64,000 bases of DNA from contig JAEPQH010000007.1 of assembly GCA_017640605.1 (NCBI GenBank), positions 62,001 through 126,000 on the forward strand, given 5' to 3'. The notes under the pieces are model-generated. The model was not told where the DNA came from. It made no database searches and saw only the letters and a list, made by a program, of their open reading frames with translations. This document shows positions 1-64,000 of the stretch, piece by piece (position 1 is the first letter of the stretch; each line of letters begins with the position of its first letter). Both the position numbers and the translations under genes were made by a program. The stretch comes from Balneolaceae bacterium. Lineage in GTDB: Bacteria; Bacteroidota; Rhodothermia; Balneolales; Balneolaceae.

Positions 1-1422
1 GCCATCGAATTAACTAGTTCTGATAATCCTATATCAGGTATCAGAAGATTCGAAGTTATTGATGATAGTTTATATGTTCTTAGCTCTAGTAATGGTGTTT
101 TTGTTTACAACGACTCACAATCGAATCTCATTCAGAAATCAAGATTAAGAGGCAATCCTATATCAACAAGTGATGTAAGCTTTTTTGAAAAATGTAATAG
201 TGAATACTGGATAAGCTCCGGAAGATCCATGGTTCGAAGTGTTGAACATGATGGTTCATTCGACATTAAAGAAGAATGGTTTTCGGGAATTGGCTACGAA
301 ACCGGTATTTATAATATCGGTTGTGGTAAAGATTACGTATGGTTTTTAGAGGAAGATAAAATGATTGGCGTCCCATACGATTACACTCATGTATCTGATA
401 CCTTTCAAACAAATATCAGTCGCATTTTTGTAAACAGAGACTCACTTGTATATGGTGGTTTTGGAGAGCCTAATCAACAGCCAGTTTTCAAATATTCGGA
501 TAATGAACTCCGGTTTAGGTTTGCATCAACCTATTATAAATCAAACGAACGGAATCGATACTCTTACAAACTAGAAGGCTTCGATGAAAACTGGAGCGAT
601 TTCAGCCTCGAAACCCAAAAGGATTACACTAACATCCCTGAAGGGGAGTATGTATTCAAAGTGAAATCTAAAAATGTGTTTGGCGTAGAAGGCTCTACCG
701 ATAGTTTCGCATTTACAGTTTTGCCACCGTGGTATCGTACGTGGTGGGCGTATTTGTTATATATGATAGGATTTAGTGGTTTGATGTACACAGCGCATCG
801 AATTCGACTCAATCAATTGCTGAAAGTGGAGAGAATGCGCACAAAAATTGCCAGCGATTTACATGACGAGGTAAGTGCCACATTAACCGGAATCAGCTAT
901 TTTGCGGAAGCTGTTAAAACTGATCGAGATGAAGCGCGAAAATCTCATTTCATCAATCTGATTACCGAAAGTGCAGGCGATGCCAAGGAGAAGATCACCG
1001 ATATCGTATGGTCAATTACTCCTGAAAATGACGATTGGACGTTATTCTTTTCAAAATGTCGCCGTTATGCCTCCGATATTCTAGAATCAGCCGATATGGA
1101 GTACAATTTAAATATCACTGATACTATACACAGTGAATTGTCAATGAATGTTCGGCAACACTTGTGGATGATTTTCAAAGAGATGCTAACCAATGCGGTA
1201 CGCCATTCTAAAGCAACACAATTAGACATCATTTTTGATGTAGATAACGGGGTGCTTAAGCTGATTGTGCAAGATAATGGCCAGGGGTTTGATATCGACG
1301 CCGACCAAATGGGTAATGGAGTTACGAATATTAAAAAAAGAGCGAATGCAATAGGGGCAAAAATCTATTTTAATTCCGAACCCGAAATGGGTACGCGTTG
1401 GCGATTAGAATACAATATTTAA
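1..1422 (+). CDS. Sensor histidine kinase, 5' end outside window (propeller/Y_Y_Y type)
   Basis: The reading frame is open from base 1, so the start lies upstream and 473 residues are visible. The N-terminal part looks like the end of a two-component-regulator propeller. A Y_Y_Y-type sandwich follows (GFDENWSDF, GEYVFKVKSKNVFG) and one membrane helix near bases 745-800. The HisKA_3 dimerisation domain carries the phosphoacceptor His in SDLHDEV (codon 862-864). The HATPase part has an N box (NAVRHSKA), DNGQGF and GNGVTNIKKRA. The arrangement fits a periplasmic sensor passing a signal through the inner membrane to a NarL-type regulator, and such a regulator gene lies just downstream. The signal sensed cannot be told from this fragment. 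Confidence 0.9.
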   Translation, partial: AIELTSSDNPISGIRRFEVIDDSLYVLSSSNGVFVYNDSQSNLIQKSRLRGNPISTSDVSFFEKCNSEYWISSGRSMVRSVEHDGSFDIKEEWFSGIGYETGIYNIGCGKDYVWFLEEDKMIGVPYDYTHVSDTFQTNISRIFVNRDSLVYGGFGEPNQQPVFKYSDNELRFRFASTYYKSNERNRYSYKLEGFDENWSDFSLETQKDYTNIPEGEYVFKVKSKNVFGVEGSTDSFAFTVLPPWYRTWWAYLLYMIGFSGLMYTAHRIRLNQLLKVERMRTKIASDLHDEVSATLTGISYFAEAVKTDRDEARKSHFINLITESAGDAKEKITDIVWSITPENDDWTLFFSKCRRYASDILESADMEYNLNITDTIHSELSMNVRQHLWMIFKEMLTNAVRHSKATQLDIIFDVDNGVLKLIVQDNGQGFDIDADQMGNGVTNIKKRANAIGAKIYFNSEPEMGTRWRLEYNI

Positions 1423-1625
1423 CCACTACATTACAGACCACATATTTGTGTGGTGAAAAACTGCGCTCATACAATTATCCTGCTGCATGTCCTTCTAATT
1501 GAAGAATTAAACACAATCTTGCTCAGGTTTTTGATAGAACCTGAGTTCATTTAAATTACACGCACATGCAAACTGTAGTAATGCCCAATGCAACTCATAC
1601 CAATCAGCTTAAATGGGGGAGCACT

Positions 1626-2258
1626 TTGATTAAAGTTATTATTGTAGAGGACAACAAATATATGCGAGAGGGTTGGCAAACCTTTATCGATTATGATAAA
1701 AACCTTTGTGTGTTAAAGAGTTTTGGGTCGGTAGAGGCCGCATTAGAATCGGAAGAATTGAAAAAAACGGATGTAATCATCATGGATATCGGGTTACCCG
1801 GTATGAATGGAATTGAAGGCGTTCGGGCCATTAAAGCTACCCATCCTAAAGTGCAAATCATTATGGCCACAGTGCACGACGATAACGAGCATATTTTCGA
1901 GGCCATTAAAGCCGGTGCCGTAGGCTATCTCATGAAAAAAGTAACACCAGATGAATTGGTTGCTGCTGTTAAGGATGCCCATGAAGGAGGTTCGCCGATT
2001 ACACCCAATATTGCGCGTAAAATTATAGCTAAAATGCATGCACCCATTGTTTCTGAAGAAGAACAACTAACCGAGCGGGAACTTGAAATTTTACAGGAAT
2101 TAGCTACTGGGAAATCCTACGCTGCCATCGGGAAATCTATTTTTTTATCGGTGGATGGTGTTCGTCATCATATCCGCAATATTTATCAAAAATTACAAGT
2201 TCATTCGCGCTCAGAAGCTGTAAGTAAAGGCATCATGAAGCGATTAATTGAACCTTGA
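1626..2258 (+). CDS. NarL/LuxR-family response regulator
   Basis: The receiver domain starts at IKVIIVEDN, with the phosphoacceptor Asp in IIMDIGLPG (about residue 54) and Lys in YLMKKVTP. A LuxR-type helix-turn-helix closes the protein (LTERELEILQELATGKS, then VDGVRHHIRNIYQKL). The frame also opens at an ATG at 1566, but those 20 extra residues match no receiver domain. A TTG at 1626 has a purine-rich GGGGAG 4 nt upstream and gives a normal receiver N-terminus, so I choose it. The gene follows the sensor kinase on the same strand after a gap of about 200 nt and is its likely partner. Targets are unknown. Confidence 0.88.
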   Translation: MIKVIIVEDNKYMREGWQTFIDYDKNLCVLKSFGSVEAALESEELKKTDVIIMDIGLPGMNGIEGVRAIKATHPKVQIIMATVHDDNEHIFEAIKAGAVGYLMKKVTPDELVAAVKDAHEGGSPITPNIARKIIAKMHAPIVSEEEQLTERELEILQELATGKSYAAIGKSIFLSVDGVRHHIRNIYQKLQVHSRSEAVSKGIMKRLIEP

Positions 2259-2431
2259 ATAATTAAGTGAGCAACTATTTTTTTTATTAAAAAGCTTTAA
2301 TTATAATTCGCCCGTTGTTGAAAAAATTACCTATCTCTGTGCTTTGTTGAGGTAATTCAAGGAAGTACTTTTGAAGATTTGGTTATCGGCCAACGGCTTA
2401 AGGGAATCTATCAAACACACCTAGTCAATAT

Positions 2432-5400
2432 ATGAAGTACTTCTACCATCTCCTGTCTGCAGGTTTATTCGCAATCCTGTGTACATTCACCACTCTCAAT
2501 GCACAAACAACTGTTAGCGGTGCAATAACTTCTAACACTAATTGGACACTTGCTAACAGTCCATACCAGATAACCGCTGATTTAACAATAGATGCGGGGG
2601 CCATTCTTACCATAGAGCCCGGTGTTACCGTTCAATTTGATTCTGGAACATCAATGTTTGTTAATGGAGGTTTAGTTGCAGATGGTTCATCCGGTAATGA
2701 AATCTTATTCACCTCAAGCTCAGGATCACCTGCTGCAGGGGATTGGGGAACAGTGCGATTATCCAGCACAACTAATGTTGGTTCGGTTATCGATCACGTA
2801 ATTATGGAATATGGGGGAGCTGGAGCTGGCGGTGCATTGCTTTCTTACACCACAGGCGCATTCTCAGTAGATATTTCGAATAGTGAGTTTCGATACTCAA
2901 GTCTTCATGGCGTAGATTTACGTGTTTCTAATCCGGATATCACCAATTCCGATTTTCATAACAATGGTGGATACGGTATTTACACCGATTTCTCTTTAAG
3001 CTTTACGGTAGATTCAAGTAGATCGGCCTTAAATACCCAAGGTGGTATTCGTGTGCCATCAAACGCTGAAGCTTCGATTACGGCCAGTAGAATTGACTCA
3101 AACGGAGTAGGTATTCTTATCGATAATGGTGCGTCGCCAACTATTACAAATAACAATATCCGAGGGAATGCTACCGGTATTCGAATTATTCAGGCCGGTT
3201 CAACTTCTCCTCTAATCGAAGACAATACCATTGCCGGAAACACAGATTGGGGATTAAACAATCTTGGTACCGCAGCTGTAAAAGCTGAGTATAATTTCTG
3301 GGGAAAAAGATCAGGACCAACAAACTTGACAAATCCAGCAGGTATCGGAGATAAGGTTAGCGATAATGTTGATTTCGATCCATGGTTAGGGGATTCCGCA
3401 ACTTTAGCCATCAAAGAAGTGACAACAAATCCGGTAGACGGCGATATCTGGTATGCAGATACAGTTTATGTTATCAAAAATAATATCACACTACCGGTTA
3501 GTTCTACCATTACTATTCGTCCCGGTACGAATATTAAGTTTGATGGAAATTACCAGTTCAGAATAGATGGTACAATGATTGCTGATGGTACTGCCGACAG
3601 TGTAATTGCCTTCACCAGTATAAAAGATGATGTGTATGGCGGTGATACCAATGGGGATGCAAGAGCTTCAGCACCTTCAAAAGGGGATTGGAATTATGTG
3701 TTTCTAAGTAATACGGGTACTTCTTCAGTATTGGATTATGTAAATATCAGATATGCGGGATCCTCTCAAAGCGCACTACTTATTCAAAGCACCAATGTTC
3801 AGTTATCCAATCTTTTTGTGGATAATAATTTCAGGACAGGTATTCAATTATCAGCTGTACCGGATAATTTTAAAAACATTGTATCGAATGCGAATGGAAA
3901 CCATGGGTTCTATATCCAAAATGGCGTGGATATTAAGAATGTAGTTGCTCAAAGAAATGCTCAAAGTGGTTTGTTCTTATCCGTTGAATACAACAATTTT
4001 TCAGTAACCATCGACAGTTCTGAATTCTCTTTTAATAATCAGGATGGGGTAACGGTGTCAGGCAAATATATATCTACAGCTGGTGGTAGACTAGATTCAC
4101 TTACCAACTCTACGATTTCTAATAATAAACGAGATGGTTTTGCAGCCAATAATGCCTTTAACGATAAATTCTACTTTAGCAATAATACCGTTGAATCAAA
4201 TGCTCGCGATGGGGCAACGTTCTTCAGTAAAGATACCGACCAATCATCCACGTTTATTTTTGATAACACTTTTAATGATAACGGTGAAGTTGGGTTAAGA
4301 ACCACATCGGCTCGTATCTACGGGAATTCGTTTGATGGTAATCGTAGCAATTTAGGAGTTTGGGGAAATCTCGGATATAATTACACGAACCCGGTAGGTG
4401 GATTAGATGACAATGTGTTTGGTTCGAGTACTTTTGGGAAAGCTATTGAGTTAATCGATAACGACCTTGAAGGAACCTTACAGGCCGATTTACCACTACA
4501 GCTGGCAGGAGGTGCTTACTTATTTAGAGACCAAAGTGGGCATAGTGTTGAAGCATCGGATACCTTAACTATCCAACCGGGTGCAATTGTTAAGTTCGGC
4601 TCGTTTGGCTCAGGCCATAATTTCTCAGTGAATGGTGTTCTGAATATAGATGCCAATAATGCCGAACCGGTTATTTTTACCAGTCACAGAGATGATCGTT
4701 TCGGTGGACAAACAACTGCAGTTACGGATACTATTTCTGCTAAAAGAGGAGATTTTTACGGTTTATCATTAAACACAAGTGGTGCAAATAAGGCAGAAGA
4801 ATCTATCATCCGAAACTTACATGTGTACTATGGATCTGACGCCATTTATGCGAACGGTGGCGAAACTTTCGTAAACGAGTTTGACAGCTTACACATTCAA
4901 TATTCAAGTGGTAATGGTTTATACTTATTGGATGTTAATCTCATCGTAAATAACTCTTTGATAGAAGATAATCGTAGAGGTATCTATGGGGGATCGTATC
5001 GCTCGTCTTTACCGGCAGCTGAATTGCGACTACGAAACACTGTGGTTCGAAATAACAGTTTTGAAGGTGTATTATCTACTACTTTTATCGGGGGAGCAAG
5101 TGCAGTTCCATTCTTGATTAAAGAGATCACAAATTCTAATATTTCAAGTAATGGTTATGAAGGTGCTAATCTTATCAGCCCAAAGGCAGCAGTTTCTATC
5201 ATCGGGAATACTTTTGATGCAAATGGTAGGCACGGACTAAGAATCTTCCATCGCGACATGGACAAAGAGGATATTTCGATTGCTGGGAATGTGTTCTCGA
5301 ATAATGGTGGATCCGGTGTCCGTACATCTGCCGCAAAATTCATCGACAACACTTTTACCAATAACGAATTTGGTATTTCACAGCATGGTAAACTCGGCTA

Positions 5401-8200
5401 CCGCTATGTGGATGAAATCGGTGTTGATGGTAACGTATTCACCGATAATACTTACAATAATGCTATCGAGCTGTATGGTGACTTTCTAAGTGATACTCTA
5501 AGCACTGTTTTCCCTGCACAAATTACGTCCGGAACGTATATGTTTTCAAAAAGAGGATTGAGTTCCTGGAGATCAGTTGCTGCAGGTGATAGTTTGATCA
5601 TCAACCCTGGTGTAATCATGAAAATGGGTCATGATGATAAACCTGATTTCCAGGTTCAAGGATATTTGGAAGCAATTGGTACAGAATCAGATCCTATTAC
5701 CTTTACCAGTTATCGTGATCATACAATCGGCGGTAAAGTTACTCCTGCTAGTGATACTACCACAGCTAAACGTGGAGATTGGTTCTACTTATATCTCAAT
5801 CCATCCACAAGTGGTGGTAACAATGCGAAATATTCAAAATTTGAGCATGTGGATTTCAAGTATGGGGAACATGCGTTTTACTTTTCAGGATCGCCAAGTG
5901 AAGGTATGGTTACACCAATTAAGAACGTAACTATTGATCAAATGAACAGTCATGGACTATTTACTATTGAGACTAGCATGACTTTAGACAGTGTGAGTAT
6001 TACCAATGTGAGATATGATGGGTTTTCTGCAGCTAGCTATACTGCCGACAAAAACAGTGCGCCAAGTGTAAGGATTTTGAATTCATACATCGCTAATAAT
6101 GGTCGCCATGGGATTTATACAACCAGTTATACTGGGTCAGCAAATAGAACACCTTATTTTGTTCGACAATTATCGAATACAGAAATTGTTAACAACGGAG
6201 GCAATGGGGTTGAGGCGTTGAATATTGCTAACCCTATGACTTATCAATTCAACCAAATTGATGGGAATGGTGGTAACGGACTGTTTGTGACACATTCCAA
6301 CATCGCAACTGAGGATACGGTGTTAACCATTACTTCAAACAAAATCACCAATAATGGAGGAATGGGTATCGCAAGTTCCAGAGCGATTATCGTTTCAGAT
6401 ACGCTGGAAGGAAATAAGTATCCAATTGGTATTACTGGTGCATTAAGTAAACCCGGTACGGTAAATGATCAGGGTAATTATTATCAGGATAATGTAATTC
6501 TAAACCATACAGTTGACAGTTCAACCGTAGTATTCGGTAATGTGAAAGGAATCCTCGGTGGAACCAAACCAACCGGTTATACCAATGATCTCTATATTAT
6601 GGATTATAGTGTGCCACGCGGTACTAGCAATGCCACTGTATATGTAGCCAATACTGATACCTTAACCATTAAGCCCGGTGTGGTAATCAAAAGTAACAAC
6701 AATTCAAGAATGCGGGTTGATGGTAAGCTCTACTCTATTGGTGAATTTGATGACAAAATTGTCTTCACCTCCATCGAAGATGATACCTATTTAGGCAATA
6801 CCAATGCTGATACTACCGGAATTCTACCAAGTAAGAATGATTGGTCGTACATCGAATTAAATGGCATTGGAACGGATAGTTCCATCGTAAAAAATACCAT
6901 TGTACGATATGCTAATTTTGGTATCTACTTCAGAAACTCAGATGCCCTTGTTGATTCATCATCCTTATCTAATTCGAATTATGGGATGTATTTTGAAGGA
7001 GACTCAGACCCAACGGTTCGATCTTCTGATATTCACAGCAATACGAACGGTTCTATTGCATACAACACTTCAAGTCCACTTCTGCACTTGAATAACTTCT
7101 ACAACAATACCAATTATGCCTTATATAATGCAACTAGCCCAGCGCAGGATATTGTAGCAGAAAATAACTACTGGGGCGATCCTTCCGGTCCATTTGTTGA
7201 TAACGGTCCGGACTTAAATGTGAACGGACAAGGTGATCGCATAAACGTAGCAAGTGGTTCTGTTGATTACCGACCATATCTGGTTGGAAGAAATGGAATA
7301 CTGCTGGGTGATGTAACCATCAACGGAACGATTTCGGCTTTTGATGCTTCTAAAATTCTGCTTCATGTAGTTGGATTAGACATTCTAACCGGCAACAATT
7401 TGGCTGCTGGTGATGTGACCGGAAATGGTACGGTTTCTTCGATGGATGCCTCACTCGTACTTCAATATGTAGTGGGTATTATTAGTGGATTCCCGGGACA
7501 GGGTAAAATCGTTGTACCTGAGCCACAAAATATGATGGCTCTAAACTACGAAGACACAGATGCCTTCACCGACATCATTTACAATCACAAAGGAAAGTTT
7601 GATTTCTACGGTGCCGAAATGGAAGTACTTCTTCCTGAAGGTTTAATTGATAATGTAGAGTTGGCAAATTCATCCTTTGCAGATCATATTGAGTTAACCT
7701 TTAATCAGGTAGGCGATACTTTACGTATTGCCATGGCAACGGCAAAACCTATCCGAAAGGCCGGAGATATAGGAAATATTCGCCTGCATTACAGTGATGA
7801 CGCTACCTCATCAGACCTGAGTGGACAGATTAAATATCACCGCTTTACTGCAAACGAGATTAATCTGACAGAATTTGTGAACGAAAATTATACATCGGAA
7901 GAAGTAGAGAATCTGATTCCGAAAGAATTTGCATTGAATCAGAATTATCCGAATCCGTTTAACCCGTCCACGAATATCAGTTATCAATTACCCGCCGATG
8001 CCAAAGTACAAGTACAGGTATACAATATGCTTGGGCAGTTAGTGCAAACGCTGGTGGATGATAATCAAAAAGCGGGTGTATACAATTTGAGATGGGATGC
8101 ATCCACATTCAGCTCGGGAACCTATTTACTGCGAATCGAAGTGCGAGGCGAAGACAATCAGAATTACTCTCAGATACGGAAAATGCTTCTTATCAAGTAA
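2432..8200 (+). CDS. Giant secreted beta-helix protein with dockerin and T9SS sorting domain
   Basis: This 1922-residue protein has a Sec signal peptide (cleavage near LNAQ, residue 24). Most of the length is right-handed parallel beta-helix (NosD/pectate-lyase-like) in five modules. Each module opens with a strand set of the type DTLTIxPGxxxKF...VxGxLxAxG, near residues 50, 350, 706, 1049 and 1406. Residues about 1623-1690 form a type I dockerin: two Ca-binding repeats (GDVTINGTISAFDASKIL and GDVTGNGTVSSMDASLVL). A cohesin-like beta domain follows (about 1695-1815). The C-terminal T9SS domain has NYPNPFNPST and ends KMLLIK. It is probably exported and held at or released from the cell surface. 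The next gene encodes cohesin-like domains, which suggests a partner. No catalytic residues were identified. Confidence 0.85.
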   Translation: MKYFYHLLSAGLFAILCTFTTLNAQTTVSGAITSNTNWTLANSPYQITADLTIDAGAILTIEPGVTVQFDSGTSMFVNGGLVADGSSGNEILFTSSSGSPAAGDWGTVRLSSTTNVGSVIDHVIMEYGGAGAGGALLSYTTGAFSVDISNSEFRYSSLHGVDLRVSNPDITNSDFHNNGGYGIYTDFSLSFTVDSSRSALNTQGGIRVPSNAEASITASRIDSNGVGILIDNGASPTITNNNIRGNATGIRIIQAGSTSPLIEDNTIAGNTDWGLNNLGTAAVKAEYNFWGKRSGPTNLTNPAGIGDKVSDNVDFDPWLGDSATLAIKEVTTNPVDGDIWYADTVYVIKNNITLPVSSTITIRPGTNIKFDGNYQFRIDGTMIADGTADSVIAFTSIKDDVYGGDTNGDARASAPSKGDWNYVFLSNTGTSSVLDYVNIRYAGSSQSALLIQSTNVQLSNLFVDNNFRTGIQLSAVPDNFKNIVSNANGNHGFYIQNGVDIKNVVAQRNAQSGLFLSVEYNNFSVTIDSSEFSFNNQDGVTVSGKYISTAGGRLDSLTNSTISNNKRDGFAANNAFNDKFYFSNNTVESNARDGATFFSKDTDQSSTFIFDNTFNDNGEVGLRTTSARIYGNSFDGNRSNLGVWGNLGYNYTNPVGGLDDNVFGSSTFGKAIELIDNDLEGTLQADLPLQLAGGAYLFRDQSGHSVEASDTLTIQPGAIVKFGSFGSGHNFSVNGVLNIDANNAEPVIFTSHRDDRFGGQTTAVTDTISAKRGDFYGLSLNTSGANKAEESIIRNLHVYYGSDAIYANGGETFVNEFDSLHIQYSSGNGLYLLDVNLIVNNSLIEDNRRGIYGGSYRSSLPAAELRLRNTVVRNNSFEGVLSTTFIGGASAVPFLIKEITNSNISSNGYEGANLISPKAAVSIIGNTFDANGRHGLRIFHRDMDKEDISIAGNVFSNNGGSGVRTSAAKFIDNTFTNNEFGISQHGKLGYRYVDEIGVDGNVFTDNTYNNAIELYGDFLSDTLSTVFPAQITSGTYMFSKRGLSSWRSVAAGDSLIINPGVIMKMGHDDKPDFQVQGYLEAIGTESDPITFTSYRDHTIGGKVTPASDTTTAKRGDWFYLYLNPSTSGGNNAKYSKFEHVDFKYGEHAFYFSGSPSEGMVTPIKNVTIDQMNSHGLFTIETSMTLDSVSITNVRYDGFSAASYTADKNSAPSVRILNSYIANNGRHGIYTTSYTGSANRTPYFVRQLSNTEIVNNGGNGVEALNIANPMTYQFNQIDGNGGNGLFVTHSNIATEDTVLTITSNKITNNGGMGIASSRAIIVSDTLEGNKYPIGITGALSKPGTVNDQGNYYQDNVILNHTVDSSTVVFGNVKGILGGTKPTGYTNDLYIMDYSVPRGTSNATVYVANTDTLTIKPGVVIKSNNNSRMRVDGKLYSIGEFDDKIVFTSIEDDTYLGNTNADTTGILPSKNDWSYIELNGIGTDSSIVKNTIVRYANFGIYFRNSDALVDSSSLSNSNYGMYFEGDSDPTVRSSDIHSNTNGSIAYNTSSPLLHLNNFYNNTNYALYNATSPAQDIVAENNYWGDPSGPFVDNGPDLNVNGQGDRINVASGSVDYRPYLVGRNGILLGDVTINGTISAFDASKILLHVVGLDILTGNNLAAGDVTGNGTVSSMDASLVLQYVVGIISGFPGQGKIVVPEPQNMMALNYEDTDAFTDIIYNHKGKFDFYGAEMEVLLPEGLIDNVELANSSFADHIELTFNQVGDTLRIAMATAKPIRKAGDIGNIRLHYSDDATSSDLSGQIKYHRFTANEINLTEFVNENYTSEEVENLIPKEFALNQNYPNPFNPSTNISYQLPADAKVQVQVYNMLGQLVQTLVDDNQKAGVYNLRWDASTFSSGTYLLRIEVRGEDNQNYSQIRKMLLIK

Positions 8201-8235
8201 GTGAGCGCTATCTGTAATCTCTAAATGGAGTAATT

Positions 8236-11200
8236 ATGTATTTAATTAAACAAAAAACCTTAACGTGGAAGCTGCTGTTCGCACTGATTTTTAGTGGGCT
8301 GTCGGTTTCTGCGATGGCACAGGATGTAAATATTTCTGTGTCGGATACCGCCGCAATTGCAGGGGAAACCATTTTGGTACCTCTGCAAATATCAGCTATA
8401 GATGCATCAGATGCCGTTATATCCGGTACCTTTAAATTTTCGACCAACGAAAGTATTTTTGAAATTATTGGTTTTGATAAAACCGGAACCTTACTCGAAA
8501 ATACCTCAAACGTATTTTACAATGTGGGAACTAATACTTTGGCGTTTGCAGGTACGGATACATTAGTTGGCGAAGGTACTCTCATAAACCTGAGAGTGAA
8601 AGCCAAAGATGAGGCCAATTATTTTCAGTTCACGGATGTGAGTTTTACCGAAGCTTCGTTGAACGAAGGGAATCCATCGGTGAATGCAACCGGAGCTCGT
8701 TGGACGATTAAAGGAATTCAGATTAACCCACGTTCTTCCAATATTTTCATTCTGGAAGGAGATTCTCTGCAATTCAACCTGACAGGAAATGTTGTAGAAC
8801 CGGTTAGTTGGTCGGTCACCGATACTACGATTGGTACGATCGATTCAAATGGTCTTTTCGCTGCCAAAACCTTTGGTCAAGTTCAGGTTAAAGCCGTAGA
8901 TGGGCAGGGACTCCGAGACTCAACCGCATTCTTTCGTGTGCAACCTTCCACATTATCTGATTTATCAGTAACCATTCCTGATACTGCTGTACGACAAACT
9001 AAAGATATTTCGCTCCCAATTTATATCAGTGATGTTACAGGATTGGAAGTATTATCTGCTGAAGTTCAGGTTAATTATAATCAGAATTTCCTCACGCTGA
9101 ATGGAGTTTCATCTACAGGTACGATTACTGAGAATTGGGGACAACCAACCATTAATAGTGAAACAGGTTCGGTAAAAATTGCATCAGCAGGTACTGATAC
9201 CCTAGAAGGTTCCGGGGTTTTGTATTACCTGAATTTTACAGTGAAAGATATCGGAACGGGTAGTTTCCCAATCAATTTTGTGTATGCAAATCTCAATGAG
9301 GATTTCAGCATAGATCTGAATAACGGCACATTTACTGTGTTGGCGAAACCTACCATCGATGTAAATTTTCCGGATACTGCGATAAGTATCGGCCAAAGCA
9401 TCGATTTTGGAGTAACGGGTGGAAATGGAACCGCACCGTATACATGGCAGGTTGACGATTCTAACATCGCCACTATTAATGCTACTACCGGAACTCTTAC
9501 GGGGGTTAGTAGGGGAGATGTGCTCGTTAATGCCATTGATGACGAAGGGTTTTTATCTGCAGGAATTAATGTGCGTGTTAACGACTTTGATGCCACGCTA
9601 GACTCATTAACCGCTATCTATCCGGATACCATTGAAGTGGCACTTCGAACAGGCGACCTAAGTCCGTTTAACGTGCTTTCTTATCAGGCTGAGATTGATT
9701 TTGACACCACAAAACTGGAATTCGTAGGTCTTGATTTGACGGATACTCAAAGTGAAAATGCTAGTGTAGAAGCTACCGTTGAGACTAATCTAAGTATTGC
9801 ATCAGCAGGAACCAGCTTCTTAGGTGGAATAGATCCTTTAGTCATAGTACGGTTTGCCCAGAAAGATGCAATTCAACACCTAGATGTACTCGAGCTAGAT
9901 TTAAAATATCTCACATTTGACGAACCGGGACCTAATGTGCCAACAACATCACCACTCCCGGGCATTCTGGATATCATCAAAATTGATCCGCCTGAAACTC
10001 CGGTGTTAATTAGTCCGGCTGATCTGGCCTTTGATCAGGATACAACTATTTTATTCGAGTGGGGTGCATCAGCAAGAGCGGATGACTACACATTTGAACT
10101 GGCAAGTGATTCATTATTCAGCACAATTGTAACCGACCACTCCTTACCCGGAACACAGTTTTTAGTTGACTCACTTGATTACTTAACCACTTATTTCTGG
10201 AGAGTAAAAGCGTCAAACCTTGGCGGGGAATCAACTTGGAGTGATACTCTTAAATTTACCACGATCATAGAAAAACCGGAGATTCCAACTCTGGTTCAGC
10301 CTGCTGATGCCATTACTAAAGCAGATACCAGCCTTACATTTGGCTGGAATGCAAGTCTGAGAGCAGATGCCTATGTGTTTCAAGTATCGAAATTGTCCGA
10401 CTTCTCTACGCTGGAATTTTCAACACCGGTATTTGACACTACCTACACACAAGATGGATTGGAGTTTCTTACCAATTATTATTGGAGAGTAAAAGCGACA
10501 AATAATGGTGGGGAAAGTGACTTTAGCGCCGTTCAATCATTTGAAACGAAAGCGGTACCGGCCAAAACACCGGGACTACTACTTCCTGCCATGTCGGAGA
10601 CTGATACGGATACTACGATTGATTTACAATGGACAAGTGCGGCAGGTGCCATTTCCTATGAATATCAGCTGTCTGCCGACGCCGGATTTAGTTCAATTAT
10701 TAGTGAGGCAAATACCGGAGCAGATACTTCTGTCACTGTAAATGATCTGAATTATTTGACACAGTATTTCTGGAGAGTTCGAACTATTGGTGCCCAGGAT
10801 ACCTCGGCCTATTCAGGAACCTTTAGTTTTACCACGAAAATTGAAAAGCCTGCAGTACCAACTTTAATTGATCCAGCCGATGGAGAAGACCGTCTTTCCG
10901 TGAATCCAACGCTGAGTTGGAACACCGCTGCCCGTGCGGACGAATATCAATTACAAGTTGCCACCGATGCAGGATTTTCTACGCTTATCGTGGACGATAC
11001 CACATCGGATACTTCATACTCGGTAACAGGATTGGAGCACCTCACGGAGTATTTCTGGAGAGTGAAAGCATCCAATAGCACCGGCGAGAGTGCATTCAGC
11101 ACGGTATTTAGTTTCGAAACCAAAGCTGTGGATGCGACTATTCCTCTGTTACTTCAACCAGCAATTTCGGAAACCAACACCGATACTTCAGTAACTCTAA

Positions 11201-13155
11201 ACTGGACGAGTGCCGTTGGTGCCATTTCTTATGAATATCAGTTAGCAACCGATGAAGGATTCAGTGCGATCATCAACGAAGCAAACACCGAAACGGATAC
11301 CTCAGCCACTGTAAGTGATCTGGATTATCTTACGGAGTATTTCTGGCGTGTTCGTGCAATCGGAGTGCAGGATACTTCTGATTACTCTGAACCGTTCAAT
11401 TTTACTACAAAAATTGAAAAGCCCGAATTACCGGTGTTAGTTTCACCCTCAGATGGCACACTTAAGTCAGAGATTAGCACTGAACTTCTATGGACCGGAA
11501 GTTTAAGAGCGGATATATATCGAGTTCAACTTTCACAAAGTTCTGTATTTGATGTACTGCTAGTTGATTCAACACTTGCGGATACGAGTTTAAATCTTAC
11601 AGGATTAGATTATTCAAGCACTTATTTCTGGCGCGTTAAAGCCATCAACACAGGGGGAGAAAGTGACTACACAACTTCATGGTCTTTTGAAACCAAGATT
11701 GCTCCAACAGGCTTACCAGTTCCTCTTCTGCCGGCTATGAGCGAAAGTGGGGTAGATACCTTACCGATGTTTAGTTGGACAAACGCGGATAATGCAGTTT
11801 CCTATCGATTACAGTTAAGTACTACCAGCGATTTCTCAAATGTGATTGATGACCAACGTGGATTAATTGATACAACTACCACTGCATCGACCGGGCTTAT
11901 GTTTGCCACAGACTATTTTTGGCGTGTAAAAGCATTTGGAGTCGATGATTCAACGGAATGGTCGTTAGTATTTAATTTTACTACTCGATTTGATGAGTTA
12001 GCCGCTCCGATTTTGAAATCACCTGCTAAAAACGCAGTGGATGTAGAAGATTCCTTAACCTTTGTATGGACATCCGTTCCTGAAGCGGATTCCTACGATT
12101 ACGAGTTATCACTCGATACCGTAGGTACAGCTTTTGTATCAATCAATCAAGCAGATACGATGTATACCCAAACAGGACTGGCATTCGATAGCACGTATTA
12201 TTGGAGAGTAAGAGCGAATGATGGACTGAACACTCGAAGTTCGGTTTGGACACCATGGTTTGCTTTTACGGTGAAAACACAACCTGATGCAATTCCGGTT
12301 GTTGTCAAACCATTAGGCAGAATTTCGCTATTCGAGGACTTTGCAGATACAACCATCGCAAATCTGAATACGGTATTTGAGGATCCAGGTGAAGTGTTAA
12401 GTTATGCCATCACCGCGAATACAGATTTAGTCTCAGCGAGTATTGTAGGCACCAATCTAAATCTTTCCTCGGTACAAGACACCAGTGGAACAGCTGAACT
12501 TGTAATTGAAGCATCGGATGACGCCGGAAATACGGTTTCAGATACATTAACGGTTACAGTTATGCCTGTAAACGATCTGCCATACGTAGTTCAATTACCC
12601 GACACACTTACATTCAAAGTAGGTGAGGTGTATGGTTTTACCATCGACACTGCATTTGCAGATGTGGAAGATGAATTGACCGATTTCAGTTTCAATGTTT
12701 CAGTTACACCTTCTGATATTTTACTCAGTTTCGATCCAACCACCTATACGATTACACTAAGTTCACCGACCTATATTGGATTTGGAGAAATTGTATTGAC
12801 GGTGGAAGATTCGGATGGCGGAAAACTTGAAGTTACGCTGGTAATCGAAGTTGAAATGGCAACATCCAATGATTTGATGGCTGATTTGCCAACAAATTTC
12901 GAGTTACAACAAAACTACCCGAACCCATTTAACCCGAGTTCCAATATCCGATTTGGATTACCTGTATCAGGAGAAGTCAGATTAGATGTGTACAACATGT
13001 TGGGGCAGCGAGTGGCTACATTGGTAGATCAAAAAATGCAAGCCGGTTGGCATACGGTTACCTTCGATGCTTCAGCATTATCATCAGGAACCTACATCTA
13101 CCGAATTACATCGGGAGACTTCGTACAGACGAAGAAAATGATGCTTATTAAATAA
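8236..13155 (+). CDS. Giant secreted multidomain protein: three cohesin-like domains, Fn3-like repeats, T9SS sorting domain
   Basis: 1639 residues. A signal peptide ends at AMAQ (residue 29). Three cohesin-like modules lie near residues 30-156, 241-368 and 453-583, each with a pattern such as GTLINLRVKAKD and a strand ending in FAGTDTLVGEG or IASAGTDTLEGSG. Two BIG2-like Ig modules sit between them. Eight Fn3-like repeats of about 95 residues follow (about 584-1350), marked by YFWRVKA and FxTK. Then come cadherin/Ig-like strands and an 80-residue T9SS domain (NYPNPFNPSSN to KKMMLIK). The start has GGAG 5 nt upstream. It lies 35 nt after the dockerin gene, so the two are probably co-transcribed. 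A scaffold or adhesin role is inferred from the domains. Confidence 0.82.
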   Translation: MYLIKQKTLTWKLLFALIFSGLSVSAMAQDVNISVSDTAAIAGETILVPLQISAIDASDAVISGTFKFSTNESIFEIIGFDKTGTLLENTSNVFYNVGTNTLAFAGTDTLVGEGTLINLRVKAKDEANYFQFTDVSFTEASLNEGNPSVNATGARWTIKGIQINPRSSNIFILEGDSLQFNLTGNVVEPVSWSVTDTTIGTIDSNGLFAAKTFGQVQVKAVDGQGLRDSTAFFRVQPSTLSDLSVTIPDTAVRQTKDISLPIYISDVTGLEVLSAEVQVNYNQNFLTLNGVSSTGTITENWGQPTINSETGSVKIASAGTDTLEGSGVLYYLNFTVKDIGTGSFPINFVYANLNEDFSIDLNNGTFTVLAKPTIDVNFPDTAISIGQSIDFGVTGGNGTAPYTWQVDDSNIATINATTGTLTGVSRGDVLVNAIDDEGFLSAGINVRVNDFDATLDSLTAIYPDTIEVALRTGDLSPFNVLSYQAEIDFDTTKLEFVGLDLTDTQSENASVEATVETNLSIASAGTSFLGGIDPLVIVRFAQKDAIQHLDVLELDLKYLTFDEPGPNVPTTSPLPGILDIIKIDPPETPVLISPADLAFDQDTTILFEWGASARADDYTFELASDSLFSTIVTDHSLPGTQFLVDSLDYLTTYFWRVKASNLGGESTWSDTLKFTTIIEKPEIPTLVQPADAITKADTSLTFGWNASLRADAYVFQVSKLSDFSTLEFSTPVFDTTYTQDGLEFLTNYYWRVKATNNGGESDFSAVQSFETKAVPAKTPGLLLPAMSETDTDTTIDLQWTSAAGAISYEYQLSADAGFSSIISEANTGADTSVTVNDLNYLTQYFWRVRTIGAQDTSAYSGTFSFTTKIEKPAVPTLIDPADGEDRLSVNPTLSWNTAARADEYQLQVATDAGFSTLIVDDTTSDTSYSVTGLEHLTEYFWRVKASNSTGESAFSTVFSFETKAVDATIPLLLQPAISETNTDTSVTLNWTSAVGAISYEYQLATDEGFSAIINEANTETDTSATVSDLDYLTEYFWRVRAIGVQDTSDYSEPFNFTTKIEKPELPVLVSPSDGTLKSEISTELLWTGSLRADIYRVQLSQSSVFDVLLVDSTLADTSLNLTGLDYSSTYFWRVKAINTGGESDYTTSWSFETKIAPTGLPVPLLPAMSESGVDTLPMFSWTNADNAVSYRLQLSTTSDFSNVIDDQRGLIDTTTTASTGLMFATDYFWRVKAFGVDDSTEWSLVFNFTTRFDELAAPILKSPAKNAVDVEDSLTFVWTSVPEADSYDYELSLDTVGTAFVSINQADTMYTQTGLAFDSTYYWRVRANDGLNTRSSVWTPWFAFTVKTQPDAIPVVVKPLGRISLFEDFADTTIANLNTVFEDPGEVLSYAITANTDLVSASIVGTNLNLSSVQDTSGTAELVIEASDDAGNTVSDTLTVTVMPVNDLPYVVQLPDTLTFKVGEVYGFTIDTAFADVEDELTDFSFNVSVTPSDILLSFDPTTYTITLSSPTYIGFGEIVLTVEDSDGGKLEVTLVIEVEMATSNDLMADLPTNFELQQNYPNPFNPSSNIRFGLPVSGEVRLDVYNMLGQRVATLVDQKMQAGWHTVTFDASALSSGTYIYRITSGDFVQTKKMMLIK

Positions 13156-13179
13156 GCGAACACACAACTATTAATTCAT

Positions 13180-13207
13180 AGAGCCGATATCGTTTCGGCT
13201 CTTTTTT
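13180..13207 (+). terminator. Rho-independent terminator after the cohesin gene
   Basis: An 8-bp perfect stem (AGAGCCGA / TCGGCTCT) with a 7-nt loop is followed by a run of six T. It lies 25 nt after the stop of the cohesin-like gene and just before the next large secreted-protein gene, so that gene probably has its own promoter or depends on read-through. Confidence 0.85.
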
Positions 13208-13222
13208 ATTTAAAGACTATTC

Positions 13223-16200
13223 ATGAAAAGAGTTCTAGCAGCAATGCTTGTAAGTATAAGTTTGTGCATTTCAGTATCTGCACAGGTAGAAGAGTTTTAT
13301 ACCTTCGAAATTGACAATAATTACGTGTACGACATCCTCAACTCCAATGGAGAATTCGCGTATTTCGTACGGCTAAATCAATCTACCGGAATAAGAGGAT
13401 TATGGTTTACCGATGGTACAGAAGAAGGGACATCTATTATTTCTTCAGATTTAAATGTGTTTTCCACAGGTCGGTATGACGTAGGATACCTCAATAATCA
13501 ATTCTATTTCTTTGCAAGTGAACCGGTTGAAAACTTTAGTGATCGCATCGTAAACTTGTACGCTTATAACGAACTTACCGAATCGGTAGAACTGGTAAAA
13601 CAAGGGAATGATGATAGTAATACCCATTTTATTTACAGTTACGAACATGCTGTTTATTTCTCAATGAGGTCAGATAATGCCGATCCTGAACTTTGGATGG
13701 TAAATCAGAATGGCCTTTCAAAAATATCTATTCCTGCATGTGGAGGTAGTAGTCTTACTGAGGATGTAATAGATTTCTCCCGAAAACCCGTTGAGGCATT
13801 TAACTCCACAAACCAAGTACATGAACTTTATTTCGTGAATTACTGTGGCGACTTAGTCCGATATACGGAGGGTTCTGCAGTTAATTTGTTTGAAGAATTT
13901 GGCTTTAGAACTAGTAACGCAAACCCGTTTAGTGTTTACAGCGACATGTACACGATTTATGATCGAAAGTTTATTTTCTTTGGTCAAAATTTGCTGAATG
14001 GAAGTTCAAATTCGACAGAAGGTGTACATTCTATAGATTTGGATAGTGGTGAGTACCAACTCTTAGTTGAAAATACCCCTAAATTAAGAGCTCAGGAATA
14101 TCCGGCAAGAAGAAGTTATCGTAAGACCTTCATCCAAACAGAAGACGGTGTTTATTTTGTAGCATTGGATAATACAGCCTTGAGTTCTACAAACAATGGT
14201 CAAAAAGATAATAATAACATTTGGGTAAGTGACGGCACCACTATCGGAACCACAAAAATTGTATTTCTTGAAGATGAACTGCCTAGACCGGTATGGAATG
14301 GTTTATTGAGTGTTGAGTTGCAGAAGATTATTGGTTCTCAGCTAATCTATACAACAGTTAGTTATGATGATGATCCTTTAGATGGAGAACTCTTTGCTGT
14401 AAACATAAATACATCGGAAATAACGAAACTTTGGGATGCTACTAATACAACAGGATTTCCACATGGTCACCTCATGGATGGTTTTGGGTATGTACTGAGA
14501 GATTTTGTACCTGATTCAAGCAGAACGCTGTTTATTTCATCAGATGGTTTTTCGTCAAAAATGGAATCCAGAACTACAACTGGAGAAGTCTACAATTTGG
14601 AGCCCGGTTCGAATAGTTTCGTAGCTAATATTCAGGATAGTATCTACATCTTCAAAGCAAATGTAGGAGGGAACCCAAATACTTCTTTGATGAAATTTAC
14701 CTTTAGAGGAGGATCATCAGATTCCGGTGATAATGGCAACAACGGTGGTGGAGAAGAACCAGTAAATCCAGTGATGATCTATGAAGAGCGCTTTGCTCCG
14801 AATTTTATTGGTTCAAGCGTGCTCACGGAAAATTGGTCAACTGACATTACAAGTGAATCAGATGGTTGGATTATAGAAGATAAAAATCGATTTAGCAGTT
14901 TGTTTGAAGAGTTAGACTTAAGGTGGTTAAATACATTTTTGCTTACCCTTTATGGATCGGATCCTAAACAAGCTACTACGATTAATGCAACGTCTCCAAA
15001 AATTCCGATTCATGACTATTCTGACCTGTCGGTTAAACTGGATTATTATTACCAACCTGATCTACTTGAATTTCAAAATGTGACTTTAAATCTCGACATC
15101 AGCTCAGATAGTGAGCAGTGGATAACTATCAAAAGCGTAACCGGAAGTGATGTATCCGAATTATTGTACGAGGAATTCGAAGTTCAACTGAATACTCAAT
15201 TTGAGGGTGATTCTTTGCAGTTTCGATTAAGAATAGTAAGCGACGAAGGCGGTTCTTTTGGAGTTCCAATGGGTTTTTATGTGGATGATATCACCTTATT
15301 TGGGGTTCCAGATCAACTGCCGGAACCTGAACCTGAATATTCAATTACGGAGTTAGTAGCCGTTGATTTTACTGAAGATGTATTTTTGCAATGGCAATTA
15401 GTTGAGTCGGAAGCCTATGATGTATATCCAGAAAGCACTTGGCAACTATCAGATTTAAGCCAAAATTATGAGTCTACAGAAGTACTACCGGGGATCTCCC
15501 TGAACAACCATTTACGGATTTCTCCGGCTGCTGGAATTCGATCTGAGTCTGGGGATCTTATCAGCTATAATGAAATTTTTGCTTCTCCTTTTTACGATCT
15601 GCAAGGAACGAGCGACCTTCGCCTGGCTTTGAACTTTATTTATACCCCTCAAATGGTAGAAGCCGATGAAGTTGAATTCAATGTTTTGGGTCGGCCCGAT
15701 ACCAGCAGTCAGTGGCAAATGCTATATTCGCTGGAAACTAATCCTAATCAACTTGGAAACTTGAGTGGGCTCAACCTGGAAGAAATCGATGTTGATTTGA
15801 GTGGCAATTACACCTCAGAACAGCTACAAGTTGGGTTACAGCTAAAAATCAATAATCTGCAATACTCGGGAAATACCTATGGCTACTTTGCTGATTCATT
15901 GCTTATATATTCACGAGAGGAAGTTGTGAATCAATCACCTGTTGTAGTTTCAACACCTGAAACTTTAGTACTTGCTCGGAATTTTGGAGAATACCGAGTG
16001 ACGGATATCGATTCCTATTTTGCTGATCCGGAGAATGATCCACTATCGTATGAAGTAATCTCAATTCCGTCTTTCCTTGACGCTTCGGTGAATGCTGATG
16101 TACTTATTCTAAATTCTAAAACAGGTGAAACCGGCACCGGCGAAATAATCATAAGAGCAACGGATTCCAAAGGAGCATCTGCTGATTTAACCATAATGGT

Positions 16201-16516
16201 GGAAGTTACCGTTGAAACCGGTATAAGTGATGAAACTGATAATCAGATGCCCACCGAGTTTACCATTAGCCAGAATTACCCCAATCCATTCAATCCGAGC
16301 TCTAATATCCGTTTCGGATTACCTGAATCAGGAGAAGTAAGGTTGGAGGTGTACAATATGTTGGGGCAGCGAGTGACTACCTTGGTAGATCAAAGGATGC
16401 AAGCTGGTTGGCATACGGTCACTTTTGATGCTTCTACGCTATCATCAGGAACCTACATATACCGAATTACATCCGGAGACTTTGTACAAACAAAGAAAAT
16501 GATGCTTATCAAATAA
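13223..16516 (+). CDS. Large secreted protein with ELWxxDGT-type repeats and T9SS sorting domain
   Basis: 1097 residues with a signal peptide ending at SVSAQ. The N-terminal half (to about residue 490) contains ELWxxDGT-like motifs (LWFTDGTEEGT, IWVSDGTTIGT), repeats common in Bacteroidota surface proteins. A Gly/Asn-rich linker (SGDNGNNGGGEE) leads to two lectin/MAM-like jelly-roll regions, each with a line of the type WxI...SDGWIIED and ending in FYVDDITLFG. A cadherin-like module (DIDSYFADPENDPLSYEV) and a T9SS domain follow. The last 80 residues differ from those of the upstream protein at only five positions. The role is unknown; an exported adhesin or carbohydrate-binding protein is the best guess. 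Confidence 0.75.
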   Translation: MKRVLAAMLVSISLCISVSAQVEEFYTFEIDNNYVYDILNSNGEFAYFVRLNQSTGIRGLWFTDGTEEGTSIISSDLNVFSTGRYDVGYLNNQFYFFASEPVENFSDRIVNLYAYNELTESVELVKQGNDDSNTHFIYSYEHAVYFSMRSDNADPELWMVNQNGLSKISIPACGGSSLTEDVIDFSRKPVEAFNSTNQVHELYFVNYCGDLVRYTEGSAVNLFEEFGFRTSNANPFSVYSDMYTIYDRKFIFFGQNLLNGSSNSTEGVHSIDLDSGEYQLLVENTPKLRAQEYPARRSYRKTFIQTEDGVYFVALDNTALSSTNNGQKDNNNIWVSDGTTIGTTKIVFLEDELPRPVWNGLLSVELQKIIGSQLIYTTVSYDDDPLDGELFAVNINTSEITKLWDATNTTGFPHGHLMDGFGYVLRDFVPDSSRTLFISSDGFSSKMESRTTTGEVYNLEPGSNSFVANIQDSIYIFKANVGGNPNTSLMKFTFRGGSSDSGDNGNNGGGEEPVNPVMIYEERFAPNFIGSSVLTENWSTDITSESDGWIIEDKNRFSSLFEELDLRWLNTFLLTLYGSDPKQATTINATSPKIPIHDYSDLSVKLDYYYQPDLLEFQNVTLNLDISSDSEQWITIKSVTGSDVSELLYEEFEVQLNTQFEGDSLQFRLRIVSDEGGSFGVPMGFYVDDITLFGVPDQLPEPEPEYSITELVAVDFTEDVFLQWQLVESEAYDVYPESTWQLSDLSQNYESTEVLPGISLNNHLRISPAAGIRSESGDLISYNEIFASPFYDLQGTSDLRLALNFIYTPQMVEADEVEFNVLGRPDTSSQWQMLYSLETNPNQLGNLSGLNLEEIDVDLSGNYTSEQLQVGLQLKINNLQYSGNTYGYFADSLLIYSREEVVNQSPVVVSTPETLVLARNFGEYRVTDIDSYFADPENDPLSYEVISIPSFLDASVNADVLILNSKTGETGTGEIIIRATDSKGASADLTIMVEVTVETGISDETDNQMPTEFTISQNYPNPFNPSSNIRFGLPESGEVRLEVYNMLGQRVTTLVDQRMQAGWHTVTFDASTLSSGTYIYRITSGDFVQTKKMMLIK

Positions 16517-16539
16517 ATTAACGGCATCAAATCGAGAAC

Positions 16540-16568
16540 AAGGCTGGTTTAAAGACCGGCCTTATTTA
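16540..16568. terminator. Bidirectional terminator between convergent genes
   Basis: A 9-bp stem (AAGGCTGGT / ACCGGCCTT, one G-T pair) with a 6-nt loop is followed on the plus strand by TATTTATT. It lies between the stop of the ELWxxDGT protein and the stop of the minus-strand permease gene, so it may serve both. Confidence 0.6.
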
Positions 16569-16571
16569 TTG

Positions 16572-17795
16572 CTATCTACCGTAAGAAATAACCTTCAATG
16601 GATCGGTTTTAGCAGCGATGCACGCAGGCAACCAACTTGCTAAAGCACATAAAGAGATAGTAACCACAGTGGTTAAAATGAAATCGAAAAAGCGCAATTC
16701 CACCGGCGCATAACTCATGTAATAATTCTCTTCAGAAAGGGGGATGATCTGATACTCAAGTTGTAGATAGGCAAAGAGTAAAGATATTCCGATTCCAATG
16801 GTTAAACCAATTCCGGCAACAATTACACCTTCGAGCAAAAACACACGCCGGATCATAGCCGATTTTCCACCAAGCGTTTTCAGAATGCCGATATCTTTTG
16901 TTCGTTCAAGCACCATCATGAGTACGGCACCGATCAGATTAAATGCGGCTACAATAATCATCACACTAATCACCAAAGGAATCATGTTTTCCTGAAGCTC
17001 AACCCAGGCAAATATACTTCCATATTTGCTGGTGATTGTTTCTTCGTAGTAGGGGAAACCAAGTTGTTCACCTAGAACAGCATCAAACTGATTAATCTGT
17101 GTGTAGTCAACTAATTTTAACTCAACAGCATGAGCTTGTGTGGGACCTAAATCAAATAGCTTTTGAGCATATTGCCGATCAGAGATCGCATATAACTCAT
17201 CGAAAATATCTACTCCGGTTTCGTATACACCCGAGAGCCTGAACTGCTGTATTTCCGGTGAATTCACTAAACTTGGAATCCCTTGAATGGTATAAATCGT
17301 GATTATACTTCCGATCTGAGCCTGCAGTGTTTGCACCAGGTCATCACCTAAAACAATACCCGGTAAGCCGGTAGAATCTACAGATAGGTCGAACGTTCCT
17401 TCACTTAAATAGTCCACAAATGAAGAGGCATTGGGATCTGAAATTCCCTTCAACAAGGTACCGGTTATGGCTTCTTTGGTTTGAATCATTACCTGTCCTT
17501 CGGTTACTACTTGTAGTGATTCAATTTCATCAAAACCGGTTAAAAAGGTTTCAAGAGTATCCGCACGATAAATAGGCTGATCGGTAAAAGTAGTTACCGT
17601 GATGTGTGGGGCAAAGCCTAAAATCTTTTCGTTAATGGTAGTTTTAAACCCATGAACAATCGAAAGAGCAATAAGTAAACCTGCCGAACCTACTGCAACT
17701 CCTGCAATTGCCATTAACTTGATAAATGACAAAAACCGGGCACCTTTACGAGTGCCCTTGAAATATCGGAATGCGAGATAGGTTTCGAATGACAT
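16572..17795 (-). CDS. LolC/LolE-family ABC transporter permease
   Basis: 407 residues with the layout of the lipoprotein-releasing permeases LolC/LolE. It has a first membrane helix after KGARFLSFIKLMAIAGVAVG, a large periplasmic MacB-PCD-like domain (about residues 50-270), then three C-terminal helices (about 275-300, 320-350, 370-395). The segment with ERTKDIGILKTLGGKS is the usual coupling signature of FtsX-type permeases. It would extract lipoproteins from the inner membrane together with an ATPase (LolD) that is not in this window. The family is clear; whether it is LolC or LolE cannot be said. Confidence 0.88.
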   Translation of the reverse strand: MSFETYLAFRYFKGTRKGARFLSFIKLMAIAGVAVGSAGLLIALSIVHGFKTTINEKILGFAPHITVTTFTDQPIYRADTLETFLTGFDEIESLQVVTEGQVMIQTKEAITGTLLKGISDPNASSFVDYLSEGTFDLSVDSTGLPGIVLGDDLVQTLQAQIGSIITIYTIQGIPSLVNSPEIQQFRLSGVYETGVDIFDELYAISDRQYAQKLFDLGPTQAHAVELKLVDYTQINQFDAVLGEQLGFPYYEETITSKYGSIFAWVELQENMIPLVISVMIIVAAFNLIGAVLMMVLERTKDIGILKTLGGKSAMIRRVFLLEGVIVAGIGLTIGIGISLLFAYLQLEYQIIPLSEENYYMSYAPVELRFFDFILTTVVTISLCALASWLPACIAAKTDPLKVISYGR

Positions 17796-17799
17796 AGTT

Positions 17800-17877
17800 C
17801 AATATTCAATATTCATTAAACAACATACAATATCCAATGTTGCGCATTGAATATTCCTTGCTGGATATTGAATATTG
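17800..17877. repeat. A+T-rich inverted repeat between permease gene and lysS
   Basis: Most of the 83-nt gap consists of variations on TTGAATATTG/CAATATTCAA. The outer arms are CAATATTCAATAT (17800-17812) and ATATTGAATATTG (17865-17877), a perfect 13-bp inverted pair. An inner imperfect pair surrounds AATATCCAATG...CATTGAATATT. It can fold into a long hairpin, so it could be an mRNA-processing or termination element, or a small dispersed repeat. Confidence 0.6.
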
Positions 17878-17878
17878 T

Positions 17879-19408
17879 TTATTCCGGTTTCATTTGTGGG
17901 AAAAACAGTACATCACGAATAGATTCTGAGTTGGTCATTATCATTGCTAAACGATCAATTCCTATTCCAATACCAGCAGTAGGAGGCATGCCATATTCCA
18001 GTGATCGGATGAAATCTTCGTCGATGGTCATAGCTTCTAAATCACCGCCATCACGTAAAGCAGCTTGTGCTTCCAATCGCTCTCGCTGGTCGATAGGATC
18101 GTTTAACTCGGTGTAAGCATTCGCAATTTCTTTACCATTGCAGATACATTCGAAGCGTTCAACCAGACCTTCTTTGCTACGGTGCTTTTTGGTAAGCGGA
18201 CTCATTTCCACCGGATAATCAGTTATAAAAGTAGGTTGAATGAGCTTTGGTTCTACATACTCTCCAAAAATCTCGTCGATGATTTTTGCAACACCGAAAG
18301 TCTCGTCAATTTGGATAAGTAACTCTTTCGCAATTGGTTTTAACTCGTCGAGCGATTTACCATACAGATCGTGCCCCGTATATTCTTTGATGGCATCAAA
18401 CATCGGAATTCTTGGCCAAGGAGCTTTAAAATCTATTTCGTGCTCACCTACGGTAACTTTGGTACTGCCATGCAAATCCATGGCCACTTTTTCGATCATC
18501 TTTTCGGTAAAATCCATCATCCAGTTGTAATCTTTGTATGCCACGTACAACTCAACTTGGGTAAATTCCGGATTGTGGAAGCGGCTTAATCCTTCATTTC
18601 GAAAATCTTTCGAAAACTCATACACCCCATCAAAGCCACCAACAATTAAACGCTTTAGGTAAAGTTCGTTAGCAATACGGAGATATAAATCCATATCTAA
18701 GGTGTTATGATGCGTTACAAATGGTCGGGCTGATGCGCCTCCATAAACCGGTTGCAGAATTGGAGTTTCTACTTCCAGATAGCCTTTATCGTTCATAAAA
18801 TTACGCATCGACTGTACCATGTGCGTACGCTTTCTGAAGGTATCCCGTACTTCAGGATTTACAATTAAATCTACATAGCGCTGCCGGTAGCGAAGTTCTT
18901 TGTCGGCAAATGCATCATAAATAACTTTTTCGCCTTCTTCATTTTCTACTTCTTTAGGGATTGGAATAGGGCGGAGCGTTTTTGTGAGAAATTCAAATTC
19001 TTCTGCGTGTACGGTAGTTTCTCCGGTACGAGTCTTAAAAACAAATCCTTTGATCCCTACAATATCACCGATATCCACTAACTTTTTGAATACGGTATTG
19101 TAGTTATCTACTCCTACGTCATCGCGACGAATATACACCTGAATGGTACCTTCAGAGTCCTGAAGATTAAAAAATGCCGCTTTTCCCATAATTCTGCGCG
19201 TCATTACGCGTCCGGCAATCGATACAATTTCAGTATCAGGATTGGATTCTTCATCTCTAACCAGCGTTTCATCCGCTTTTATGGATGCACTGGTGTGGTT
19301 TACATCAAATGAATAAGGGAATGGATTAACGCCCATTTCGTTTAATTGGGATAGTTTCTCTCGGCGTATTTCTTCTTGTTCAGAAAGTGAAATATCTTCG
19401 TGGGACAT
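17879..19408 (-). CDS. lysS: Lysyl-tRNA synthetase, class II
   Basis: 509 residues, normal for class II LysRS. The N-terminal OB fold that binds the anticodon is seen at [19 protein letters not shown]. The catalytic domain has motif 2 ([18 protein letters not shown]) and motif 3 ([12 protein letters not shown]). It charges tRNA-Lys with lysine in the cytosol. The gene is followed at 70-80 nt by the permease gene on the same strand, separated by a repeat that may end transcription. There is nothing unusual in the protein. Confidence 0.97.
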
Positions 19409-19506
19409 ATATAAATTTTGTTCTAAGTTCGATTCGAATACAAGGTGGTAAAAATACTACATTGTAGGCAAAATTGTGGCATTGTAAATAACTCAACAAT
19501 ACGTGT

Positions 19507-20130
19507 GTGAATACTATTAATTCCAATCATCTTCCAGGTTTACCGGAGTCAGTTATTTTGGCTTATTCGGAAATAAATGAGCAAAACAAGATGGATAACC
19601 CCTTTCTGGATTTAGAATTGATTTCGGAAACACGCAATAAAAAACGGATTTATGAGCATGTTAGTTCACGGGAGTTATTGTTGGAAATGCTGATTAGCAA
19701 AGGAATGAATCCAAAAGAATTTACTGTACAAAAAACGGCGGATGGAAAACCTTTTGCTGTATACAATGGTGAGAGCGTTCATCTTAGTTTTTCACATACG
19801 AATGAGTGGGTGATATGTGGAATCAGTTCAGCATTGGATATTGGAATTGATGCAGAAAAAGTTGAGCGAACATTTAGACCGGAATTGTTACAACGCATTG
19901 CAAGTGATGAAGAAGTAAATGAATTAAGAGAGTGCGAACCCATCGCTATTTGGACCATGAAAGAAGCTGTGGTTAAAGGTTTAGGCATTGGTATTCGAAG
20001 GGATTTGAGGGAAATCCGCATCAAAAAAGAAAAAAACGGCTATCGATTTTACGGAGGTAATTCAACGTTGCAGATTGTAACAGGAACAGTGCAAAAACAT
20101 CAAATTTCGGTGGCGTGGGAAATAAATTAA
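19507..20130 (+). CDS. 4'-phosphopantetheinyl transferase (Sfp type)
   Basis: 207 residues with a GTG start. It has the two signatures of the Sfp/AcpT superfamily: the Mg-binding GIDAEKVE (about residue 115) and WTMKEAVVKGLG (about residue 150), plus SFSHTNEW earlier. It transfers phosphopantetheine from CoA to a serine on an acyl or peptidyl carrier protein. It heads a run of three overlapping genes on the plus strand. No polyketide or peptide synthase is nearby, so it may serve fatty-acid ACP or a pathway elsewhere. Confidence 0.88.
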   Translation: MNTINSNHLPGLPESVILAYSEINEQNKMDNPFLDLELISETRNKKRIYEHVSSRELLLEMLISKGMNPKEFTVQKTADGKPFAVYNGESVHLSFSHTNEWVICGISSALDIGIDAEKVERTFRPELLQRIASDEEVNELRECEPIAIWTMKEAVVKGLGIGIRRDLREIRIKKEKNGYRFYGGNSTLQIVTGTVQKHQISVAWEIN

Positions 20131-20927
20131 TTAATGGTGTTACAATAATTGGTCAAGGTAAACTTGGTTCTTTATTCACCCGAAGTTTTAAAGATGTAGG
20201 AGTTGAAAACGTTGATGTTATCACAAAAAATCAGCGAATAGATCACCTCCAACCCTTTGTATTTTTATGTGTGCCGGATGACAAGATTGAGCAGGTTGCT
20301 AATCATATTTCAAAAGTACAACCTGATCTCAAGAACAAAACCATCATGCATTGTTCGGGTACCGTTGGGTTGTCTGTTTTACATCAACTCGAAGAATCGG
20401 GCGCAAAAGTTGGGTGTATGCATCCTATGATGGCGGTGAACGAATCATCCACCTCATTTTATAAAATCACTTTTGATATTTGCGGATCTGAAGATTTCTT
20501 AAAAAAATCGAAATCTATTGCCCGATTACTTGGAGCCAAAACTGTGGTTGTGGATGAAGCTCAGAAGAAAAAGATTCATATCGCTTCGGTAGTAGCTTCT
20601 AATTATTTAGTAACACTCATGCATGCTGCACAAGAAATTTCGGGCGCAAATGACAGCGACAACGCCACACTTAACAAAGCATTATTATCGCTGATGCAGT
20701 CTTCCATAAAAAATCTACGCACATTCCCTCCACCTGATGCCTTAACCGGACCGATAGCAAGAGGGGATGTCAGCACTATTTCCGATCATTTAGAGATGCT
20801 TAGAAAAGAACATCCCGGCGAATATGACTTGTATCGAACAGTAGGAGTTTCAACGCTGGAAATGATTGGGCATCGCTTACCGAAAGAAACTCGTGATCGT
20901 ATATCAGGATTATTTCATGAATCCTAA
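20115..20927 (+). CDS. Rossmann-fold protein with DUF2520 domain
   Basis: 270 residues, GTG start, overlapping the upstream transferase by 16 nt. A dinucleotide-binding motif (TIIGQGKLGSLF) opens the protein. It is followed by CSGTVGL and HPMMAV, which are typical of the Rossmann-like plus DUF2520 proteins related to F420-dependent NADP oxidoreductases and pyrroline-5-carboxylate reductases. The helical C-terminal half contains DALTGPIARGD, a strongly conserved line in that family. The substrate is not known. The overlap suggests translation coupled to the transferase gene. Confidence 0.8.
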   Translation: MGNKLINGVTIIGQGKLGSLFTRSFKDVGVENVDVITKNQRIDHLQPFVFLCVPDDKIEQVANHISKVQPDLKNKTIMHCSGTVGLSVLHQLEESGAKVGCMHPMMAVNESSTSFYKITFDICGSEDFLKKSKSIARLLGAKTVVVDEAQKKKIHIASVVASNYLVTLMHAAQEISGANDSDNATLNKALLSLMQSSIKNLRTFPPPDALTGPIARGDVSTISDHLEMLRKEHPGEYDLYRTVGVSTLEMIGHRLPKETRDRISGLFHES

Positions 20928-21264
20928 TTCCGCCGATTTTTACAACCGTGTGTATAAAGTTGTGGCTCAAATTCCGGAAGGGAAAGTGACTAACTATGGA
21001 GCAATTGCGAAATATTTGGGTGTAGAATCAGGTGCGAGAATGGTGGGTTATGCGCTCAATAATTACTTATCGGGTAAGCTCGAGTTTCCGATACCCGCAC
21101 ATCGGGTGGTAAATCGCTTAGGATATCTTACAGGAAGAGCGTATTTCGATGGTGATACTATGCGAGAGCGACTTCAACAAGAGAAGATTGTGTTTATCGA
21201 TGAGTATCAGGTAGATATGAAGCTACATTTTTGGGATCCGCAGGTAGAATTATCAGAAAGCTAA
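20917..21264 (+). CDS. Alkyltransferase-like (ATL) DNA-binding protein, MGMT fold
   Basis: I take the ATG at 20917 (115 residues) rather than an upstream in-frame start, because the MGMT-type domain begins at FYNRVYKVVAQIPEGKVTNYG. It overlaps the previous gene by 11 nt. The active-site line reads PAHRVV, where methyltransferases have PCHRV, so the alkyl-accepting Cys is replaced by Ala. That marks ATL proteins, which flag alkylated bases for nucleotide-excision repair rather than repairing them directly. It also has YALNNYLS and LGYLTGR. Direct dealkylation can be excluded; the ATL role is from family knowledge. Confidence 0.85.
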   Translation: MNPNSADFYNRVYKVVAQIPEGKVTNYGAIAKYLGVESGARMVGYALNNYLSGKLEFPIPAHRVVNRLGYLTGRAYFDGDTMRERLQQEKIVFIDEYQVDMKLHFWDPQVELSES

Positions 21265-21343
21265 GCAGTGAGTATTTGCGCTGAATGGGATGAGTATGTT
21301 TAGTATTTTAATGATCAATTCAAATTAAATAAATCACTATAAA

Positions 21344-21946
21344 GTGAAATTTTTAGTACGTATAGGGGCGATCATTGCGTTCGTTTCGATGTCCATTCAA
21401 GCACAACCTACGCTACCATTAGGCAGCGATTTGCCGATGGGCGATCATTCGATGGATGATGTGAGCGGTCGAAGTTTAACACTGAATTCTGCTTCTAAAG
21501 CAAATGGGTTACTCGTCATTTTTAGTTGTAATACGTGTCCGTGGGTTGCACGCTGGGAAGATCGTTATACCGATATCGCACAAATTGCACAATTCAATAA
21601 TGTGGGTATGATTGCAATCAACTCGAACGAAGCATATCGCAACCGTGGCGATGGAATGGATGAAATGATCCGTTACGCGAACAAAGCCAACTATAATTTC
21701 CCATATGTTCTTGATAGAAATCACGAAGTGGCAGATGCTTTTGGCGCAACAAACACTCCACACGTGTTCTTATTTAACGCCGATAGAAAATTGATTTATA
21801 CCGGATCTATTGATGACAATGCCAATCGCGCAGAAGCAGTTACACAATATTTTTTGAAGGATGCCATCGAACAAATGGTAGCTGGTGAGCAAATCCTGAA
21901 AGCAACCACAAAAACTCTGGGATGTTCGATTAAACGCAATAGTTAA
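21344..21946 (+). CDS. Exported thioredoxin-like (redoxin) protein
   Basis: 200 residues with a GTG start. A Sec signal peptide ends near SIQAQ, so it acts in the periplasm. A redoxin fold follows with a CNTCPW motif, where alkyl hydroperoxide/thiol-type redoxins place their active Cys. The later NTPHVFLFN carries the cis-Pro. Related exported proteins act as thiol-disulfide or peroxide reductases. It lies 80 nt downstream of the ATL gene and ends before a strong terminator. The substrate is unknown. Confidence 0.8.
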   Translation: MKFLVRIGAIIAFVSMSIQAQPTLPLGSDLPMGDHSMDDVSGRSLTLNSASKANGLLVIFSCNTCPWVARWEDRYTDIAQIAQFNNVGMIAINSNEAYRNRGDGMDEMIRYANKANYNFPYVLDRNHEVADAFGATNTPHVFLFNADRKLIYTGSIDDNANRAEAVTQYFLKDAIEQMVAGEQILKATTKTLGCSIKRNS

Positions 21947-21974
21947 AATTTGTTTTAAAAAGCTGTATTTTAGC

Positions 21975-22009
21975 AATCCCTGCCTCAAAAAAGTGCAGGG
22001 ATTTTTTTT
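21975..22009 (+). terminator. Rho-independent terminator
   Basis: A 9-bp perfect stem (AATCCCTGC / GCAGGGATT) with an 11-nt loop runs into a stretch of eight T. It ends the redoxin transcript and separates it from the queuosine genes. Confidence 0.9.
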
Positions 22010-22033
22010 GATCTTGAAATGCTCTGAAATTAC

Positions 22034-22423
22034 ATGCCAACCTGGATATTACATACAGAATTTAAATTTGATGCCGCCCATTACATTGATGGCTACAACG
22101 GAAAATGCGGTAGAATGCACGGCCATACCTATAAAGTCAAGATGAGTGCTAAATCGCATAAACTAAATCCATCTGCTTACTTAAATACAGATGATATGGT
22201 ATGTGATTTTAAAGAATTGAAATGGGCTGCCAAAGACTCTGAAAAGGGTGGACTTGACCACGGAGTTTTAAACGAATTATTGGAAGTTAATACAACTGCA
22301 GAGCGAATTGCAGAATACATCCACTCCGAAACAATGAAGAGAATTCCCGGCGATATTGAGCTTACCGTAACCGTTTGGGAAACCGATACCAGCTGGGTAG
22401 AATACACCGATAAAGATGTATAA
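22034..22423 (+). CDS. queD: 6-carboxy-5,6,7,8-tetrahydropterin synthase (QueD/PTPS family)
   Basis: 129 residues. It has the zinc ligands of the pyruvoyl-tetrahydropterin synthase fold (FDAAHY and MHGHTYKV) and the nearby CGRMHGH containing the catalytic Cys. QueD makes carboxytetrahydropterin from dihydroneopterin triphosphate, the first committed step to 7-deazaguanines (preQ0, queuosine). The stop overlaps the start of queE by 8 nt, which supports the queuosine assignment over folate-type PTPS. Confidence 0.93.
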   Translation: MPTWILHTEFKFDAAHYIDGYNGKCGRMHGHTYKVKMSAKSHKLNPSAYLNTDDMVCDFKELKWAAKDSEKGGLDHGVLNELLEVNTTAERIAEYIHSETMKRIPGDIELTVTVWETDTSWVEYTDKDV

Positions 22424-23066
22424 CCCGGAAGACATCGTACCTACTCCGGTTGCCGAGCATGAATTATTGGATACAGAATATCCAATCATGGAACACTTTT
22501 ATACCATTCAAGGTGAGGGAGCACACACCGGCAAAGCTGCTTACTTTATCCGTACTGCGGGCTGTGATGTAGGTTGTTGGTGGTGTGATGTGAAAGATAG
22601 TTGGGAAGAAGAGGTGCATCCAAGGTTAACCGTTAGAGAATTAGTTGTTGCGGTAGAATCTTCTAAGGCAGAAATAGTTGTGATTACCGGTGGAGAACCG
22701 TTGCTCCATAACCTGGAAGCACTCACCACTTGTTTAAAGAACATTGGTGTGCAAACCCATATCGAAACTAGTGGTTCATCTCCGATTTCAGGAACACTGG
22801 ATTGGGTGACTCTTTCCCCAAAACGATTTAAAAAACCTGTAGAAGAGATTTATCCATTTGTTGATGAATTGAAAGTGGTGGTGCTAACCAAAAAAGATCT
22901 TGCCTGGGCTGAAGAGCACGCCGCAAAATGTCCGCCAGACACTCGATTATTGCTACAACCCGAATGGGAAACAGCGAAAGCGATGCCACTAATCGTCGAT
23001 TATGTGAAGCAACATCCGAAATGGGGAATCAGCCTTCAAACACATAAATATTTAAACGTTCCGTAA
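22416..23066 (+). CDS. queE: 7-carboxy-7-deazaguanine synthase, radical SAM (QueE)
   Basis: 216 residues. It has the radical-SAM cluster motif CDVGCWWC (CxxxCxxC) after a QueE-type lead EHFYTIQGEGAHTG, and the GGEP line (VITGGEPLL) that binds SAM. It rearranges carboxytetrahydropterin to CDG. The C-terminal half has LLLQPEW and ISLQTHKYL, normal for QueE. It sits between queD (8-nt overlap) and an SDR gene whose first base is the last base of queE. Confidence 0.95.
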   Translation: MYNPEDIVPTPVAEHELLDTEYPIMEHFYTIQGEGAHTGKAAYFIRTAGCDVGCWWCDVKDSWEEEVHPRLTVRELVVAVESSKAEIVVITGGEPLLHNLEALTTCLKNIGVQTHIETSGSSPISGTLDWVTLSPKRFKKPVEEIYPFVDELKVVVLTKKDLAWAEEHAAKCPPDTRLLLQPEWETAKAMPLIVDYVKQHPKWGISLQTHKYLNVP

Positions 23067-23779
23067 TGTCATTTCAGGATGCATCCGTAATAATCACCGG
23101 TGGTAGTAAAGGAATCGGGTTGTCGATTGCTAAGGTATTTGCTCGTTCCACAAACCGGCGATTGGTGTTGATTTCCAGAAGTTTGGAAGATCTACAAAAA
23201 GCCCGACAAGAATGCATTGCAGAAGGTGCAAAAGGAGTAGAAATTCTTGCCGCTGATGTTACCGATGCAAATGCATTAGCTTCCCTCGATTTTGGTTCAA
23301 TAAATCCCGGTATTCTAATAAACAATGCCGGTTCCTTTTTGTTTAAGCCGTTGGAAGAGACATCCGAAGAAGAATTTTCAAGACAGTTTGAGATCAACAC
23401 GAAAGGAGTGTTTACCGTAACTTCTCAATTACTGCCGGTTTTCAAAAAACAGGAGCGAGCTCTCATCGTAAATATTTGCTCTCAGGCATCCTTAAAAGGA
23501 TATGGACATAGTGGCGCCTACACCATGAGCAAACATGCCTTGCTAGGCTATACACGTTCGTTACGCAAAGAACTGATGGGATCAGGAATTGCAGTTACGG
23601 CAATCAATTTAGGACAAACCTTCAGCACATCATGGGATGGAGTAGACGTTGATCCAAATAAATTAATCGACCCGGAAGATGTAGGTAAACTAATACTTTC
23701 GTTAAGTGAGTTAAGCAGTCGAAGCGTTGTGGAAGAAATTCTGCTAATGCCTGATGGCGGTGAAACTGACCCTATGTAA
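23066..23779 (+). CDS. Short-chain dehydrogenase/reductase
   Basis: 237 residues of classical SDR type. It has the cofactor motif TGGSKGIG near residue 11, the NNAG line (ILINNAGSF), and the catalytic YxxxK in AYTMSKHAL. The start overlaps the queE stop by one base, so it is translated with the queuosine genes. A role in that pathway is not established. It resembles 3-ketoacyl reductase-like and sepiapterin-reductase-like SDRs. Sepiapterin reductase would make chemical sense next to a pterin gene, but that is only inference. Confidence 0.88.
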   Translation: MSFQDASVIITGGSKGIGLSIAKVFARSTNRRLVLISRSLEDLQKARQECIAEGAKGVEILAADVTDANALASLDFGSINPGILINNAGSFLFKPLEETSEEEFSRQFEINTKGVFTVTSQLLPVFKKQERALIVNICSQASLKGYGHSGAYTMSKHALLGYTRSLRKELMGSGIAVTAINLGQTFSTSWDGVDVDPNKLIDPEDVGKLILSLSELSSRSVVEEILLMPDGGETDPM

Positions 23780-23976
23780 CGCCCAACCTATTTTAGAGAA
23801 GGAAAAATCCTACCTTTTTTAGAAGAATATTCCTGCAAAGCCCATTATCACTTGAAGATAAACGCAGATTCTGAGCCAAAACTCTTTGATAGTTAAGAAT
23901 CAGATCCTTGGTATTGTTTTTGTGAGTATGAACTCATCATTGCCACAATCAACTAACTACACAGGGTATCTGCATT

Positions 23977-26900
23977 TTGAAGAACGAGATAAAACAGGCT
24001 CAAACTTTTTTGATGAGCAATCCGCCCCAAATTGATGAAGCACTCCGAATTTTAAATGGATTAAAGCAGGTAAATCATCCTTCATCGTGGGTGATTCAAT
24101 ATCTCACCGGAATTGCATACGTCCGAAAGCAAGACTTTGAAGCTGCCATTGCACCGCTTGAACTAGCTTTGAGAAAGGGAGGAAAATCTCTGGAAGTGCT
24201 TCAATTGTTGATGGAAGCCTGTATGAAATCCAATCGCTTCGATCGGGCTAAGACATTGATTCCTGATGTGCTGAAAATTAAGGAAGATGATGTGCCGGCA
24301 TGGAAAAATCTGGCTATCATTTATTGCAAAGAACTCCGCTACGAAGACGCCCTAGTCGCGATTGGTAAGGCAAACAATTTTGCTCCTACAGATTTGTCGT
24401 TGGTAATTATGGCAGGGAAGGTGTACGGTTATCTCAACAAATTTGGAGAAGCGTTAAATACGTTTGAATCGTTAATTCAGGCTAAGCCTGATTTTCTGGA
24501 AGCGCATCTTGGAAAAGCGTGGATTTTTATAAAAGCACAAAAACCTCAGGATGCACTCCGACTACTCACTCATTTAACACAAAGTTTACCTCAAAACGAT
24601 GATATTAAAGCTTTGCTGGCTGAGTGCTATTTTGAGATGAACAATTTTGATGAAGCAATTCCTGTACTAGAAGAGCTCATCCCAAAGAACAATACAGATT
24701 CATCGCTCCTTGAGCTGTATAGTCAATGCTTACAAAGAGTTGGAAAAATGGAGGAAGCTGAATTTTGGGCGAATAAAGTGATGGAGAATACGATTCCATC
24801 TAGGGAGTTTATATATAAATATGCGGCAATTTTAGAAGAACTATGTGACTGCGAAATTGAACCTTCGCAACTAAAAAACATTCAGAAACTTTGGGATAAG
24901 GCACAAAACTTAGAAACCATTATTAAGCCAAAACCGAATGCAAAAAAAGAATCTAAAAGACTAAAAATCGGAATTATTTCAAATGCACTTTGGGATAATG
25001 AAGTAGGACGAAGATGGAACAAGATGCTTTCAGCTTTCCCGAAAGAAATAGGTAAGTTCGTTGCCTTTTCTACCGATGGAAATAATGATGCAATTTCACA
25101 GTCGATTGCTGCTCAATGTTCGGTATTCAATTGGTCGCATCAGATTTCACCGGTAGAACTTGCAGAACAAATCTCAGCCTTAAATCTAGATGCTCTGATT
25201 GATGCAAGCTCCGGGTTTTCTCCCATTATTGATTACGTTTTTCAAAATAGTCCGAGCTTGATTTGCATTAGTTCTAACGATCGAAGCTTATATCCTTTTG
25301 AAACAGCAGCGTACGATTTCATCTTGGCTCACTCTGAAAAAGCGGATTTAGTTTCTTCCCGTAATTCTAAACCAGCGAACATCGCCTGTAACAATATTGA
25401 TGATTTAGCACCGGCATTATTTGCTGCATATTCACAAGCTGTAAACTCCAGCAACAAAGAATGGAAAAGAGGGCGTTGGCAAAAGGAAATCACAGAGTCA
25501 GATATTTCCGTTGCCAAAAAAGAAATTCAAGAAAAAATATCAGCACATACGGCTTCTGTTACTCAATCCGTAGAGGATGATAAAATATTCAGTGATCAAT
25601 TCTGGAATGGGTTTACCGATGCACGAAAAGCAGCTAAAATCGTTGAGATCACCAACAAGTTTTCAGCCATAAATCAAAGCGATGCATATCTGAAGCAGAT
25701 TGTAGATGAAACTGTAGATAGACTAGAAAAAGACCCCACCGATAATGTTGCCTTTTTTATTCAAACCATGGCATTATTAGCGCGAAAACCAGCTGTAGTA
25801 ACTGAACTTGACGCTGAGTTAAATCAAGCGCTTACTTTAAAAGGTTGGGAGAGCAAAAGCGCTTTATTCTCATATTGGTTTGATAAGGTTGAGTATTTGC
25901 AGTCTTCCGTCGGCAGTAAAGTTTCTGCCATCATCATCTCTAATAAATTCAAAGAAAAATCGGTTGAAAACCTTCGTCAACTTTCGAAACAATTGAAGGG
26001 AATCGGTGAAATTATTTTTGTAAATAATGGAATAGAGGACAACCAGTTTTCGGCACTTTTTCCTTTTGTGCATACTTATGTTAAAGCGAAAGGAAATGCC
26101 GGAGCCTATCTTGCACGGAATTTAGGCGCTGCTTTTGCAAAAGGAGAACGGTTACTTTTTGTGGATGATGATGGTATCCCGCAACCTAACTTTATTCAAG
26201 CTCATCTTAACGCGCACAGCGAGCGAGAAGCAGTGGTTTCTCGGGGAATGTACTATTCATCCAATGTGATGAACGACCCATGGCACTATAACATAGGAAA
26301 CACTCAAAAACCTGCTTACACTATTCTGGAAGGCAATGCGATGTACCGCGCCGAAGCGTTCTACAAAACCGGTGGCTGGGGCGATTACATTTTATTTGGT
26401 CATGGAGGAAAAGATTTGAGTTTTCGATTGTTGGAGCATTATCCACACAGAGAACACCAAATTTATGTGCCTGAAAGCAGATTGTATCACGAATATCTAC
26501 GTGGCAATGCCCATCAAAAAGAGAAAAAGAAGAAACAGGAGGTTTCTCTTCGATTACTCGAAGCGCTGCATCCTGGGTTAAAAAAATGCATCGATACCTG
26601 GCCCACTCAATTTAGTAGTAAAAGTTCAGAGTCCACTCAAAAGCAGACTTCTTTACTTCCAATAAAAGCAGGTAAAAAGGCAAAGTTCATGCACATCTGC
26701 CGGCAGCATGTTTATACTCAGTCGTTATCGGATATGATAGAATATTTGAACGAACATTCTGATCAACAACATTATTTACTGGTTGAGAAAACACCTTGGA
26801 ATGTAGCCGGGGGGTATACGATTGAGGAAGAAAAAAATCCAAGTACTTTCACCTTCGATTACACCAGCCAAAGCGATGTTAATGGGATTGTGAATGAGCT

Positions 26901-27804
26901 TACCTTACCCGAGGTGAATGCGGTGTTTATGCATGGATTATTTCGCGCTTGGGAATTTAGTTTGATTGACATTATAAGCGAGAAAACACCGGTGGGTTGG
27001 ATTATCTGGGGTGGAGATTTATATAAACCACTAAAAAATAATCAGAAGAACAAAATTCCTGCACAGAAACTAGCGTATATTTTAACACCGGTTAAAGGTG
27101 ATTCGGATACTTTTCAGGCAGAATTCGGTGATAAACCTTGGTTTGATTTTGCCTATCCATATCCGGGTTTGTATGGCGATATCGAGCTTTCTGCGCCACA
27201 AAACAAAACGAAGAAATTACTGGTTGGTAATTCCGGGGATCCATCGAATAATCATATCGATGTACTTAATATGCTCGCAGCGAAAAAAGACATCGAAGAA
27301 TATCAAGTCATCATGCCGCTGGCCTATAATTTTAAAGCGGCTTATAAGCAACAACTACTTCAACATATTGAGGAGCTTGGATTGGCCAATCAAATCATTA
27401 TGCACGAGGAGTTCATCTTGCCGGATGAATATTTGAAACTGATCAATGAAGTAGATGCAATTGTGATGGCGCATGATCGACAGCAGGCGATAGGGAACAC
27501 ACTAATGGCGCTGTACGCCGGAAAACAGGTTTATCTTAAAGATCGCATTTGTTTGAATAACGAACTTACTGATAATCCAACCTGGGATTTCCTAACCGAA
27601 AATGGATTTACTATTCAATCACTAGATGAGTTTGAAGGAATTAATGATCTATCAGAAATACAACTATCTGATGAGGAAAATTGGAAAAAACATCAGCAGA
27701 TTATTCGCAAAAAATTCGGACTTGAAGCAAGAGCTGAATTACTCAGAAATAGTTGTAATGCGATTTTAGAACTAGAAATTAAGCAAGAACTTGAGTTGGC
27801 CTAA
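23977..27804 (+). CDS. TPR protein with three glycosyltransferase-type regions (GT41-like relic, GT2, WecF/GT56-like)
   Basis: 1275 residues with a TTG start. Residues 1-310 are TPR repeats. About 325-480 resemble a degenerate OGT/GT41-type region (LKIGIISNALWDNEVGRRW, LDALIDASSGFSP). About 640-880 are a GT2 domain with VSAIIIS, NAGAYLARNLG and the metal-binding FVDDDG. The C-terminal 390 residues look like the 4-acetamido-fucosyl transferase family (WecF, GT56): WIIWGGDLY, LLVGNSGDPSNNHID, AHDRQQAIGNT. A protein with two probable active transferase domains could add successive sugars to a surface glycan. No other glycan gene is adjacent. The gene stands alone after a 197-nt gap with no clear promoter. 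Confidence 0.8.
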   Translation: MKNEIKQAQTFLMSNPPQIDEALRILNGLKQVNHPSSWVIQYLTGIAYVRKQDFEAAIAPLELALRKGGKSLEVLQLLMEACMKSNRFDRAKTLIPDVLKIKEDDVPAWKNLAIIYCKELRYEDALVAIGKANNFAPTDLSLVIMAGKVYGYLNKFGEALNTFESLIQAKPDFLEAHLGKAWIFIKAQKPQDALRLLTHLTQSLPQNDDIKALLAECYFEMNNFDEAIPVLEELIPKNNTDSSLLELYSQCLQRVGKMEEAEFWANKVMENTIPSREFIYKYAAILEELCDCEIEPSQLKNIQKLWDKAQNLETIIKPKPNAKKESKRLKIGIISNALWDNEVGRRWNKMLSAFPKEIGKFVAFSTDGNNDAISQSIAAQCSVFNWSHQISPVELAEQISALNLDALIDASSGFSPIIDYVFQNSPSLICISSNDRSLYPFETAAYDFILAHSEKADLVSSRNSKPANIACNNIDDLAPALFAAYSQAVNSSNKEWKRGRWQKEITESDISVAKKEIQEKISAHTASVTQSVEDDKIFSDQFWNGFTDARKAAKIVEITNKFSAINQSDAYLKQIVDETVDRLEKDPTDNVAFFIQTMALLARKPAVVTELDAELNQALTLKGWESKSALFSYWFDKVEYLQSSVGSKVSAIIISNKFKEKSVENLRQLSKQLKGIGEIIFVNNGIEDNQFSALFPFVHTYVKAKGNAGAYLARNLGAAFAKGERLLFVDDDGIPQPNFIQAHLNAHSEREAVVSRGMYYSSNVMNDPWHYNIGNTQKPAYTILEGNAMYRAEAFYKTGGWGDYILFGHGGKDLSFRLLEHYPHREHQIYVPESRLYHEYLRGNAHQKEKKKKQEVSLRLLEALHPGLKKCIDTWPTQFSSKSSESTQKQTSLLPIKAGKKAKFMHICRQHVYTQSLSDMIEYLNEHSDQQHYLLVEKTPWNVAGGYTIEEEKNPSTFTFDYTSQSDVNGIVNELTLPEVNAVFMHGLFRAWEFSLIDIISEKTPVGWIIWGGDLYKPLKNNQKNKIPAQKLAYILTPVKGDSDTFQAEFGDKPWFDFAYPYPGLYGDIELSAPQNKTKKLLVGNSGDPSNNHIDVLNMLAAKKDIEEYQVIMPLAYNFKAAYKQQLLQHIEELGLANQIIMHEEFILPDEYLKLINEVDAIVMAHDRQQAIGNTLMALYAGKQVYLKDRICLNNELTDNPTWDFLTENGFTIQSLDEFEGINDLSEIQLSDEENWKKHQQIIRKKFGLEARAELLRNSCNAILELEIKQELELA

Positions 27805-27823
27805 TCTACTTAAAGTTCCATAT

Positions 27824-28738
27824 TCAGTTTTGAAGATCATTTTTTGAGTACTGAGATAGAAATTCCCAAGTAATCTCGCTTGCAGAAATATCTTTATTTC
27901 CCCATACCCCCGGCCAATCATGCCCTCCGTTTTTAACAAAATAATGGACAACGGGAGCATTGGTATCAGGAGCATTATAAACGTATTTTTTAACCGTACT
28001 GCCATCATTTGGGTCGATATCTTCCAATGCAGAGACCTCAGCAGTGTTATCGGCTTGATTAACTGTAATCCAGTAGTCTAAAATATCTTCTATTCCTATG
28101 GTCCATGTAGGATTGCCAGCGTAAGGAACGGTTTGATCTGTATCTGCATGGATTTGTAGAACTGGAACAGGTTTTTGAGGTGAGCAAGCCTCCAAAGTTT
28201 GTGGGGTCATAGCTCCGGTAATAGATGCAACGGCTGCAATTCTACTATCCGACTGGCAAGCAAGCAAGAAGCTCATATACCCACCATTCGACATTCCATT
28301 GGCGTAAATTCGCTCTTCTTCGATAGGGTAGGTATCTAGAAGTTGGTTTATCAGAGAATCAACAAATGCAACATCGTCAACCGGACTTTCTAAGGTCCAA
28401 CCACCCACATTCCAGTGCGTTCTGCCTTCGAGTAAAGTTCCTTGCGGGTAAACTGAAATAAAACCCAGAGAATCAGCTAACTTATTATAGCCGGAATAAT
28501 TCATTATCCTTTCAGCATTGCTTCCATAGCCATGAAAAGTAAATAAAAGCGGAATTGATTCTAATGACTTAACAGATTCCGGTACATACACGAAATATGA
28601 CCTGAGAGAATCCTGAAAAAGCATATCTTTCTGGAATAAGCCAGTCTCAATACTCGCTAAATCATCGGTATTATTGTTTGATTCGGTACAACTATACACG
28701 GTTAAACTTACAAGTAATACAACAACGATTCTAATCAT
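27824..28738 (-). CDS. Lipoprotein esterase of the PHB depolymerase/feruloyl esterase family
   Basis: 304 residues. A lipoprotein signal ends in TVYSC, so it is membrane-anchored. The alpha/beta-hydrolase core has the oxyanion line FTFHGYGSN, the nucleophile elbow NGMSNGGYM (GxSxG type) and the C-terminal His in NGGHDWPG. This is the LpqC/PHB-depolymerase family, which includes acetylxylan and feruloyl esterases. It lies 11 nt after purC on the same strand, though a metabolic link is not evident. The substrate is unknown. Confidence 0.85.
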   Translation of the reverse strand: MIRIVVVLLVSLTVYSCTESNNNTDDLASIETGLFQKDMLFQDSLRSYFVYVPESVKSLESIPLLFTFHGYGSNAERIMNYSGYNKLADSLGFISVYPQGTLLEGRTHWNVGGWTLESPVDDVAFVDSLINQLLDTYPIEEERIYANGMSNGGYMSFLLACQSDSRIAAVASITGAMTPQTLEACSPQKPVPVLQIHADTDQTVPYAGNPTWTIGIEDILDYWITVNQADNTAEVSALEDIDPNDGSTVKKYVYNAPDTNAPVVHYFVKNGGHDWPGVWGNKDISASEITWEFLSQYSKNDLQN

Positions 28739-28749
28739 GTTATTTTCGA

Positions 28750-29754
28750 TTATGAAATAGAAGTGTAAGGACTAAAAATACTTTTCAGCGTAGTATTTAT
28801 ATCATTTTCAAAGACGGGTTCAAACGCTTTTCCGGTAAGCATTTTATAAAGTTCTGCGTAGCGTTCATAAACTTCAAGACGAAACGCATCGGGTAGATCG
28901 GGCAAGGATTGTCCTTCTAATCCTTGAAAGTCATGCTCCATCAGCCATTCGCGCAGAAATTCTTTGGAAAGCTGTTTTTGTCCAGCCGAGTTTGACTGTC
29001 GTTCTTCGTACCCATCTGCATAAAAATATCGTGATGAATCGGTAGTATGTACTTCATCTATTAAGGTGAGTTCACCTTCAAACATACCCATTTCATATTT
29101 GGTATCAACCAAAATCAGAGCTTGTTTTGCGGCAATTTCAGTACCTCGCTCGAACAGTTTAAAAGCTTTATTTTTAATCTCATCCCATAAAATTTTGGGA
29201 ACAATTTGCTGCTCTAAAATTTCTTCCTCAGAAATATCTTCGTCATGGCCATCTACTTCTTTTGTAGCAGGGGTGAGGATGGGCTGCGGAAGACGATCAT
29301 GTTCTTTTAAACCATCGGGTAACGAAACTCCACAAAGTGTCCTAGATCCAGATTTGTAAACGCGCCAGGCATGGCCTGTTAAATATCCACGAATAACAAT
29401 TTCAATTGGGATAGGTGCGCACTTTTTGGCAATAGTCACATTAGGATGTGGTACATCAATAATATGAGTAGGCATAATATCTTTGACGGCATCAAAACTG
29501 AATTTTGCCATCTTATTCAGTATTTGACCTTTGAAAGGAATGGCTTGCCTCATATTATGATCGAAAGCAGAAATACGATCGGTAACTACAATCCCGATAG
29601 TTTGCGCATTTAGTGGATATACCTCTCGTACTTTTCCTTTGTAAGGGTTAGGTAAACCTTCAACGCTGGTTTCAGTGATACAATTTTTTAGGGCCCGGTT
29701 CGTGTCGAAAGAGGTACTCAACGGCTTACTTTTTTTCGGTAGATCCTCGTTCAA
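28750..29754 (-). CDS. purC: SAICAR synthase (PurC)
   Basis: 334 residues, the longer fungal-type size rather than the about 240 of E. coli. It has KGKVREVYPL, DRISAFDHNMRQ, IRGYLTGHAWRVY and VDTKYEMG, all typical of SAICAR synthase. The enzyme joins aspartate to CAIR in purine synthesis, using ATP. The ATG at 29754 lies inside the end of the upstream LacI-type gene (29-nt overlap). A slightly later start is possible, since the domain proper begins around residue 33. Other purine genes are not in the window. Confidence 0.94.
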   Translation of the reverse strand: MNEDLPKKSKPLSTSFDTNRALKNCITETSVEGLPNPYKGKVREVYPLNAQTIGIVVTDRISAFDHNMRQAIPFKGQILNKMAKFSFDAVKDIMPTHIIDVPHPNVTIAKKCAPIPIEIVIRGYLTGHAWRVYKSGSRTLCGVSLPDGLKEHDRLPQPILTPATKEVDGHDEDISEEEILEQQIVPKILWDEIKNKAFKLFERGTEIAAKQALILVDTKYEMGMFEGELTLIDEVHTTDSSRYFYADGYEERQSNSAGQKQLSKEFLREWLMEHDFQGLEGQSLPDLPDAFRLEVYERYAELYKMLTGKAFEPVFENDINTTLKSIFSPYTSIS

Positions 29755-30736
29755 CCAAAATAGGTTGGTGCGATTCCTGTACTAATTCAGATTGCGGATT
29801 TTTTATGATTTCAGCGAGTCGAGCCGTGGCTTGAGCGCCTATGGTGTGCATATGCTGATCAATGGTAGTGAGATCTAAGTATCTACTAAGTTTGATGTTA
29901 TCATAGCCCATTATGGCAATATCATCCGGTACTTTCATGCCTAACTTCGAAAGTGCATGTAATGCTCCTAGGGCTTGGGTATCATTTGCGCAAAAAACAG
30001 CATCGGGAAAGTCGTTCTTCTCATCAAATTTGTAGATGGCTTCAAATCCACTTTCTTCAGTGTATCCTGCATGTTTGGTGGTATCACCGGAAACAAAATA
30101 TTCATTAATAATAGGCATTTTAAAATTGCGCAAAGCATCTTTAAAACCACGTTCTCTGTCGGCCGAAGATCGAGTTTCAACCGGTGTTGAAATCATACCG
30201 ATACGCTCAAAGCCCTTCTTTACCAAATGCTCGCCGGCCATGTAACCACCACGATAATCGTTCACCATATAGTAATTATACGAAGGGTGCGAAGTGTTCA
30301 CTAAAACAATGGGCACATGCGTGCTTTGCAAGTGTTTGTGCACGGTTTCGCTTACATCAATAGAAAGTAAAATTAATGCATCGGCTGTACCACGATCAAA
30401 AAAGTTAATTACTGCTTCTTCAGGATCTTTAGAACCGGTGTTATAAAGAATGATATCCAAATCCATTTTTCGGATTTCATCTTTAACCCCTTTCAAAACC
30501 TCGTTAAAGAAAGGAGTAGTAAATGAAGGAACGGCTACCGCTAAAATTTGTGGCTCTTTACTTGCTAATTTTCTGGCACTTACCTGCGGACGAAAATTAA
30601 GTTCATTAATTGCTTTTTGAACTTTTACCTTCGTTTCTTCCGATACATTGGGGGAGTCGTTCAAAACCCTTGAAACTGTTGAAATGGCAACCCCGGCTTG
30701 TTTTGCCACTTCGTATATCGTCACTTTCTTATTCAT
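29726..30736 (-). CDS. LacI-family transcriptional regulator
   Basis: 336 residues. The N-terminal helix-turn-helix and hinge (VTIYEVAKQAGVAISTVSRVLN) are typical of LacI/PurR/CcpA. A periplasmic-binding-protein-like effector domain follows (VFCANDTQALGALHALS, IMGYDNIKLSRYL). The gene overlaps purC by 29 nt. A PurR-like role is tempting, but LacI members are mostly sugar sensors and no sugar genes adjoin it. The effector is unknown. Confidence 0.9.
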   Translation of the reverse strand: MNKKVTIYEVAKQAGVAISTVSRVLNDSPNVSEETKVKVQKAINELNFRPQVSARKLASKEPQILAVAVPSFTTPFFNEVLKGVKDEIRKMDLDIILYNTGSKDPEEAVINFFDRGTADALILLSIDVSETVHKHLQSTHVPIVLVNTSHPSYNYYMVNDYRGGYMAGEHLVKKGFERIGMISTPVETRSSADRERGFKDALRNFKMPIINEYFVSGDTTKHAGYTEESGFEAIYKFDEKNDFPDAVFCANDTQALGALHALSKLGMKVPDDIAIMGYDNIKLSRYLDLTTIDQHMHTIGAQATARLAEIIKNPQSELVQESHQPILVERGSTEKK

Positions 30737-30780
30737 AAACGCAAACTAGTTATGTCGAATTGATCAGTTTTGTGAGCTAC

Positions 30781-30807
30781 TATTGCCTAAATAACTGAAG
30801 GGCAATA
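30781..30807. promoter_or_regulatory. Inverted repeat in the lacI-type/crtB divergent gap
   Basis: A perfect 7-bp inverted pair (TATTGCC / GGCAATA) is separated by 13 nt, in the 164-nt gap between divergent start codons. It may be an operator, for example for the adjacent LacI-type regulator, but no consensus supports this directly. Confidence 0.3.
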
Positions 30808-30900
30808 ATAATCATCTAAATTGGAATATGTTATCAGTACAACAAAATTATTTATTTAATAAAATGGAACGTATTTAGAAATTTTGTTGATTTAAGGTAC

Positions 30901-31875
30901 ATGAGTGAATTACTTCGTGTACCATATTCTATGTTTCGTCCGATCTACGAGAAAACTTCTTTTCACCGCTCGGTGATTGAAGAGCTTAATGATGATCGCC
31001 TTCAATCCGCCTATTCGCATTGCCGGGCGATAACTCGTTTCTATGCCAAAACGTTTTACATGGCTACGCGCTTTCTACCAAATGAAAAGCAACGGAGTAT
31101 TTTTGCAATCTACGGACTTTGCCGTTACTTGGATAATTTAGTAGATGAAACGATGGATCTCATGGACCATTCCTCCATCGACATAAGCGAAGTGGATGCG
31201 AAGCTAGATGATTTTAAATCTAAGCTGACAGGTGTATACAATGGACAAGAATCCAACGATCCAATCCTAATAGCATTTTCAGATACACTCAAAAAGTATC
31301 ACATTCCAATTAGCTTACCTTTCGAGTTGATGGATGGTGTACGTTCTGACCTCGATAAAAACCGATACAACAATTTTTCTGAACTTTATGATTACTCATA
31401 CAAAGTGGCTTCTGTTGTAGGATTAATGACCAGCAGAGTATTTGGATATTCTGATGAAAAAGCGTTGGAATATGCCATCGATTTGGGAATTGCTATGCAA
31501 CTCACCAACATTCTGCGGGATATTGGCGAAGATTTAGAGAGAAATCGAATTTATCTGCCAAAAGATGAATTAGCCATGTTCGAGATCACCGAAGCTGAAT
31601 TGTTCGCAGGCGAGAAGTCGGAGAAATTCAGAAACTTTATGGATTTCCAAATTAAGAGAGCCAGAGACTATTACGAAAAAGCTGATATCGGAATAAAAAT
31701 GCTCGATAAAGACAGCCGATTGCCGGTATATCTTGCTCGTTATAATTACAGCAGAATCTTAGATAAAATCGAAGAAAACGATTTTAGTGTGTTTAAACAC
31801 CGAGCTTATCTCAATAAAGTGGAAAAATTCGCAATCCTCCCCAAAATTTTCATAGAAATGCGCGCTGCAAGCTAA
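30901..31875 (+). CDS. crtB: Phytoene/squalene synthase family (CrtB-like)
   Basis: 324 residues. It has the two Asp-rich motifs of trans-prenyl head-to-head synthases: YLDNLVDET and LTNILRDIGEDLERNRIYLP, plus FYMATRFLP and YGLCRYLDN. It condenses two geranylgeranyl diphosphates to phytoene, the first step to carotenoids, at the membrane surface. No desaturase or cyclase is adjacent, so the rest of the pathway must be elsewhere. A squalene-synthase-like role cannot be fully excluded; the short length and motif spacing favour phytoene synthase. Confidence 0.87.
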   Translation: MSELLRVPYSMFRPIYEKTSFHRSVIEELNDDRLQSAYSHCRAITRFYAKTFYMATRFLPNEKQRSIFAIYGLCRYLDNLVDETMDLMDHSSIDISEVDAKLDDFKSKLTGVYNGQESNDPILIAFSDTLKKYHIPISLPFELMDGVRSDLDKNRYNNFSELYDYSYKVASVVGLMTSRVFGYSDEKALEYAIDLGIAMQLTNILRDIGEDLERNRIYLPKDELAMFEITEAELFAGEKSEKFRNFMDFQIKRARDYYEKADIGIKMLDKDSRLPVYLARYNYSRILDKIEENDFSVFKHRAYLNKVEKFAILPKIFIEMRAAS

Positions 31876-31929
31876 ACTTAAGTGGTGAATTTATAGGGTA
31901 ATTGGTACTATCCAAGAAAATCATATCTT

Positions 31930-33420
31930 ATGGCAGAGATCAAAAAAATTCTAGTGGCAAATCGCGGCGAAATTGCCGTACGGGTTATTCATACATGTAA
32001 AGAATTGGGGATACAATCGGTGGCTGTATATTCACGTCCCGATAAGTTTTCACCTCATGTTCAATTGGCAGATGAATCGGTTTTTATTGGGGAAGCGGCT
32101 TCGTCAGAAAGCTATTTAGTGATGGACAAAATCATCGAAGCTTGTAAACGTACCGGCGCAGATGCTGTTCATCCCGGTTACGGTTTTTTGAGCGAGAACT
32201 CAGCATTTGCTGAGCGTTGCCAACAAGAAGGAATCATCTTTATTGGTCCGGGCTCAAAAGCCATAGAACTTATGGGCGATAAAACGTCGGCCAGAGAATT
32301 AATGGCCGAACATAACATTCCAACTCCTCCCGGTTTAAAAAGTACCCTCGAAAGTATAGAAGAAGCACGTGAAGTTGCCGAGGATATAGGGTTTCCTATT
32401 CTCATTAAAGCATCCGCCGGCGGTGGGGGAAAAGGAATGCGCATTGTGCATAAACCTGAAGAATTTGAAGCGAGCATTAAAGCAGCTAAAAACGAAGCCC
32501 GCAATGCCTTTGGTGATGATCGCGTATACATCGAGAAATACTTGGAAGAACCTCGTCATATCGAATTCCAAATAATGGCAGATACGCACGGAAATACCGT
32601 ACATGTGTTCGATCGTGAGTGTTCCATCCAACGGCGACATCAAAAAGTAATTGAGGAAGCTCCAAGTGCTTTGCTCGACGATGAATTGCGAGCTAAGATG
32701 GCTAAAACTGCGATTTCAGCTGCAGAAGCCTGCGATTATGTAGGTGCCGGAACCATCGAATTTTTGGTAGATAAGCACAAGAACTATTACTTCTTGGAAA
32801 TGAATACTCGCCTTCAGGTTGAGCATCCTGTTACCGAAATGATTTCAGGCATCGATTTGGTGGCCGCACAAATTGCGGTTGCAGAAGGTAAGAAACTGCC
32901 ATTTACTCAAGATGACGTGCAAAAGAAAGGTTGGGCTATCGAATGTAGAATCTATGCCGAAGATCCTGATAATAATTTCTTGCCAAGTACGGGCACGCTA
33001 ATCAAGCATCGCATACCAACCGGAACAGGTGTTCGGGTAGATGCAGGTATTGAAGAAGGACAAGCAGTGAGCATTAACTACGATCCGATGATCTCCAAAC
33101 TTACCGTTTACGGCACCGATAGAGAGGATGCTCGTAAAAAAATGCTTCGGGCGTTGGATGAATACGAAATTGTTGGATGCAGAACCACAATCCCTTTTTG
33201 TACCTATACCCTGGAGCATGAAGCATTTATCAGCGGTAAATATGATACTCATTTTGTTCAGGATCATTTTGAGGTAAGTAAACTCTTCAAAAAACATGAC
33301 GACGAGGTTGTTGCTTTAGCCGCAGCATTGTTAGTTTCAGAAACAGAAAATGAACTAACCACACCGCTAGAGGCTGCTGCAACAGAATCATCCGACTGGT
33401 GGAACCATCGAAGAGACTAA
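31930..33420 (+). CDS. accC: Biotin carboxylase subunit of acyl-CoA carboxylase
   Basis: 496 residues. The N-terminal biotin-carboxylase domain begins KKILVANRGEIAVRVI. The ATP-grasp glycine loop is KASAGGGGKGMRIV. Catalytic lines HPGYGFLSEN, RECSIQRRHQK and EMNTRLQVEHPVTE are intact. It carboxylates the biotin of a carrier protein. It is about 45 residues longer than E. coli AccC, with an acidic tail ending SSDWWNHRRD. The carrier and transferase genes are absent here, so acetyl-CoA and propionyl-type complexes cannot be told apart. Confidence 0.93.
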   Translation: MAEIKKILVANRGEIAVRVIHTCKELGIQSVAVYSRPDKFSPHVQLADESVFIGEAASSESYLVMDKIIEACKRTGADAVHPGYGFLSENSAFAERCQQEGIIFIGPGSKAIELMGDKTSARELMAEHNIPTPPGLKSTLESIEEAREVAEDIGFPILIKASAGGGGKGMRIVHKPEEFEASIKAAKNEARNAFGDDRVYIEKYLEEPRHIEFQIMADTHGNTVHVFDRECSIQRRHQKVIEEAPSALLDDELRAKMAKTAISAAEACDYVGAGTIEFLVDKHKNYYFLEMNTRLQVEHPVTEMISGIDLVAAQIAVAEGKKLPFTQDDVQKKGWAIECRIYAEDPDNNFLPSTGTLIKHRIPTGTGVRVDAGIEEGQAVSINYDPMISKLTVYGTDREDARKKMLRALDEYEIVGCRTTIPFCTYTLEHEAFISGKYDTHFVQDHFEVSKLFKKHDDEVVALAAALLVSETENELTTPLEAAATESSDWWNHRRD

Positions 33421-33424
33421 TTAC

Positions 33425-34336
33425 ATGTCAGAACAACTATTTGATCAACTTAAAGCACTTGATACCGAACAACGCAATCCTGACACCATGGAGATTGATG
33501 TAGCTTCAGCAGAACAAATTGTTGAACTCATCAATCAAGAAGACAAAAAAGTAGCAGAGTTTGTAGCTCAAAAAAATAAGGAAATCGCACAGGCAGTTGA
33601 TTTAGTGAGTCAGGCTTTTTCTGTAGGAGGTAGATTACTGTATTTCGGAGCGGGTACAAGTGGTAGGTTGGGCGTGTTAGATGCCGCTGAATGTCCACCC
33701 ACTTTTGGAAGCCACCCCGAACAAGTACAAGGTTTTATTGCTGGGGGAGAAGCTGCTATGTTTGTTGCACAAGAAGGTGCAGAAGATTCGGAAGAATTAG
33801 GACGTGAAGAAATAACAAATCAAAAAATTACTCAATTAGATGTGGTGTGTGGTATTGCAGCGAGTGGACGCACGCCTTATGTAGTAGGATTGCTAAAAGA
33901 AGCGAAAGAGCAAGGAATTCCATCCATTTTAGTAACTACCGTTTCGGCTGATCAATTACCTTTTAAAGCAGATATTACAATTGATGTACCCGTTGGTCCC
34001 GAAGTAATTATGGGAAGCACCCGAATGAAAAGCGGAACAGCTCAAAAAATGGTGCTGAATATGATTAGCACCGGTGCTATGATTCGGCAAGGTAAAGTGT
34101 ACGAAAATGTGATGGTAGATTTAATGCTGACCAACAAAAAGCTTGTGGAACGCGCTAAACGAATTATTTTAACTTTTGCTGATGTTGATTACGAAGAAGC
34201 CGGAAAGCTTTTAGAACAAGCCGGTGGACATGTAAAAACCGCCTTAGTTATGGGGCTAAAAAATATTTCAAAACAAGAAGCACAGGAATTACTTCGAAAT
34301 AATGGCGGATTCATTCGTAAAGCGCTCGAACAGTAA
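33425..34336 (+). CDS. murQ: N-acetylmuramic acid 6-phosphate etherase
   Basis: 303 residues of the SIS-fold MurQ family. The signature FGAGTSGRLGVLDAAECPPT binds substrate; SASGRTPYV-type (AASGRTPYV) and GSTRMKSGTAQK lines are also present. It cleaves the lactyl ether of MurNAc-6-P to GlcNAc-6-P during peptidoglycan recycling in the cytosol. The start is 4 nt after the accC stop, so the two are probably co-transcribed. No kinase (AnmK) or PTS gene is nearby. Confidence 0.95.
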   Translation: MSEQLFDQLKALDTEQRNPDTMEIDVASAEQIVELINQEDKKVAEFVAQKNKEIAQAVDLVSQAFSVGGRLLYFGAGTSGRLGVLDAAECPPTFGSHPEQVQGFIAGGEAAMFVAQEGAEDSEELGREEITNQKITQLDVVCGIAASGRTPYVVGLLKEAKEQGIPSILVTTVSADQLPFKADITIDVPVGPEVIMGSTRMKSGTAQKMVLNMISTGAMIRQGKVYENVMVDLMLTNKKLVERAKRIILTFADVDYEEAGKLLEQAGGHVKTALVMGLKNISKQEAQELLRNNGGFIRKALEQ

Positions 34337-34342
34337 GTAATT

Positions 34343-35071
34343 ATGATAAGGACGATATTTAGTATTTATGTATGGTTGTATTATTCCATACTATTTCTGG
34401 TGTTTTTCATTCTTATATCAATTGTATTTGTGCTTACCCTACCTTTTGATCAGTACAATAGAATCACAAACCGGATGCTGGCATTTATGGCTTGGCTGAT
34501 GATGCGTCCGACCCCATCATGGCGTATTGATATAGAAGGAGAGGAAAAGTACGATGCTTCGAAGCCAACTATATTTATTGCGAATCATCAAAGTTTCATG
34601 GACATCCCTTTGGCATTTCAATTGAAATGGAAAATGAAATGGGTGGTAAAACATAGCATGACTTACATCCCGGTGATGGGGTGGATGGTAAAGCTAACGG
34701 GACACCTAACAATCAATCGATCAAGTAAATCGGCATTAAAAAAACTTTCGAAACTCGTTCAACCCTTAAAAGATCTGGTCCCTGTAATGATTTTTCCGGA
34801 GGGAACGAGATCTTTAGATGGAAAAGTTAAATCCTTTAAGAATGGAGCCTTTTTGCTGGCTAAAGAACATGGTTTTATTATACAGCCGATTGTAATAGAT
34901 GGTGCGTATTCTGCGTTGGCATCAGGATCCAAGCTTTTTAATACCAAGGCAAATTTCAAACTTAAAGTGTTGGATAGTATCGATCCCGATGCATTTGATT
35001 CAATGACTGCGCTACGCGATCATGCTCGGGAGGTTATTATCTCGGCGCATGAACAGCTCAAAGATTCTTGA
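34343..35071 (+). CDS. plsC: 1-acyl-sn-glycerol-3-phosphate acyltransferase
   Basis: 242 residues. A hydrophobic N-terminal helix pair (about residues 8-30 and 38-50) anchors it. The acyltransferase motifs are NHQSFMDIP (HxxxxD) and FPEGTRSLDG. It acylates lysophosphatidate at the inner membrane to make phosphatidate. It starts 6 nt after murQ. Its stop overlaps the TTG start of the next gene (TTGA), so translation is probably coupled. Confidence 0.9.
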   Translation: MIRTIFSIYVWLYYSILFLVFFILISIVFVLTLPFDQYNRITNRMLAFMAWLMMRPTPSWRIDIEGEEKYDASKPTIFIANHQSFMDIPLAFQLKWKMKWVVKHSMTYIPVMGWMVKLTGHLTINRSSKSALKKLSKLVQPLKDLVPVMIFPEGTRSLDGKVKSFKNGAFLLAKEHGFIIQPIVIDGAYSALASGSKLFNTKANFKLKVLDSIDPDAFDSMTALRDHAREVIISAHEQLKDS

Positions 35072-35748
35072 ACGAATTTAACTATCAGCAATTTTTGTCC
35101 AATGTACACTATCACCATCGCGTGATGGGAGCGTTGATAGTTTCTTTGTTATTATTGATTGCCGTTTTCAAATTATGGCCCGAACAAGAGCGAAAAGTCA
35201 ACGTTTTTATTTTTCCTGAGGATGAAGTGCTTTTTGTAGAAGAAATGGTAATCACAAAACAAGCCAATGCACCTGCATCGCCGCCCAGACCTCAAGTTCC
35301 TATACCTGTTCCAAACGACGTTGTGATCGAAGAAGAAATTGAATTTCCAGAATTTGATACAATGATTTCTCTCGATTCGCTTAGTATAGCCGAAACAACC
35401 GGACAGACAGGAAATGAAAACAGAATTTCCGGTAACCCGGATCGTCCACCCAGAATTTCCCGAATTGTTGAGCCAACACTATCTGAAGAAGCTACCAATT
35501 CGGAGTTAAAAAGCATGATTTTGGTGAATTTTACGGTGAATAGTAATGGTACTGTTCGGGAAGCCTACATTGCCGAAATTCGAAAATATAAAGGAAACTC
35601 TGATGAATATGAGGTTGTGCAGGATTTAGGATTTGATATTATTCAGGATGTGTTGGAAGCAGCATATAAGTGGCGATTTCGACCCGCAACCGAAGATGGA
35701 GAAAGGGTAGGGGCTTATATCCAAGAAGCGTTTTTAATTGGCTTTTAG
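35068..35748 (+). CDS. TonB-family energy transducer protein
   Basis: 226 residues with a TTG start overlapping the plsC stop. One N-terminal membrane helix (about residues 22-42) is followed by a proline-rich stretch (APASPPRPQVPIPVP). The C-terminal domain shows the TonB pattern VNFTVNSNGTVREAYIAEI, ending with a run like AAYKWRFRPA. It would span the periplasm and link an ExbBD-type motor to outer-membrane transporters. No receptor or ExbB/ExbD gene lies next to it, so the partner is unknown. Confidence 0.85.
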   Translation: MNEFNYQQFLSNVHYHHRVMGALIVSLLLLIAVFKLWPEQERKVNVFIFPEDEVLFVEEMVITKQANAPASPPRPQVPIPVPNDVVIEEEIEFPEFDTMISLDSLSIAETTGQTGNENRISGNPDRPPRISRIVEPTLSEEATNSELKSMILVNFTVNSNGTVREAYIAEIRKYKGNSDEYEVVQDLGFDIIQDVLEAAYKWRFRPATEDGERVGAYIQEAFLIGF

Positions 35749-35750
35749 CA

Positions 35751-35781
35751 TTGCTATGAGGTGCAATTAGTTCTATCTTTG
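35751..35781 (+). promoter_or_regulatory. Bacteroidota-type promoter of the tRNA-Ser gene
   Basis: TTG at 35751-35753 and TATCTTTG at 35774-35781 are 20 nt apart. This matches the Bacteroidota sigma form (TTG at about -33 and TAnnTTTG at about -7). The first tRNA base follows 15 nt later, a sensible distance for a short leader. Confidence 0.7.
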
Positions 35782-35796
35782 CGCCCCTGTAAAATA

Positions 35797-35885
35797 GGAG
35801 AGGTGCCAGAGCGGTCGAATGGGCTCGCCTGGAAAGCGAGTGTGCCGCCAACGCGGTACCGAGGGTTCGAATCCCTCCCTCTCCG
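35797..35885 (+). tRNA. tRNA-Ser (anticodon GGA)
   Basis: The acceptor stem GGAGAGG pairs with CCTCTCC. The anticodon stem CTCGC/GCGAG encloses the loop CTGGAAA with anticodon GGA at 35831-35833. A long variable arm lies between the anticodon and T arms, and the T arm is GAGGG-TTCGAAT-CCCTC. The long variable arm and GGA anticodon make this serine, reading UCC/UCU codons. The 3' CCA is not encoded (GCA follows). Sequences like its 3' half recur downstream. Confidence 0.97.
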
Positions 35886-35897
35886 CATTTAAAAATG

Positions 35898-35930
35898 AAA
35901 GTCTTCTGCTGAAAAGTGGAAGACTTTTTT
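35898..35930 (+). terminator. Terminator of the tRNA-Ser gene
   Basis: A 9-bp stem (AAAGTCTTC / GAAGACTTT) with a 12-nt loop ends in a run of six T. It starts 13 nt after the tRNA. Copies of this hairpin, variably preserved, appear again near 36260, 36500 and 36825. Confidence 0.85.
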
Positions 35931-35940
35931 ATTTTTAGTG

Positions 35941-36186
35941 ATGGAGTATTTCGCATACATATTGAAAAGTGATTACGACGGTAGTTATTACTACGGAAGC
36001 GGCCAGGATGTATTAAAGCGGATTAAGCAACACAATCGAGGTAAATCAAGGTATACAAAAGGCAAGAGACCGTGGAAATTTCACTATAGTGAAGAATATC
36101 CTACTCGCGCTGAAGCAATGGCGAGGGAGCGATTCTTTAAAACCATTGATGGATATAATTACCTCAAAGGGAAAGGAATCATATAA
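35941..36186 (+). CDS. Small GIY-YIG nuclease-domain protein
   Basis: 81 residues from the ATG at 35941; a GTG immediately upstream gives no better start. It has the UvrC/GIY-YIG-type layout, with the motif degenerate to AYILKS and YYYGSGQ, followed by LKRIKQHNRG and the metal-site Glu in RERFFK. These stand-alone domain proteins are common but have no agreed function. It lies immediately after the tRNA-Ser terminator. A copy of the tRNA tail follows it, so the gene seems to have been inserted or duplicated with that tail. Confidence 0.82.
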   Translation: MEYFAYILKSDYDGSYYYGSGQDVLKRIKQHNRGKSRYTKGKRPWKFHYSEEYPTRAEAMARERFFKTIDGYNYLKGKGII

Positions 36187-36190
36187 ACAA

Positions 36191-36294
36191 ACGCAGTACC
36201 GAGGGTTCTGCCATTGACATCCCTATGGGAGAATCCCTCCCTCTCCGCATTTAAAAATGAAAGTTTTCTGCTGAAAAGTGGAGGACTTTTTTTT
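36191..36294 (+). repeat. Copy of tRNA-Ser 3' end plus terminator (copy 2)
   Basis: The sequence matches 35851-35930 almost base for base: the end of the variable arm, GAGGGTTC, then AATCCCTCCCTCTCCGCA, the spacer ATTTAAAAATGAAAG and the terminator hairpin. About 23 nt containing CCATTGACATCCCTATGGG are inserted at the T loop. It cannot be a functional tRNA, since the 5' half is missing. Confidence 0.85.
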
Positions 36295-36296
36295 GG

Positions 36297-36676
36297 GATC
36301 AGTTATTCGATCCAACGCAGAGCATTGGATCGAGTGATAAATGAGTGAATGTATTATTCACATAATCGTCCTATTTCAAAGTCATTCCTGCGAAGGCAGG
36401 AATCTATAGCTTTGATAGTGATTGAAGCTAAACACAGCACTGAGAGTTCTGCAGAATTCACCCTTATGGGAGAAACCCACCCTTTCTACCATATTTCGAA
36501 AATCTTATGTTTACAAGCGGAAGACTTTTTCATTTTATGGCATTGGTTATTCGACCCAACGTAAAGCATTGGTTCGAATAATAAATGAATGGATTAATTA
36601 TTCACATAATCGTCCAACTACAAGGTCATTCCTGCGAAGGCAGGAATCTATAGCTTTGATTGTGACCGTAGCTTAA
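36297..36676 (+). repeat. Tandem degenerate repeat with palindromic VIPAKAGIQ-type hairpins
   Basis: Two units, about 36297-36430 and 36539-36676, share ...GTTATTCGA(T/C)CCAACG(C/T)A, ATTCACATAATCGTCC and GTCATTCCTGCGAAGGCAGG. Each holds the 8-bp palindrome ATTCCTGC-GAAG-GCAGGAAT (36384-36403 and 36628-36647). Between the units lies a decayed third copy of the tRNA-Ser tail and terminator (about 36431-36532: GAGAGTTCTGC, CCTTATGGGAGAA, GAAGACTTTTT). A third, partial unit starts near 36859. No gene is supported in this block; open frames in it are read through repeats. Confidence 0.75.
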
Positions 36677-36756
36677 TTCACAGTCCAATTGTTTTAGAAT
36701 TCCACTTTTAATGCCTTCCAATAAGCTCTGCACTGAGTATTTCACTAGGAAGCAGA

Positions 36757-36910
36757 CAGTGAAATTTACACTATACTGAAGGCATCCCCATGGGAGAATC
36801 CGTCTCTCTCCGCATTAAAAATGAAAGGCTTCTTCTTAGAAGTAAAAGTCATTTTTTGTAATTGGTTATTCGATCCAACGCAGAGCATTGGATCGAGTGA
36901 TAAAACTCGT
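36757..36910 (+). pseudogene. Remnant of a GIY-YIG gene joined to a fourth tRNA-tail copy
   Basis: About 36 bases from 36757 (AGACAGTGAAATTTACACTA and on to CATCC) match the middle of the GIY-YIG gene at 36069-36104 (AGACCGTGGAAATTTCACTA and on), with a stop codon in frame. It is followed by GGGAGAATCCGTCTCTCTCCGCATTAAAAATG, split here in reading as the tRNA tail, the terminator relic, and one more start of the tandem unit (36859-36910). Confidence 0.55.
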
Positions 36911-36978
36911 TACATACCCGTTTAGTCAAAAAAGGAAATTTTAACGCGATACTATTCATTGCTACTAATTCTAAATAT

Positions 36979-37006
36979 CCTTTGTCCTTTGTCCTTTGTC
37001 CTTTGT
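36979..37006 (+). repeat. Heptamer tandem repeat (CCTTTGT)x4
   Basis: Four exact copies of CCTTTGT stand in the 350-nt stretch between the tRNA-tail repeats and the next gene. Nothing else is recognised in 36911-37258 besides A+T-rich leader sequence. Seven-base units change frame with every copy, so this is not coding. Confidence 0.9.
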
Positions 37007-37258
37007 CCCTCAGTGCCTCTGATCCTTCTCCAGAATTTATCAATCAAGGAACTTTTTAACCCTTCAATATTATATAGTTGTCAATTCAATAATCTATGGT
37101 AGAATTTTGGCATATTATTTCTACTTTTAGTCAATGAAACATTATGTTGGTTTTAATCAAGTTCAGGGGTACACCAATTCCAAAAAAATGTGGATGGGTA
37201 CTTCTCAAAATGGTTCGGCCATATTTTCAAATCTACAATATCAATAAACCTATAACAG

Positions 37259-39580
37259 ATGCGTAATTTTAAGCTGTTACTAGTCGGGGTTTTTTCCACC
37301 GTTTTGATTTCCAATTGCGATATCAGTACGCCCGGAAAGCCTGACTTTACTACATCTCATAGCGTTGAAGCACCACTATTGCTCAATAAAACGCTGCAAT
37401 TTTTAGGTGGAGGAGAGGGAGCGCCCGAAGCTTTACTCGACACTACCAAAAGCGATTTTGATTCACTTTTCACTGTTACAGATGGTGGAATTGATGACGG
37501 ATTAATTACACTTTCACGAACCGAAGAATTCGATTTTGGCGACTTAAACGACGCTATCCCTGAAATTGGGATCGATCCAACATCGTTTAATTCTCAGGTT
37601 GGTGAAATTGAAATCGGAAGTTTCTCTAGTGGCAATGGCGACCTTGGTTCTGTAGATATTGAGGAAGTTACCGGAAGCGACCCAAATATTGTACCAGCAG
37701 GAACGCCAATTCCGGCCGGTGATAACTCCGCGAATCCTGTTCAAATTAATATTGGTGCCAACACCGATTTCTTTGTTAGCGCAACTATTAAACGGGGGAG
37801 CATCGATATTCAGGTTACCAACAATCTTGGGTTTAACTTTAGCGTAGCTCAGGTTCAATTTATTGATACCGTTTCTTCAACTCCAATTGGATCTGTGGCC
37901 GAATTTAGTAATGCGAATGGCAACCAGTTGATTGATGGAGCCACTGAGATTGCTTCTGTAACCTTTAGTGATGGAGATGTGCTCCAAAATCTAGGGGTTC
38001 AATTAACCATTTTCTGGAACGCATTCACCTTTCCCGCAAACCCTGGTTTACTGGCAGTAAACTCGGTAGATGGTAATGGCTTAACCGCTTCTGCGGTAGA
38101 AGCTGCTGTAACCGAGCAGGATTTCTCAACGGCCAGTGTAACTACGTTTGATGCAACCGAATTCCAGTTCACATCCGACGATCACTTTGTACAACTTGAG
38201 TCTGGCGTTATCGAATTGGGTGAAATCACTAATAGTCTAGATTTGAGCGTAGAAACGTTGATCATCTCGTTTCCGGGCATTAGATCAACGGAAAATGAAG
38301 CAGATTCTCTTCGCTTAGAATATTCAGGTGCTACTGAAATTTCTAGAAACGGTTCAGCACCGGCTAGAAATATCGATTTAGCCGGCTACTTTATCTATGC
38401 AAATGGCAATCAAATTAATTATAACATCCAGGCTATTACCGAAAATACCCAAAATGCACCGGTTGGTGATCAAACACGGGTAATCCGTGAGACGGATGAA
38501 GTTAGCTCTAGCGTAGCGATCAATAATCTTACTGTTGCTCGTGCTTTTGGTGAGATTCAATCACAAACAGTATTGTTAGGTGATGACGATCCGTCGAATG
38601 GTTTAACAACCCTAGGTAACGATATTGTTGATGCCTACAACGAAACGGAAGTTTCTCTCACCGAAATTGATGGTTTGGATGACTTATCCAGCGAAATTGA
38701 TGGAATTGAATTTGCTGGTGCAAGTTTAAGTATAACCTATACTTCTAATATTGGAGTGCCAACTACCATTTACGCTGCAATTGTTGGTGTGGATGGAGAA
38801 GGGGAAGAGATTTTCTTAACCGGTACTAACGGCTCGGATAAAGTAGTTAGTGGCACAGATCCTATCGATGGAATTTATGCAAATGGCGTTCAGCTTCGCG
38901 CAGATCAGCTTATTAAATTTCAGTTAGATCCTAGTCCCGATGGATCAGTGATAAATTCCTCAGTTATCTTTGACGGTAACAACACTAACGTACTCGACTT
39001 CTTAAACAATTTACCAAGTGAAATTCGCTTCGTGGGTAAATCAGTAATCAACCAATCAAACGGCGAAGCAACCATTGCTACTCCACTTGAGTTTGACCCT
39101 TCTATTTTAGTAGATCTTCCAATTTACTTCAGTGCCGCAAGTGCATCTTATGAAACTACCGTAGATGGTGGAGGTTTAGATGGATTACCGGAAGAGGGTG
39201 AGGATACCGACGTAACAAGTGGGGAACTAGTTATTACTTACGAAAATGGTTTGCCTCTTGGGTTTATCTTGAATTTCGATTTCTTTGAAGCAAATGGAGA
39301 TAGTGTTACGACTGTTCCAATACCTGGAGAGGATCCTATCAGACTTGCAGCAGCACCAGTTGATGCAGTTAATAGATTTGTAACTGTTGCTGAGCCCGGA
39401 CAGTTAATCATTTCTTTAAATGATAACCAACTTGATCAACTTTCTAGAACCGATTCAGTAACTATTAGTGCCACACTTGACACCTTTTCACAAGAAGCGG
39501 TGAAGATTCGAGATACCGACTCTATCACCATCAGCATCAGTGCAAAAGCAAGTGTTCGAACTAATGTAGGAGGCAACTAA
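37259..39580 (+). CDS. Large lipoprotein of unknown function
   Basis: 773 residues. A lipoprotein signal (lipobox LISNC, Cys near residue 20) is followed by DISTPGKPDF. The rest is predicted beta-rich and acidic, with no catalytic motif. An early block (LGGGEGAPEALLDTTKSDFDSLFTV) and a late block (TDSVTISATLDTFSQEAV) recall outer-membrane-associated proteins of Bacteroidota. It is followed after one base by a barrel-protein gene, so the two probably work as a pair at the outer membrane. I do not recognise the family. Confidence 0.75.
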   Translation: MRNFKLLLVGVFSTVLISNCDISTPGKPDFTTSHSVEAPLLLNKTLQFLGGGEGAPEALLDTTKSDFDSLFTVTDGGIDDGLITLSRTEEFDFGDLNDAIPEIGIDPTSFNSQVGEIEIGSFSSGNGDLGSVDIEEVTGSDPNIVPAGTPIPAGDNSANPVQINIGANTDFFVSATIKRGSIDIQVTNNLGFNFSVAQVQFIDTVSSTPIGSVAEFSNANGNQLIDGATEIASVTFSDGDVLQNLGVQLTIFWNAFTFPANPGLLAVNSVDGNGLTASAVEAAVTEQDFSTASVTTFDATEFQFTSDDHFVQLESGVIELGEITNSLDLSVETLIISFPGIRSTENEADSLRLEYSGATEISRNGSAPARNIDLAGYFIYANGNQINYNIQAITENTQNAPVGDQTRVIRETDEVSSSVAINNLTVARAFGEIQSQTVLLGDDDPSNGLTTLGNDIVDAYNETEVSLTEIDGLDDLSSEIDGIEFAGASLSITYTSNIGVPTTIYAAIVGVDGEGEEIFLTGTNGSDKVVSGTDPIDGIYANGVQLRADQLIKFQLDPSPDGSVINSSVIFDGNNTNVLDFLNNLPSEIRFVGKSVINQSNGEATIATPLEFDPSILVDLPIYFSAASASYETTVDGGGLDGLPEEGEDTDVTSGELVITYENGLPLGFILNFDFFEANGDSVTTVPIPGEDPIRLAAAPVDAVNRFVTVAEPGQLIISLNDNQLDQLSRTDSVTISATLDTFSQEAVKIRDTDSITISISAKASVRTNVGGN

Positions 39581-39581
39581 G

Positions 39582-41096
39582 ATGAAAAAGCTAAAATTAA
39601 TATTTACTGTATTTCTAGCGCTTTCAGCTGCCTCTGTTGTAGCTCAAAGCAGGCACTTTAATTCTGCAACCATCGGAATGGGCGGGGGCGGAACTGCTTA
39701 TGTAGACGGATATCATGCGAACTTCTTGAATCCGGCGAACTTAATGATTAACAATACCGGCCGAAAGCCAAAAAGAACACTTGGTTTACTAGGTGGCGTT
39801 GGTTTACGTGCGCGCGGTACGCTGTTAAATCAAGACGTTTACGAGACGTATTTCACGAAAGGTCTTGTACTCGAAGGTCAAACCCGAGTTGACATGCTAA
39901 ATGCATGGTTCGGGAGTGATGTAAGTAATACTCGGAATGTAGCTGTTGGATTAAACGTAGTTCCATTTGGCTTTTCAAACCGTGGCAAAAATACAGCATT
40001 TAGTTTGGCAACACGTGTGCGAACCATCGAAGAATTCAACGTGAACAAAGGATTTATGGAATTAGCCTTTTATGGCCTCGATTCCGATCACTTTGCGAAC
40101 CCTGTTCCTGTTAATTTTTCGAATACAGTACTTGCATACTCTGAAGTTTCAGTAGGTTTTGCGATGGAATTACCTATTCCATTAACCGGCTTAATCGAAA
40201 AACTGCCATTTATTAATGGAATCAGTATTTATGCCGGTGCTGCACCTAAATATATTATCGGGCTGCAATCATCCGAACTTGACTTCAGGTCCACCTTGCA
40301 AGTAACACCTGCTGATCAAAATGGACCGGGAGTTATCACTCACGACTTCAATTACTCAGCATATGTATATGGCGATTTAGCCACTCAAATGTCAGCATAT
40401 AGTAATGCTCGTCAATCAGATCCAACTGCAAAATTTGGCGACTATGTAGACTATGATGGTTCTGACATTGGGACTTTAGGTTCAGGGTTTGGCCTAGATC
40501 TTGGGGTAACTGCCGAGATTGATGTGTCATTACCGGCTCTCGGAATCTTAGGTAAGCGTCAGGTGTTGCGTGTGAGCATGTCTGCCACAGATCTTGGAAG
40601 TGTGAGCTACAGTGAAAATCCGCAGGAAATCAACGCTAATTCCATCTTTACTTTTGATGGTGATATCGGCGATGATTCATTTGGTGATTACTTTGACACA
40701 CTTTCAGATAGCTTGGAAAACGATGTATATGGTGGATTTGAAGCCAGAGATACGCCTGAAAGAAAATATGACCTACCCGGGATGTATAATTTCGGTGTTG
40801 CTTTAACACTTGGTAAACTCACTACCACCGTTGATTACGGCGTTGGATTCAACGATTTCGGTACAAATACCGACATTAGTTTCTTGACATTAGGTGCCGA
40901 GTATCGATTACTTAATTTCATTCCTATTCGTGTAGGAACACGTAGAGGAGGGGATTTCTCAGCTGCTTATTCAGCAGGGATTGGACTTGATTTCCGATTC
41001 CTAGAATTAACGTTTGGTGCGTCAACTGTTAGTAGCGATGCGGATAAAGGGACTTCTCTAGCGTTTGCATGGAGTGGCTTAGTACTCCGCTTCTAG
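39582..41096 (+). CDS. Outer-membrane beta-barrel protein (DUF5723/PorV-like)
   Basis: 504 residues. The signal peptide is cleaved near SVVAQ. SATIGMGGGGTAYVDGYHANFLNPANL resembles the N-terminus of the DUF5723 and PorV/FadL-like barrels of Bacteroidota. Many alternating strands and a last strand ending in FAWSGLVLRF (C-terminal Phe) fit a barrel. It starts one base after the lipoprotein stop, so they are one operon. The transported substrate or role is unknown. Confidence 0.75.
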   Translation: MKKLKLIFTVFLALSAASVVAQSRHFNSATIGMGGGGTAYVDGYHANFLNPANLMINNTGRKPKRTLGLLGGVGLRARGTLLNQDVYETYFTKGLVLEGQTRVDMLNAWFGSDVSNTRNVAVGLNVVPFGFSNRGKNTAFSLATRVRTIEEFNVNKGFMELAFYGLDSDHFANPVPVNFSNTVLAYSEVSVGFAMELPIPLTGLIEKLPFINGISIYAGAAPKYIIGLQSSELDFRSTLQVTPADQNGPGVITHDFNYSAYVYGDLATQMSAYSNARQSDPTAKFGDYVDYDGSDIGTLGSGFGLDLGVTAEIDVSLPALGILGKRQVLRVSMSATDLGSVSYSENPQEINANSIFTFDGDIGDDSFGDYFDTLSDSLENDVYGGFEARDTPERKYDLPGMYNFGVALTLGKLTTTVDYGVGFNDFGTNTDISFLTLGAEYRLLNFIPIRVGTRRGGDFSAAYSAGIGLDFRFLELTFGASTVSSDADKGTSLAFAWSGLVLRF

Positions 41097-41120
41097 TAAT
41101 ATTCTAGAACTTATTTTCGA

Positions 41121-41152
41121 AACCCTGTGCTTACGAAGTACAGGGTTTTTTT
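41121..41152 (+). terminator. Rho-independent terminator after the barrel gene
   Basis: An 8-bp stem (AACCCTGT / ACAGGGTT) with an 11-nt loop ends in seven T. It touches the stop codon of the convergent flavoenzyme gene, so transcripts from both sides meet here. Confidence 0.85.
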
Positions 41153-42236
41153 ATGCCTTAAATCGATTAACGTCTACGGTTTCTGGAATAGTTTGATTAT
41201 TGAGCATATGCTCTTTTAATAGCTCGGCTCCATATGCTGAATAAAGCAATCCCTTTGACCCTAGCCCTGCAAATATGAAAGATTCCATTTCTTTATCTAG
41301 AGTTCCAATAATTGGTTTTCGATCCGGTGTAGAGGCGCGGACACCTGCCCATTGATTTACGATGTTGGAAGATGATGCAAGTTCAGGATGAACCTTCGAA
41401 AAACGTGAGAACATGAACTCAAAGCCCTGTTCATCGGGTTCTTCATGTTCAAAGTTATGTTCATAAGTGGAGCCAAGGATGAATTCTTTATCATTTATTT
41501 TACTGAAATAACCCTGAGCACTAACTGCGTGATCAAAATCTAAAGAATCGCCAGCTCGCATAATTGCTGTCTGACCTTTTACCGCATTTAAAGGTAGCTC
41601 TTTACTAATATCGATCGATTTCGAATAAATTCCGGCACAAATAACCAATTTCTTTGCGGTGATGTGGTCTTTTTGGTCTGTTCGAATTTCCCAATTGTTC
41701 TCCTTTTGAACCGAATAGTTTCTATCTAAAAAGAAGAACACTTTTCGATCTGACAAATAGGAATGAATGCTATGTAAATAATTGGGAATAGAAACGGTGA
41801 GTCCATCTGGAACCCACACACCACCTTCAACCGAAGTCAAGCCGGGATGCATTTCTTGTAGTTCATCACTGCTTTTCCATTCAACCATTTCCGGCGCCCA
41901 GTCATTGTTGACCACATTTTCCTGCATTCTACCGGCTATTTTTTGAGATAAAGCAGGTCGAAGCACTCCCGATTTTCGATAAAACTCCTTCCCGGAATAA
42001 TTGCTGATTTCTTTTAATCGGGCCGTTAAACGCTCCATACATTGCTCCGCTCTCCAACTTCGATTAGCAAATCTACCCGTTGCAGGATTTGCAAGTCCTA
42101 CCGGCGTCCCCGAAGCTCCCCCTGCAATTCCTTTTGGATCGATTACACAAACTGTTAGTCCGGCTTCCATGAACTCAATAGCCGTATGCATTCCCGCTAA
42201 TCCTGCACCGAGAATGCACACATCAAAATCTTTCAT
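41151..42236 (-). CDS. FAD-dependent amine/amino-acid oxidase-type protein (DAO family)
   Basis: 361 residues. The N-terminal FAD motif is CILGAGLAGMHTAIEF. It is followed by GIAGGASGTPVGLANPATGR, which is close to the FAD domain of MnmC and related glycine-oxidase-like enzymes. The C-terminal part has WAGVRASTPDRKPIIG and GLGSKGLLYSA, usual for the DAO fold. It may be a stand-alone MnmC(o)-type tRNA-modifying oxidase or a small-amine oxidase. It is not linked to neighbouring genes in an obvious way. Confidence 0.85.
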   Translation of the reverse strand: MKDFDVCILGAGLAGMHTAIEFMEAGLTVCVIDPKGIAGGASGTPVGLANPATGRFANRSWRAEQCMERLTARLKEISNYSGKEFYRKSGVLRPALSQKIAGRMQENVVNNDWAPEMVEWKSSDELQEMHPGLTSVEGGVWVPDGLTVSIPNYLHSIHSYLSDRKVFFFLDRNYSVQKENNWEIRTDQKDHITAKKLVICAGIYSKSIDISKELPLNAVKGQTAIMRAGDSLDFDHAVSAQGYFSKINDKEFILGSTYEHNFEHEEPDEQGFEFMFSRFSKVHPELASSSNIVNQWAGVRASTPDRKPIIGTLDKEMESFIFAGLGSKGLLYSAYGAELLKEHMLNNQTIPETVDVNRFKA

Positions 42237-42291
42237 ACACTTAATTCAATTAAAAAGGATGGAGGCTTTCCACTTAAAGCTTCGAGGTATT

Positions 42292-42900
42292 TTATCGTCC
42301 TCTAAATCGACTTCGTTCGATGATCTTCTTGATTTTTTTATTGCCAATCCAAACTTTACGGCTTGTCTCTACATCTACCATTTCTAAATTTACCGTATAG
42401 AAAATAGAAGATTCTCTGCCATTCTCTGTTTCGTCAAAAATGGAGGTAATATTCCCGATGATCAGGTAATCCGCGCCTAACTCTTTACCCATTGCCGCGG
42501 CCGTTTCAATAGAAGCATAGCGCTGTTGATCGCTTCGAACCTGTCGCAACTGCTCGGCTTCATCAATACCGGCAACTACATCTACCATTCCGGAATTTAC
42601 AAATGCACGTTCGAGCTCTTTAGTGAACACTTCGGTATCGATATGTTCCATAGTTTCATTTCGAACTCGCCCTACCATAGCAACCGGTACATCTTGATTG
42701 GCCTGACGAAAATTCTGATACCAAGGACGCGATAGGGCGTCATCAATCATTTCTTCAGCCACTAAACGAGCGTCAGTGTCATTCCACCTTCCGGATAAAT
42801 CAGTTTGCGTATCGGCAGAAACCCGGGTTACTTTTTTGGATGGTGAGCAAGCCAAAATGCTTGCGATAAGAATCAGAAATAGAATATTTGATCGTTTCAT
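42292..42900 (-). CDS. LpoB-like penicillin-binding-protein activator lipoprotein
   Basis: 202 residues. The lipobox is SILACS. The body shows the LpoB fold pattern, with VAMVGRVRNETMEHIDTEVF and GADYLIIGNITSIFDE, then NLEMVDVETSRKVWIGNKKIKK. In E. coli, LpoB reaches from the outer membrane to stimulate PBP1b. It is the last gene of a three-lipoprotein operon (start of the next upstream gene 43959, gap 3 nt). That organisation resembles the COG3014/LPP20/LpoB clusters of other bacteria. Confidence 0.85.
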   Translation of the reverse strand: MKRSNILFLILIASILACSPSKKVTRVSADTQTDLSGRWNDTDARLVAEEMIDDALSRPWYQNFRQANQDVPVAMVGRVRNETMEHIDTEVFTKELERAFVNSGMVDVVAGIDEAEQLRQVRSDQQRYASIETAAAMGKELGADYLIIGNITSIFDETENGRESSIFYTVNLEMVDVETSRKVWIGNKKIKKIIERSRFRGR

Positions 42901-42903
42901 AGT

Positions 42904-43959
42904 TTAATTGTTTGATAGAAATTCAGCGTTAAAATATGGTCGAAATTTAGTTTCGATTTGTTCAATAGCAGCTGTTGCTGCACGTTTATAGGCGTTTTGT
43001 ATATTCAGTGCGCCTTCTCTTCCCGAAACGTTAAAGTCGGTATAGGTTTGCTGTGTTTCGGGGCGCGTAATTTTAATTTGTAACTCCCAGCTTACAAATT
43101 CTGCATCATCACGGTTGATATCAATTTCTCTGGCACGATAGGTAGCATCAACCAACAACACAGGGTTTTTCTCAGCAAGTACAAATCCTTCCTGTAAAAA
43201 CGCATCCGAAAGCGCACTACGGATATTTTCAACACTCTGTAATCCGCGTATTCGTACAGGCATAGTTTGTTGATGCGCGTTAAACGCATTTCTTGATTCA
43301 ATTAAAGTGTTCTGAGTTTTTGAACTTTCCCCAGATCCCGGCATAATTATTTCCAGTAAACCGGCTAATTGTTTGTTGATGCGCGCCAATAAAAGGTTCT
43401 CCTTTAAAAAACGGAGCGTACTAAATTTATCACTACTCCTTTCAATTTCTTCCTTGTTGCGATCTATACGCTCGTTGTTATTACTAATTTCATTTCGATA
43501 AAGTGCTGCAGTTTGGTTTCGGTTAAATCCTGCAAGCACGTAATACATGCCATCTTTACCGGTTTCTGAAGTTAGAACTTCCGCATTTTGAAGATCTTCT
43601 GTGGCTCCAATGGCAATATTGTTGATCAGCCGGATAGTTTCTTTTGAGGTGAAATCGTCATTCGATTTGGATACTTCCAGCACATCCGAATATAAATTCT
43701 GAGTTCCTTCTACATTCGCCCGAAAAATTTGAGCAAGTGCCAGCATAGCATCCGAGCGCGCTTCATTAAAAGTATCGCCGCTTCCAACAGCCATTAAGTA
43801 TTGGCGGTCGCTGAAGGCAGAAGAAGGTTGACTAACCCAAGCAGGTAAAGCGTTGTTATTTGAACCGGTACGTTTGGAACCACCACATGCTTGAAGAGCA
43901 AGAATGGCAATTATTACTAAAAGGGAAGTAGAGATATGTTTAACTATGCGTGTTTTCAT
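42904..43959 (-). CDS. LPP20-family lipoprotein
   Basis: I choose the ATG at 43959 (351 residues) rather than a start 30 nt upstream, because it gives a lipoprotein signal (TRIVKHISTSLL..LALQAC) and sits 4 nt after the upstream stop. After Cys, WVSQPSSAFSDRQYLMAVGSG is typical of LPP20-like domains. A coiled helical region (NNERIDRNKEEIERS) and a C-terminal alpha/beta domain follow. It probably forms part of an outer-membrane lipoprotein set with its neighbours. Its exact function is not known. Confidence 0.82.
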   Translation of the reverse strand: MKTRIVKHISTSLLVIIAILALQACGGSKRTGSNNNALPAWVSQPSSAFSDRQYLMAVGSGDTFNEARSDAMLALAQIFRANVEGTQNLYSDVLEVSKSNDDFTSKETIRLINNIAIGATEDLQNAEVLTSETGKDGMYYVLAGFNRNQTAALYRNEISNNNERIDRNKEEIERSSDKFSTLRFLKENLLLARINKQLAGLLEIIMPGSGESSKTQNTLIESRNAFNAHQQTMPVRIRGLQSVENIRSALSDAFLQEGFVLAEKNPVLLVDATYRAREIDINRDDAEFVSWELQIKITRPETQQTYTDFNVSGREGALNIQNAYKRAATAAIEQIETKFRPYFNAEFLSNN

Positions 43960-43963
43960 CCGG

Positions 43964-45283
43964 TTAATTCCAATAAATCGATTCCACAAGTTTAAGAGAT
44001 TCCTTACCCGTAATCTCTACTTCTTGTTGCTCTGAAAATACGGTTCTTCCTCGACGATCAAGATACTCTATTTGAACCGTATGCACACCTTCGGGTAGAT
44101 TTAAAACCATTGCATGCGAAGTTCCCGGCATGGTTTGCCAGCCACGTAAATCTGCTTTTTCAGTGGTTTCTTGAGCCAATTTTCCCAAAAAACTAACAAG
44201 ACTTCCAAGTCCTTCATTTTTTTCACTGATTTTTGAACCGGCTCTATTCGTTGCAATTGCCTTTAACGACGCCCGGACAATTGTTCTTGCGATAATTATA
44301 GGCTCTTTTACTTTATAAACTTCCCCGGCTACCTTGTCCAAATGTTCAATGGTAGTAAGTTTATTGTACGATGTTCCATTCACAGAAACTTTAACAGACG
44401 ATACTTCACTTTCGTACTTCAAAAGCACAGGAAAACTGAATTTCAAATAGGTATCAGCTTCCTCAAAATATATACGCGAATCGTCCTGAACTTTCATGGG
44501 AGATCTACCGGAAAAAGCTTTGATCAAAACATTGTACGACTGCGGATCTGTTAATTGATCGAATTGATCCGGTTGATTTCGACGATAATTGAAAAAATCA
44601 GATTGTTCCTGATAGGCTTTTAATAAATTTTGGTGCGCAATTCTTGCATCGTCAGGTTTATTGGTTTTGGCATATAAAATAGTGGATAGATAGTAACCTA
44701 AGGCACTGTTCTGTATGTTACTCTTTCCCGGGTTCCATTTGTCAGAGCCGGTTCTGGTTGTATCCGCTTTCGAAAGCGTTTCAGCCAGTCCATTATATTT
44801 CGTGTTGATTTGATCCAGTTTGAAGGAAATTCGACGGCTTTCAACCAAGGCTCCATCCAAATCCCCCAGATGCATATAATTCAGCGCTTTGAATACATTC
44901 AGGTACACATCTTCATAATCTTCACCATCATAAGCTAATTGATTATCATTGATTACAAATGATCTTAAAGCACGCGTAATACTTTTCGTGTAGAGATCTT
45001 CAATCTCAAATTCTGCGCGCTCGAAATGAGAATTACTTGCTTTGTAGTCGCCCGAAAAATGATAGGCGCTCCCTTTTTCTAAATGAATAAGTACTTTGTC
45101 TTTAGATGCATAAACGCCCTTTTTATCCAGCGATTCCATCAACGAAGCTGTTGAGGCGAAATCACCTTGCGCAAAGGAATCTCGAAGATCATATTGGGCC
45201 GAATCGAGCATGTAGGCACCACAAGATGACATCGAAATGCCCAATAAAATTATCAAAAAAAATCGCCCCAGAGATAGTTTCAT
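43964..45283 (-). CDS. COG3014-type lipoprotein
   Basis: 439 residues. The lipobox is ISMSSCG. The N-terminal half is TPR-like helical (AQYDLRDSFAQGDFASTASLM, KGSAYHFSGDYKASNSHF), as in COG3014 proteins that accompany LPP20 and LpoB. The C-terminal part is beta-rich (MVLNLPEGVHTVQIEYLDRRG). It is first in the three-gene operon. I infer from the neighbours that it serves in envelope or peptidoglycan synthase regulation, but no direct evidence exists here. Confidence 0.8.
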   Translation of the reverse strand: MKLSLGRFFLIILLGISMSSCGAYMLDSAQYDLRDSFAQGDFASTASLMESLDKKGVYASKDKVLIHLEKGSAYHFSGDYKASNSHFERAEFEIEDLYTKSITRALRSFVINDNQLAYDGEDYEDVYLNVFKALNYMHLGDLDGALVESRRISFKLDQINTKYNGLAETLSKADTTRTGSDKWNPGKSNIQNSALGYYLSTILYAKTNKPDDARIAHQNLLKAYQEQSDFFNYRRNQPDQFDQLTDPQSYNVLIKAFSGRSPMKVQDDSRIYFEEADTYLKFSFPVLLKYESEVSSVKVSVNGTSYNKLTTIEHLDKVAGEVYKVKEPIIIARTIVRASLKAIATNRAGSKISEKNEGLGSLVSFLGKLAQETTEKADLRGWQTMPGTSHAMVLNLPEGVHTVQIEYLDRRGRTVFSEQQEVEITGKESLKLVESIYWN

Positions 45284-45401
45284 TCTTCTTACTTTGCGAG
45301 GTAGCAGTATCTAATTATGTACATGATTTAAATTGCCCAATTTAACGTCAACATCAGCAAATAGATTCATACAGTCAACGAAAATTCTGTAGATAAACGC
45401 A

Positions 45402-47039
45402 TTGCAACAGCACAAATATTTCCCACTTTTTTTACTTATTTCATTTGCCTTAATCTATTGTGCAACTCCGGTTGGACCTACAGGCGGACCTCGTGACGAA
45501 AAAGGACCTGAGATTCTATTCACCGAACCGGAATCAGGAACTACCAATTTTACCGGCGATGAAGTACTTATTTACTTCGATGAGTTTGTAAATCGAAATT
45601 CCATCAACAATAACATTACCATTGAACCGGATTTCGGAGCAACTTTTTCGACCGATTGGAAGCGAAAACGATTAGCAATAAAATTTGAAGATCGCTTACC
45701 GGATTCTACCACCATTATTGTCACATTGGGCGGACAGGTTTCTGATACCAAAGGCAATAGGATTGGTAGTTCTACGGTAATTGCCTTTTCTACGGGTGAT
45801 GAAATTGATCAGGGTGTGATCAACGGGCGTATCAGAAATGCGGAAACAGGTGAGGGGGAAGAAAGCAGAAAAGTAGCTTTATATCGTGCCCCGTTTGATT
45901 TGAAAGCACCTTACAATTATGTAGCAGAAACGGATACAGGTGGATATTTCAGGTTTTCTTACTTGCGTGAAGGCACTTACAAAGCTATTTATTTTGATGA
46001 TCGAAACCGAAATAAAATCTGGAACTCGGATAATGAAACGGCTAATCCATTTCGGGTAGACCAAATTTCACTCGCAAAAGGGGATACCATCAGTATAGGT
46101 GAAATGTATATCGCTTTGCGTGATACAGTAGCTCCAAAAATTCAGGGCGTTGGTTTGTTTTCAACTCAACGTTTACGCCTTCGATTTAATGAAGAAGTAG
46201 CATTAACAGATTCTACAAATATTGCAATCACTGATACTTCCGGTGCTTTATTTAGTGAAGCAAATGCATTGTATGTTCAACCCGAAGAACGTTTTGCGGT
46301 TATTGCTCAATCAGATTCAGCTCTTCCCGCAGAACAAGAATATGAGGTGAGCATCTCTGGGTTGGTTGATCTGGCCAGCAATCAATTAAAAGCAGGTACA
46401 TTCAGATTTACAGGAAGCGATCAGCCGGATACTACCTTACAACGGATTGTTGAAATTGAAACCGATGTAGGGCTTTTTCCAACTCAACCATTTGTAATTC
46501 GGTATGCTGCTAATATCGACTCGCGTACATTGTTCGATTCATTGGTGGTGGTAGAAGGGGATGTTTCCTTCGATGACTGGCCGGAATTGGCTTTCGTACA
46601 TAATCGCCTTTTCGTTTCCCCACAGGGCGAATGGATCGATGGAATAGATTACCAGTTTTTGGTTTGGAATCCCGCTACTCAGCGTAGAGCACTTTATACT
46701 CCCGAAATTTGGGATAATACAGAGCTGGGCGAGCTTGAAATAGTGGTTTCCGATTCTGCAAATGTAGCTGATTCAGCTTCATCTAATCTATATTTCTACA
46801 CCTTAGAAAATGGCCAAAATGAATTGGTATACAGCGGATCCTTTTCTGAAGTAGCTACAATCAATGATTTACCGCCTTTAACGTATATTCTAAGGATATT
46901 CAAGGACGAAAACGGCGACGGAATTTGGAATAAAGGCAGTGTTCGTCCTTTTCAGGCACCAGAGCCTTATATCGTTCGAAGATCAGTGAATATTCAAACC
47001 GGATTTACTTCGCAAATAACCATAGACTTCAATGAATAA
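45402..47039 (+). CDS. Lipoprotein with Ig-like SbsA/Big_5 domain
   Basis: 545 residues with a TTG start. A lipoprotein signal ends LIYC. It is followed by the usual PVGPTGGPRDEKGPEI of a broad Bacteroidota family, and a Big_5/SbsA N domain (LIYFDEFVNRNSINNNITI, VTLGGQVSDTKGN). A carboxypeptidase-regulatory-like domain (GYFRFSYLREGTYKAIYFDD) comes next. It lies divergent from the lipoprotein operon, and its last 8 nt overlap the mscS-type gene. Function unknown, probably at the cell surface. Confidence 0.83.
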   Translation: MQQHKYFPLFLLISFALIYCATPVGPTGGPRDEKGPEILFTEPESGTTNFTGDEVLIYFDEFVNRNSINNNITIEPDFGATFSTDWKRKRLAIKFEDRLPDSTTIIVTLGGQVSDTKGNRIGSSTVIAFSTGDEIDQGVINGRIRNAETGEGEESRKVALYRAPFDLKAPYNYVAETDTGGYFRFSYLREGTYKAIYFDDRNRNKIWNSDNETANPFRVDQISLAKGDTISIGEMYIALRDTVAPKIQGVGLFSTQRLRLRFNEEVALTDSTNIAITDTSGALFSEANALYVQPEERFAVIAQSDSALPAEQEYEVSISGLVDLASNQLKAGTFRFTGSDQPDTTLQRIVEIETDVGLFPTQPFVIRYAANIDSRTLFDSLVVVEGDVSFDDWPELAFVHNRLFVSPQGEWIDGIDYQFLVWNPATQRRALYTPEIWDNTELGELEIVVSDSANVADSASSNLYFYTLENGQNELVYSGSFSEVATINDLPPLTYILRIFKDENGDGIWNKGSVRPFQAPEPYIVRRSVNIQTGFTSQITIDFNE

Positions 47040-47895
47040 TCCACTCGCTAATTACATCCCCGAAGAATGGCGCGTTTTTACCATGGTAGTGTTTACTATT
47101 CTGGGTACCATCATTGTGGCTTCTGTAGTTAGTTATCTCTTTGCTAAGGCCATCACAAAAACGGAAAAAAAAGAAGATGGCGATGACATCACCAATTTAA
47201 AATTTCTGAAAAGAGGACTTGGAGTACTCATTTACATTACCGGAATTGGTATTTCCATTTACATGATTCCTCAGCTTAGAGTGGTTGCTACCACTATTTT
47301 TGCCGGTGCCGGGGTGTTAGCAATTGCCATCGGTTTTGCATCACAACAAGCTTTGGCGAATATTGTAGGTGGAATCTTTATCGTAATTTTTAAGCCTTAT
47401 AAAATTACCGACAGGGTAGAATTAAGAGGCACGATGAATGGGATCGTTGAGGACATCAACCTTCGCCATACAGTGATTCGTAATTTTCAAAACCAACGTA
47501 TCATAATTCCGAATTCGGTGATCAGTAACGAGATTTTGATTAACTCTAACTACGAAGATGATCGCATTACCAAATGGATTGATATGGGGATTAGTTACGA
47601 CTCAGATATCGATCTTGCGAAAAAAATAATGGCGGAGGAGGTAACTGCTCATCCTTTATTTGTAGATGCCCGAACCGAGGAGCAAATCGAAAATGGTGAA
47701 CCGTTGGTAAACGTTCGGGTTATAGCAATGGGGGAGTCGTCGGTTAATTTACGTGCGTGGGCCACAACCAAAGATGCTGCTGATGCTTTTGTACTTGGCT
47801 GTGATTTGCTGGAAAGCATCAAAAAGAGGTTCGACAAAGAAGGAGTTGAAATTCCGTTTCCTCATCGAACCATCGTAGAGAAGAAACCAAAGTAG
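47032..47895 (+). CDS. MscS-family mechanosensitive channel
   Basis: 287 residues. Two or three N-terminal membrane helices are followed by the pore helix and MscS core AGVLAIAIGFASQQALANIVGG, then FKPYKITDRVEL and the usual NSVISNEILIN. It opens under membrane tension to release solutes during osmotic downshock. The start overlaps the preceding lipoprotein stop by 8 nt, so translation is coupled. It is a compact, typical-size small-conductance channel. Confidence 0.93.
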   Translation: MNNPLANYIPEEWRVFTMVVFTILGTIIVASVVSYLFAKAITKTEKKEDGDDITNLKFLKRGLGVLIYITGIGISIYMIPQLRVVATTIFAGAGVLAIAIGFASQQALANIVGGIFIVIFKPYKITDRVELRGTMNGIVEDINLRHTVIRNFQNQRIIIPNSVISNEILINSNYEDDRITKWIDMGISYDSDIDLAKKIMAEEVTAHPLFVDARTEEQIENGEPLVNVRVIAMGESSVNLRAWATTKDAADAFVLGCDLLESIKKRFDKEGVEIPFPHRTIVEKKPK

Positions 47896-47908
47896 GAACA
47901 AATGTCGG

Positions 47909-48361
47909 TCAAGCTACTTCAGCTTCAACAATTTTGACAGTGGGCTTTAGTACGATTTCAGAAGTGATAGAATTTGAAATCAAACAGGCAGCTTCCGCTT
48001 TTTCAATAATCCGTAGCGCTTTCGCCTCTTTCGAGGCATCGTCAATTTCTACAACCGGACGTAATTCAATCACGCTCATTTTAAATTTGCCATCTACTTT
48101 TTCCAGTGTGCCAATGGCATCCACATTAAAACGCAGGTAATCAAGTTTAGAAAACTCTGCGATTGCCAGAAAGGTAGTCATGAGACAACTACTCACAGAA
48201 GCAACAAATAAGTGCTCGGGCGACCATATTCCTGGCATTCCTTTAGGGAATTCAGGTGGGGTGGCAACTTCAATTTTTTGGGGTAATGTTTCGGAAGAAA
48301 GTGTTCCTTTTCTATCGGATGTCCATGATAGTTGAACGTCGTATAAATGTTTTTCGCTCAT
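47909..48361 (-). CDS. OsmC/Ohr-family peroxide-reductase-like protein
   Basis: 150 residues. Two conserved Cys lie in SSCLMTTF and AACLISNSI, as in OsmC/YhfA-type thiol peroxidases. PGIWSPEHLFVASVSSC is the family line. It acts in the cytosol on organic hydroperoxides or other thiol-reactive compounds. It is last in a minus-strand cluster with DUF2892 and rhodanese genes and a Crp-type regulator, a sulfur- or redox-stress setting. Confidence 0.88.
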   Translation of the reverse strand: MSEKHLYDVQLSWTSDRKGTLSSETLPQKIEVATPPEFPKGMPGIWSPEHLFVASVSSCLMTTFLAIAEFSKLDYLRFNVDAIGTLEKVDGKFKMSVIELRPVVEIDDASKEAKALRIIEKAEAACLISNSITSEIVLKPTVKIVEAEVA

Positions 48362-48381
48362 AATCTTAACGTCTTTATATA

Positions 48382-48594
48382 TTAATTGAATTTAGTATTG
48401 TTTACAGTGCAAGATTGCGAACCAAGGCAACCTGTATTTGTTATAACTTGAAAGAGGAAAACGATGCTTAGTAATCCAAGCACAGGATCCCATAACAGAA
48501 TGGATTGTATACTTATAAAAAGCGCAATGGCGAAGCCGATAAAACGGCGTAAGGTCCATCCGGTTTTTAATGGAATGATAAATCGATCCATCAT
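48382..48594 (-). CDS. DUF2892 membrane protein (YgaP-type transmembrane part)
   Basis: 70 residues with two helices (FIGFAIALFISIQSILL and LGLLSIVFLFQVITN) after TGWTLRR, as in DUF2892. E. coli YgaP fuses a rhodanese domain to such a helical part; here the two are separate. The start overlaps the rhodanese stop as ATGA, so they form one translational unit. The C-terminus has two Cys (TGCLGSQSC). Confidence 0.75.
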   Translation of the reverse strand: MMDRFIIPLKTGWTLRRFIGFAIALFISIQSILLWDPVLGLLSIVFLFQVITNTGCLGSQSCTVNNTKFN

Positions 48595-48908
48595 TCGTGT
48601 AATTTATTTTGCAATTGCATCCATCCACCTCCATTGTACACCTTATCGTAGCCGGCTTTATTCAGCATTCGCTTTGCCGAACCGCTGCGTGCACCCGATG
48701 CACAACAAACTATGATTGTTTTATGAGGATTTAATGAATCTAAGGAAGAAGGCAGTTGTTGAAGTGGGATGTTTTTTGATCCCTGAACATGCCCGGATTG
48801 ATATTCACTCGGAGTTCGTACATCTATGATCGTAGCTCCTTCTTGTTGGAGTTGCTTAAAGTTGATTTCCTCGGTAGGAGTGAGTGCTTTCTTTATAAAA
48901 TTAAACAT
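48591..48908 (-). CDS. Rhodanese-domain protein
   Basis: 105 residues with the fold signature IIDVRTPSEYQSGHVQGSKNIP and the active loop CCASGARS, whose second Cys is the expected catalytic residue. It transfers sulfane sulfur. It overlaps the DUF2892 gene by 4 nt and follows the Crp-type regulator gene by 68 nt, so regulation by it is plausible. Confidence 0.9.
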   Translation of the reverse strand: MFNFIKKALTPTEEINFKQLQQEGATIIDVRTPSEYQSGHVQGSKNIPLQQLPSSLDSLNPHKTIIVCCASGARSGSAKRMLNKAGYDKVYNGGGWMQLQNKLHE

Positions 48909-48976
48909 GCGTTACCTTTTGATTTAAATATGTTCAAAAGGTACAGGGAGCAGGGGGAGGTAGTCAGTTACTAATG

Positions 48977-49600
48977 TTACAGTAAGGTGATTTTATTCCT
49001 ACCCAGTTTAATAAGTCCTTCTTTTTCCATCTGTTTGAGCAACCGTGAAACTACCACACGAGCCGTTCCGAGTTCGTTTGCGAGTTCTTCATGGGTTACC
49101 ACCAATTGATTGGTTTCAGAAACTTGTACCCGTCGGCGGATAAAATCGAGTATTCTCTCGTCCATTTTTTTAAAAGACACTTCATTCACAACCTGAAGCA
49201 ATTCCTCGTACCTCAAATGATAGATTTTGAAGATATATTCCACCCATTCCGGGAAATTGCGAATTAACTGACTGGTACTACTTATGGGAATCAAAAGCAC
49301 TTCGCAACGCGTTTCAGCGATGGCTTTAATTTTGCTTTGCTCGTTATGTAATCCACCCAAAAACGACATGATGCATGTTTCGCCCGGCTGAATGTAGTAC
49401 AAGAATAACTCTCGCATCTCCGAATCGCTTTGCATCACTTTTACCGTGCCCGAAATTACAATCGGGATGCTGTGGATGTAAGCGCGCTCGTTCAGCAGCA
49501 CCTGATTTTTCTCAAACACCATTACTTCGCCCATTTCTTTCAACTTATTCAACATTTGAGGCGAGTGTACATACTTCTTTAGCGCTTGATACGATTCCAT
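48977..49600 (-). CDS. Crp/Fnr-family transcriptional regulator
   Basis: 207 residues. A cyclic-nucleotide-binding-type N-terminal domain (VLLNERAYIHSIPIVISGTVKV) and a C-terminal winged helix (VTHEELANELGTARVVVSRLLK) are present. There is no N-terminal Cys cluster as in oxygen-sensing Fnr, so it is more like the Bacteroidota Crp group that responds to redox or small ligands. It lies upstream of the rhodanese, DUF2892 and OsmC genes on the same strand and may control them. Confidence 0.9.
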   Translation of the reverse strand: MESYQALKKYVHSPQMLNKLKEMGEVMVFEKNQVLLNERAYIHSIPIVISGTVKVMQSDSEMRELFLYYIQPGETCIMSFLGGLHNEQSKIKAIAETRCEVLLIPISSTSQLIRNFPEWVEYIFKIYHLRYEELLQVVNEVSFKKMDERILDFIRRRVQVSETNQLVVTHEELANELGTARVVVSRLLKQMEKEGLIKLGRNKITLL

Positions 49601-49676
49601 CTTTTTTTTCGAAGTAATTTAATGCAAACTATCGAACAAGTATAGCCTGAATGATGCATCCGCGATAGCATTTTTG

Positions 49677-49684
49677 TATCTTTG
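49677..49684 (+). promoter_or_regulatory. Possible -7 element upstream of the fused mutase gene
   Basis: TATCTTTG matches TAnnTTTG, as at the tRNA-Ser promoter in this window. It lies 33 nt upstream of the chosen start. I see no TTG at the matching upstream spacing, so support is partial. Confidence 0.35.
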
Positions 49685-49716
49685 GAATCGCTTCCAATAA
49701 TTCAAAATCATCATTG

Positions 49717-52700
49717 ATGTCATTAAAAACACAATCAGACAATCCTGTTTCATCTACCGAAGCTCAAGAGTTATATACTAACACACCCTACAACACCAAT
49801 CATAAGGTGCGTTTTGTAACCGCCGCTAGTTTATTCGATGGGCACGATGCTTCTATCAACATAATGCGTCGGATCCTGCAAAGTAGTGGGGCAGAAGTAA
49901 TTCACTTAGGACACAATCGTTCGGTGCATGAAATCGTGAACTGTGCCATTCAGGAAGATGTGCAAGGGATCGCCATTAGTTCTTACCAAGGTGGACACGT
50001 TGAGTATTTTAAATACATGATTGAACTGTTGCGAGAGCAGGGAGCAGGTCACATCAAAGTGTTTGGCGGTGGAGGCGGAGTAATTGTGCCCGAAGAAATT
50101 GAAGACCTTCATAACGCCGGTGTAACTCGCATCTTTTCGGTAGAAGATGGAAGCAAGATGGGCTTACAGGGCATGATTAATTACATGCTTAAAGAATGTG
50201 ATTTTGATACCGTCGAAAAGTATTCAGTAAATAGCGAATCTATTCAAAGTAGAGAAGCAGTTGAGCTCGCTAAAAGCATTACAGCTCTGGAAAATCACCG
50301 GGATGATATTTTAAAATATGAATCCGGTAAGTTATTAACAGACAATGGGAAAATCTCTTTATATGATAAAGAAGTTGATATACCATTATTAGGAATTACC
50401 GGAACGGGAGGAGCCGGAAAAAGTTCGCTAACGGATGAAATTGTTCGTCGATTTCTAACTGAATTTGAGGATATAAATATTGGGATTATCTCGGTAGATC
50501 CATCCCGATTGAAAACCGGGGGCGCCTTATTGGGCGATCGTATTCGTATGAACAGCATCGATACACCTCGAGTGTATATGAGAAGTTTAGCAACAAGAGC
50601 TTCTAATCGTTCTACCAGCGAAGCGTTGGAAGCAGTTATTGCACTTTATAAATCTGCAGGTTTTGATCTGATTATTGTTGAAACAAGTGGAATTGGTCAG
50701 AGTGGGACCGAAATCGTAGATCTCACAGATATTTCTCTGTATGTGATGACCAGCGAATACGGTGCAGCTACGCAGTTAGAGAAAATCAACATGCTGGATC
50801 TTGCTGATGTTGTTGTATTGAATAAATTCGAGAAAAAGGGCGCTATGGACGCACTTCGGGATGTGCGCAAGCAAATGCAACGTAATTCAGGGCAATGGCA
50901 CGCTGATCCCGCTACTATGCCGGTATTTCCAACTATTGCAGCGCAATTCAATGATGAAGGTGTAAATCGCCTGTTCAGCGCGTTGGTAGACCGTATAAAC
51001 TCAAAGTACGGGTTAGATTGGGAGAGGAAGATATACTTGAATTCTGAGCCGTCTGAAGATATTCGTAGTCAGGCCATCATTCCCGGAAAACGAGTTCGCT
51101 ATTTATCAGAGATTTCAGAAACTATTCGCGATTACCATACATGGGCAGAACAACAAGTCGAAGTTGCCTCAAAATGGGATGAAGTAAAAGGAACACTAAA
51201 TCAGCTAAATGATTGGGAGGGTGAAAGTAAAAACGAAGTGCTAAGTCAGTTGTCTAAGTTAAAATCGAAGTGGGAAGATCAACTCGATTTGTTGCCGAAA
51301 CGTATTCTTGAGGGCTGGGATGAACTTGCAGATCAATATGCTCAGGATGAACTGGAAGTAAAAGTGCGAGGACGAAAATTCTCGAATAAGTTATATCACG
51401 AGTCGTTGAGCGGGCTTAAAATTCGTAGGGTTGCAATTCCTAGTACTAAGCATTCCGGCGAGCGTTTAAAGTTTGCACTCAAAGAAAATTTACCGGGATA
51501 CTTTCCGTACACAGCTGGAGTTTTTCCATTTAAACGAGAAGGGGAAGATCCAACGCGAATGTTTGCCGGCGAAGGAACTCCGGAAAGAACCAACAAGAGA
51601 TTTCATTACGTGAGTGAGGGCTTGCCTGCTGCACGACTTTCAACCGCTTTCGATTCCGTTACTTTATACGGAGAGGATCCGGGATTCCGCCCTGATATTT
51701 ACGGAAAAATTGGAAACTCGGGCGTAAGTATTTGCACGCTCGATGACATGAAAAAGCTTTATTCAGGTTTTGAGCTAACGGCTCCAACTACATCGGTGTC
51801 AATGACTATCAACGGTCCAGCTCCAATGATTCTTGCGATGTTCATGAACACAGTAATCGATCAGGAAGTGGAGCGATATTTGAAGCAGGAAGGGAAATGG
51901 GAATCCGCTCAAAAGAAGATTGCTGAATATTTCACAGAACGAGGAGTATCGCAGCCGGTGTATGAACATGGGCTTCCGGCCGGAAACGATGGGTTCGGAC
52001 TTGGTTTGCTCGGAATGACCGGAGATGCTTTGTTGGATGCAGAGACCTATCAAAATATAAAAGCTAAAGCGTTGAGCGTAGTTCGTGGAACCGTTCAAGC
52101 TGATATCCTTAAAGAAGATCAGGCGCAAAACACGTGTATTTTCAGTACGGAGTTTGCCTTAAAAATGATGGGAGATATTCAATCGTATTTCACCGAACAC
52201 AAAGTTCGTAACTATTACTCGGTGTCTATTTCAGGGTATCATATTGCCGAAGCAGGCGCAAATCCCATTACTCAAGCTGCATTCACTTTGGCAAATGGAT
52301 TTACCTTCGTAGAATATTATTTAGCACGAGGATTGAATGTGGATGACTTCGCACACAATCTATCCTTCTTTTTCAGTAACGGATTAGATCCTGAATATGC
52401 CGTGATCGGAAGAGTAGCCCGACGTATTTGGGCCATTGCGATGAAAAATAAATATCGGGCTAATGATCGCTCACAAAAACTGAAATACCATATCCAAACC
52501 AGTGGGCGTTCGCTACATGCACAGGAAATTCAGTTCAATGATATCCGTACTACTTTACAAGCTTTGTTAGCTATTTATGATAATTGTAACTCATTGCATA
52601 CCAATGCTTATGATGAAGCAATTACCACGCCAACTGAAGAGTCGGTGCGTAGAGCATTAGCCATCCAGATGATCATTAACAGAGAATTGGGAACGGCTAA

Positions 52701-53184
52701 AAATGAGAACATTAATCAGGGCTCATACTTCCTTACCGAACTTACCGATTTAGTAGAAGAAGCCATTCTCACCGAATTCGATCGAATTACGGAACGAGGT
52801 GGTGTGCTGGGCGCTATGGAAAGCATGTATCAGCGCGGTAAAATTCAGGATGAAAGTCTTTACTACGAAAGCAAAAAACATTCGGGTGAGCTACCAATCA
52901 TCGGGGTGAATACCTTCCTTAACGATAAATCAGAAGAAGATCAGGACCCGATTGAATTGATCCGATCAACGGAAGAAGAGAAAAAACAACAGATCGAAAA
53001 CCTGGAATTATTCTGGAAACGCAATGAAGAAGAAGCTGGAAAAGCAATCAACCGATTGAAAGAAGTAGCCAGAAATAACGGCAATCTCTTCGAAGAGTTG
53101 ATGGAAACAGTAAAAGTGGCTTCGCTCGGACAGATTTCCCACGCTTTATATGAAGTTGGTGGTCAATATCGCAGAAACATGTAA
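49717..53184 (+). CDS. icmF: Fused isobutyryl-CoA/acyl-CoA mutase with G-protein chaperone (IcmF)
   Basis: 1155 residues from the ATG at 49717 (a TTG just before it is less likely). In order: a B12-binding domain with the Asp-x-His motif ([11 protein letters not shown]); a MeaI/ArgK-type GTPase domain with [13 protein letters not shown] and ETSGIGQSG; a linker; and a substrate-binding (beta/alpha)8 domain like the methylmalonyl-CoA mutase large chain ([31 protein letters not shown]). IcmF isomerises isobutyryl- to n-butyryl-CoA and its GTPase helps load B12. Whether it also takes pivaloyl-type substrates cannot be told. No other B12 genes are nearby. Confidence 0.92.
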
Positions 53185-53196
53185 GCACAAAATGTG

Positions 53197-54324
53197 ATGT
53201 ATGATGCCCATGTAATCGGTTTAGGCTCGATGGGAGCAAGTGCATTGTATCATCTTGCAAAAGCAGGACTCAATGTAGTGGGCATCGAGCGGTTCGGGAT
53301 TGTGCACGATTCAGGTTCACATTCCGGTCAAACCCGACTTATTCGGAAAGCCTATTTTGAGGATGAACGATACATTCCTTTGCTGGAATCTGCATACAAT
53401 GGCTGGAAAGAGATTGAGCAAACTTCCGGGAATACCATCTACACAGAAAGCGGACTTGCCTATTTTGGGGAATCGGATCATCCCATAGTGCAGGGTGTAT
53501 ATCAGGCTGCAAATTCACATAGGCTTCCATTTCGAGCATGTTCTAATCGCGAAAAGGCTCCATTTGCTCTGCCTGATTCTTTCGAAAGCAGGGTAGAAAT
53601 TGAAGCCGGTTTTCTTCGGGCTGATATTGCAATCAAATCGTTTGTAGAAGCAGCAAAAAAAACCGGAGCTCAGGTTTTTCAGAACGAAACAGTACGCGCT
53701 ATCAATTATCGGGAAGATATTGTTGAAGTTGAAACAGATAAAAGAATCATACGAGCCGGAAAAGCTGTGATTTGTGCAGGTTCTTACATATCTGAATTAA
53801 TCCCGGAAATGAAAAACAGGGTACAGGTAAGCCGACAAATGATCGGATGGGTAAAACCAAAAACAAATGATCTGGAGATGTTCGAGCAAATGTCCGCGTG
53901 GGTGATTGCCGATAAAACCATTCCCGGAATTTATTATGGATTTCCGATGCTTGATGATGTGACTCACCCCATGCACGGACAACTAAAATTTGCGCATCAT
54001 ACCATTGCCGATTCCATCCATCCAACAGAATTGCACCAATACGATCCTGAAACAGAAGAAGCGAAACTCCGCCGAATACTGGAACAATTCTTACCGGAAT
54101 TAGCTGATCAGCCAATCTCCCTTAACACTTGCATGTATACAAATACAAATGATGAGCAGTTTATCCTTGATTACCTTCCCGATAGTGGAAACAAGATTGT
54201 TTTAGCTGCAGGCTTTAGCGGTCATGGTTTTAAATTTGCACCGGTAATAGGGGAGATTGTTACCGATTTGGTGGCGAGGGGAACTACTCAATACAATATC
54301 GATTTTTTAGGGTTGGATCGCTAA
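53197..54324 (+). CDS. Monomeric sarcosine oxidase-like flavoenzyme
   Basis: 375 residues from the ATG at 53197 (a GTG precedes it). It has an FAD motif (AHVIGLGSMGASALYHLAK), FGIVHDSGSHSGQTRLIRKA near the flavin, and the Cys in NTCMYTNTNDEQFILD, where MSOX/SolA bind FAD covalently. The C-terminal GFSGHGFKFAPVIG is usual. It oxidises sarcosine or N-methyl amino acids, producing hydrogen peroxide and formaldehyde. It is 12 nt from the mutase gene but no pathway link is apparent. Confidence 0.87.
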   Translation: MYDAHVIGLGSMGASALYHLAKAGLNVVGIERFGIVHDSGSHSGQTRLIRKAYFEDERYIPLLESAYNGWKEIEQTSGNTIYTESGLAYFGESDHPIVQGVYQAANSHRLPFRACSNREKAPFALPDSFESRVEIEAGFLRADIAIKSFVEAAKKTGAQVFQNETVRAINYREDIVEVETDKRIIRAGKAVICAGSYISELIPEMKNRVQVSRQMIGWVKPKTNDLEMFEQMSAWVIADKTIPGIYYGFPMLDDVTHPMHGQLKFAHHTIADSIHPTELHQYDPETEEAKLRRILEQFLPELADQPISLNTCMYTNTNDEQFILDYLPDSGNKIVLAAGFSGHGFKFAPVIGEIVTDLVARGTTQYNIDFLGLDR

Positions 54325-54393
54325 TAAGTCGGTGAAAATGATTATATGCTAGTTGGTTTAGTTTTCGGATTAATGGCGAAGAACGAAATTGAA

Positions 54394-54762
54394 TTATGTA
54401 ACTGGGTCGAGCTCTTGGATTAATACTTCTGCAGGTATGTTCAGCTTTTTGTGTAATAACTTTATATGACGGAGAGAAAGTGAGCGTTTACCTGAAAGTA
54501 TTTCACTTGCTCGTGATTTTGACCCTAAAACTTTGGCTAAATCTTTCTGTTGCATCCCTAATTGGTCCATTCGAAATTTTATCGCTTCGACTGGGTTAGG
54601 AGCTTCAATAGGGAAGTGCTTATTTTCGTATTCATCCACTAATATTCCCAGTATTTCCAATTCGTCCCCCTCTTTACTGCCAGGTCTGGCGTCGAAAATT
54701 TCTTCAATACGATCTAATGCTTTGTTGTAATCGTTTTCGGTATGAATGGGTTGAATTTGCAT
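54394..54762 (-). CDS. higA: HigA-type antitoxin (XRE helix-turn-helix)
   Basis: 122 residues. The C-terminal XRE domain has MDQLGMQQKDLAKVLGSKSRASEILSG, and the N-terminal part is as in HigA of type II toxin-antitoxin pairs. The toxin gene lies 14 nt upstream on the same strand. HigA neutralises HigB and represses the pair. It is the gene furthest from the integrase in the minus-strand block and may mark the old end of the integron. Confidence 0.86.
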   Translation of the reverse strand: MQIQPIHTENDYNKALDRIEEIFDARPGSKEGDELEILGILVDEYENKHFPIEAPNPVEAIKFRMDQLGMQQKDLAKVLGSKSRASEILSGKRSLSLRHIKLLHKKLNIPAEVLIQELDPVT

Positions 54763-54776
54763 ATTGAATATCCGCT

Positions 54777-55070
54777 TTAAATTTTCGTTGCATCAATTTT
54801 ATCGTACTCAGCATGAGTACCCAAAAAACGGATGAAAATCTGTCCGTAATCATAATTTATTTTGACCACTAATCGATAATTATTGCCCTTGATATTGAAA
54901 ACCACCCGATTGTCAGGAAGAATGCTGGCATGTGGATATTTACTCTTAATGTCGGAAGGTGATTTCCATTGGGAATTCTCCGCTTCAGAAAACCACGCTT
55001 TTAAAGCATCTTCACAATCCGAATGATTTTTCCAAAACTCACGTAATGTCTTTCGGGCAAATACTCGCAT
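54777..55070 (-). CDS. higB: HigB-type mRNA interferase toxin
   Basis: 97 residues of the RelE/HigB fold. FARKTLREFWKNHSDCEDALKAW and NNYRLVVKINYDYGQIFIRF match the HigB family, ending FLGTHAEYDKIDA. It would cut mRNA on the ribosome when not bound by HigA. Toxin-first order is normal for HigBA. TA pairs are common inside stationary integrons, where they may stabilise the array; that role is inferred here. Confidence 0.88.
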   Translation of the reverse strand: MRVFARKTLREFWKNHSDCEDALKAWFSEAENSQWKSPSDIKSKYPHASILPDNRVVFNIKGNNYRLVVKINYDYGQIFIRFLGTHAEYDKIDATKI

Positions 55071-55199
55071 AGATGAATATAGAAAGTTCCAGTATTGGGA
55101 ACAAAAGAAAAGCCAGGTTATACTCCGAAGCGAAGTTTAGCCAACCAGATTTTATAAGACCAAAAGAAGTCTATTATACTCTCTTTTGATTGTCTCACT

Positions 55200-55604
55200 T
55201 CAACCTTCCATCTTGACAGCACGCCTCTGACGGATAAACTTTACTACCGTCCAAATCAAAATAACCAAAATACTTAAGCTAAACCCAGCAGTAAATCGCC
55301 AAAAAAAATGTGAATCGCTGGCATCTTGAACAAAGCTTAAAGCCACATTTCCAGACAGATAAATACCTAAAGGCAGCCAAAGTATCGAGGCCAAAAGAAG
55401 AACGAATGCTATTCGGTGGAGCAAGGACCCCGACTTACTTTGAATCACGGGTATAGCCGAAGCAGAAACGATGACCACTGCTGCCAAAAAAGTACCGAGG
55501 TGTAAGCCTCCGGGTAGCTCAATCAGAAGAATTGATTCCATTCCAAAAATCAATGGAAGCAAGCATACAATTATTAAGAAAAATAAGCCGGAGACAATTC
55601 TCAT
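55200..55604 (-). CDS. Orphan four-helix membrane protein
   Basis: 134 residues with four hydrophobic helices (about residues 4-18, 34-50, 65-87 and 100-125) and a basic C-terminus (IRQRRAVKME). I recognise no family. It lies among toxin-antitoxin genes in the integron region, with TTATACTC-type motifs on both sides. An origin as a gene cassette is possible but not shown. Confidence 0.6.
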   Translation of the reverse strand: MRIVSGLFFLIIVCLLPLIFGMESILLIELPGGLHLGTFLAAVVIVSASAIPVIQSKSGSLLHRIAFVLLLASILWLPLGIYLSGNVALSFVQDASDSHFFWRFTAGFSLSILVILIWTVVKFIRQRRAVKMEG

Positions 55605-55750
55605 TGGTGTTTACTCATTCTGTTGTTTTACTACCGATCCGTCGTTTAAACGATCATGCAAGCTCAAAATTTAATTATGATTTATGTTGCATGAAGATAA
55701 CTAAGAATCGGATAGAAGAAAGGAAAGCGTCGTACGTTTTGAAACCGTAG

Positions 55751-56152
55751 TTATACTCGGTTCAGTGGATATTCGAGGAGATCAATTTCCGGTAAAAATT
55801 TGTAGTGCTTTTGATTTTTACTGATCATTTTAGCTTGCATGTTTAATGAAGTAGCAGCAATAAGCATATCATTAATTTCAACTCCATGACTCGACCTGAA
55901 TTCCTTCATTAACTCTAATGCTTGCTTAGAAATTGGCCTTGTAACAAATTCTATATGAATACCAGAAATTAGGTCGTCAACTTTATATAAATCTTTTTTG
56001 CTTCGGCAACCGGCATACAGTTCCATAGCTGTTATTACACTAACATTCAGTGTAAATTGGTCTTCCAAATTAGCCATTGTATTAACAGCGTCAGATCTAT
56101 CAAGGCTAAAGTCGATGAGAATGTCTGTGTCAATAATTATCGGTTGAGCCAT
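55751..56152 (-). CDS. VapC-type PIN-domain toxin
   Basis: 133 residues with the PIN acidic sites: IIDTDILIDF, TAMELYAG and EINDMLIAATSL, plus a final acidic line near FLPEIDLL. PIN toxins are metal-dependent RNases, often cutting tRNA or rRNA. The antitoxin-like gene lies 8 nt upstream. The stop codon is embedded in GTTATACTC (plus strand), a motif that recurs in this region. Confidence 0.88.
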   Translation of the reverse strand: MAQPIIIDTDILIDFSLDRSDAVNTMANLEDQFTLNVSVITAMELYAGCRSKKDLYKVDDLISGIHIEFVTRPISKQALELMKEFRSSHGVEINDMLIAATSLNMQAKMISKNQKHYKFLPEIDLLEYPLNRV

Positions 56153-56160
56153 ATAATAGA

Positions 56161-56400
56161 TTAGTCAGTAAAACGGCTTTTTCTAAGGTCCCGAATCCAT
56201 TTTGTACTATCTTGCATTTCTTTCCGATCTTTCCACATTCCCCGAAATGAACTTTCTAAAATAGATTTTTTCTTGGGTGAATCGGTTTCTTCTGGTTGTT
56301 GAAGATACTTCTCTGACAGAAATTCGACAAAATCTGCTGCTTCACGTTGAGCTTCAGATGGGAGCTTCTTGAGTTGTTTTATGATTTCTTTTTCAGACAT
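56161..56400 (-). CDS. Antitoxin-like DUF2281 protein (VapB partner)
   Basis: 79 residues. LKKLPSEAQREAADFVEFLSEKY is typical of DUF2281 proteins, which commonly precede PIN toxin genes. The charged C-terminal part (KSILESSFRGMWKDRK) would wrap the toxin. It forms a TA pair with the PIN gene 8 nt downstream. Upstream lies the attC-like zone of the preceding cassette. Confidence 0.8.
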   Translation of the reverse strand: MSEKEIIKQLKKLPSEAQREAADFVEFLSEKYLQQPEETDSPKKKSILESSFRGMWKDRKEMQDSTKWIRDLRKSRFTD

Positions 56401-56494
56401 ACTTTAATCTAATTAATCTAAATCACATTTAAAACGAACGAATAGTGTGAGGAGTATAAGTACCAGGCAAGTAAGTGGCGAGTATGGTTATTAA

Positions 56495-56688
56495 AATTAA
56501 CGACCCGAACTGCACTCTTGCCCGAAATGATAGGAATCAGTATCCAGAGAAGGGTTCATTGCCGAATGACCATCATTTACCACTTTTTTTAATGGCGGAT
56601 ACGCCGTACTGGAAGAAGTGCATCCATGAAAGACGAAAACCACTACATTCTTGACTTTCTCCTAAGAGTAACGCTTGTTATATGCACA
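56495..56688 (-). other. Candidate second attC site
   Basis: The R'' arm is clear: TGTGCATATAAC (read on minus, 56688-56677) is the exact complement of the cassette start GTTATATGCACA at 56940-56929. The far arm is less certain. AATTAAC (plus, 56495-56501) with the pair ACTCTT/AAGAGT inside is the best choice, giving an unusually long site of about 190 bp. Otherwise the zone holds small hairpins and no gene. Confidence 0.4.
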
Positions 56689-56689
56689 T

Positions 56690-56920
56690 TTATTTGATTT
56701 TTGTGACAATGTTTTTTCCACTATGTTCAGTAAATTCAATAATTACAGATGAATTGAGATCCAAAGAATCAAGATGCATTTTGTTTAAAGGTGAATTAAT
56801 GTTTAAAGCTCTGTAAGAATTACTATCAAGAGCTATGTACTCTACCTTTTTGGAGTCAATGAATTTAAAAATCCAAGATTTGTCACTAGTAAAATTCACT
56901 TCAGTTACTTTGACTCTCAT
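56690..56920 (-). CDS. Orphan 76-residue protein in integron cassette 2
   Basis: 76 residues, MRVKVTEVNFTSDKSWIF at the start, ending TKIK. It is beta-rich by pattern, with no known domain. It is flanked by two perfectly complementary 12-bp ends (TGTGCATATAAC at 56929-56940 and GTTATATGCACA at 56677-56688), as a single-gene integron cassette should be. The start codon stands 9 nt inside the cassette edge, too close for its own promoter, so expression would come from the integron promoter. No function can be proposed. Confidence 0.75.
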   Translation of the reverse strand: MRVKVTEVNFTSDKSWIFKFIDSKKVEYIALDSNSYRALNINSPLNKMHLDSLDLNSSVIIEFTEHSGKNIVTKIK

Positions 56921-56933
56921 GTTTTATCTGTGC

Positions 56934-57054
56934 ATATAACGTTCTCCGGCATAAGCGGCTTGGAGATTATGAACTTAATTTAGCAGGCAAAACTGTAAAT
57001 GCAAGGAGACAAGATCTAAGCTTGTACCAAGTCCGCTTGATGCCGTTGTTATGT
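56934..57054 (-). other. attC recombination site of the first cassette
   Basis: On the minus strand the site reads ACATAAC (R''), AACGGCATCAAGCGGACTTGG (arm), a spacer of about 60 nt, CCAAGCCGCTTATGCCGGAG, AACGTTATAT (R'). The arms pair over CGGCAT.AAGCGG.CTTGG, leaving one C and one A unpaired, which are the extrahelical bases expected in attC. Its length of 121 bp is within the known range. It lies immediately after the HNH nuclease stop, the normal place for attC. Confidence 0.9.
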
Positions 57055-57060
57055 TTCTGG

Positions 57061-57900
57061 TTAATTACTTGATCCATTACTTTGAAATAACCTTCTAAAG
57101 TCTTTCAATTTTTCTTTGTTTTTTGGTTGTTGGTAATAATTCTCACGATGAAATCGATCAATATGGGCATGACAAGCTGTACAGAGACATTGGAGGTTGG
57201 ATTCTTTGTTATCTGTCTTATTGCTGTTAATATGGTGTACTTCGAGGTAATATTTATTTTTTGATAGATCAATACCACATTTCTCACATATGAAGTTCTG
57301 TTTAGCTCGATATCTTAAACTAATTTCATCCCATCCATTTACGTAACCCCATTCATCTTTTTCATATTGCTTAGGCAATTCATGTCTACGAAAGCCTCTA
57401 CCATTTTCATCTGAATTTAAATGCTGCTCTACAAAGTCTTCAGTAAAAATATAATCGTCTATTTTTTCATCAATATTTTTACAATACCCACAAACTCTCA
57501 AGTCATTAATATCACCTGTTTTACCATCAATTGAATCGCCTCGTTTGATTTCTGTATTTGAGAATATGTATACACCATCAAAACTTCCCAGTTTTTTTCG
57601 TTTCTCTAACACCTCACAGAGAGTGGTATGGAATTTGGGAAGATGAGAAGGTTTACCTAATACCCTATCAGGATATGCTCTTCTATAATTTTCTTCTTTT
57701 ACAAGAAACCCCTTGTATTCATTTTCACCCTCTTTTAGAAAGATATCCCCATCTTTAAAAACGACCTTATCAATATCATGTGACTCCAGGCGATAGACTT
57801 TCTGTTCTACTTTGAAGTCACCACCTTCAGGATCAATATCTATATCGAAGACCTCTTCAACAGTTTTTTGAAGGCCAGTAAATGAATAGAAATTACTCAT
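57061..57900 (-). CDS. zorE: HNH endonuclease, Zorya type II ZorE-like
   Basis: 279 residues. The C-terminal HNH domain has FICEKCGIDLS, LEVHHINSN, NLQCLCTACHAHID (two CxxC pairs and the catalytic His-Asn-His). The N-terminal 150 residues are unknown, with another CGYC pair. Its ATG overlaps the ZorB-like stop by 8 nt. An HNH nuclease after ZorA and ZorB is the make-up of Zorya type II, where ZorE nicks or degrades phage DNA. I assign it mainly by context; the HNH domain itself is certain. Confidence 0.75.
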   Translation of the reverse strand: MSNFYSFTGLQKTVEEVFDIDIDPEGGDFKVEQKVYRLESHDIDKVVFKDGDIFLKEGENEYKGFLVKEENYRRAYPDRVLGKPSHLPKFHTTLCEVLEKRKKLGSFDGVYIFSNTEIKRGDSIDGKTGDINDLRVCGYCKNIDEKIDDYIFTEDFVEQHLNSDENGRGFRRHELPKQYEKDEWGYVNGWDEISLRYRAKQNFICEKCGIDLSKNKYYLEVHHINSNKTDNKESNLQCLCTACHAHIDRFHRENYYQQPKNKEKLKDFRRLFQSNGSSN

Positions 57901-58612
57901 TCATCATCCTCAGCATTTGGTTTAGAACTTCCTCTGATTTAGTTACAATCCTGAACTCAACCCGCCTCGATCGACTGGCATCTTCAGGATTCCCAGTTTC
58001 AAATGTGAAATCTCCTGAACTGTCTAAAGTACGGCCAAATGAAAACCCGGTTGTAGTGAACCAGTATCTCATCAGATTTTGATCAACATCATTCAAGGCA
58101 CTATATTCTGAGTTTCTTCTATTAAATAGATAGTCAAGCACGTTTGATGTTCTGTTTTGCGATAGGCGAACATTAAACATATATGGTCCAGCAGAGTCAG
58201 TATGCCCTTCTATTCTTACCTCAGCAATTTTATCTCTGAATTGATCATTAAGTAAAATTTCAAGGTATCTTGGGAAAAATTGTTCAAGAATTTGTCGAAA
58301 CTCAGGCTTCAGTTCTACACTGTTATAATCAAATAGTACTTCCTCATTTAAAAAACGAATTGATAAGTCTTCACCAATTTCAGCATGCCATCTATTTTCT
58401 GCAAAGTCAGCTTCAAATTCTTCCTTCAAAGCTTCATATAGGGCAATATTAGTTTCCTGATATTCAACAAGAATTTTGTCACGGTTTTCCTGATCGGCTT
58501 TTACCTGTCGTATGTATGTAATTGCTATAAACATAAAAATGACCATTAAAACAGTCATTATGTCTGATAGCGATACCCAATAGTTCTCTTTTTTAGTTGG
58601 TAAAAATTTCAT
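57893..58612 (-). CDS. zorB: ZorB-like OmpA/MotB-family protein
   Basis: 239 residues. A single N-terminal helix has SLSDIMTVLMVIFMFIAI, with an Asp (about residue 17) placed like the ion-binding Asp of MotB/ZorB. The periplasmic part is an OmpA-like peptidoglycan-binding domain (VRIEGHTDSAGPYMFNVRLSQNRT, and SRSRRVEFRIV). In Zorya, ZorB is the stator's plug and wall anchor next to ZorA. It starts 12 nt after the ZorA-like stop and overlaps the nuclease start by 8 nt. Confidence 0.82.
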   Translation of the reverse strand: MKFLPTKKENYWVSLSDIMTVLMVIFMFIAITYIRQVKADQENRDKILVEYQETNIALYEALKEEFEADFAENRWHAEIGEDLSIRFLNEEVLFDYNSVELKPEFRQILEQFFPRYLEILLNDQFRDKIAEVRIEGHTDSAGPYMFNVRLSQNRTSNVLDYLFNRRNSEYSALNDVDQNLMRYWFTTTGFSFGRTLDSSGDFTFETGNPEDASRSRRVEFRIVTKSEEVLNQMLRMMNE

Positions 58613-58624
58613 ACCACCGTATCA

Positions 58625-60010
58625 TTAATTATTACCATTTAGTTTATTCATTCTCTCCGCGTATTCAAGCACCATATTTTTTAGGATACTATCGAGAGCA
58701 GTAAAGCTTTTATCCATTCCCTCATTGAAGGCATTTCTCATATCATCAACTTGTTCTTTTACATTGGTATTTGATTGCTTGATGATAGATGCGGCTTCTT
58801 CGAATTCTTCTTTTACATCAGCAAAGAAACCTTCTGCTTTATTACGTAATTGTTCAATTTCATCAAGTTTTTCAATTAGATTTTCAATTTTATCTGAGAA
58901 TTCAGCATGCTGCTCGAACCAACTTTTCAATTCTTCAGAAGTTTCTTTAAAGTCATTTGATGTTCCATCAAGTTGTTCAATAGTTTTGACAAGTACATTG
59001 TCCCCATCTTTAGTAATTGTATTTAGCTCATCAATCAATTTGACCAACTTTCCATCTTCTTTGACTAAGGTTTCTGTAGATTTCGAAACATTCCCCAAAG
59101 TATCTGCCGATAAAGTTAGTTGATCAGTTAATGTCTTGTACTGATCTAATAAGGCCTCAACTTGCTCTTTATTTGCTTCTTGCCATTTATTAAGATTTTC
59201 AACGCTTTTGTTAAGTTCTTCGAAATTTTCTTTAACAAGCCTCTCAATTAACTCATTAAGTCTCTCATTAAATCCGCCAATTACTTTCTCAATCACTTCT
59301 ACTAATGCCTCAGTGTTCGATTGTTTAAGTAATTCTGTAAACTCGTCGAACTTTCTTTCCACTAGTTCGGTATTTGATTTCATAAATGCTAACTGTTCAT
59401 TTTGAACCGACACAATTGCATCTTGCCTTTCTTTATTTTCTAATCGAAGGTTTTGAATTTGAGTTAGCAAGCTTGTTTCTCCTTCACCACCCACAGACTG
59501 TGAAAGTTTTAACATATTGGAATTAAGCGGTTCCAAATGATCATTTAATGAGGTTCTCATTTTTACAAGATGAGTAGTTATACTTCCATCACTATCGCTG
59601 GCAATTGCTTTTTTAATCTCTTCTAGTGAAGAGGCTATTGATTTGAGTAGTTGTTCCTCTGTGATAGGCTCATCATCTTCACTTCTAGCACTATTTTGTA
59701 TTCTTTGAACAAATATCTGTGAAATAAGTGATAAGGCGATACCGGCGATAGAAGACCAAAAAGCGACGAATAATCCTTCCAATAATAATGGAATACTAGC
59801 ATCTATGTTGTCTACATCGAAGTCAATTAAACCAAATGCAATTCCTAAAAAAGTCCCGAATACGCCAAGCGTTGTAAATACTGCCGGTATATGATCAAAT
59901 ATGATCGGGTTTACATTTTGGTAATTATTTTTTGCCTTGATTATATAGTAGAAAGAAAAGATTGCCCAGCCCCCGATAAAAAGAAAAGGCACAAACCAGA
60001 GTAAATTCAT
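58625..60010 (-). CDS. zorA: ZorA-like MotA/ExbB-family motor protein with coiled-coil tail
   Basis: 461 residues. Three helices lie in the first 110 residues (LLWFVPFLFIGGWAIFSFYY; GVFGTFLGIAFGL; FVAFWSSIAGIALSL), resembling the MotA/ExbB/TolQ core. From about residue 120 to the end there is a long, charged coiled coil (KTLTDQLTLSADTLGNVSKS and others). ZorA has exactly such a cytoplasmic tail, thought to relay ion-driven motion to effectors. ExbB or TolQ lack it, so Zorya is the best fit; other stator-like systems cannot be excluded by eye. Confidence 0.8.
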   Translation of the reverse strand: MNLLWFVPFLFIGGWAIFSFYYIIKAKNNYQNVNPIIFDHIPAVFTTLGVFGTFLGIAFGLIDFDVDNIDASIPLLLEGLFVAFWSSIAGIALSLISQIFVQRIQNSARSEDDEPITEEQLLKSIASSLEEIKKAIASDSDGSITTHLVKMRTSLNDHLEPLNSNMLKLSQSVGGEGETSLLTQIQNLRLENKERQDAIVSVQNEQLAFMKSNTELVERKFDEFTELLKQSNTEALVEVIEKVIGGFNERLNELIERLVKENFEELNKSVENLNKWQEANKEQVEALLDQYKTLTDQLTLSADTLGNVSKSTETLVKEDGKLVKLIDELNTITKDGDNVLVKTIEQLDGTSNDFKETSEELKSWFEQHAEFSDKIENLIEKLDEIEQLRNKAEGFFADVKEEFEEAASIIKQSNTNVKEQVDDMRNAFNEGMDKSFTALDSILKNMVLEYAERMNKLNGNN

Positions 60011-60118
60011 ATCTAATATCTAATTTTAAGATTGGTTGGTTGTACGTAAAGAAATTTGATTGTCTATCCCAGAAAATCTTCTTGAATTTTTTGTCTTAAC
60101 AAATTTTCTGATGAAGAA

Positions 60119-60125
60119 ACATAAC
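60119..60125 (-). other. attI-like core site
   Basis: GTTATGT on the minus strand (plus ACATAAC) lies 109 nt upstream of the ZorA-like start and about 207 nt from intI. It marks the left end of cassette 1, because the cassette's R'' arm (ACATAAC) is its exact complement. Other attI accessory sites were not identified. The rest of 60011-60331 holds an inverted repeat, a promoter candidate and the short intI leader, and no gene. Confidence 0.7.
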
Positions 60126-60130
60126 ATAGT

Positions 60131-60155
60131 ATTGATGAACATTACGCTCATCAAT
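60131..60155. repeat. 8-bp inverted repeat beside attI
   Basis: ATTGATGA (60131-60138) and TCATCAAT (60148-60155) are perfect inverted repeats with a 9-nt centre, between the attI core and the candidate cassette promoter. It could be a binding site of IntI or a regulator, or a transcript hairpin. Confidence 0.6.
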
Positions 60156-60175
60156 AATGGTTTATTTTACACGAT

Positions 60176-60203
60176 AATATAGTATTAACTTCAAATAAAT
60201 CAA
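60176..60203 (-). promoter_or_regulatory. Candidate cassette promoter (Pc)
   Basis: On the minus strand TTGATT, 16 nt, TATATT resembles a sigma-70-type promoter pointing into the cassettes, in the usual place between intI and attI. Promoters of this phylum often differ from that form, so this is tentative. Confidence 0.35.
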
Positions 60204-60331
60204 TAGTAGTTTATGTGAATAAAGTTCAATAAACCAGTTCAAATAAAACGGGGAATAAAAATTAGTTGAACATTTTTTGTAAGGATTTACTCTAAAACTG
60301 ATCTAACAGATAAACTAAGAGTACAAGTATT

Positions 60332-61288
60332 ATGAGTAAACTACTTACTAACGTTGCAAACGAAATTCGTCGACGTGATTACAGCTATCGAACCGAACAA
60401 GCCTACTTGGGTTGGATTAAACGTTTCGTGATGTTTAATAACAAAATACATCCACTTCAAATCCCAGAAAAAAAGGTGGTCGAGTTTCTGAACCATTTAG
60501 TGAATGATAAAAATGTCGCTTCATCCACCCAAAATCAGGCCCTTTGCGCCATTGCATTTCTGTATAAGCAAGTGCTCAAAAAACCACTGGGCATTTTAGA
60601 AGAGCTCACATACTCAAAGAAATATAAAACGCTCCCGGTGGTACTCACTCGAGCTGAGGTAAGGAAAATTGTTCAGCATTTGCAAGGAGCGGCAAAACTG
60701 ATGGTTCAGCTAATGTACGGCACAGGATTACGTATTTCTGAGTGCCAGCGTTTACGGGTTTTGGATGTCGATTTCGGAAACGCACTCATTCAAGTTCGCA
60801 ATGGCAAAGGCAGAAAAGACAGAATTACACTTTTGCCCAACTCTTTGGAAGAGGCGCTATCTATTCAGATTAAAAAAGTGGAACATCTACATCAAAAAGA
60901 TATGCTAAATGGCCAATCAAATGTCCCAATGCCCAAAGCTTTATCGGTAAAATACCCGAATGCAGCTAAGCAGTTGAAATGGCAATACGTTTTTCCATCC
61001 CGCAAAATTGCGACAGATCCGCGTACCGGCCAACAAGTGAGATACCATCAATCCGGGCAATGGGTAAATCGTAAAATTGCAGAGGCAGTATTAAAAGCCC
61101 GAATTCAAAAAAAAGTATCGGCGCATACCTTCCAGCATAGCTTTGCAACCCAATTATTACAAAGTGGATACGATATCCGAACTGTACAAGAGCTGCTCGG
61201 CCACAAAGACGTTCAAACCACCATGATTTACACACACGTACTCAATAAAGGCACCAATTACATCAAAAGCCCGGTGGATGTACTGTAG
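60332..61288 (+). CDS. intI: Integron integrase IntI, with Gln in place of the catalytic Arg of HxxR
   Basis: 318 residues, the usual IntI length. It begins with DYSYRTEQAYLGWIKRF, as in IntI. The tyrosine-recombinase residues are R134 (GTGLRISE), H265, H291 (LLGHKD) and Y300 (TTMIYTHV). The IntI-specific extra helix is present (MPKALSVKYPNAAKQLKW, next to YVFPSRK). At H265-T-F-Q268 the family has an Arg (HTLRH). CAG would be CGG with one G-to-A change. IntI inserts cassettes at attI using single-stranded attC. It is divergent from the cassettes, as in all integrons. The substitution probably disables catalysis, or is a sequencing error. Confidence 0.9.
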   Translation: MSKLLTNVANEIRRRDYSYRTEQAYLGWIKRFVMFNNKIHPLQIPEKKVVEFLNHLVNDKNVASSTQNQALCAIAFLYKQVLKKPLGILEELTYSKKYKTLPVVLTRAEVRKIVQHLQGAAKLMVQLMYGTGLRISECQRLRVLDVDFGNALIQVRNGKGRKDRITLLPNSLEEALSIQIKKVEHLHQKDMLNGQSNVPMPKALSVKYPNAAKQLKWQYVFPSRKIATDPRTGQQVRYHQSGQWVNRKIAEAVLKARIQKKVSAHTFQHSFATQLLQSGYDIRTVQELLGHKDVQTTMIYTHVLNKGTNYIKSPVDVL

Positions 61289-61609
61289 GGTTATGGAAGC
61301 TAGAAATACGAGTAACGAGTTTTAAATTAAGAATTATAAATTCCATGCCGGGTTTCGTTCAGCCAAGTTTAGAAGTGGCGAAGTGTCAGCGATAACTATA
61401 TTAAATGAATGGCTATAAGTTTTGCAGACTCTTCGCTCCGCTCTGAGTGACCCTAATGGCAATAGAATAATTTCACACCGGCTAGGAGATTGGTCTTGTA
61501 AAAGTAGTGATGGCCCATTGAAATTATTCAGGGAAGGGAACTCGAACCTGCCAAGAATTCTTAGCTGACCTTTTGGGTTCAGCAAAAAGTATTCACACAA
61601 AAAAAATAG

Positions 61610-61652
61610 GGAAGCAGGAGCTTCCAAAATGCATTACGAACGAGGACGTTCG
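61610..61652. repeat. Twin hairpins with identical AGGA loops in the 61289-61705 gap
   Basis: GGAAGC-AGGA-GCTTCC (61610-61625) and CGAACG-AGGA-CGTTCG (61637-61652) are two perfect 6-bp stem-loops with the same tetraloop, 11 nt apart. The rest of 61289-61705 shows no supported gene. Just after, at about 61669-61712, near-tandem AAAAACTAAxCACT units lead to the stop of the VOC gene. Confidence 0.75.
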
Positions 61653-61705
61653 CAACGAGAGAGAAACCTAAAAACTAATCACTAAAAAACTAAACACTCA
61701 AAAAA

Positions 61706-62098
61706 CTAAATAGTCAACTCCACTTTATTCCCTTCAGGATCGAGGATCACACTTTCGTAATAGCCATCGCCGGTGGTGCGGGGCTCGCGAACTACCGAGT
61801 ATCCAGCTGATCTCAGCTGATCGGTTAAAGCATCCACTTTTTGAGGCTCACCAAGTGAAATAGCCAGGTGTACAAAACCTGTAAACTCGATGTGCAGGGC
61901 ATCGTGATTGTCTACAATACTGGGTTTATGCATCAGTTCTAAGCGACATCCATTACCAAATGATAAAAAATATGAGCTGAAATCTGCCCGTTCATTATGA
62001 TATTTTTCACCGGCTATTGCATCAAAAAATGTCTCATAAAAAGAGCGCATCTTTTCAAGATCCTTCACCCACATAGCCACATGTTCAATCCGCATCAT
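61706..62098 (-). CDS. VOC-superfamily (glyoxalase/bleomycin-resistance-like) protein
   Basis: 130 residues. One pair of beta-alpha-beta-beta-beta modules is visible: IEHVAMWVKDLEKMRSFYETFF with the metal-site His, LELMHKP, FVHLAISLG and the final Glu in VILDPEGNKVELTI. Three metal ligands of the glyoxalase type are in place (His, His, Glu). The substrate cannot be told; roles range from glyoxalase-like isomerisation to dioxygenation. It stands alone and is convergent with the integrase gene. Confidence 0.85.
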   Translation of the reverse strand: MMRIEHVAMWVKDLEKMRSFYETFFDAIAGEKYHNERADFSSYFLSFGNGCRLELMHKPSIVDNHDALHIEFTGFVHLAISLGEPQKVDALTDQLRSAGYSVVREPRTTGDGYYESVILDPEGNKVELTI

Positions 62099-62236
62099 AT
62101 CTAAAAAATTTGTTCACAGAAATAAGGCAATCCCACATAATATTCCTACCAAAGTTGGGAAGAATCTTTAATGCATTCTGAAAATAAAAAATAGTACTTT
62201 CGTGCGGAAGAGGATCAATCAAAATCGTTAGTAAAC

Positions 62237-63217
62237 ATGGCTACTGAACGAAATTCAAACTCGGGTGGAATTCGAAATCATCTCAATAACAACGACCCCG
62301 ATCACAACGAAGAGGTTAATTGGGATGAAATTAACGAGCAATATGACGAGGAAGGGCATCCCAAATTCGATGATACTCCATCACCAAGTTTTACCGACTC
62401 CAAAACCAAGCGAAACCTGTTAGCCGTATTGGTAGCGGTCGTTTTTATACTGGCTGTAGATTGGAGCGGATTTTCTGTTTTTGATTTTGCTGATAATGAT
62501 GAGAGCACAGCCAACGAAGCAGTGGCGAGCAATACCGAATCCACTATGTTTAACGAAGAACGGTCTGAGTCTTCCGGCTTTCCATTTTTGGATTACACCG
62601 ATGCTCTTAATCGTTTGGAAGATGGAGAAGACTTTTCCGATTCTGATAAACAAGTGTTGTTCCAGAATGACGTTCCCATCGAGTATTTAGAAATGCTAGC
62701 GTCGGTGGATTATTTGGATGAGCTGAACAGTAGCGAAATAATTGCATTGTACGGCAATGGGGTAAGTCCCGATTATTTCCAAACATTAGAAGACATTGAC
62801 TACCTGGATGAAGTGAATTATTCGGGTTTGATTGGGTTATATGCGAATGGAGTTACCGAGGATTATCTGCGCACGCTCAATCAATTAGACTATCTGGATG
62901 AGGTGAATTACTCGGGCATCATTGGATTGTACGCCAACGGAGTTACCGAAGATTATCTTACCGCACTGGATCGGTTGGATTATTTGGATGAACTAAATTA
63001 TTCGGGGATTATTGGCCTATATGCCAACGGCGTTCCCATCGAGTATTTAGAAGCCTTAAACCGAGTTGATTATCTGGATGAGGTAAATTATTCGGGTATT
63101 ATCGGTTTGTATGCAAACGGAGTACCGGCTGAGTTTTATAAAGAACTTTCTTCCCGCGATATGCTTGACGATCTAAGCTATTCAGAAATTATTAGCCTGT
63201 ACAACAATAACCGTTGA
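62237..63217 (+). CDS. Membrane-anchored protein with six 30-residue repeats
   Basis: 326 residues. An Asp/Asn-rich N-terminal cytoplasmic tail is followed by one helix (LLAVLVAVVFILAVDWSGF, about residues 60-78) and an acidic linker. From about residue 150 to the end come six repeats of 30 residues, of the type LDYLDEVNYSGIIGLYANGV-x-x-Y-L. The repeats resemble short helical GV-tpeyi-type repeats seen beside some regulatory and peptidase proteins. Alternating (P/T)xEYL and DYL(D)E lines suggest a right-handed helical stack. No enzyme motif. The stop overlaps the next gene's TTG (TTGA). Function unknown. Confidence 0.75.
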   Translation: MATERNSNSGGIRNHLNNNDPDHNEEVNWDEINEQYDEEGHPKFDDTPSPSFTDSKTKRNLLAVLVAVVFILAVDWSGFSVFDFADNDESTANEAVASNTESTMFNEERSESSGFPFLDYTDALNRLEDGEDFSDSDKQVLFQNDVPIEYLEMLASVDYLDELNSSEIIALYGNGVSPDYFQTLEDIDYLDEVNYSGLIGLYANGVTEDYLRTLNQLDYLDEVNYSGIIGLYANGVTEDYLTALDRLDYLDELNYSGIIGLYANGVPIEYLEALNRVDYLDEVNYSGIIGLYANGVPAEFYKELSSRDMLDDLSYSEIISLYNNNR

Positions 63218-64000
63218 TTTCTCAGCCCGCAAAAAAACTACTCGTAATTGGGAAGGTTTGGCCGGAGCCAAGCTCATCGGCAGCCGGTAGCAGAATTCTG
63301 CACATTCTGAACACATACCAACATGATGGATATTCCATCACGTTTGCAAGCAGTGCCGGGAAAAGTCCTTTTTCGTTTGATTTGAATTCGATCGGAATCA
63401 GGGAAGCTGACATCCCATTAAACGATTCTGCTTTTGATACGTTTGTCAAAAACCTGCACCCCGATGTAGTGCTCTTTGATCGATTTACCTCCGAAGAACA
63501 ATTTGGATGGCGCGTTTCGGAAGCTTGTCCGAATGCATTACGAGTACTCGACACCGAAGATCTTCACTGCCTGAGAGAAGGCAGGAGGCAGGCACTTAAA
63601 GAGAAAGCGACGTTTAACAAAAACCATCTCAACAACGAAATTGCTAAACGAGAAATAGCGAGTATTCTTCGATGTGATCTTTCCATTATCATCTCCGAAT
63701 TCGAAATGAATCTTCTTCAAACTCATTTTCGCATCGCTCCGGAATTGCTGCAATATCTACCGTTTATAGTTTCAGAATTTTCGGATGAGAACTGGAAAAC
63801 GTATTCTGAACGCGAGCACTTTATCAGCATAGGTAATTTTCTTCACCCGCCAAACTGGGATGCGGTGTTGTATCTCAAACAAACCATTTGGCCATTAATT
63901 AGAGCAAAGTTGCCGTATGCTGAATTGCACATTTACGGTGCGTATCCTTCTCTAAAAGTATGGCAGCTTCATAACGAAAAAGAGGGATTCATTGTAAAAG
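63214..64000 (+). CDS. Glycosyltransferase (GT4-like), 3' end outside window
   Basis: The frame from TTG 63214 runs open to the window end (262 codons). KLLVIGKVWPEPSSSAAGSRI is the start typical of GT4-type glycosyltransferases, with the usual PEP/PPSSAAG-type line. HFISIGNFLHPPNWDAVLYL and ELHIYGAYPS recall the C-terminal Rossmann entry (GxxxxxKN-like) of the fold. The end with the EX7E-type nucleotide-sugar site lies beyond the window. It overlaps the repeat-protein stop as TTGA, so it is translated with it. Confidence 0.75.
   Translation, partial: MISQPAKKLLVIGKVWPEPSSSAAGSRILHILNTYQHDGYSITFASSAGKSPFSFDLNSIGIREADIPLNDSAFDTFVKNLHPDVVLFDRFTSEEQFGWRVSEACPNALRVLDTEDLHCLREGRRQALKEKATFNKNHLNNEIAKREIASILRCDLSIIISEFEMNLLQTHFRIAPELLQYLPFIVSEFSDENWKTYSEREHFISIGNFLHPPNWDAVLYLKQTIWPLIRAKLPYAELHIYGAYPSLKVWQLHNEKEGFIVK

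Follow-up and report, generated by a model that had tools for sequence, protein, structure and literature searches.

The 64,000 nt stretch analysed here (the window), from a Balneolaceae bacterium, contains an intact tRNA-Ser(GGA) gene that is followed by a small GIY-YIG nuclease gene and then by several partial copies of the same tRNA, which raises the question of what kind of element could give rise to such an arrangement. A preliminary description had read it as a new type of tRNA-associated element, in which a nuclease copies itself together with its tRNA target. That interpretation as a whole is partly supported by the results presented herein, and the designation as a new type is consistent with a link that recurs in other genomes and with controls at tRNA genes that lack a GIY-YIG neighbour. 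On balance, we lean towards a small selfish gene, resembling free-standing homing endonucleases, that settles in structural RNA genes with one intact copy being kept.

The window locus and its nuclease

Annotation with ARAGORN and Rfam, together with repeat comparison, bears out that the tRNA-Ser tail and its terminator are repeated, at positions that the preliminary description had given correctly to within a few bases, and places the GIY-YIG gene between the tRNA and the first copy, as had been claimed. The features of the locus, all on the + strand, are as follows.

35797-35886, +: intact tRNA-Ser(GGA), the working copy (ARAGORN; Rfam RF00005, 57.3 bits)
35897-35928, +: intrinsic terminator separating the tRNA from the nuclease gene, 14-pair stem (terminator scan); copied behind the first displaced tail
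35938-36186, + (the strand of the tRNA): GIY-YIG nuclease gene, 82 codons, start GTG 35938 or ATG 35941 (PF01541, E=1.4e-14)
36190-36248, +: first displaced tRNA-Ser 3′ part, tRNA positions 54-90, 3 bases past the nuclease stop codon (alignment)
36209-36230, +: 22-nt insertion in the T-loop (TTC^GAA) of the first displaced tail, forming the double hairpin TGCCATTGACA/TCCCTATGGGA (alignment; covariation with 23 other inserts)
36259-36292, +: copied terminator behind the first displaced tail (repeat comparison, family D4)
36289-36432 and 36533-36676, +: two diverged 144-nt repeats after the tails, 84 % (repeat family D1)
36431-36532, +: second displaced tail, decayed, with decayed terminator (repeat families D4, D5, D6)
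36450-36471, +: decayed 22-nt insert of the second tail, same T-loop point (sequence)
36737-36781, +: nuclease-gene remnant of 45 nt ahead of the third tail (local alignment score 39, shuffled maximum 34 in 200 shuffles)
36782-36857, +: third displaced tail (tail 36796-36813); the second hairpin and the terminator survive as remnants (sequence, alignment)
35887-37054, +: segment occupied in comparison with the congener L061 (BLASTN flanks)

Over its final 62 nt, the copy at 36190-36292 shares 97 % identity with the intact tail plus terminator, and the full insert of this first tail, TGCCATTGACATCCCTATGGGA, lies between TTC and GAA of the T-loop. The downstream copies had been described as worn, which is correct for the later, decayed ones, whilst the first two harbour the 22-nt T-loop insertion and are not simply worn; in the third tail the second hairpin alone is retained. 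The 144-nt repeats behind the tails give the array a period of about 244 nt. Given the nuclease remnant ahead of the third tail, the array probably once had at least one further nuclease unit and, taken together with the inserts, this makes the locus a decaying array of units (nuclease gene, hairpin tail, terminator) behind a working tRNA. If the selfish-gene reading as a whole holds, as we are inclined to accept without great confidence, the window would contain one insertion of the element at tRNA-Ser(GGA), in which one nuclease unit is still open whilst two or more have decayed.

Several minor features accompany the array. A palindrome, GTCATTCCTGCGAAGGCAGGAATC, occurs after each worn tail (36379-36405 and 36623-36649), with its core having 3 exact matches in 344 kb of the genome, and is therefore not a common dispersed repeat. 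On the opposite strand, an ORF of 105 aa (35639-35956, GGIRTLGT...) runs across the tRNA, and is of the spurious type that tRNA-Ser genes yield in annotation. A search for an intron RNA core around the nuclease ORF, using Rfam at E≤1 on 34500-38500, returned no group I or other intron family.

With regard to the protein, PF01541 covers residues 4-68 of its 82 aa and no second domain was found; Y7, Y18, G20, R28, H32 and E64 are invariant in an alignment with ten relatives, as befits the GIY-YIG superfamily. Homing enzymes of the I-TevI kind usually, although not universally, carry a DNA-binding module beside the catalytic domain, and a domain search of the window protein reveals none. The best solved structural relatives are the UPF0213 proteins 1zg2 (E=2e-8) and 1ywl, with a weak match to the structure-specific nuclease SLX1 (4xlg). 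UPF0213 and SLX1 resemble the window protein in their single GIY-YIG domain; however, in related genomes the UPF0213-like genes at L034, L042, L052 and L056 have no adjacent tRNA, and neither they nor members of another GIY-YIG subfamily show tRNA linkage (these loci plus L058 and L059). Median pairwise dN/dS is 0.18, and is low also between most tandem copies, indicating that the protein works, or did so recently. In searches for a carrier, the window protein had no match among phage or plasmid records, and a PHROG search likewise returned none.

Linkage to RNA genes and empty sites

Within this genome, a search with the window protein identifies at least seven related GIY-YIG genes, every one beside a tRNA gene or tRNA piece: at Ser, Asn, Pro (two in tandem) and Met, plus two at the end of a contig, both accompanied by Met tails. 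A profile built from ten members gives nine places in the same genome, seven of which are covered by this statement on tRNA neighbours. Of 296 Bacteroidota genomes with a completeness of 90 % or more, 180 (61 %) contain a match to the profile. A GTDB-wide scan returned 12 relatives, eight with an adjoining intact tRNA on the same strand and the others with tRNA pieces; beyond the Bacteroidota, relatives occur in Opitutaceae (L015) and Phycisphaerae (L019), at one locus each. Linkage was assessed across 128 loci, comprising 156 distinct genes with a score of at least 45. An intact tRNA lies within 700 nt of 118 of these genes (median distance 60 nt, 14 isotypes), and all 118 share its strand, a proportion that does not amount to a P value, as the loci are best matches rather than random ones and the relatives are not independent. 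Followed into other genomes, the link between nuclease and tail proposed from the window thus recurs in scores of loci.

The range of occupied genes extends beyond what the preliminary description had envisaged, to tmRNA, RNase P RNA and a few protein genes. Some genes are at tRNA pieces within arrays (L036, L047, L134, L138), one is at tmRNA (L115) and three are at RNase P RNA (L030, L161, L166). The tmRNA locus has the GIY-YIG gene after the tmRNA (1124-1488), and a displaced tmRNA tail at approximately 1750-1810 with a hairpin insert in the T-loop. At L161 (1493-1738, − strand), L166 and L030 the gene is at the 5′ end of the RNase P RNA gene; that of L161 is enclosed by a long inverted repeat that resembles an extended P3 helix, as though the P3 loop of the RNA housed the ORF. 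Related genes inside protein genes are found at L048 (1483-1722, in a RAYT-like gene) and L148 (1502-1741, in a four-helix-bundle gene), flanked by the short inverted repeats TCCTGTTAAAT/ATTTAACAGGA and CCCCGTCAAATA/TATTTGACGGGG, respectively.

Sites without the nuclease gene provide the controls. Amongst 23 relatives with tRNA-Ser(GGA) beside the same TonB-like gene, none has a GIY-YIG gene and one (L067) has a vestigial tail. The empty-site tRNA of the congener L061 is identical to that of the window (90/90 nt), and BLASTN aligns the flanks of the two at 78 %, as far as 35886 on one side and from 37055 onwards on the other, with 353 unrelated bases in L061 where the window has 1168. Occupied and empty alleles of one conserved site therefore exist, in a comparison between species. 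In the window's own genome, partial copies are present at 4/4 tRNAs with a GIY-YIG gene versus 2/27 without. One of these two exceptions, L196, has a 5′ part of tRNA-Leu(UAA) with a D-loop hairpin (1411-1468) directly upstream of the intact gene and no recognisable GIY-YIG gene nearby, and may be a derelict unit. Tail copies that stand apart from any GIY-YIG gene, the case that the preliminary description had set against itself, are accordingly rare, both at syntenic sites and within the genome. An artefact of assembly, its other misgiving, is unlikely and was discarded, since the same arrays are found in single-contig genomes, such as G316, with five units at 315-nt spacing (L134).

These controls bear on the plainest account of the locus, namely tandem duplication of tRNA genes followed by decay, with GIY-YIG genes nearby by chance. 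It is true that tRNA genes can duplicate in tandem; however, such duplication is at odds with the strand shared in 118/118 cases, with copies at 83/90 tRNA-linked loci versus 1/23 syntenic GIY-free ones, and with the strict polarity of the copies and the hairpins within most of them. Chance neighbourhood and plain tandem duplication are ruled out by the GIY-free controls (1/23; 2/27 versus 4/4), and we give this account practically no credence.

Displaced tRNA pieces and their hairpins

Partial copies, defined as at least 20 nt of the neighbouring tRNA, total 143 at the 83 loci that have them, with seven of the 90 tRNA-linked loci having none. Their placement is strictly polar, with 51 5′ parts and no 3′ parts upstream, and 66 3′ parts and a single 5′ part downstream (Fisher 6e-33); counted by locus, the ratios are 38:0 and 50:1, respectively. 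Such polarity is expected if the intact tRNA and the nuclease gene sit within an older, interrupted tRNA gene. The cleanest split is that of L020, which consists of a 5′ part (1-43), the intact tRNA, the nuclease gene and a 3′ part (43-88). A break at one exact point holds there (43/43) but is not general, as the upstream and downstream parts of other loci often overlap by 20-50 tRNA positions.

Displaced tRNA tails are also typical of integration, and one might envisage remnants of an integrase-borne island whose attachment sites are tRNA 3′ ends, with the GIY-YIG gene a passenger. Two loci have a layout of this kind: at L036 (in tandem) and L047, GIY-YIG genes lie behind a detached tRNA-Asp 3′ half with intact tRNA-Asp absent nearby, as if an integrated island had parted the two halves. 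The upstream 5′ parts are, however, nearly as frequent as the downstream 3′ parts, the pieces contain hairpins, and array intervals are of a few hundred bases. Moreover, the ORF list has no integrase beside the window locus, which sets it apart from tRNA-targeted integrative elements. The earlier claim that no integrase is present is true near the locus but not of the window in its entirety, as the nearest PF00589 gene, a recombinase of the phage-integrase family (60641-61243) that is possibly XerC/D, lies within it some 24 kb away. Integrase-driven duplication of the tail is ruled out by the want of a linked integrase together with the 5′ parts upstream, and island remnants are, in our estimation, very unlikely.

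An insertion is present in 121 of the 143 partial copies and missing from 22, and 108 copies contain a hairpin with a stem of at least 4. For inserts of 14-30 nt, stems of at least 6 occur in 50 %, versus 0.9 % of shuffled inserts. Pure 22-nt insertions number 27, and are mostly two consecutive 11-nt hairpins. Insert sites are distributed over the T-arm (40), anticodon arm (35), D-arm (23), variable region (3) and acceptor (1). Pairing covaries across 24 double hairpins (93 % paired, 21 double-change cells, 0/500 shuffles), a set that consists of 23 of the 27 pure inserts and that of L017, and from which two decayed L011 copies and the non-double-hairpin inserts of L049 and L135 were left out, an omission that favours structure. 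In other tRNAs a single hairpin replaces part of an arm, for example CGAGTTCG to TCCCGACTAGTCGGGA in tRNA-Asp (L134), and most tRNA-Met loci have a TCCGCC...GGCGGA hairpin at the same place.

It is from these hairpins that the nearest rival to a selfish, homing-like gene arises: mini-transposition of the RAYT/REP type, in which a structure-specific GIY-YIG enzyme would act on single-stranded-DNA hairpins, both its own and tRNA stem–loops, and insert into loops. The positions of 98/102 inserts in the T, anticodon or D arm, and the maintenance of pairing by double changes, are in keeping with this, as is the gene itself lying inside an inverted repeat at L161/L166 (RNase P) and L048/L148; kinship to UPF0213, and weakly to SLX1, similarly hints at a structure-specific nuclease. 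REPs are dispersed, however, whereas the double hairpins are not, with 12 in 344 kb of this genome versus 7-9 in shuffles, and none resembling those of the tRNAs. The 344 kb scan of this genome thus gives no support to the idea that the hairpins stem from a dispersed repeat, and mini-transposition strikes us as possible, but rather doubtful.

Proposed mechanism, known systems and history

We favour the selfish gene on the strength of the tRNA linkage and shared strand, the polarity of the copies, their covarying hairpins, the tandem arrays, the empty sites, the purifying selection and the agreement between nuclease tree and RNA target. Its unit would comprise the nuclease gene and a piece of the host RNA gene, usually hairpin-bearing. 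We infer that the nuclease could break a tRNA gene, and that repair would then install the nuclease gene whilst one intact tRNA is kept, conferring mobility; what remains of the older gene would be its 5′ part, upstream, or its 3′ part, downstream, which is the anatomy observed. The repeated tails and terminators may subsequently allow the unit to amplify into the tandem arrays that are seen. The hairpin would be part of the element, either as a structure recognised by the nuclease or as a shield of its own copy from cleavage or loss. As the intact neighbouring tRNA is the same as an uninvaded one, the nuclease could not attack it without attacking its own host, and the true target must therefore be narrower, or another structure. 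Speaking against the selfish gene are the catalytic domain standing alone (82 aa), the frequent overlap of parts, the copies without insertion (22/143) and loci without copies (7/90), and the want of a phage or plasmid carrier amongst the records searched.

Two further explanations assign the tRNA pieces a role. The hairpin-bearing piece might be co-transcribed with the nuclease as its RNA partner, in which case the tRNA stretch would direct the GIY-YIG protein towards the tRNA gene, whilst the protein would bind the covarying hairpin as a handle; this would be an RNA-guided GIY-YIG nuclease with guides made from tRNA, although we attach little probability to it. Alternatively, nuclease and modified tRNA pieces could form a module of benefit to the host, serving tRNA maintenance or a defence directed, for instance, at phage tRNA genes. 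Purifying selection and presence in 61 % of the sampled Bacteroidota genomes are compatible with such a benefit, and tRNA-linked GIY-YIG enzymes do count in phage–host conflict, as in the case of SegB (PMC13096335). Conversely, occurrence is patchy at any single site, units decay and form tandem arrays, PADLOC defence models give no convincing match (best E=0.0019, over 26 residues), and purifying selection is also seen in selfish genes whilst they are mobile, making a host-beneficial module quite improbable.

Amongst known systems, SegB of phages T4/T6 is a homing endonuclease of the GIY-YIG family, free-standing and associated with the tRNA region, which drives tandem amplification of the tRNA-nuclease segment via breaks and homologous recombination (PMC2988022, PMC13096335). 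It shares with the present element a GIY-YIG gene beside tRNAs of many isotypes, tandem amplification and, for the present element putatively, spread between lineages. SegB is, however, found in phage and the present element in a chromosome, with tblastn of the window protein against 50,697 phage records giving no match at E 1e-5, and neither hairpin tRNA pieces nor 5′/3′ polarity are reported for SegB in the consulted parts of the two papers. In fungal mitochondria, mobile ORFs bring a replacement gene end (Allomyces atp6; Glomus atp6/atp9/cox2/nad3), such that an endonuclease ORF (GIY-YIG in atp9) within a gene supplies a working end and pushes the native one downstream, much as here; theirs are protein genes, mostly with LAGLIDADG enzymes, and the displaced end has no hairpin described in the available sections (PMC3630166). 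Fungal and sponge mitochondria also have double hairpins, or repetitive hairpin-forming elements, inserted in genes, including rRNA; these resemble the present inserts in being short and within genes but, per the available text, are dispersed and have no linked nuclease (PMC2800124), whereas here they are tied to tRNA pieces that lie beside a GIY-YIG gene.

The element is like a blend of SegB, the mitochondrial ORFs and the mitochondrial double hairpins, yet it matches none of them, given its lack of phage or plasmid sequence matches, its bacterial chromosomal setting, and a minimal nuclease joined to hairpin-bearing RNA-gene pieces. The hairpins are the part for which no precedent was found. 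A 2006 survey of the GIY-YIG superfamily mentions tRNA solely via a methyltransferase fusion (PMC1564403), and the open-licence literature searched yielded no account of bacterial chromosomes with tRNA-linked GIY-YIG elements. The element has the appearance of a so far undescribed type of selfish gene, one that takes up residence in tRNA genes but spares them. If this is right, well over half of Bacteroidota genomes would harbour such a gene, one that colonises highly constrained genes (tRNA, tmRNA, RNase P RNA) without killing the host, and that forms a bacterial parallel to phage SegB and the end-replacing mitochondrial ORFs. It would also account for many of the small genes annotated 'GIY-YIG nuclease family', and for odd tRNA fragments, in Bacteroidota.

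As to history, the nearest GIY-YIG proteins belong to other groups, with the best match, from Draconibacterium (68 %), likewise at tRNA-Ser(GGA). Of 131 cases compared in a tree of 141 domains, 97 have the same RNA target as their closest counterpart at a different locus, versus 19 when shuffled, an agreement for which vertical inheritance at a single locus could be partly responsible. This agreement, the empty sites and the Draconibacterium match jointly suggest, from sequence comparison, lineages that are specialised on one tRNA and move between hosts, with vertical inheritance and loss a possible alternative to transfer. Should such specialisation hold, a minimal nuclease of 80 residues would have a choice of target that follows tRNA identity.
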